In this document: one piece after another, positions 1-24,202 of the stretch
How positions within the stretch are numbered: position 1 is the stretch's first letter
How the letters are laid out: the number at the start of each line of letters is the position of its first letter
Source: a virus
Virus record (IMG/VR): IMGVR_UViG_3300045049_000020
Location: 1 to 24,202 of that record
Length of the DNA stretch: 24,202 bases
Direction: 5' to 3' (one strand)
Notes under the pieces: generated by a model
Told to the model about the DNA's origin: nothing
What the model saw: the letters and a program-made list of their open reading frames with translations, nothing else
Databases searched by the model: none
Position numbers and translations under genes: made by a program

Positions 1-172
1 TGACGAAGGCCGCCTCAGCCTGGGAGAGAACCCAGGTCAGCCCCTCGACGACTTCCTTGCCGGTGTGGCCCCAGCCGATCGTCCACTTGTCCGTGGGCGT
101 CGGCTTATAGGCCGTGAGCCGCAATTGTTCGCGACTCTTGATGAGTTTGGCTCCTGCCGCCCCGAGCTTCAC
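1..172 (-). CDS. Endolysin, GH24 lysozyme (3' end outside window)
   Basis: Only the first 57 codons lie in the window, from a GTG in a GTGA overlap with the preceding peptide gene. The product reads LIKSREQLRLTAYKPTPTDKWTIGWGHTGKE, the N-terminal active site of T4/P22-type muramidases. Written in parts: E15 in SREQLRL is the catalytic acid, and T31 in WTIGWGHT matches the catalytic threonine. The usual Asp position after AYK is Pro, and D28 (PTPTDKW) lies four residues later in a loop one residue longer than that of T4 lysozyme, as in a known PTPxD-type subgroup. The enzyme cuts peptidoglycan for lysis. No N-terminal signal-arrest segment is present, so export depends on the holin. Confidence 0.88.
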   Translation of the reverse strand, partial: MKLGAAGAKLIKSREQLRLTAYKPTPTDKWTIGWGHTGKEVVEGLTWVLSQAEAAFV

Positions 173-309
173 TTCTTGCTCCGCAGGGCTTTGATACCGG
201 CGAGGATCGACACGACCAGGGCGATGACTTGGAGCACCGGCACTGCGTAGGCCGCGAAGCTCACTATGCAGGTCCCGAGGCTGGTGCAGGCAAGGATGCG
301 GGCGTTCAC
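169..309 (-). CDS. 46-residue membrane peptide in the lysis cassette
   Basis: This small gene starts with GTG in a GTGA overlap with the holin stop and ends in a second GTGA overlap with the lysozyme start. The product reads MNARILACTSLGTCIVSF, then AYAVPVLQVIALVVSILAG and the basic end IKALRSKK: one or two membrane segments with a positive C-terminus, and Cys residues at 8 and 14. A second holin, an antiholin or a regulator is plausible for a two-membrane-segment peptide in this place. No family can be named. Confidence 0.7.
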   Translation of the reverse strand: MNARILACTSLGTCIVSFAAYAVPVLQVIALVVSILAGIKALRSKK

Positions 310-677
310 GACTTCACCTGTTGGTATACATGCATGCCGCCCAAGCCCAGGAGCCCCAACAGCATGTCAGTGCTGACTGTGGTGTCAGCAGCCGGTAGCG
401 TAATAGGGTGACCACAAATTGCGCAGACCCATTCAATGGGCGCCTTAAGCACCATGAGCGCAAACCCCGCCACGCATACCCACCCTGCACCGTCGCGGAA
501 GTGTAGCCCCGGCTTTGCAGCCTCAGCGGTGTTCGCTGCGAGCTGCCCCTGAATGACCGAAAGCACGCCTGCGAGCTGCGCCTTCTCCACTTCCGTTTTG
601 TCGGGGAAGAACCGGCCAACGAGATTCGTGATGCTCGTGACTGCTTCCTCTGCGCCCGTAATTGGATCAGCGGCCAT
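306..677 (-). CDS. Holin, 3-TM GTA-type family
   Basis: This 123-residue protein has AGGAGACTATC before the ATG. Residues 10-55 form an amphipathic helix region (VTSITNLVGRFFPDKTEVEK). FRDGAGWVCVAGFALMVLK (60-78) leads into a membrane segment and IEWVCAICG, and TDMLLGLLGLGGMHVYQQVK (103-122) is the C-terminal membrane segment. RPxxGW-type entry, a central aromatic/polar turn and an LLGLGG end are typical of the GTA-type 3-TM holin family. Holins form lesions in the inner membrane that release or activate the endolysin. A lysozyme gene follows two genes downstream. The stop is in a GTGA overlap with the next gene. Confidence 0.85.
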   Translation of the reverse strand: MAADPITGAEEAVTSITNLVGRFFPDKTEVEKAQLAGVLSVIQGQLAANTAEAAKPGLHFRDGAGWVCVAGFALMVLKAPIEWVCAICGHPITLPAADTTVSTDMLLGLLGLGGMHVYQQVKS

Positions 678-686
678 GATAGTCTC

Positions 687-1235
687 CTAGAACAATACGC
701 GAACTGCGTAGCTCGAAGAAGTCGGCGTACCAGCGACGATCGCGCATACCTTCACAGTGATAGTGTTGGTGGCGCTGACGTAACCAAACCATGTAAACCC
801 GTCTCCGGGGTATGTTTGCGGTGTCACCACGATACCAACCAAAGTAGATGTCGTTACGCCTGACGTTGTGACGGTGCCGGATGCACAAGCGCCGGCTGCT
901 AGCGCCGAACCGCCAATGCTTGTAGTTGTTGCCACACTGTAGGCTGCTGCGCAGCCTACCGAGTTTCCGTTGGCAGAGATACCCGTCGCAAACTGCGGTG
1001 CGGTACACGCGGTTGGTGCGCTCGCCAAAGCCGTAGCGGTGGCAGCGTTGCCCGTGAGCACCTTCGTTGCTATCTGGTTGATCGTGGCGCCCTTGGTGGC
1101 ACCGCTCTGCACGACAGGCACGGTCTCGGTGCCCGCCAGAGCAGACGCGGCCGGAAGGGCGCTGATCTTGGTATCAGCAAACGCCACAGTGGCCACAACA
1201 AGGCCGAGCGTAAAAGCGAGTATGCGAGTTTTCAT
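687..1235 (-). CDS. Signal-peptide protein with phage-fibre-type motif
   Basis: This 182-residue protein starts MKTR followed by the hydrophobic ILAFTLGLVVATVAFA and a likely signal-peptidase site after AFA. The mature protein opens DTKISALPAASALAGTETVP and continues VVQSGATKGATINQIA, a motif usually seen in phage fibre or tail proteins. The rest is Thr/Ser/Gly/Ala-rich beta sequence with four Cys residues (residues 77, 94, 117, 163 approximately), which might form disulfides after export. A ribosome site GGAGAACGGTCC precedes the ATG. Two readings are possible: a protein exported to the periplasm or surface, or a fibre protein whose N-terminus only looks like a signal. It sits just before the lysis cassette. 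Confidence 0.72.
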   Translation of the reverse strand: MKTRILAFTLGLVVATVAFADTKISALPAASALAGTETVPVVQSGATKGATINQIATKVLTGNAATATALASAPTACTAPQFATGISANGNSVGCAAAYSVATTTSIGGSALAAGACASGTVTTSGVTTSTLVGIVVTPQTYPGDGFTWFGYVSATNTITVKVCAIVAGTPTSSSYAVRVLF

Positions 1236-1390
1236 GGACCGTTCTCCGTTTCGAGAGTCGAGCCGCTTTCCGTCGCCAAGGCGGGGCCGGCTTCAGTGAG
1301 AATTGCGGCACCCGATGAACTGGTCTGCAACCCGAGCGTAACCGGATCGGGGTACATGAGAGTGCCGAGCATGCCGAGTAAACCAACCAT
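1232..1390 (-). CDS. 52-residue fibre-region small protein
   Basis: This short gene begins one base after the preceding stop and ends in an ATGA overlap with the next, so it fills the gap exactly. The product opens MVGLLGMLGTLMYPDPV, a short hydrophobic stretch, and finishes with a repeating LTEAG, LATESG, LETENG pattern. Repeats of this Leu-Thr-Glu-x-Gly sort occur in small proteins next to phage fibre genes. The perfect fit between neighbours is the main support. Function unknown. Confidence 0.65.
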   Translation of the reverse strand: MVGLLGMLGTLMYPDPVTLGLQTSSSGAAILTEAGPALATESGSTLETENGP

Positions 1391-1391
1391 G

Positions 1392-1697
1392 TTAGGTGTC
1401 CGCGATTACGGCGAGCTTGTCGCCTGCGACGACGCGGAAGTATTCCGTCTGGCCAGCGAGCATTCGCGCGCTCTGGCCGGCAGTCGCCGTTGGGCTTTGC
1501 CCGCCGACATACACCGCGCAGATGGCTTCGGCGTGAAGCCGGACGATGGTTGTATTGGCTGCGAATGCAGCAGACGGCGCAGAGGCGCCCCCAATCGCGA
1601 CAATCTGTTCCTCGGTCGGTGGACCAGCGACGGCTTGCACGTCGTCATTCCGGCCGCCGCCGAGCCCTGAGAAACCAGTGATTCGTAGATTAGCCAT
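1392..1697 (-). CDS. Small hypothetical virion-type protein
   Basis: This 101-residue protein is preceded by AAGGAGCGCCGCC. It opens MANLRITGFSGLGGGRNDDV and ends QTEYFRVVAGDKLAVIADT. It is Ala/Gly/Val-rich with beta segments (TTIVRLHAEAICAVYVGGQ), a layout met in small structural proteins near phage fibre genes. One base separates its TAA from the next ATG. No function is established. Confidence 0.68.
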   Translation of the reverse strand: MANLRITGFSGLGGGRNDDVQAVAGPPTEEQIVAIGGASAPSAAFAANTTIVRLHAEAICAVYVGGQSPTATAGQSARMLAGQTEYFRVVAGDKLAVIADT

Positions 1698-1708
1698 GGC
1701 GGCGCTCC

Positions 1709-2074
1709 TTACGCGATGCCGATTTCGCCATCCATCTCAATGATGAGGCTGGATGCGGCGCCGGCAATGCCGGTGAGGAAGTCGGCGGAATCGAATCGCG
1801 CCTGACCGTACCAGTCAACGTAGCTGTTGGCTGGGATGGACACACCTGCGAAAGCAAACTCAGTTCCGCCCGCGCTTCCGCCTGTCGCGCCCTTGTAGAG
1901 CGTGACGCTGACAGCGCCAGCAGTCTTGTTGCTGATGCGAATGTGCTTCAGGATTGCGTAGGGGTTGGTGGACGTGAAACCCACTCCGCCTGTCGCGGTC
2001 CCGACGTTGAACAGGTTCGCCGCAGCGTTCGAGATATACGCTGCCGGGACGTTCAGAATCTTGTTACTGGCCAT
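1709..2074 (-). CDS. Small beta-rich virion-type protein
   Basis: This 121-residue protein has a strong ribosome site (GGAGGATTT before ATG). MASNKILNVPAAYISNAAANLF leads into LKHIRISNKTAGAVSVTLYK, SIPANSYVDWYG and SLIIEMDGEIGIA, a pattern seen in small phage proteins that form a beta-sandwich beside fibre genes. There are no Cys residues and no membrane segment. A fibre-associated or decoration role is inferred from its place right after the fibre. Confidence 0.7.
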   Translation of the reverse strand: MASNKILNVPAAYISNAAANLFNVGTATGGVGFTSTNPYAILKHIRISNKTAGAVSVTLYKGATGGSAGGTEFAFAGVSIPANSYVDWYGQARFDSADFLTGIAGAASSLIIEMDGEIGIA

Positions 2075-2115
2075 AAATCCTCCGATTGTGCAAGAGTCTA
2101 GGGTATGCCGTTCTC

Positions 2116-2132
2116 GGGGTCTACTAGACCCC
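2116..2132 (-). other. Small hairpin overlapping the fibre stop codon
   Basis: GGGGTCT and AGACCCC pair around AGT, with the TAG stop in the hairpin. No U-tract follows (GAGAACGG), so termination is doubtful. The stem could slow ribosomes at the end of the fibre message. Confidence 0.4.
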
Positions 2133-3476
2133 CCATTTGGCGTTCAAGTAGTTCTCGACACTCGTAATTTCAGTGCCAGAGAGCACCCTGTCATACACGA
2201 TAAGGGCAGCGATAGAAGCTGCATTCAGAGTATTCGCACCTCCGAAATCTGACCCCAGCGAGTTTGTATTACCAGAGCCAGCGCCGGTCGTACCGGTGCC
2301 GCTACCTGCCGATGCGCGCCCTTGTCGAAACGCATAAGCGCCGGTCGAGGCGTTGTATGTCGCGTTCGCTTGGTACCATGTGCCAACGGACCACGTGGTC
2401 GAACTCGTACCTATAACCGCTGTTCCGCTCTTGACCAGAGAAATAGCAAGTGTTGGTGATACCATCAGGTAGAAAGCGCACGAGCCAGACGCTCCACCAA
2501 TAAGCGCTTGACTAGAGCCGCTTGAACCGGGCTTGAATACTGCAAAGAAAGTGCATCCACCCGTACCCGCTTTGGCCAGTGGAAGCGGATTCGGTAGCGT
2601 GTAGTTGGTATTCGAGGGAGCTTTGAGCACGTTCAAGGAATTCAACTGTGTTGAATCTATGGATAGAAAGTTTGATGTAGCGGCGGCAGCGACACCAGTA
2701 ATCCAGGGTGTCCGCTCTTGAAGCCTTGCTATAAGCGCACCGCTGGCGCCCAGGATGTTGTCACTTTCCCACCAAAATGTCAGATCAGGAATCGTGCCCG
2801 GCAAGGCAACAGTTCCGCCTCCACCAGAACCTTGCGGCCCTGCAGGACCGGGCGGCCCCATATCGCCCTCAGCTCCATCTTCCCCAGGAAGCCATATAAC
2901 AGGCGCCGCAGCTCCCGGAGGACCCTGTATTCCTTGCGGGCCGGGGATAGCATGCCAACCGTCCTCGCCGTCTTCAGCACTCAGATATGTGGCAGGCCCG
3001 ACTGGACCGCCTGCGCCTGTGCTGCCGGGAGGACCGACTGCGCCGGGCACAGCGTCGAGCGCAGGCTCAGGGTCATCGGGCAGGAAGAATACAGCCGGCC
3101 CCATCGGACCAACTGCGCCAGTAGCCCCATTCTGCCCAGGCGGCCCGGGGTCCCCATCCCCGCCCCCTCCGCCGCCTTCCTCGAAGATGAACGCAGGAAT
3201 CGGCGCCGTCAGGTTGATCGGCACCGCGCCGACCAACACGCCGCCGCCAGACAAGCCGGGTCCTGGGACGAGCGAAGCCGCTGCCCCTCCGCCTGTGCTG
3301 CCGCCCGTCTTGGTGTTGAGCCCCAACGCCTGCTTGAGCTGCGCCAGCGAGACTGTCTGGTTCGCAAACTCCGTGATCGTGGTGCCTGGGTTGGCTGTAG
3401 CAGCCGCAGGGTCGGTTACACGAACGACCTTGCGGATGCCGCCAACAACGGGGAGCTGTACTTTCTTGCCTGCCAT
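2124..3476 (-). CDS. Tail fibre: collagen-like stalk with C-terminal lectin-like domain
   Basis: This 450-residue protein starts at the ATG one base after the previous stop; the longer in-frame start would overlap the upstream gene in antiphase. Residues 1-56 (VVRVTDPAAATANPGTTITE, then LAQLKQALGL) form the probable virion-attachment end. Residues 108-220 alternate Gly-X-Y collagen-like triplets with three acidic beta-hairpin-like units (VFFLPDDPEP, TYLSAEDGEDGW, VIWLPGEDGAEG). From 226 the domain IPDLTFWWESDNILGASGAL onward ends ALIVYDRVLSGTEITSVENYL, the hallmark end of concanavalin/LamG-like phage lectins. It probably binds the host surface. Confidence 0.85.
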   Translation of the reverse strand: MAGKKVQLPVVGGIRKVVRVTDPAAATANPGTTITEFANQTVSLAQLKQALGLNTKTGGSTGGGAAASLVPGPGLSGGGVLVGAVPINLTAPIPAFIFEEGGGGGGDGDPGPPGQNGATGAVGPMGPAVFFLPDDPEPALDAVPGAVGPPGSTGAGGPVGPATYLSAEDGEDGWHAIPGPQGIQGPPGAAAPVIWLPGEDGAEGDMGPPGPAGPQGSGGGGTVALPGTIPDLTFWWESDNILGASGALIARLQERTPWITGVAAAATSNFLSIDSTQLNSLNVLKAPSNTNYTLPNPLPLAKAGTGGCTFFAVFKPGSSGSSQALIGGASGSCAFYLMVSPTLAISLVKSGTAVIGTSSTTWSVGTWYQANATYNASTGAYAFRQGRASAGSGTGTTGAGSGNTNSLGSDFGGANTLNAASIAALIVYDRVLSGTEITSVENYLNAKWGV

Positions 3477-3477
3477 G

Positions 3478-5805
3478 TCATGACCCGAAGGCGTCTCCGA
3501 GTTTCGTGCCGTGGAGCGCGAGGTATCGGTTGAGCAACCCCTTTGCCGCCTGAAGCGACATGCCGCCACGGTCCATGATGGACAGTTTGCCGGTTGTGGG
3601 GTCTATCTGCACCTTCAGGTGGCCTTTGGGCGCCTTCAGGTCCACAGCGTCAGCCGTGTGCGCAATAGCGGTCGGGTTACCCTCGGGGTCGATACCGAAC
3701 GGTGCCGAGCCTGTCGAGCGCTCATGTGCCAGCCGCCGCTGAGCTTCGAGGCTCGCGGCTGACTCGCCCGAGGCGTTATTCTCGACGACTTGCCGCCGAG
3801 GCGTACCGCTCGGGAAGTCGACCGTATCACCGACGAATCGACGCTGTGGAGCCCTGACGGCGGTTCCCTCGGGAACCCCCTGACTTTTGACCGCCGCGTA
3901 ATCGCGCAAGTCGCTGAGCAGGTCACCCAGGCTAGGCTCCTTCCCTGCGGGCGCCAGCTCCAAGTCGCCAGCCTCGTGCGCGGCGTTCCGGGTGAAGGGC
4001 AAGCCTTCCTGTGCCGGAGCCCCCATAGGACCCACGGAGAGCCCCGCTGGCGGGCTTTGCTCAACCCCGTGGCTCAGCAGGTCCGCAAGAGGGATGTCGC
4101 CAGGGCGCCCAGCGGGCGCAGGCGGATTGGGGTTTGCGCCCTCGCCCAACGTGAAAGGAGACGGCCCCGGCCCTTGGGGTAGGTCGCCCAGGCTGAGCTG
4201 GCTGGGCGGCTTACCTGCCGTGCCAGGAGGCGGAGTGAGCCCGCCACGAGGGGTAAAGCGGTCAGGGTTGGCGCCGAAGCGCGCCCGAGCGTTCTCGACC
4301 GCCTGGGCGGTATCGCCCGTCAGCAGCTCGCGAGCCTTTCGGCCGCCCAGGAACTTGGCCACGCCTTTGATCGGGTTGTGCAGGTCCACCGCTTCGAGCG
4401 CGTCGCTGGCAAGGCTCGGCTGGTCGTAGGTGTTCGGGAGCCCCACCACATTCCGGCCTGGGCCGTTGGCGAAGTCCGCAATTTCCTTCAACCCGCCGTC
4501 GAGCAACTGAGGGTCGGCTCGCTGCATGCGGCCGATAGCCTTCAAGTCAACATCGGAGCCGTGGAGAGCGCTCTGCACGGCGTGGTTCTTGGCCAGAGTT
4601 TTGCGCGCGGCCTGGAAGTCCTCCACGGTCACGTCGCCGCCTTTCGGCAGGTTGCGTTCGATGTGGCCTTCGAGCGCCCGAGCCATGTCGAGCTGTGCGC
4701 GGCCAATAGCCTGCTGGTCCACATCTTCGGAGCCAACACGCTTGAAACCTTCCTGCCGCAGAGAGCGCAGGTTGTTGACCAGCTCATCGCCGGTCATTGG
4801 CTGAGAGAGCTGTTCGCGCATCGCCTGAATCTGCTTCTGCGAGGCTTCACTGGACGTGACGAGCTTGCCCTGTCCGCCGCCTGCTGACTTGATGGCCGCC
4901 TGAGCATCAGCATCAACAGCGCCCTCCGGCAGCGCCGCGCCCACTCGAGTGTAGACATCACTCGGCGCCTGCTGCGCCTTGGTGAGCGTGTCGTAGCTCA
5001 TCGGTCCTTCACCGGCGTGCCCAGCCTCGCCAGCGGCGATTGCGTTTCCAACTTGTTGGTTGTGGCCCTGGAGCGCCTGTTGACCAGACTTGCCAGCCAC
5101 AGCCTTGGCGACGTTCTGGCCTTCGCCCGATCGGAAAACAGGCGTCGGCGGCGCGGTTCCCGTGGGAACCGAAGGACCCTGGCCGGGCTCGGACACGTCG
5201 AAGCCTTCGCCGCTGGCGAGCGCCTTGGCGCCGCGCGCTGCAGTGCCGACAGCCTCGGCGCCCGTGCGGAAAGCATTGCCGACCTGCCCAGGAAGCCCGC
5301 GCGCTCCAGCCAGAGTCGCAACGTCCGCAGTCAGCGGAGCCACAACCTTGCTGGTGAACGGGTGAGCTTGCGCAAAGTCGCCCACTGCCTGATTCGTCTT
5401 GCCGACGCCGCGCGTCAGCGCATCACCAACACCAGCCGCGTCGAGCCCACGTTCAATGTCTGACGCAGTGGTGGCGCCGAAGTCTCGTGCAGCCGCGCCC
5501 TCCGGCACATGGAGCGCCTGAATCCACTTCGGGTCAGGCGCATCGTAGTTGCCCGTCACTCGGTGCACGATGTCAGATGCCGCATGCAACAGCCCATGGG
5601 GGATGTTGGCGATGGCACCGCCCGCAGCTTCACCAGCACCCAGGACGTACCGCCCGAGCGGCGCATTGGTGTCAGGCGGCGCCTCGGCCGGCGCAGCTTT
5701 GGCGCCATGAGCGTTTTGAAATGCTCGCAACCGTTGACCAAGTTCTGGCGGCAACTGGTCTGGCATTTCAACAACTACCCCATCTGGCATGGTGACCTGG
5801 GTCAT
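3478..5805 (-). CDS. Large internal virion / ejection protein with MPDG N-terminal motif
   Basis: This 775-residue protein is the largest of the ejection cluster. It opens MTQVTMPDGVVVEMPDQLPP, the short V-x-MPDG-x-V-x-x-PD motif often found at the start of phage virion proteins. Residues 50-75 and 150-180 have Gly/Ala hydrophobic helices (YVLGAGEAAGGAIANIPHG). The middle has a helical block with KTLAKNHAVQSALHGSDVDL and LKEIADFANGPG, a pattern I associate with podovirus internal proteins. From about 540 to 700 it is Pro/Gly-rich and probably disordered, and it ends RYLALHGTKLGDAFGS. No peptidoglycan hydrolase motif was found. The ejection role is inference. Confidence 0.7.
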   Translation of the reverse strand: MTQVTMPDGVVVEMPDQLPPELGQRLRAFQNAHGAKAAPAEAPPDTNAPLGRYVLGAGEAAGGAIANIPHGLLHAASDIVHRVTGNYDAPDPKWIQALHVPEGAAARDFGATTASDIERGLDAAGVGDALTRGVGKTNQAVGDFAQAHPFTSKVVAPLTADVATLAGARGLPGQVGNAFRTGAEAVGTAARGAKALASGEGFDVSEPGQGPSVPTGTAPPTPVFRSGEGQNVAKAVAGKSGQQALQGHNQQVGNAIAAGEAGHAGEGPMSYDTLTKAQQAPSDVYTRVGAALPEGAVDADAQAAIKSAGGGQGKLVTSSEASQKQIQAMREQLSQPMTGDELVNNLRSLRQEGFKRVGSEDVDQQAIGRAQLDMARALEGHIERNLPKGGDVTVEDFQAARKTLAKNHAVQSALHGSDVDLKAIGRMQRADPQLLDGGLKEIADFANGPGRNVVGLPNTYDQPSLASDALEAVDLHNPIKGVAKFLGGRKARELLTGDTAQAVENARARFGANPDRFTPRGGLTPPPGTAGKPPSQLSLGDLPQGPGPSPFTLGEGANPNPPAPAGRPGDIPLADLLSHGVEQSPPAGLSVGPMGAPAQEGLPFTRNAAHEAGDLELAPAGKEPSLGDLLSDLRDYAAVKSQGVPEGTAVRAPQRRFVGDTVDFPSGTPRRQVVENNASGESAASLEAQRRLAHERSTGSAPFGIDPEGNPTAIAHTADAVDLKAPKGHLKVQIDPTTGKLSIMDRGGMSLQAAKGLLNRYLALHGTKLGDAFGS

Positions 5806-5806
5806 A

Positions 5807-7132
5807 TCAGAAACCTTTGCTCTTTAGGTATTCATCCAAGCTAATCGCGCCACCCGTCTGCGGCTGAGAGCCAGCTCCACCCTGCGGAGCCGCCTTGCCC
5901 TTGCCCGCAGTCGTCGCGGCAGCTTGGTTGCCTACACTCTCGTCGAGCGCATTCTGCACACCCTGACGGCGGATTCCCATTTCCACGAAAATTCGGTTGA
6001 CGATACGCTTCGCCTGACTCGCGCTCATGGTCTCAGGAGCCATGCCGGCAGCTTCCTGCCGAGCATGGTCTGACACCACGCCGTTCATGGTCGGACCAGC
6101 GGTCAACATACGACCAAGCTCGGCCTGGAAGCCGGTAATGACCGAATGCAACTCGGCCTTGTCGTCATCGTTCAACGCGCGGCCGATAGACCGCTCGTAA
6201 CCGTTGATGAGCGGCAGGTCAGCGTCGTGTTGGCTGATGCTGTTGATGAGTTCCAACACGCGCTCGCCGTTCGAGCGGACCAGCGGCATGTAAGCGTCGA
6301 GCGTCGCAGCCTGCTTCGCGGCCTGCCCGGCTGCGCCAACGTTGGCCTTGGCCAAAGCGCGCTGCCGGATCATGTCCTCAGCGGTCATGCCTGCCTCATT
6401 CAACTCCTGCGCAATTTGGTGATTGACGGCAGTGCGGATCGCCTGACCCTCCTTGCCGTAAGTCGCGTACTGACTCATCTTCGACGGGTCAGCCATAACA
6501 ACCAGAGCCGCGTTGTGAAGGTCGGCCGGCGACATACCCGTCTGGACGCCAGTAGTGGCCTGCTGCGCCTTCGCGTGAGCTTCCTCAGCCCGCGCAATGT
6601 CCTCGGCGGTCATCGCCTTCGTCTGAGCAGTGTGCGCAGCGCCCTGTGGCGACTGCATCACATCAGGCGGCGTCTGGCCGGGCAACACGCCGTAGTTCTC
6701 TGGCACAGCGAACGGTGTTGCAACCTTGCCTTGGATACCCTGCTGAGCAGCCGTCTGTGCGGGCGTGCCAAGCTTCGTCGGGTCGCTCAACGTCTGCGTG
6801 TTGACGTTCCTGAGGATGTCTCCGAAAGCCTGCTCAGCCTGGAGCGCGTTGCCGTGCCCACCAACCATGACATCGCGGCCATACTTAGCGTGTTGGCGCG
6901 CGTTAGGGTCGCCGGTCGCAGTCAGCACGTTGAACAGACTGTCTTCGAGACGATCATTGGCACCCTGTTGGTCCCGCATTTCGGCGGCCTTCATGAGCGC
7001 GTCTTCGGTCTGAGCTGTGCGGAGTCCAGCCAACGCCTGACCCTGTTGGACCGTGGCGTTGAGCGCAACGCGGTTGACCGGGCGACCTGCGGCGCCAGCC
7101 AGGATGTCTCCGAGTGATGCGTCAGTAGCCAT
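5807..7132 (-). CDS. Internal virion / ejection protein, helical
   Basis: This 441-residue protein starts in a TAATG overlap. It is largely alpha-helical with polar linkers: LAGLRTAQTEDALMKAAEMR early on, AMTAEDIARAEEAHAKAQQ in the middle, DLPLINGYERSIGRALNDDD and AGMAPETMSASQAKRIVNRI later, and a disordered Gly/Ala/Gln stretch before the final SLDEYLKSKGF. There is no lytic transglycosylase motif. Size, helicity and place between two other ejection-type genes suggest a component of the internal virion set. The next gene starts one base after its stop. Confidence 0.68.
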   Translation of the reverse strand: MATDASLGDILAGAAGRPVNRVALNATVQQGQALAGLRTAQTEDALMKAAEMRDQQGANDRLEDSLFNVLTATGDPNARQHAKYGRDVMVGGHGNALQAEQAFGDILRNVNTQTLSDPTKLGTPAQTAAQQGIQGKVATPFAVPENYGVLPGQTPPDVMQSPQGAAHTAQTKAMTAEDIARAEEAHAKAQQATTGVQTGMSPADLHNAALVVMADPSKMSQYATYGKEGQAIRTAVNHQIAQELNEAGMTAEDMIRQRALAKANVGAAGQAAKQAATLDAYMPLVRSNGERVLELINSISQHDADLPLINGYERSIGRALNDDDKAELHSVITGFQAELGRMLTAGPTMNGVVSDHARQEAAGMAPETMSASQAKRIVNRIFVEMGIRRQGVQNALDESVGNQAAATTAGKGKAAPQGGAGSQPQTGGAISLDEYLKSKGF

Positions 7133-7857
7133 TATGCGAATGCTCCAGTTGCGCCAGTGAGCCCATTGTCAGCACTGATGCCGACTCCGCCCGCTGGAAT
7201 CTTGCCGTACTTCGAGACCGAGCCGGCGCCAGAGTTGATAGCATAGGCGTTGGCACCGTTCTTGAGCAAACCAGCCATGAGGCTAACCCACGGATTGGTT
7301 TGGCCCTGTACCTGGGCTCGAAGCTGATCGACGAAATTCTGGCCGTAGCTCTGAGCGCCCAGCGTGTTGAGCTGAGTGCCCAGCGTGGACATAGCCAGAC
7401 CCTCGTTCTGCCGCTGCCGAGTCGCCGCGTCGATTTGGCCCATTTCGCTGGCATACGTGTTGCCGTAGTCCTGAACCTCCTTCTGCGAGGCAGCGGAAGC
7501 GTCATTGAAGCGCGAGCTGGCGCCAGACGCCGGGGCCAACGATGAGGTTGAAGCACCGAACGTCTGCGCGCCGCCTTTTGTCGAGCCGCCTTGAGTGGAG
7601 CCCGCCGCGTTTTTCCTGAGCTGGGCCACGTAGTCACCAGTCGCCTTGTTCGCAATCTGCGTTGGAGTGTTCTTCGCAATTTGCTGAGTCAAGCCGCGAG
7701 CAGCAGCGTTCGCCTGATCCTCGATCTGCTGCTGGTGTTGCATAGCCGCGATTTCAGCATCGTTCTGCCGATTGGTGGCCTGCTTCTGGTTGACGTACTC
7801 GGCGCCTGTGCCAACAGCGGCCAGGACTGCCGGGACCCAAAATTCTTCCGTACCCAT
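7132..7857 (-). CDS. Internal virion protein, Gln/Ala-rich with N-terminal hydrophobic patch
   Basis: This 241-residue protein has AAGAAGGTGTAAC before the ATG. The N-terminus MGTEEFWVPAVLAAVGTGAEY contains a short hydrophobic stretch, followed by a helical Gln/Asn/Ala region (QNDAEIAAMQHQQQIEDQAN). Low-complexity Gly/Ser sequence links to a second helical half ending with TNPWVSLMAGLLKNGANAYA, another hydrophobic patch. The pattern fits proteins ejected with DNA that contact the inner membrane. The stop shares a base with the next start (TAATG). Confidence 0.68.
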   Translation of the reverse strand: MGTEEFWVPAVLAAVGTGAEYVNQKQATNRQNDAEIAAMQHQQQIEDQANAAARGLTQQIAKNTPTQIANKATGDYVAQLRKNAAGSTQGGSTKGGAQTFGASTSSLAPASGASSRFNDASAASQKEVQDYGNTYASEMGQIDAATRQRQNEGLAMSTLGTQLNTLGAQSYGQNFVDQLRAQVQGQTNPWVSLMAGLLKNGANAYAINSGAGSVSKYGKIPAGGVGISADNGLTGATGAFA

Positions 7858-7858
7858 G

Positions 7859-8071
7859 TTACACCTTCTTTGGGCCAGGAGCGTTTGATGCCGCAGTCTT
7901 GCTGATCGACTTCAAACCGTTCTTCGCAGCGGCCTGGGCCGCCGCAATGTCTTTGCCCGCAGCAGTGCCAGAGCGCTGAGCAGCATACCCACTCGCGCCA
8001 ATAGCCCGAGCCTGCATGTTCATGCCACTCGACTGCATCGCGTGCTTTTTGAAGAAGTTCAGCGTGCCCAT
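7859..8071 (-). CDS. Small Ala/Lys-rich protein in the ejection cluster
   Basis: This 70-residue protein starts one base after the previous stop. It opens MGTLNFFKKHAMQSSG, then AQRSGTAAGKDIAAAQAAAK, and ends basic (ASNAPGPKKV). It is helical and positively charged, which would suit DNA-contacting internal virion proteins. No ribosome site is clear, so coupled translation is likely. No family assigned. Confidence 0.6.
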   Translation of the reverse strand: MGTLNFFKKHAMQSSGMNMQARAIGASGYAAQRSGTAAGKDIAAAQAAAKNGLKSISKTAASNAPGPKKV

Positions 8072-8072
8072 G

Positions 8073-8363
8073 TTAGTACACCGTGCCCATTTGGAACTGT
8101 GACTGCGAGCCCACCGGACGATTCATGTTCGCCGCGCGAGCTGACGCCTGGATGTAGCCGTTATTCGCGTCCTGCAACGTCGGCGTGACACCCGCGTATG
8201 GCGTCGGTGTCGAGCCCACGTTGTGGCGCCCGGCGTAAGCTTGGCCCGCGTCAGTGTTCTTCATCAGCGGGTCGTAGCTGTCCTGCTTCGCGATGAACGA
8301 ATTCTTGCCGGCGAATCGTTGGATCGGGTCCAGCTTCGCGAGGCTGTTGATGAAACTACCCAT
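8073..8363 (-). CDS. Small protein in the ejection cluster
   Basis: This 96-residue protein overlaps the upstream gene by 8 bases. The start at 8363 is supported by GGGAGCTTGT just before the ATG; a longer upstream frame is antiphase over the previous gene and rejected. It begins MGSFINSLAKLDPIQRFAGK, with a short amphipathic N-terminal helix, and then is polar and Gly/Ala/Asn-rich (GRHNVGSTPTPYAGVTPTL). No family is recognised. It probably belongs to the internal virion set. Confidence 0.65.
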   Translation of the reverse strand: MGSFINSLAKLDPIQRFAGKNSFIAKQDSYDPLMKNTDAGQAYAGRHNVGSTPTPYAGVTPTLQDANNGYIQASARAANMNRPVGSQSQFQMGTVY

Positions 8364-8937
8364 ACAAGCTCCCGATTGGTGACTGCTGCGCCTTCCGGTT
8401 CGCTGCCGCTGTCTGTTCGTTCTGGTAGATGCCCGCCGTGCTCGCGAACAGATTGCCGAGCGCCGAAGGGTTGGCGTAATTCTGAGCCGCGCCGAGCGAT
8501 GCACTCTGAGCCTGCGCAATCTGCGTCGGAATGGCGCCGATGTACGAGCCCTGTTGCGCGAGCCCGATAAGCTGGTTCTTCGCGTTGATGTCGGACTGCT
8601 GCAAGCCGGCCACAGCGCCTTGCGCCTGTTGGCTCGCCTGCAAGAGCCCCTTCGCGTAGTCCTTCTGCAACTGCGTGTTGGAGTCCACCGCAGCCGAGCC
8701 ACCAGTCAAACCAGAACGAGCCATGGCGAATTTCAGGTTGCGCGCGTTCGTCGCCTCCTGCTCGTTGACTTGACCAGTCAGGTAATTCTGGACGTTCTGA
8801 CCATAGGCGTTGATCTGCTGCGCCCGCTGCGGCGACGCATAGGCAGCAGTGATCTGCTTGATGCTATCGTTGATCTGCTGTTGCCGCTGCGCGTCTTGCG
8901 CGGCTGCGGCGTCAGCAGCCTTGTTGCTCGTGCCCAT
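8356..8937 (-). CDS. Ala/Gln-rich internal virion protein (ejection candidate)
   Basis: This 193-residue protein starts one base after the previous stop. It is mostly helical, rich in Ala, Gln, Ser and Asn, with NARNLKFAMARSGLTGGSA in the middle, a motif seen in internal virion proteins of podoviruses (P22 gp7 or T7 gp14 position). It has no signal peptide and no membrane segment longer than a weak AQSASLGAAQNY stretch. Such proteins leave the capsid with the DNA and help form the channel across the envelope. The role is inferred from gene order and composition. Confidence 0.7.
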   Translation of the reverse strand: MGTSNKAADAAAAQDAQRQQQINDSIKQITAAYASPQRAQQINAYGQNVQNYLTGQVNEQEATNARNLKFAMARSGLTGGSAAVDSNTQLQKDYAKGLLQASQQAQGAVAGLQQSDINAKNQLIGLAQQGSYIGAIPTQIAQAQSASLGAAQNYANPSALGNLFASTAGIYQNEQTAAANRKAQQSPIGSLYG

Positions 8938-8938
8938 G

Positions 8939-9451
8939 TCAGTGCTTCACTCTGCTGAAACTGAGGGCATCCGCGCCGTTCGCGCAGTACCCATAGTGCC
9001 GGCCTTCTTGGTGATACCCCAAGACTTTATACCACTTGGCCAGCTCCGGCCTACTTTCGACCCGAGGCGCCGGCACGATGCACTCCAGCCGGTGAGCATG
9101 GCTCATCAGCATAGCATCCATGATTCGCCGGCAAATTCGCGTCACTTGGAACCCGTGCTGCTCCCAGGCTTCCGGGGTCGTGAGCAGGAAATCCCGATAC
9201 ACTCCAGGGCGCTGCGGAACGAAGCCGCCAATGATGATCGGTTGCGCGAGCCCCTTCTCGTGATCCTCGGCGCTCCCTGCTTTGATGACCCACTTCGGTC
9301 CTGGCACCATAAAGTTGCCCACAGCCGCGCTATCAATGTTGTACTCCTCACCGGTCAGAGCCGTGAGCTGTTCGCGCTCGTCCTGCGGCATACGCGCGCA
9401 GACCTGAATGAAATCCGTCATCCACGGGTCGTTGTAGCATCGAACGATCAT
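8939..9451 (-). CDS. GNAT-like internal virion protein (T7 gp13-like)
   Basis: This 170-residue protein starts at the ATG overlapping the nozzle stop (ATGA). It has DDE-like charged starts (MPQDEREQLTALTGEEY), then VPGPKWVIKAGS, PIIIGGFVPQRPGVYRDF, a helix HGFQVTRICRRIMDAML and a C-terminal WYKVLGYHQEGRHYGYCANG. This pattern matches GNAT-fold phage proteins of the gp13 type, which are found at the head of podovirus internal virion gene clusters. Whether it acetylates anything is unknown; the classical acetyl-CoA loop R/Q-x-x-G-x-G/A is not obvious. In T7, gp13 is needed for virion assembly of the ejection core. That function is carried over by analogy. Confidence 0.78.
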   Translation of the reverse strand: MIVRCYNDPWMTDFIQVCARMPQDEREQLTALTGEEYNIDSAAVGNFMVPGPKWVIKAGSAEDHEKGLAQPIIIGGFVPQRPGVYRDFLLTTPEAWEQHGFQVTRICRRIMDAMLMSHAHRLECIVPAPRVESRPELAKWYKVLGYHQEGRHYGYCANGADALSFSRVKH

Positions 9452-12180
9452 CCTGTTGCTCCTCCGCCGCCTCGATCGGTGACGTACAAGTTGGCAGCTT
9501 CCCACTCCCATGACTGGCTATTCGGTGCGCCAAGGCCGGGCTGGTTTGAGTTGAAAGACAAAATGACGGTGTAGCTCGGTGCTTCCATCGGAATCGGAAT
9601 CGGTTCTCCTGGCACAGTATCCACGATAGACACAGTGAAGGGCGGCGACACGTTGGGGGATGTGGCGAAGCCAGCATTGTCGGAGAAGGTCGTGTTGTCT
9701 TGCTGGTTCCAGCCGACTTGCAGCGTGCACGCGCCAGTGCCGACAAGATCGACACCAACCATCATCTTGTCAACACCGAGCACTCCCGCGTCGAGGTACG
9801 GCCACTGGATGGTGGACGTGAACGACACATTGGTGCCGCCTGCGCCGCCAGTGCTGGCGTCATCGACCAGAGTGTTGTAGTCGAACTGCCATACCAGATT
9901 GCCGGCAGAGCGCAGATACAGCACTTCACCCAGCAAGCACCAGTCGGTGATGACATCGGGGAAGGTGTAGCGGCTCCATGACTTCTGGTTGGGGCCGTTC
10001 ACCGTCAGCACGATCGCCTCGGGACCCCAAATCGCCCAATACTGGCCGCGACCGGGGTAGTAGAGCGAAATGACATCGTACAGGTTGGCCTTCAGCCGCG
10101 CCTTCACGATCGGGTCAACCGGCTGACCGACGCCGCCTGTCTGCATGTTGGCAGTCGCACCAACCGTGCCCAAGTTGCGGATGCCAACCTCAGTGACGAA
10201 CATGAAGTCGTTGGCCACAGATTGGCCGCCGCGAGTATGGATGGAGCCAACCGGCTGAGCGTCGAGTAGCGCCATGTTCTGCGGGTCAGGATCAATCTGC
10301 CACATCTGATAGCCGCCCGAGTTCATGGCGACGAGGTTCGAGCGGTAGAGCCCGAGCACCTTCACCGGGTTGTCGCCGTAGTTGTTCAACCCGGTCGGAA
10401 GATAGCCAGCATTGTTCGTGCTGGTCCAGTCTGTGGGGTCTACCGCAGCCGAGTAATCCACGATGTCGTTGTCGGCATTGAACACGTGCGAGGCGCCGAG
10501 GCACACAGCCACGTTGGGGTTGGGCGTGGCAACCTGACGGTTGATCGCAACCCACGACATCGACGTATCAGTAACGTGCCCGTCCTGCGTTGTATAGCTG
10601 CTCGGGTCATGCACTGAGTTACCAACGGTCGTCGGGAAAGCCGGCTGGCTCGCACCAGACTGCATGATCGGAATCGCCTGCCACGTGATGATGCTGGTGC
10701 CGATGGCTTTCCAAGTCACCTGATTGTCGATGACCGTGTTGCCCGCCGTCGTCGGCCATGTCGGCTCAGTCGTACCAGACGAGCCAGCATTCGCCTGCAC
10801 GGCTTCGTATAAGAAGTTGGAAACCTTCGCAGCAGTCTCAAGGTTCCACGTCACCAAGTCGGCATAGCTTGGGTTCGGGCTCGTGCCGGTCGCGCTTTTG
10901 ATCTGCACGCGCACGTGGGCCGCGCCAGTTGGCGCATTGCCGGTGACGCTGACCTGACGGTAGCCGCCGCCTTGCGCTCCAGCGCTTTGCGTCGAGCTGA
11001 TGAGCGTGTCGCTGGAGTTGTACCAGTTCAAAATGACCCACATCGTCGTGTCGGGGCCATTGTTGTTCGGGTTGAGATACGCGCTCGCAGTGACGCTCTG
11101 GCCCGGCGTGACCGTGCCGAAGTTGAACATCGTTGCTGTCTGCGTGTCATGGTTGAGCGCGAACTTCAGGGAGAAGTTGCCCTGATAGTTGTTGGTGCTC
11201 TGAATCGTCACGTCGCCAGCGCTGAGAGTCCAGTTACCGTCGTTGCCCGCCTCGAAGTCGCCGTTCGGGATGGCATTGATGAACGCGCCCTGGTTGGTGC
11301 TCGGCTGCACAACGCTACCGGGCGGGTACGTCGTGCCGGGCGCCCAGGTCGTGACGGTCGCCGCAGCCTGCACGGTCGTCGAGGCGTTGCCGCTCGTACC
11401 CGTATTGCCAGAAATAGTGGCGCTGTTGCCGTAACGATCGGTGATGTTGGAACCGAGCGGTTGCGCGCTCGTCGTGTTTGAGCTTGCCTGCGTCGTGCCC
11501 GAGCTGCTGGAGCTGGTATCGAAGTCACCAAACTCCTGCACGATGCCGCCAATGGTCGTCGGCCAAATGGGCTCTGTCGAGCCCGTATGCGGCGAGCTTC
11601 CCAACACCGACACGGCGCGATAAGCGTAGCCAGTGTACTGCGTCGGCTCGACGACGGTGCCAGCCGTTATTGTTGACTGCGCCGTCCAGTTTGAATTCGC
11701 AGGCATGTCCCGCAACGCCTGATACGCAAGGCCGTTGGCAGGAGTCGGCGTAACGATTGCGCCCGTCTTGTACACTGTGTTGGCCGCCCATGAGCCGTTG
11801 CTCTGGAGCCAGTAATGGAACACTTCGCCAGTGCTGAATTGCGCGACCACATACGGGAACCCCATGAACGGCTTAGCAAACCAGATTTTGGTGAGCGTCG
11901 CAGCCGGGTTCGTCGGGTGAATGAGCAGGTTGCACACGTAGCCAGCCGGCACTGTCTGCATGCTCGTAGCAAACACGTTGAACTGACCGTTGAACGCAGT
12001 GAGCCCAACAGTCTGGTTCGTGAGCGTCGCGGCGCGGATAGTGCCCTCGCGAGGCACGATCGTACCTGCCTGCGTCAGATAGGCATTCGTCAAGTCGTAA
12101 AGAGAGTCGGCTCGCGCCGCTCCCTTCACCTTCAGGCGGTTGATACCGCCGCGCATCGTTGTCAGTGGCACTGGTCGCAT
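9448..12180 (-). CDS. Tail nozzle / DNA-stabilisation-type protein with inserted carbohydrate-binding-like domain
   Basis: This 910-residue protein opens PLTTMRGGINRLKVKG and continues DLTNAYLTQAGTIVPREG, a start resembling P22 gp10-like nozzle proteins. From 550 on it has GASHVFNADNDIVDYSAAVDP, GLYRSNLVAMNSGGYQMWQI and YYPGRGQYWAIWGPEAI, consistent with propeller blades. An insertion at about 128-546 breaks the propeller. It contains chitin-binding-like W-A-x-N-T-x-Y motifs (131, 279), three SG-TEP-WP-type segments (195, 464, 507), and at 303-448 a block starting IPNGDFEAGNDGNWTLS that resembles a CBM4/9 jelly roll. The nozzle would close the tail tube; the insert may bind surface glycan. 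The stop overlaps the next start (ATGA). Confidence 0.78.
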   Translation of the reverse strand: MRPVPLTTMRGGINRLKVKGAARADSLYDLTNAYLTQAGTIVPREGTIRAATLTNQTVGLTAFNGQFNVFATSMQTVPAGYVCNLLIHPTNPAATLTKIWFAKPFMGFPYVVAQFSTGEVFHYWLQSNGSWAANTVYKTGAIVTPTPANGLAYQALRDMPANSNWTAQSTITAGTVVEPTQYTGYAYRAVSVLGSSPHTGSTEPIWPTTIGGIVQEFGDFDTSSSSSGTTQASSNTTSAQPLGSNITDRYGNSATISGNTGTSGNASTTVQAAATVTTWAPGTTYPPGSVVQPSTNQGAFINAIPNGDFEAGNDGNWTLSAGDVTIQSTNNYQGNFSLKFALNHDTQTATMFNFGTVTPGQSVTASAYLNPNNNGPDTTMWVILNWYNSSDTLISSTQSAGAQGGGYRQVSVTGNAPTGAAHVRVQIKSATGTSPNPSYADLVTWNLETAAKVSNFLYEAVQANAGSSGTTEPTWPTTAGNTVIDNQVTWKAIGTSIITWQAIPIMQSGASQPAFPTTVGNSVHDPSSYTTQDGHVTDTSMSWVAINRQVATPNPNVAVCLGASHVFNADNDIVDYSAAVDPTDWTSTNNAGYLPTGLNNYGDNPVKVLGLYRSNLVAMNSGGYQMWQIDPDPQNMALLDAQPVGSIHTRGGQSVANDFMFVTEVGIRNLGTVGATANMQTGGVGQPVDPIVKARLKANLYDVISLYYPGRGQYWAIWGPEAIVLTVNGPNQKSWSRYTFPDVITDWCLLGEVLYLRSAGNLVWQFDYNTLVDDASTGGAGGTNVSFTSTIQWPYLDAGVLGVDKMMVGVDLVGTGACTLQVGWNQQDNTTFSDNAGFATSPNVSPPFTVSIVDTVPGEPIPIPMEAPSYTVILSFNSNQPGLGAPNSQSWEWEAANLYVTDRGGGGATG

Positions 12181-12181
12181 A

Positions 12182-13363
12182 TCAGCCGCTCTGGTTGTCC
12201 TGATACTGAATCAGCGTCGGCCGCACTGCTGGCGGAATCGGCGTTGTGCCAGGAACGTAGTGCGCCGTCTTGTGAGTGCCGGCAATCAACTCGCCACGAT
12301 AGCTGTTGGCCATCGAAGCCACGTCGTTCTTGTCGGCATGCCCGTAATGACCTTTGGCGCGGGCAAGCGCGTACAGGTACACCAGCTCGCTATCGAGCGT
12401 GGTGATGTCAGAGTCAGCCGCGAACGGCATGAGTCCAAAGTGGCCGCGCAGCCAGAGCCAGTACGTCTGGTCAGGTGCCGGGTAAACTTCGATACCCTGG
12501 CGAATCGTGTAACGGGCCGGGCGCCACGGCTTCGTCAACATCGTGTAGAGCTGCGGAGGAATCCCCTCGATTAGCGGATACCACACGTTGCGCGTGTCCT
12601 GAATGCCGGCCCACTCGATTGGCTTCAGCGGGTCAAGGATGTACGGAGCGCCGTTGTTCGCGATCGGCCCGTCATCGTTGTCCTTCAGCGAGTAGAAGCG
12701 CTGACCCGGAATCATCTTCCAGCGGAAAAACCGGCGCGTGTTGAGCGCAGGGTACTTGCGGAACAGCCACTTCTGAGCGCCGTACAGTACGTTGTTGCAA
12801 TACGCCGCCATGCCGGGCGGCGGGCTCGCAGACTGAGTTGAAAAGCCCAAGTCTTTGAGCAGCCGCACGCGCAGGTTGGCCAGAGTGTCGGTGTTCGGGT
12901 CGCCCGACATGTCGGGCGGCTCAATGAAGTTGAACGCAGCCGGGTCGAACGGGTTGGGAAAATCCCACGGCAGTGTTTCATCAGCGTTGCGCGTGATGGC
13001 GAGCGCGAGCACCCACTGCGCCGCAGTCGGGTTCGGCGTTCCGCCACCTGACGTGACGTTGATGATGAACCCGGTAGCGCCGTTCAGGCTGACTTTGATG
13101 AGCCCACTCTCGTTGATCGTCTGCTGCGGCGTGCCCTCAGAACCAACCTGCTGGCTGACCGGAGAGCTGCCATCGCTATGCGTCGAGTACGTGACAACCG
13201 GATAGCTGCCGTCGCCCGCCCGCTGCATGATCGTCCACGTGAGCGCGGCGGTGCCGGTAAGAAAAGCGGGATTTCCAACGAACGTAATCTGGCCGCCCGT
13301 CACTCCGTTCGCATTGCCGTACCAGTAGTATCGGCCGTCTGCGCTGGTTGTTGAAAGTGCCAT
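12182..13363 (-). CDS. Head-tail adaptor-like / tail tubular A-type protein
   Basis: This 393-residue protein has two parts. Residues 1-135 are a beta-rich N-terminal region (YYWYGNANGVTGGQITFVGN, then TSGGGTPNPTAAQW). Residues 160-393 resemble podovirus adaptor proteins: NLRVRLLKDLGFSTQSASPP, CNNVLYGAQKWLFRKYP, WKMIPGQRFYSLKDND, and near the end LDSELVYLYALARAKGHYGH. Adaptors of this class bind the portal from below and connect to the nozzle. The next gene, one base downstream, is nozzle-like, which supports the pairing. The N-terminal region is additional to the usual adaptor length and may be a decoration domain. Assignment is by motif style and position. Confidence 0.75.
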   Translation of the reverse strand: MALSTTSADGRYYWYGNANGVTGGQITFVGNPAFLTGTAALTWTIMQRAGDGSYPVVTYSTHSDGSSPVSQQVGSEGTPQQTINESGLIKVSLNGATGFIINVTSGGGTPNPTAAQWVLALAITRNADETLPWDFPNPFDPAAFNFIEPPDMSGDPNTDTLANLRVRLLKDLGFSTQSASPPPGMAAYCNNVLYGAQKWLFRKYPALNTRRFFRWKMIPGQRFYSLKDNDDGPIANNGAPYILDPLKPIEWAGIQDTRNVWYPLIEGIPPQLYTMLTKPWRPARYTIRQGIEVYPAPDQTYWLWLRGHFGLMPFAADSDITTLDSELVYLYALARAKGHYGHADKNDVASMANSYRGELIAGTHKTAHYVPGTTPIPPAVRPTLIQYQDNQSG

Positions 13364-13372
13364 GTCGAATTC

Positions 13373-14026
13373 CTATGCCGGTTCGTTGAAGCCAAGGGCC
13401 GGGTTCCACTCGGCGGGCGGCAGTACCGAGTTACCCTGCACGTTCTGAAAGGCGAACTGAAAACGGTTGACCCGATTCATCCCAATTTGGACAAGAGTAG
13501 CAGGGGCCGTGCCGAGAGTGTACTCGACGCCAAAGCGGTCCCGCTGGGCTCGGAAGTACAAGGTGCCGGCCCGCACATAAGCCAGAACCACGTCGGAGCT
13601 GGAAATTTCCAGCGGGCGAGCGTCGTCGAGCGCCGCAAAGACGCGCGGCACTACGCCAGATAAGGCCGTCGTTCGGTAACCGCTGATTGTCGAATCAAAC
13701 CAGTAGTAAAATGCTGAGCCGTTCTTCTGAGCATACGCAATGAAAACACGCGCGTTCTGGTCAAAGGCGAGCGCTACCCATACAGCCCCCACGTTCGCGA
13801 GCTGCACGAATGGCGGTGTGTTCGGCGCTTGCAAGTACACGCTCCCCGTACTGTCGGTGTAGCAAGTCCAGAGCTGGTAGCTCAGTCCGTGGCTTGGGTC
13901 GCCGATAGCGATGCCGCCGTAATGTGTGTCCGACATGCCGGCCTGCGCCGAGAACCGAATATTGGTTCTCGGCGGCAGGAATGGCGCCGGTATAGGGCGT
14001 GTTGAAAGTACGTGGTTCGGGAGCAT
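13373..14026 (-). CDS. Tail-region hypothetical protein, possibly beta-propeller-like
   Basis: This 217-residue protein starts four bases after the previous stop without a clear ribosome site, so it is likely reinitiated. The middle consists of short strand-turn-strand segments (HGLSYQLWTCYTDSTGSV, VFIAYAQKNGSAFYYWFD, DVVLAYVRAGTLYFRAQRD), the rhythm of propeller-type or comparable beta folds. The last 40 residues (ATLVQIGMNRVNRFQFAFQN) resemble ends of podovirus tail proteins. It precedes the adaptor-like gene and is probably virion-associated. No family name can be assigned. Confidence 0.65.
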   Translation of the reverse strand: MLPNHVLSTRPIPAPFLPPRTNIRFSAQAGMSDTHYGGIAIGDPSHGLSYQLWTCYTDSTGSVYLQAPNTPPFVQLANVGAVWVALAFDQNARVFIAYAQKNGSAFYYWFDSTISGYRTTALSGVVPRVFAALDDARPLEISSSDVVLAYVRAGTLYFRAQRDRFGVEYTLGTAPATLVQIGMNRVNRFQFAFQNVQGNSVLPPAEWNPALGFNEPA

Positions 14027-14030
14027 GGTA

Positions 14031-14969
14031 CTACGGGCTGTTAATTACCCAGCTAGCGGTGAAATTCAGTGTCAGGTTGTGGGAGCTGTCTTTCGCGATT
14101 GCGGGCGTTAACCCAAACTGGAATTGGCCCCGAGAGCTGAAGCTTGCGCCAAAGTTGGCGAGTAAAGCGCTTATGCCACCGGCTAGGTTGCCTTGCGTTA
14201 GCCCAAACGTAGACACTCCGGTGTTCTGGAACGATCCCGTGGAGTACGCATTGTTTACATGTGATGATTCGCCGCTGGATGTGCCAGATGGCGAACCCGT
14301 AATCGTGCCTATCGAACCATTGTACGCTGTCACCGAACTTAGCCCAGCGGAATCGCCGGTCTGATACGCCCATGCGTTCGAAGTGGCGTTTGCTCCACGA
14401 ACCGTATAGTTGTACGTGGTTCCGTTGATAACAAAGCTTCCTGAGCCGTCTACCAACGGTACGTACTGATTAAGTTGGTACGTGACGTAGAGCGCTTCTG
14501 TGTTCAAGACCGTAATAGTCGTAGGGTTCCCTCCGCCATCCAGAATCAACGCGCGTGAAAACAGCGATGTGCCGTTTGAGGCGCTACCTACGCCAACTTC
14601 AGACAGATTTCCTGTTGCGGTTCCGGCTGCAAAATTAAACTGAACGTTCGTCGTCCCGTAGTACGGCGAAGACCCGGAGTTGCCGCGCGTAAAACTGTTT
14701 AAGGTCGAAGTAGTTGCAACCAACGATACAAGCTGTACGTCCGTCAACGCAGGCGGCGTGTTGCCCGTCCCAACAGAGCAATACGTCAGAGCGTTACCCC
14801 CGCTGCCCAAAAGGTTGCCGCCATTCGTCGTGATCAAGTTGGGAAACCAGTCTGCCAACACGCGCCGCCGCCCATCGGTTACATTGACCGCTTCGATCTT
14901 GTACATTCCGCGAATCCCGGTCTTCAAATGCATCGGGACGATCAGTTCGCGCTTTGGTAGAAAGATCAT
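14031..14969 (-). CDS. Tail structural or fibre protein
   Basis: This 312-residue protein starts in an ATGA overlap with GGAGG nine bases upstream, so 14969 is preferred over the internal ATG at 14933. Residues 18-60 read IRGMYKIEAVNVTDGRRR then ADWFPNLITTNGGNLLGSGG, a motif common near the start of phage virion proteins. The remainder is Gly/Ser/Thr/Asn-rich beta sequence and ends LTLNFTASWVINSP. No trypsin-like or lyase motif is visible. Base composition looks lower in GC than in the neighbours, as often seen for host-range proteins. A fibre or tail-surface role is inferred. Confidence 0.7.
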   Translation of the reverse strand: MIFLPKRELIVPMHLKTGIRGMYKIEAVNVTDGRRRVLADWFPNLITTNGGNLLGSGGNALTYCSVGTGNTPPALTDVQLVSLVATTSTLNSFTRGNSGSSPYYGTTNVQFNFAAGTATGNLSEVGVGSASNGTSLFSRALILDGGGNPTTITVLNTEALYVTYQLNQYVPLVDGSGSFVINGTTYNYTVRGANATSNAWAYQTGDSAGLSSVTAYNGSIGTITGSPSGTSSGESSHVNNAYSTGSFQNTGVSTFGLTQGNLAGGISALLANFGASFSSRGQFQFGLTPAIAKDSSHNLTLNFTASWVINSP

Positions 14970-16057
14970 GTCAAGGTTCCTCCGGTGAGCTGCGCCTGCT
15001 GGGCTTGAACATGCTCAGCCGGCCAATTGCTATAGGTTACAAGGCCGAGCACGTAGGTGCCACCTATGATAGCGGCCTGCTGCATTTGGACGTGCTCAGC
15101 CGGCCAGTTCGAATAGGTGATAAGCCCCAAAGTGTAAGTTCCGCCGGTCATCGCCGCTTGCTGCATTTGGACGTGCTCAGCCGGCCAGTTCGAATACACA
15201 ATCAAGCTCAAAGTTAGTGTGCCGCCAGTGATAGCAGCCTGTTGGGGCGCCAAGTGCTCGAAGTACGAATATTGTGGCTGATCGGTCATGGCACCTTGTA
15301 GGGCTGTAAAGTGCTCCACAACATCGATCGGGTAAATCTGCGACGTGAGATAAAACACGGCATCCTGCCACGTGTACGGATCTGGAATGTCACCTTGCCC
15401 TCCTGGCGTCGTGATAGCCTGAGTTACTAGGCTAGGAGCAACCGTATTCCACACGAGCTGTTTGATTGGCCCGCTATCACTGCCGTACATTTCCCCAATG
15501 TCGCCATGCTCAGTCGGTGTAGTGGTCGCCTGCGTCACCAGAGACGGCGCGACAGCAGCGAACGTGACGCCGGTTCCAACTCCCGCATTGGAGTCGTTCA
15601 CGTCGCCCTGCACCGTCGTTGGGCCGCCAACAGTTGAAATGTCGCCCTGTCCGCCCGGCACGGCATGCGACTGTGTGACCAGTGTCGGCGCTCCAACTGA
15701 GAACGCTACGAGCCCGGCTGGCCCTTTGCCGATGTCGTTGCCCAGGTGCGCGTCGCCGTACACGTCTCCCAGGTCGCCGTTGCCCGGCTGAGCCGCCAGG
15801 GAGGCAACCCCGAGAGTTGGTGCCACGCTCTGGAGCGTGAACGATCCTACGAAAACGTCGGGGCTACCTCCCTGCACGTTGCCGGCGTCCACATTGAAAC
15901 CGCCCTGCGCAGGCGGCTGTGTCACCGTGCCCAATCCGAGTGTTGGGGCTCCGACAGTCCATGTCATGGTGAACTGTTTGGCTGCCTGCGCCCCGGCGCT
16001 ACCTGTGATGGTATCGACGAGTCGTGTTACATCTTGGATGTCGCCTTGGCCAGCCAT
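14966..16057 (-). CDS. Repeat-built tail or fibre protein
   Basis: This 363-residue protein is made of two kinds of repeat. From residue 33 to about 225 there are five degenerate copies of a 40-50 residue unit: VGAPTL or VAPSL, then VTQ-like residues, and usually a PGGQGDI-type turn near the end. From residue 246 a second series starts, ending in three 27-residue copies that begin YSNWPAEHVQ at 288, 315 and 342. The gene has no recognised enzyme motif and no membrane segment. Repeated beta turns of this sort are typical of elongated fibre shafts or tail structural proteins. It follows the terminator closely and overlaps the next gene (ATGA). I do not recognise a named family. Confidence 0.75.
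   Translation of the reverse strand: MAGQGDIQDVTRLVDTITGSAGAQAAKQFTMTWTVGAPTLGLGTVTQPPAQGGFNVDAGNVQGGSPDVFVGSFTLQSVAPTLGVASLAAQPGNGDLGDVYGDAHLGNDIGKGPAGLVAFSVGAPTLVTQSHAVPGGQGDISTVGGPTTVQGDVNDSNAGVGTGVTFAAVAPSLVTQATTTPTEHGDIGEMYGSDSGPIKQLVWNTVAPSLVTQAITTPGGQGDIPDPYTWQDAVFYLTSQIYPIDVVEHFTALQGAMTDQPQYSYFEHLAPQQAAITGGTLTLSLIVYSNWPAEHVQMQQAAMTGGTYTLGLITYSNWPAEHVQMQQAAIIGGTYVLGLVTYSNWPAEHVQAQQAQLTGGTLT
14969..15196 (-). repeat. 81-bp tandem repeat, three copies (last one truncated to 66 bp)
   Basis: Copies begin at 15196, 15115 and 15034 on the minus strand and encode 27 residues each, with the last ending at the gene's stop. The first two share a long identical stretch around the bases coding for YSNWPAEHVQMQQAA, while the rest of the unit varies. 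A more diverged unit precedes them (about 15197-15270). The exact period and reading-frame preservation point to unequal recombination within a structural gene. Confidence 0.85.
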
Positions 16058-16068
16058 TCCAACCTCAG

Positions 16069-16102
16069 ATAAAAAGCGGGGCGGGTGATGAGCCCGCCCC
16101 GC
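16069..16102 (-). terminator. Strong intrinsic terminator at the end of the head block
   Basis: On the minus strand GCGGGGCGGG and CCCGCCCCGC (16076-16102) pair perfectly around a seven-base loop, directly followed by TTTTTATCT. This is a textbook Rho-independent terminator. The U-tract ends only about a dozen bases before the ATG of the next gene at 16057, whose ribosome site (TGAGGTTGGA) follows immediately. No promoter fits between, so tail genes must be reached by read-through, antitermination or a promoter further upstream. Confidence 0.9.
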
Positions 16103-16105
16103 AAA

Positions 16106-16123
16106 CTATCGCACCCGCGATAG
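16106..16123 (-). terminator. 7-bp hairpin preceding the main terminator
   Basis: CTATCGC and GCGATAG pair around GGGT on the minus strand, between the stop at 16133 and the main terminator hairpin. No U-run of its own follows. It forms a tandem pair with the 16076-16102 hairpin. Confidence 0.5.
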
Positions 16124-16132
16124 GAGCCCCAC

Positions 16133-16510
16133 TCAAGCCATCAGCGGGTCAGCTTCCAGCTCCTTGCGGGAGACTCGTCGCTTTTTGGAAGCCTTGGGCT
16201 TGGAGGCTTCCTCCGCTTCTCGCGCCTCGACAATCGCTCGGCGCAACTGATTCACGCCAATCGAGGCTTCACCGAACACGGAGCTGACATAGGACCGACC
16301 CGACTGCGGGTCTGCGCCATACGCAGACTCCAGTCGTTGAAACTCGGTCTGCGGCTCCGGGTACGGCAGGTCGTTGGTTTCGTACTCGTCGAGCACGGCC
16401 ACGTTTCCCGCCTCGAACGTGAATTCGAGGACGGGGATTTCCCACGGGAGCACCGACCGGTTGTACACCGTGTGCGGGTCCCGTGTGATCTTGACTCTTA
16501 CGTAACGCAT
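16133..16510 (-). CDS. Small head-region protein with basic C-terminus
   Basis: This 125-residue protein is the last gene before the strong terminator. It begins MRYVRVKITRDPHTVYNRSV, a beta-like N-terminus followed by an acidic middle (VLDEYETNDLPYPEPQTEF). Residues 90-112 are a charged helix, then a Lys/Arg cluster (PKASKKRRVSRKE). No family is recognised. Its position between head and tail genes suggests a head completion or capsid accessory protein. The ribosome site is weak: only GGAGCG just after the previous stop, and GAGAAG nearer the ATG. Confidence 0.65.
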   Translation of the reverse strand: MRYVRVKITRDPHTVYNRSVLPWEIPVLEFTFEAGNVAVLDEYETNDLPYPEPQTEFQRLESAYGADPQSGRSYVSSVFGEASIGVNQLRRAIVEAREAEEASKPKASKKRRVSRKELEADPLMA

Positions 16511-16531
16511 GGGGGCTTCTCTGTTGCGCTC

Positions 16532-17104
16532 CTAGTTCTGGAGCAGCACCAGAGTAGCCGCAGTCGAGACGCGAATCCAGTCGTAGCCGAGCTGCACCAG
16601 CGCTGCGGAGCCCGCCGCGACGGTCGCGAGCGTATTCCACGAGCCCGGCCCGCCTGGGTTGCCGAAGCCAGTATTGGAGTCATTGGCGCCCTGGAGCACC
16701 AGCGAACCGCCCGACAGGTTCAACACGACCACAGACGCGCCCGGCTTGAACGGGTGAGTCACGCCATACTTCTGCTGAGACAGCAGATGAAGCGTGAGCT
16801 GCGAGCCCGTGCTGGACGTGTTGATGGCCGCGCCGCCCTTAGTCGCTGATACCGAGAACGTGTCACCCGAGGGGGAAACGACGTAGTACGGCACGCCAGC
16901 GGTCAAGCCAGTCGGCATGGAGCCGCCCTGCGTGAAACTGAAGGCCACGACATCGCCCGCCTGCGGGTTGTCATAGCCAGGAGCCGTCACGACGCCGGGA
17001 GACGCCGAGGTAACGCTGATGTCGGACAGAGGGTCACCGAACGGAACCTGCGCGGTGTCGGCCGGCAGATAGATCGGCAGGTTGGTCACGTTGAGAACTT
17101 GCAT
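16532..17104 (-). CDS. Head-associated beta-rich protein (probable decoration or minor head protein)
   Basis: This 190-residue protein directly follows the capsid gene with a strong ribosome site (GAGGAGATTTCC). The composition is Gly/Ser/Thr/Val-rich without membrane segments. The central part has GLTAGVPYYVVSPSGDTF and KGGAAINTSSTGS, a beta-repeat motif common in phage head-decoration and fibre proteins. The end (VQLGYDWIRVSTAATLVLLQN) reads like a beta-sandwich terminus. A capsid-decorating or structural role is inferred from position and composition. Confidence 0.7.
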   Translation of the reverse strand: MQVLNVTNLPIYLPADTAQVPFGDPLSDISVTSASPGVVTAPGYDNPQAGDVVAFSFTQGGSMPTGLTAGVPYYVVSPSGDTFSVSATKGGAAINTSSTGSQLTLHLLSQQKYGVTHPFKPGASVVVLNLSGGSLVLQGANDSNTGFGNPGGPGSWNTLATVAAGSAALVQLGYDWIRVSTAATLVLLQN

Positions 17105-17136
17105 GGAAATCTCCTCGAATTCTGTGTCGTTGGTCA

Positions 17137-17154
17137 GGCGGCCCGAAGGCCGCC
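17137..17154 (-). terminator. UUCG-loop hairpin after the major capsid gene
   Basis: On the minus strand GGCGGCC and GGCCGCC pair perfectly around TTCG, an exceptionally stable RNA tetraloop, 13 bases after the capsid stop. TGACCAACGACA follows with no U-tract, so efficient intrinsic termination is unlikely. Transcript stabilisation or partial termination fits better, and the next gene has its own strong ribosome site. Confidence 0.55.
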
Positions 17155-17167
17155 ATTCCGTGTTGGG

Positions 17168-18250
17168 TTACGCGATGCTCGCGACACCGTGCGCGTTGCG
17201 CTTGCCGGTCGTCAGTGCGGCCTTCGCCGTCAGGGCGAAGTAGTGCACGTAACGGTCGTACACGCGCGGAGGCGTCCGGTTAATCATCCAGTGACCCTGG
17301 ATCGGCCGCAGCTTCAGGAAGCGGCTGTTGATGAAGTAACAGCGCTTCACCCACGGAATGCTCGGGGCGTAGAGCTGGTCCAACACCGTCATCACGGGGT
17401 CCCAAATGATTTCGACGTTCTTGAAATACAGGCCGGTGCGACCCTGCCCGATTTCGTCGTCGATGCTCGGATCGAACTTCGAGGACTCCGCCTTGTTGCC
17501 CTTGTAGAAGATCGTCCGGTTGACCGTCTGCTTCGCGTCCTTGCGGTAAGCGTCGATGAACGCCTCGCCCGCGAGCAGGAAGTCAGGCGCAAACCCGCCG
17601 TAGCGAGTGCAGTTACGCCACAGAACTTCCATCTGGTCCACGAGGTTGCCCGCCGTGCCAGTGGAAATGCCCGTGATGGCGTTATTCTGCCACCAGGGGT
17701 ACACGCTCTGGTCCAGGCCGCCGATGACCGCAGGCGCGGTCGGGGTCGTGGAAATCAGCAGGTCCAGGCCGGGGATGTTGGTCGCACTCTGCGTACCGTC
17801 CAGATGCAACATGTAGTCGAAGTTCTCCTGAAAGCCGAGCTTCAGGGTCTCCGAGTTCTCTTGCAGCAGGTTGGTGAGCTGCACCTTCTCCGCCTCAGTC
17901 GGCACGCTCGACTTGTCGTCGGTCATGACGATGCCGTTCTGCGCCAGCTCGTCCTCGTTCAAGCCGAAGCCGTCGTGGAAGGAGCCCCACGTGTACTTGG
18001 CCTGTTGCAAGGTGCGCTTGCGGTTGTAGGTGACCTGGGTATCACCGAAGTACGACTGGAAGTTCGAGTCGTTGGCGTAGCGAAGCTGCTCGACAACATA
18101 CTGAAGTCCGCCGACATACGGCTTCTTCCCGTCCATCAGCTTCTTGATGAGCGGACGATTGATGTTGATCTGGTCGATTGGCTCGTTGCGCAGGTAGAAG
18201 TTGATAGCCGCGTTGCCTGCGTAGGCCAATTGCTCGGTAGTGAAAGGCAT
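17168..18250 (-). CDS. Major capsid protein
   Basis: This 360-residue protein follows the portal and scaffold genes. The start at 18250 is chosen because TTTGGAG lies about ten bases upstream and the next 39 in-frame codons upstream read through the tRNA-like gap. The protein opens MPFTTEQLAYAGNAAINFYL. Then come NRPLIKKLMDGKKPYVGG and an elongated-arm-like NFQSYFGDTQVTYNRKR, and the core includes FHDGFGLNEDELAQNGI and a Thr/Pro/Gly loop. The C-terminal part has PWVKRCYFINSRFLKLRPI. This is compatible with an HK97-fold capsid protein of the podovirus kind that does not need a protease-processed N-terminus. It is flanked by hairpins on both sides (18456-18483 and 17137-17154), as expected for a strongly expressed gene. 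Fold assignment is inference. Confidence 0.85.
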   Translation of the reverse strand: MPFTTEQLAYAGNAAINFYLRNEPIDQININRPLIKKLMDGKKPYVGGLQYVVEQLRYANDSNFQSYFGDTQVTYNRKRTLQQAKYTWGSFHDGFGLNEDELAQNGIVMTDDKSSVPTEAEKVQLTNLLQENSETLKLGFQENFDYMLHLDGTQSATNIPGLDLLISTTPTAPAVIGGLDQSVYPWWQNNAITGISTGTAGNLVDQMEVLWRNCTRYGGFAPDFLLAGEAFIDAYRKDAKQTVNRTIFYKGNKAESSKFDPSIDDEIGQGRTGLYFKNVEIIWDPVMTVLDQLYAPSIPWVKRCYFINSRFLKLRPIQGHWMINRTPPRVYDRYVHYFALTAKAALTTGKRNAHGVASIA

Positions 18251-18328
18251 GTTTGCACACTCCAAAGGTTGATGGAAAATCCAACTACCCTTCCACGGAG
18301 TGCGAGTCCGAGCTACGCCGCGCAGCGT

Positions 18329-18406
18329 TGGTGGTACCGGCGCCGAATCGAACGGCCCGCTCAGCAACCTTGTACGGCTGCTGGTCTTCCACTAACTTAC
18401 GGCGCC
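18329..18406 (-). tRNA. Degenerate tRNA-like sequence with encoded CCA
   Basis: This non-coding stretch before the capsid gene folds into a near-cloverleaf. The acceptor GGCGCCG pairs with CGGTACC with one C-A mismatch and one G-U, followed by A and an encoded CCA. The D-arm is AGTT-AGTGGAA-GACC with one mismatch and contains the GG pair. The anticodon stem GCAGC/GTTGC is intact, and the T-loop TTCGATT is canonical. Defects: the anticodon loop (CGTACAAG) has eight bases, and the T-stem has six positions with one mismatch. It may be a decayed tRNA, an attachment-site remnant or a tRNA-like RNA. The anticodon cannot be read with confidence. Confidence 0.38.
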
Positions 18407-18455
18407 ATTATCGCCGCGCGCCGGTTGACGAGTCCGGGTTACAGTCGAAGGTCTT

Positions 18456-18483
18456 GCGCGGGATATGCCATCATATCCCGCGC
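18456..18483 (-). terminator. 12-bp perfect hairpin after the small head gene
   Basis: On the minus strand GCGCGGGATATG and CATATCCCGCGC pair around the loop ATGG, starting 12 bases past the stop of the preceding gene. No U-tract follows (AAGACC), so it is not a classical intrinsic terminator. It may act as a partial terminator, an RNA-processing site or a 3'-end stabiliser between the head genes and the highly expressed capsid gene. Confidence 0.5.
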
Positions 18484-18494
18484 CGCCGTGTCAA

Positions 18495-18863
18495 CTATTC
18501 GCCGTCGTTGTCCGTATCGACGACTTTCTTGCCGGCCTTCTTCCCCTTGGCTTTCGGCTTCGAGGACTTCGACAGCGCTTCGTCCATAGCAGACTTCATG
18601 CCGTCGCCGGTCTCGTTGTCCACATACCCTTCCTTGGCCGTGCCGTGCTTCATCGAATGCACTTCGATCGTGGCACTGTGGCTCGGCTCGCCGTCATACT
18701 CATGCATCGACCGGCTCACGAGCTTTCCGTGGCCAGAGAAATGCACCATGTCACCGATGTTGCTTCCAACACCCTCGGCGTGCTTGCCGTCCAGATGAAT
18801 ACGCGGTTTCATTTCCTCCGGCTTCCCCGGCGCGACCGTTTCCGGCTTTGATTTCTTCGCCAT
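18495..18863 (-). CDS. Small head-associated protein (possible capsid accessory)
   Basis: This 122-residue protein sits between scaffold and major capsid genes with a clear ribosome site (CTGGAGAGTGTC before ATG). Both ends are Lys-rich (MAKKSKPE at the start, KPKAKGKKAGKKVV near the end, then an acidic tail DTDNDGE). The middle contains HFSGHGKLVSRSMHEYDGEP followed by SHSATIEVHSMKHG, a short probable beta region that resembles small proteins found next to capsid genes in other phages. A decoration or capsid-stabilising role is an inference from this position. A 12-bp perfect hairpin begins 12 bases after the stop. Confidence 0.7.
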   Translation of the reverse strand: MAKKSKPETVAPGKPEEMKPRIHLDGKHAEGVGSNIGDMVHFSGHGKLVSRSMHEYDGEPSHSATIEVHSMKHGTAKEGYVDNETGDGMKSAMDEALSKSSKPKAKGKKAGKKVVDTDNDGE

Positions 18864-18878
18864 GACACTCTCCAGTGA

Positions 18879-20117
18879 TTACTTCGGCGCGTGGCCCCAC
18901 ATCGCCTCGAACATTGTCGAGGGGCCGCCGTTCGCCATGCTTGTATCGCCCGTCTTCACGCTCGCACCTGAGCCTGCTGGCGCCTTGCCGGCGCGCATCG
19001 GCTGTTGCGCAGGCGGTTTCTGCCGCTGCGCCGGGGCCGCAGTAACACGCACCGTGCGATACGCCTCTTGAAATGCCTCCTTCCACTGCGATGGAGGCAT
19101 GCGCTTGAACGCCACCTTCAATGCCGGGACGATGGCCGCTTTCTTGCGCGCGTACAGCGGATCGGACTGCTTCAGCTCCTCCTCCAACGCATTCAGGTCG
19201 GTGCGCGCCTGATTCAACTCCTGCTGCGCCTGCCGCTCCTGATTCTGAGCGTTAGTGGCGTGCGTGTTGAGTTCTTGGCGGAATGCGCCCTGGTTGCGCT
19301 GCCGCGCCATTTCCTTTGCCAGCTCCGGTGTGATCTGCCGGTTCTGAATGGCCAGCTTCAGGTCAGGGTGATTCGCGAGCGGATCACCAACCTTGCGCTC
19401 GACGCCGAGAAGCGTCGCGAGCCGGTCAGCCATGCCTTCCAGAATTTCCAACGCCTGACCCTGTTGCTTCGGATCGCCGCTGTTGAACAGCGCCAGGAAG
19501 CTCAGCGTCTCGCCGTACTGCTCCGGTGTGGTGCCCGTGGCTTTCAGCCCGTTCACCATGTAGTTGAAATTCTCCTCGGCCGCCGAGGCGCGCGTCTCAG
19601 CGTCCTTCGTGCGGTCGATCAGAGTGCGGATGCGCTGTTGCGTCTCCGGCTTCAACTCCTTCGGAATCGGATCGTTTACCGCGTCGGGCTGTTTCTTGGC
19701 CGCAGCACCGTCACCTTGCTTCTCGCCCTGTTTGGTGGCGATTTCAGCCTTGAGTTCGGCGGCAGACTTGATGTGCCCGTTAGCATGCCGCTGCTGAATT
19801 CCGAGCTTTCCGGCTTCGGCAACCAACTCGGCGTAGGTGGGTTCTTTGCCACCTTCGCCCTGTTGTTTATCGCCTCCAGCAGCGCCTTCTCCTTGTTCGC
19901 CGCCGTTATCAACCTCGTCAGTAGCCCCAGCAGCATCCTGATCGTCGCCCGCCTCCAGTACACCATCAGCGTCATCGGCACCAGTGTCACCAGTGTCCTG
20001 AGTTTCCACTTGGTCATCGCCGTCCGCTCCGAGTCCGAGGGCTTCATTGATGGCGTCCATGACGGTCTCCTGTGAGCCGCCATCGCCGCCTCCTTCTGTG
20101 TTGGTTTCAGTGGTCAT
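18879..20117 (-). CDS. Capsid scaffolding-like protein
   Basis: This 412-residue protein lies between portal and capsid genes, the usual place for a scaffold. Residues 1-92 are very acidic and low-complexity (Asp, Glu, Gly, Gln). Residues 95-130 form a short helical region (YAELVAEAGKLGIQQRHANG). Residues about 276-317 are a Gln/Glu-rich coiled coil (RQAQQELNQARTDLNALEEE). The C-terminus from 360 is basic, Pro/Ala/Lys-rich and ends MFEAMWGHAPK. Scaffolds typically have this layout: acidic and helical, with a basic C-terminal region that binds the coat. A good ribosome site (AGGTGATGT) precedes the ATG. No protease motif is apparent. The exact family is not identified. Confidence 0.75.
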   Translation of the reverse strand: MTTETNTEGGGDGGSQETVMDAINEALGLGADGDDQVETQDTGDTGADDADGVLEAGDDQDAAGATDEVDNGGEQGEGAAGGDKQQGEGGKEPTYAELVAEAGKLGIQQRHANGHIKSAAELKAEIATKQGEKQGDGAAAKKQPDAVNDPIPKELKPETQQRIRTLIDRTKDAETRASAAEENFNYMVNGLKATGTTPEQYGETLSFLALFNSGDPKQQGQALEILEGMADRLATLLGVERKVGDPLANHPDLKLAIQNRQITPELAKEMARQRNQGAFRQELNTHATNAQNQERQAQQELNQARTDLNALEEELKQSDPLYARKKAAIVPALKVAFKRMPPSQWKEAFQEAYRTVRVTAAPAQRQKPPAQQPMRAGKAPAGSGASVKTGDTSMANGGPSTMFEAMWGHAPK

Positions 20118-20135
20118 ACATCACCTATCGTGGGG

Positions 20136-22319
20136 TTATTGTGGTCCCGGTCCAGCGGGAGAAGGAGCCGCAGGCGCCCCAGCTCCCTGCTGGTCGGGTT
20201 GGGCAGGCGGAGGCATCGACGCTTGGTCGATTGCGACCGCTGGGGAGACGAGCATAGCAGACGCCTGTGGTGACAGCTCGCCTTTGAGGGCGACTGTGAC
20301 CTTCGGCATTACCGGCGCGGGTGGAGAGCCGGCTCCCGGTGTGCCCGGTGCGGGCGCCTTCGGGATGAAACGATCGGGGTCGGTCTCGTCACCCAGGCGT
20401 TTCATCGTCTCTTTGATAAGTTCGATGTTGGCCTGCGCCGACGCAGTGTCGCCCGCCGCGAGCTGCTGACGTATCTCCGCAATCGTCTGTTTGATGATCG
20501 GCAGGAGGGTTGCCCATGCCTGTTGGTCAACCGGCGCTTTCGGCTTCCCGGTCGTACCTGCCTGAATCTGGACTTCCACCAGTGTAAACAGGTCTTCGAT
20601 GGACATGCCGTAAGGCCAGAATGCCTGCTTGCCAGCAATCCGCATCGCCTCCTGCGGCAACAAACACTGAAGGGACTGCTCGGCTGTGTACTGAGCCAGC
20701 TCGGTCAGCATTTCCTCCAGATAATCACGATCGCTGCTCGTGCGAGCATTCGTGCCCTGCTGTTGAATCGTAGCTTCGGTGGCAGTGCTCGGGTTACCCG
20801 GTTTGTTGATGGCCGCGCTCAGAGCCTCTTGTACGCCGGAGATACGCTCCATGTCGCTGAGGATGTAGGTGGGGTCATACAAACGCGGGTCGATGCCCTG
20901 GACGGGCTTCGCAGCGAATATGTTGGCGAGCGGCACCGCAGGATCGCCCGGCTTGAGCGCCGTAAACTCCTGATGCTTGCTCTTTTCCAGTTTGCGCGCC
21001 TCGGTGTCGTCGAGCTGCGTCGCATTGAACAGCACGCCAGGAATCGAGCGCTCGCGCGTCAACCGGAAGTTGGATCGCGTCGCGCTGTACTCGTCCTGAA
21101 GCTTGTAAAGCCTCCAGGCGAGCGACTGAGCGTGCCTCTGGCCATCTACTTCGTAGAAGGCGAGGTAAAAATACGGGTAGAACCGCGATGTTGGGTACGG
21201 CGGCTCGAATGGCTCCTTCGCCCAGCAGTCAACACCCTCGATCATGGTGCGGATGTGCTTGTCGCGACGGTCCCAAATCTCAACAACATGCAGGAATGCC
21301 TCCTGCTCGGAGCCAGATTGGCTCGGGCTGAAGGTCTGCGCGCTTTCGGCGGTCATCGTACCCTGCGGCAGCGCGTTAGAATTCTCACGAGTCGTGAGTT
21401 CCTTCGGCTCCTGTTGGTAATACTTCTTCGCCGTCTTCAAGTCTTCGGGTTTCAGGCGCGGGAAGCGCTCCAATGCTTCCTCACAGTCGATGAACGACTC
21501 GTCGCCAATCCAGTTGGCGTTAACGTAGTCCTCGATCTGCTCGACATCGGTCGAAACTTGGATGCGCTCGGTGCGAACGTAGTCGATGGCAAACAGTTTG
21601 TTGACTGCTACCTCGATTTTCGACTCCAACTCCTCGATCAGCGCTTCCTTCTCGGCCTTCTCAGCCTCCAGCGTCTCCTCACTCTTGCCCTGCGGGTCTT
21701 CGAGGAGCGCAATCTGCGCCTGGAGCCGCGCAACGGTCTCGCGCGCATCGTTCAACGCCTGCTCCGTCTCCGGCTGCGGCGTCTTCTCGCTGAAAAGGTT
21801 GCACTTCAGCCAGCCCTCTGCTGTGCTGAGCACGCCGCGAACCTGTTTGCGGGCCGCCTTTTTCAGCCGACCCTTGCGCCACAGGTGCGAAATGACGATT
21901 TGCAGGGTGAGCGCGAACGCTTCCATCTGTTGGGTATCGGTCTCATCTACCTGAGTCGCCTTCTTGACGCTTACGTCAGGATCGCGCGCATAAAGGAGCG
22001 CCACGAGAATGTCGATGAAAGCCCCGATAAGGTTGGTTGTGACCGCCCACGATAGGTCGGAAGTACCCGCAGCGTACTGACGATCAATCGCAACTTGTTT
22101 ACGAAAGTTCTCATCGAATTTCCTCGCTTTCTCCCATGCCTTCCACAGCTTTTTGACGAGCGCAGCCTCTTTCGGGTCGCGCTCGACCTTCTCGCCCTGC
22201 TGTTTGAGGGTGTTGTTGCCCTGCATTCCGCCGTTGGCGTTCTGCTGAGGGTCCGACGTGATGCCGGCGAAGCCGCCCGAAGGGCCGCCGCTCACGCCGT
22301 CTGTGGAAGTGTCAGCCAT
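20136..22319 (-). CDS. Portal protein
   Basis: This 727-residue protein is in the portal position, after the terminase and before the scaffold-like gene. The first 45 residues are Gly/Gln/Asn-rich and probably disordered. A typical portal opening follows at 50-110 (KLWKAWEKARKFDENFRKQ, then WAVTTNLIGAFIDILVALLYARDPDV). Residues about 184-243 are a highly charged Glu/Lys coiled coil (ETVARLQAQIALLED through IEELESKIEVAV). Further on, HVVEIWDRRDKHIRTMIEG and SATRSNFRLTRERS are segments seen in large podovirus portals. The C-terminal 100 residues are Pro/Gly/Ala-rich. Portals form the dodecameric DNA gate at one capsid vertex and bind terminase and head-tail adaptor. The assignment rests on position, size and motif style and is good, though I cannot name the exact family. 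Confidence 0.85.
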   Translation of the reverse strand: MADTSTDGVSGGPSGGFAGITSDPQQNANGGMQGNNTLKQQGEKVERDPKEAALVKKLWKAWEKARKFDENFRKQVAIDRQYAAGTSDLSWAVTTNLIGAFIDILVALLYARDPDVSVKKATQVDETDTQQMEAFALTLQIVISHLWRKGRLKKAARKQVRGVLSTAEGWLKCNLFSEKTPQPETEQALNDARETVARLQAQIALLEDPQGKSEETLEAEKAEKEALIEELESKIEVAVNKLFAIDYVRTERIQVSTDVEQIEDYVNANWIGDESFIDCEEALERFPRLKPEDLKTAKKYYQQEPKELTTRENSNALPQGTMTAESAQTFSPSQSGSEQEAFLHVVEIWDRRDKHIRTMIEGVDCWAKEPFEPPYPTSRFYPYFYLAFYEVDGQRHAQSLAWRLYKLQDEYSATRSNFRLTRERSIPGVLFNATQLDDTEARKLEKSKHQEFTALKPGDPAVPLANIFAAKPVQGIDPRLYDPTYILSDMERISGVQEALSAAINKPGNPSTATEATIQQQGTNARTSSDRDYLEEMLTELAQYTAEQSLQCLLPQEAMRIAGKQAFWPYGMSIEDLFTLVEVQIQAGTTGKPKAPVDQQAWATLLPIIKQTIAEIRQQLAAGDTASAQANIELIKETMKRLGDETDPDRFIPKAPAPGTPGAGSPPAPVMPKVTVALKGELSPQASAMLVSPAVAIDQASMPPPAQPDQQGAGAPAAPSPAGPGPQ

Positions 22320-22320
22320 G

Positions 22321-22584
22321 TTAGGTTACCACGGGATGATCGTTGACGGAGTGTGGCTTGGTCGTCTGCCCACTCGAAGTAGGATCGCCCGGTTGCTCGC
22401 CGTTCACCAGCGGGCTCGGCACCGAGGGATTCCGGGTGTAGCTGAGCACCTGTGTCTGCCGCAGATTCGCTTGCCGAATCGCGTCCGCAACAGACGGCAG
22501 AGGGTTTGCCTCCGCCTTCTGCTCAGCAGTCGGAGCCGGCTCATCAACGTAGCGCGGCCCGAATCCAGGCACGTGGATAATCAT
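22321..22584 (-). CDS. Small hypothetical phage protein, VPGFGP N-terminus
   Basis: This 87-residue protein starts in an ATGA overlap with the gene before it. The N-terminus MIIHVPGFGPRYVDE resembles that of the 66-residue protein two genes upstream (MITYVPGIGPVDD). A short helical stretch with several Ala, Glu and Gln follows (PTAEQKAEANPLPSVADAIR), and the C-terminal half is Pro/Ser/Thr-rich and probably disordered. The portal gene starts one base after its stop, so the pair is likely co-translated. No family is recognised. Confidence 0.65.
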   Translation of the reverse strand: MIIHVPGFGPRYVDEPAPTAEQKAEANPLPSVADAIRQANLRQTQVLSYTRNPSVPSPLVNGEQPGDPTSSGQTTKPHSVNDHPVVT

Positions 22585-22775
22585 TTCGCCTGTCCTGTGT
22601 ACTTGTACGGTTGGGTCGATGGCGGCAAGCCAGGGTGCTGCGCCGAATACGAGCCGCCGCTCGGCAGAGTCAGCATGAAATCCGGCCGCTGCCCAGGATG
22701 ACTGGTGTGATTCGGCACAGTGGGCAGGTTCGCTACGAAGTTCGCAGGGAAACCTGGGGTTGATACAGTGGCCAT
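22581..22775 (-). CDS. Small hypothetical phage protein between terminase and portal
   Basis: This is a 64-residue protein. The start at 22775 is chosen because GAGGATTCCAAC precedes the ATG, giving a good Shine-Dalgarno spacing, whereas a longer in-frame extension begins inside the upstream gene. The sequence is rich in Pro, Ser, Gly and His (for example PNHTSHPGQRPDF) and ends basic (YKYTGQAK). It has no membrane segment and no recognised domain. Its stop overlaps the next start (ATGA at 22581-22584). A head or packaging accessory role is inferred only from position. Confidence 0.65.
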   Translation of the reverse strand: MATVSTPGFPANFVANLPTVPNHTSHPGQRPDFMLTLPSGGSYSAQHPGLPPSTQPYKYTGQAK

Positions 22776-22785
22776 GTTGGAATCC

Positions 22786-22986
22786 TCAAACTGGTGTGTC
22801 GGTCGTGTCTGTTGGATTGACGGGCACGCCGGGTGCAGTGTCGTTAAACGACACTGCGAGCTGGTCAGCCGGGTCAACCGTTGTTGGCGAGTTCGAGCTG
22901 GCCGGCGCGATAGCAGGAGGACCGCCCGGCTGTCCTGCCGGAATCGAGTCATCGACGGGTCCTATGCCTGGAACGTAAGTAATCAT
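22786..22986 (-). CDS. Small Pro/Gly-rich phage protein, VPGIGP N-terminus
   Basis: This 66-residue protein starts at the ATG overlapping the terminase stop (ATGA at 22983-22986). It opens with MITYVPGIGPVDD and is then low-complexity, rich in Pro, Ala, Thr and Asp, with no predicted membrane segment, so probably extended or disordered. Its first ten residues match the start of the protein two genes downstream (MIIHVPGFGP), which suggests duplication or a shared N-terminal signal. A 23-bp perfect palindrome lies inside the coding sequence (22835-22857). The position between terminase and portal suggests a packaging or head-assembly role, but no family is recognised. Confidence 0.65.
   Translation of the reverse strand: MITYVPGIGPVDDSIPAGQPGGPPAIAPASSNSPTTVDPADQLAVSFNDTAPGVPVNPTDTTDTPV
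22835..22857. repeat. 23-bp perfect palindrome (11-bp arms, 1-nt centre)
   Basis: Arms GCAGTGTCGTT and AACGACACTGC flank a single A. It lies inside the 66-residue gene downstream of the terminase. As RNA the one-base centre would have to open to form a hairpin loop. As DNA it has the shape of a two-fold symmetric protein-binding site. No T-tract follows on either strand, so it does not look like an intrinsic terminator. Confidence 0.8.
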
Positions 22987-23624
22987 GAGAAGTACCTCAC
23001 TGCGGGTCGCTGCTCGCCTTCGTATTCGAGCCATTGCGCGCTATAAGGTATCAGCATGGGCTTCGCCTGCACAACTGGCACCGCCGCGTCGAACATTTGG
23101 TCAAGCCCGCGTCCGATCAGGCCGCACACGTCGGCCGCGTCATCCCACCGGCCGCCAGGAAATTTGATGAGCTGGTCGATGACCCGCTCCCACCAGGGTT
23201 CCCCCAACGGGCCGTACACCATTCCGTTGGCGACCATGCCGTGAAACGCCTGGAGCTTCAAGCCTTTGTCGAGAATCGACGGCAAACCCTCCAACACAGT
23301 GAAGGTGCGCGTGCGGCGCATTTCCTTACGTATCCAGGGCGCGATTGACTTGTCAATCAAACCGCCTTCGTGCCACCACTTCATCGGCTTCCAAGCGCGA
23401 ACCAACTTGAGGAATGCCTCGACGCTCTTGTCGGTCTCAGCCTGCTTGCTCCACCACGCGCGCGCGAACAACCGGCCCTGGCTGTCTATGCTCCAGACGC
23501 CATGCTCGGTATAGTCGGGCTCCTTCTTGCCCTTCTGTGGCTCCATCGTGCCGTAGTCGCTCGCGCCATAGTTGCGCAGGTAGCGAGGCAGCGCGATTGC
23601 GCCGTCGAAATTCCCGTACTTCAC
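22983..23624 (-). CDS. terL: Terminase large subunit, RNase H-like nuclease domain (separate ORF)
   Basis: This 213-residue product is the C-terminal nuclease half of a large terminase. It begins near LPRYLRNYGASDYG, where D23 is the usual first acidic metal ligand. DYTEHGVWSID follows, then WWHEGGLIDKS with E85 and D91 as candidate second ligands, and GGRWDDAADVCGL with D161/D162/D165 as the last acidic cluster. The GTG at 23624 is preferred because GAAGGTGG lies just upstream. A TTG at 23666 is an in-frame alternative. The domain cuts concatemeric DNA at the start and end of packaging. It normally forms one chain with the ATPase, but here the two are separated by an in-frame TGA and about 140 bases that encode nothing terminase-like. 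The stop overlaps the next start (ATGA), so the downstream gene is probably translationally coupled. Confidence 0.88.
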   Translation of the reverse strand: MKYGNFDGAIALPRYLRNYGASDYGTMEPQKGKKEPDYTEHGVWSIDSQGRLFARAWWSKQAETDKSVEAFLKLVRAWKPMKWWHEGGLIDKSIAPWIRKEMRRTRTFTVLEGLPSILDKGLKLQAFHGMVANGMVYGPLGEPWWERVIDQLIKFPGGRWDDAADVCGLIGRGLDQMFDAAVPVVQAKPMLIPYSAQWLEYEGEQRPAVRYFS

Positions 23625-23762
23625 GTTTCCACCTTCGTTTGTAGCTGCGCAAGCAACGATGATCAACGTACCAAACGTCGATCCAGTTGCACCAGAAAGG
23701 CCGGTTACACCGGCTGAGCGGAATGTTGTATTCCACCCGCATCGTCTCAGTGATTCGCTTTC
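23625..23762 (-). other. Spacer interrupting the terminase large subunit
   Basis: This segment lies between the TGA of the ATPase part and the GTG of the nuclease part. The terminase frame has no further stop across it, but the residues it would encode (ESESLRRCGWNTT and onward) resemble no terminase linker. An ATG overlaps the TGA (ATGA) and opens a second frame starting MRKRITETMRVEYN, rich in Trp, Cys, Tyr and Arg for about 47 codons before running antiphase over the nuclease gene. A small inverted repeat GCCGGT-TAC-ACCGGC lies at 23700-23714. At this size it is shorter than a normal group I intron or intein. It may be a small insertion or an intron remnant. Its function is not established. 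Confidence 0.6.
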
Positions 23763-24202
23763 TCATACTGGCGCCAGCCTCGGGTCGTAGTAGCGAAACA
23801 TATCCCGCTGGAAGTGAATACCCGTGAACGGCGCCGGCCGCTGTTGGTACAACGCGGCCCAGGTTCGCGCCGCTCGCGGGTTGTCACGCCATGTTGACCA
23901 GTGTTCCCGTGGGAACCACTCCGGCCAGAGGAACTGGCCCGGCTTGCGGCCGAGTACGTCGTCTTCACGCTCCGCCTCGGCCGGAATGCACAGCACCTTC
24001 CACGTCTGCCCGTCGCGGCATTTGATGAAGCCGGACTCGCCCGCGTAGTCAGCGGGGAGAATCGCGCCGGCAAGGTCGTCCTCGTGCCAACGTGTTTGAA
24101 TGATGATGCACCACATATGCGGCTTCGCGCGGGTCATCACCGTGTCGATGTATTCGTTGTAAATCTTCTCGCGGATCGTGGCGGAGTCAGCTTCCTCGCG
24201 GT
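23763..24202 (-). CDS. terL: Terminase large subunit, ATPase-side part (5' end outside window)
   Basis: The frame is open to the right edge, so the start and the Walker A region lie outside. The visible part begins with the residues REEADSATIREKI, which precede the ATPase-domain strand in many phage large terminases, and then has IIIQTRWHEDDLAG, the typical motif that follows it. Residues near the end (TWAALYQQRPAP, then FRYYDPR) match the linker that normally leads straight into the nuclease domain. Here translation stops at TGA (23763-23765) right after that linker. The nuclease domain is found downstream in the same frame (see next gene). Large terminases drive ATP-dependent packaging of DNA into proheads through the portal. 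Identity as TerL is secure. Whether the stop is real, read through, or marks a two-subunit terminase cannot be decided from the sequence. Confidence 0.93.
   Translation of the reverse strand, partial: REEADSATIREKIYNEYIDTVMTRAKPHMWCIIIQTRWHEDDLAGAILPADYAGESGFIKCRDGQTWKVLCIPAEAEREDDVLGRKPGQFLWPEWFPREHWSTWRDNPRAARTWAALYQQRPAPFTGIHFQRDMFRYYDPRLAPV

Follow-up and report, generated by a model that had tools for sequence, protein, structure and literature searches.

The large terminase (TerL) of the phages studied here is very probably encoded by two adjacent genes, one for an ATPase of ~350 aa and the other for a nuclease of ~215 aa, which would derive from one fission, be translated separately and work in trans. 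A fused TerL would have split once, at the linker between its ATPase and RNase H-like nuclease domains; in most relatives, the two chains would be translated separately and coupled through a stop-start overlap of four bases. In the window, i.e., the whole stretch of DNA that was analysed, which is held in IMG/VR as a virus record 24,202 bases long, the nuclease would be translated from its own GTG with its own putative ribosome-binding site. At the portal, the two chains would act jointly, presumably in a complex that forms in trans. The boundary between the two genes would act as an ordinary gene junction, where small genes may come and go without harm to TerL, the window appearing to carry one small ORF as such cargo.

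Layout of the terminase genes in the window

The genes discussed lie on the minus strand. Translation of 24200-22983 (-) contains exactly one in-frame stop, a TGA at 23765-23763 following FRYYDPRLAPV, and the open frame downstream of this TGA includes LPRYLRNYGASDYG; this agrees with an earlier note on this DNA, which described an ATPase-side part ending in TGA and a nuclease part resuming in frame with no second stop. Both parts match the TerL family phrog_38 in successive stretches of its profile. The first is the 3' part of the TerL ATPase gene (23763..24202, minus strand; E 1e-24, profile 415-539), of which only the last 145 codons are present (coding 24200-23766), the 5' end lying beyond the contig. 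The second is the TerL nuclease gene (22983..23624, minus strand; E 5e-12, profile 558-709), which encodes 213 aa from a GTG start to a TGA stop at 22985-22983. Between the end of the first TGA and this GTG lie 138 nt. GTG 23624 is the most likely start of the nuclease gene, judging from the Shine-Dalgarno-like GAAGGTGG read directly four bases before it (23629..23636, minus strand) and from its homologues, which start at the equivalent position.

The spacer holds a small ORF (23437..23766, minus strand), taken from the ORF list and from its homology to an ORF in the relatives L005/L015; its start codon overlaps the ATPase stop in an ATGA, also read directly (23763..23766, minus strand). Both the ATGA and GAAGGTGG are thus present as previously noted, but the ATGA, which had been taken to favour two separately translated subunits, is shared with the start of the small ORF in the spacer and not with that of the nuclease. 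This ORF shares 40% identity over 47 aa with a 66-aa ORF that L005/L015 carry in the equivalent position and belongs to no Pfam or PHROG family; no endonuclease domain was found in it. The part homologous to L005/L015 spans ~23766-23623, after which the frame continues inside the nuclease gene to 23437, so the ORF may be damaged or decayed. On the other side of the nuclease gene, the next small ORF (22786..22986, minus strand; from the sequence and the ORF list, with a putative start codon) overlaps the nuclease stop, again in an ATGA (22986-22983).

Elsewhere in the window, an ORF at 2124-3569 (-) carries collagen-like GXY repeats (GDPGPPGQNGATGAVGPMGPA...) in mid-protein and is probably a tail or fibre protein. 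A 910-aa protein encoded at 9448-12180 (-) matches the tail-fibre family phrog_12940 and the head-decoration family phrog_20658, with a sub-threshold match to CBM_5_12.

The split in related phages and the junction cargo

To collect relatives, IMG/VR was searched with either half and with an alignment of the nuclease, the matches listed there being the best 80 of 253, and a further set came from bacterial genomes. Removal of near-copies left 80 loci, 65 split and 15 fused, 10 of the latter from the distant bacterial set. The records of the clade are metagenomic fragments of uncultured tailed phages, with no isolate among them. Among the matches listed, 65 of the 70 close non-redundant IMG/VR relatives resemble the window in having separate ATPase and nuclease genes rather than one polypeptide with both activities, and 5 of the 70 are fused. 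In 33 of the 65 split relatives, exactly four bases (ATGA or GTGA) are common to the stop codon of the ATPase gene and the start codon of the nuclease gene. The bacterial genome scan returned distant homologues only, mostly fused and 27-39% identical, which gave no basis for naming a host. No second, separate terminase gene was found in the sampled weaker-match isolates, which were the Gordonia phages Danyall and YungMoney, Arthrobacter TripleJ and Pseudomonas KPP25.

The earlier note proposed that a small insertion had split the gene. The insertion does exist; however, four relatives (L002, L004, L016 and L017) with ~95% DNA identity to the window in both flanks have two genes with a four-base overlap and no insert, and as these phages are split without it, the insert is not the cause of the split. 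On this comparison of sequences, the ATPase/nuclease split is read as an old trait of the whole clade and the spacer as one of many optional cargo genes lodged where two genes already met.

As far as alignments and trees can indicate, the simplest and most likely account of the split is that a fused ancestor underwent fission once. When the search was widened by querying with the nuclease part of L051, itself a fused locus, the matches listed comprised 80 loci, of which 76 were fused and 2 incomplete; the other 2 were split, and one of them (L172) is a contig already present in the split group as L009. With fused relatives as the outgroup, a free tree search needed two changes; the tree holding all split rows in one clade had a likelihood higher by 9.65 (AU p 0.63), and an earlier tree test had also been compatible with a single origin (AU p 0.34). 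The four or five fused close relatives have a tentative place in the tree. Alignment to fused proteins, a check suggested at the outset, places the break in the linker between the domains, with all conserved residues present. A Y-D-P-like motif occurs at the junction in both halves. A tandem duplication of the linker was considered as the origin and rejected: with loci that simply overlap set aside, the DNA match between ATPase end and nuclease start reached the 99% level of the cross-locus null only in L020 (16 nt).

In 19 of the 65 split loci, 77-1040 extra bases lie between the two genes. At the ATPase stop, 15 of these 19 loci have an overlapping start codon, and in 18 the nuclease start is of the NTGA form, so cargo genes are typically flanked by a stop-start overlap on either side. 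Among the cargo are endonuclease VII-type genes in two lineages (L028/L067 and L065), a TylF/Methyltransf_24 methyltransferase (L130/L134), an ORF of the uncharacterised phage family phrog_4919 (L021), a tRNA-His that falls entirely within the gap separating the ATPase gene from the nuclease gene (L084, 531-603), and short coiled-coil-like and CxxC-containing families. Some cargo genes have relatives elsewhere in the same region of related phages. The presence of an insert is scattered over the tree (17 changes versus 17.1 in shuffles), which suggests that inserts have often been gained and lost.

Two of the short families recur. A 62-aa coiled-coil-like family, with 60% identity to the L101 member and no PHROG match, stands directly before the nuclease start in L101, L023, L130, L134 and L136. 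Another, of 48-56 aa and ending in ...AWKQCxxCAxSKLIHxL, is found at the ATPase/nuclease junction of L008, L044, L095 and L098 and has no match in Pfam or PHROG. Inteins, recognised by Intein_splicing and Hint matches, occur in the ATPase half of L064 (1977-3815) and L065 (2576-4339); here, a protein-splicing mobile element sits inside one half of an already split terminase.

The endonuclease genes in the gap raise the question of whether the insertion of a homing endonuclease made the original split, as in Aeh1 nrdA, with present inserts and overlaps as its remains. Precedents are Aeh1 nrdA itself and phage 25 gene 43 (PMC2988022), and L028 and L065 carry a gene of this kind where the window does not. 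Such an origin is nevertheless unlikely: endonuclease genes in the gap are rare, the inserts are scattered on the tree as just described, and related endonucleases at other junctions of these phages make those in the gap look like late arrivals. It also touches the origin only and is compatible with two chains.

Two chains rather than one

For ALTERNATIVES, splicing, frameshifting, read-through and sequencing error are all disfavoured. The earlier note left open two polypeptides or one made by read-through; two separately translated chains are favoured and read-through is not. Recoding into one polypeptide, by read-through of the TGA or by -1 frameshifting at the overlap, could draw on the single TGA between two in-frame parts in the window and on the -1 frame of the nuclease in many relatives, but it is very unlikely. 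Across the 65 non-redundant split relatives, the frame relation between ATPase and nuclease genes is not constant (45/14/6 for frames 2/1/0), and the common frame of the two parts in the window, previously given weight, is thus a coincidence. For frameshifting, none of 40 overlapping loci showed an X_XXY_YYZ slippery heptamer within the final 60 nt. In relatives, a ribosome reading through would need to traverse inserts of up to 1 kb, among them endonuclease and methyltransferase genes and even a tRNA, and the 32 codons that follow the TGA in the window are missing from its closest relatives.

Still less credible is that the spacer is an intron or a similar spliced element whose removal yields a single-chain TerL. 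Group I introns have been reported in phage terL genes (PMC10448857, PMC11878797); most members of this clade, however, have no intervening sequence and show the four-base overlap instead. Rfam detected no group I or group II intron at the junction of the window at E values up to 1, and none at the gathering threshold in 13 insert-bearing loci, in which the only match was the tRNA. To our knowledge, the 138-nt spacer is also below the size of known group I introns.

Finally, although the seemingly frame-damaged small ORF of the window indicates that local decay exists, an error in sequencing or a terminase gene no longer functional can practically be dismissed, since dozens of contigs, drawn from different metagenomes, show the split, purifying selection acts on both halves, which keep their catalytic residues, and no other TerL was found in the long relatives. 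Neither a sequencing error nor relatives with a continuous gene containing the same spacer as a linker, either of which would have spoken against an unusual terminase, was found.

Both halves indeed retain the hallmarks of TerL. Complete homologues of the ATPase half are about 333-374 aa long, the two intein-bearing ones excepted, and show the P-loop ATPase signature, Walker A being PPGSAKST and Walker B IDDP; the PPG.(G)K(S) and DDP columns are invariant in 30 homologues, and L018, which has both genes complete (3341-4438 and 4435-5076), scores above the PF03237 Terminase_6N cut-off. In the RNase H-like nuclease, D23, E86, D161, D162 and D165 are invariant in a 38-row alignment. In both halves, dN/dS is 0 to 0.19, pointing to strong purifying selection. 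The nuclease alone is predicted to form a compact domain (pLDDT 79), and Foldseek with this model retrieves the TerL nucleases 5m1q, 3c6a and 5tge, the predicted fold resembling the G20c, RB49 and P74-26 enzymes. The model of the ATPase half is weak (pLDDT 65.5), and its fold search gave no match at E<0.001. In each of eight relatives 46-47.5 kb in length, the ATPase half and the nuclease half were matched exactly once, and no second TerL was found; the records do not state completeness, but lengths as uniform as these point to nearly complete genomes. Based on selection, the kept motifs and these sole TerL matches, the two chains most likely do the packaging work together.

Known systems and what the split means

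Single-chain enzymes of the same TerL family are found in Microcystis phage Mwe-JY13 and Pseudanabaena phage Pan3, to which the ATPase half is 42-51% and the nuclease half 34-38% identical; these two nearest isolates checked have a single terL of ~510 codons where the clade described here has two genes. Essential phage enzymes made as two polypeptides that must assemble are known from Aeh1 nrdA and phage 25 gene 43A/43B (PMC2988022). Endonuclease genes can sit in the gap of these genes, as they do in two lineages of the clade; by comparison, those cases concern other enzymes and individual phages, while the split TerL is clade-wide, mostly free of inserts and placed at a domain boundary. By analogy with the two-chain ribonucleotide reductase of Aeh1 and the DNA polymerase of phage 25 (PMC2988022), the two terminase chains may bind each other.

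Interrupted terL genes have been described in ICP1, Bastillevirinae SIOphi, Jug phages, Campylobacter IBB_35 and Mic1 (PMC10448857, PMC11878797, PMC12363816, PMC3322345, PMC7156551); there, splicing of an intron or intein restores one chain, in contrast to the junction described here, at which neither was found. In Enterococcus phage iF6, two ORFs are annotated as large terminase with two inserted VSR endonuclease genes between them (PMC10054541); however, only a 95-aa fragment is cut off, the authors deem only the longer ORF functional, and there is no clean division into ATPase and nuclease. A literature search, mostly of papers outside subscription, found no clade-wide two-gene TerL free of intron or intein, and the claim to novelty is limited accordingly. 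Split phage genes are thus already known, and what is apparently undescribed is a regular two-gene TerL with an ordinary translational overlap.

A further idea goes beyond two cooperating chains and is a tentative one, improbable as it stands: the nuclease might be a dissociable subunit, present on the ATPase ring in a number or at a time other than 1:1, with some of the junction cargo (the coiled-coil-like and CxxC proteins) modulating both chains.

For annotation, the split means that either half alone receives the name "terminase large subunit" in this clade, and that searches with full-length TerL markers would miss its phages or read them as broken. Actinophage annotation uses separate "ATPase domain" and "nuclease domain" terminase names. 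For the packaging motor, current models have the ATPase covalently tied to the nuclease; in them, the domains are coordinated by motion of the linker, and cutting is under the control of the ATPase (reviewed in PMC7617512). The lineage described here, in which the halves have apparently stayed separate ever since a single fission, amounts to a natural test of whether this covalent link is needed, and two short proteins make that need testable.
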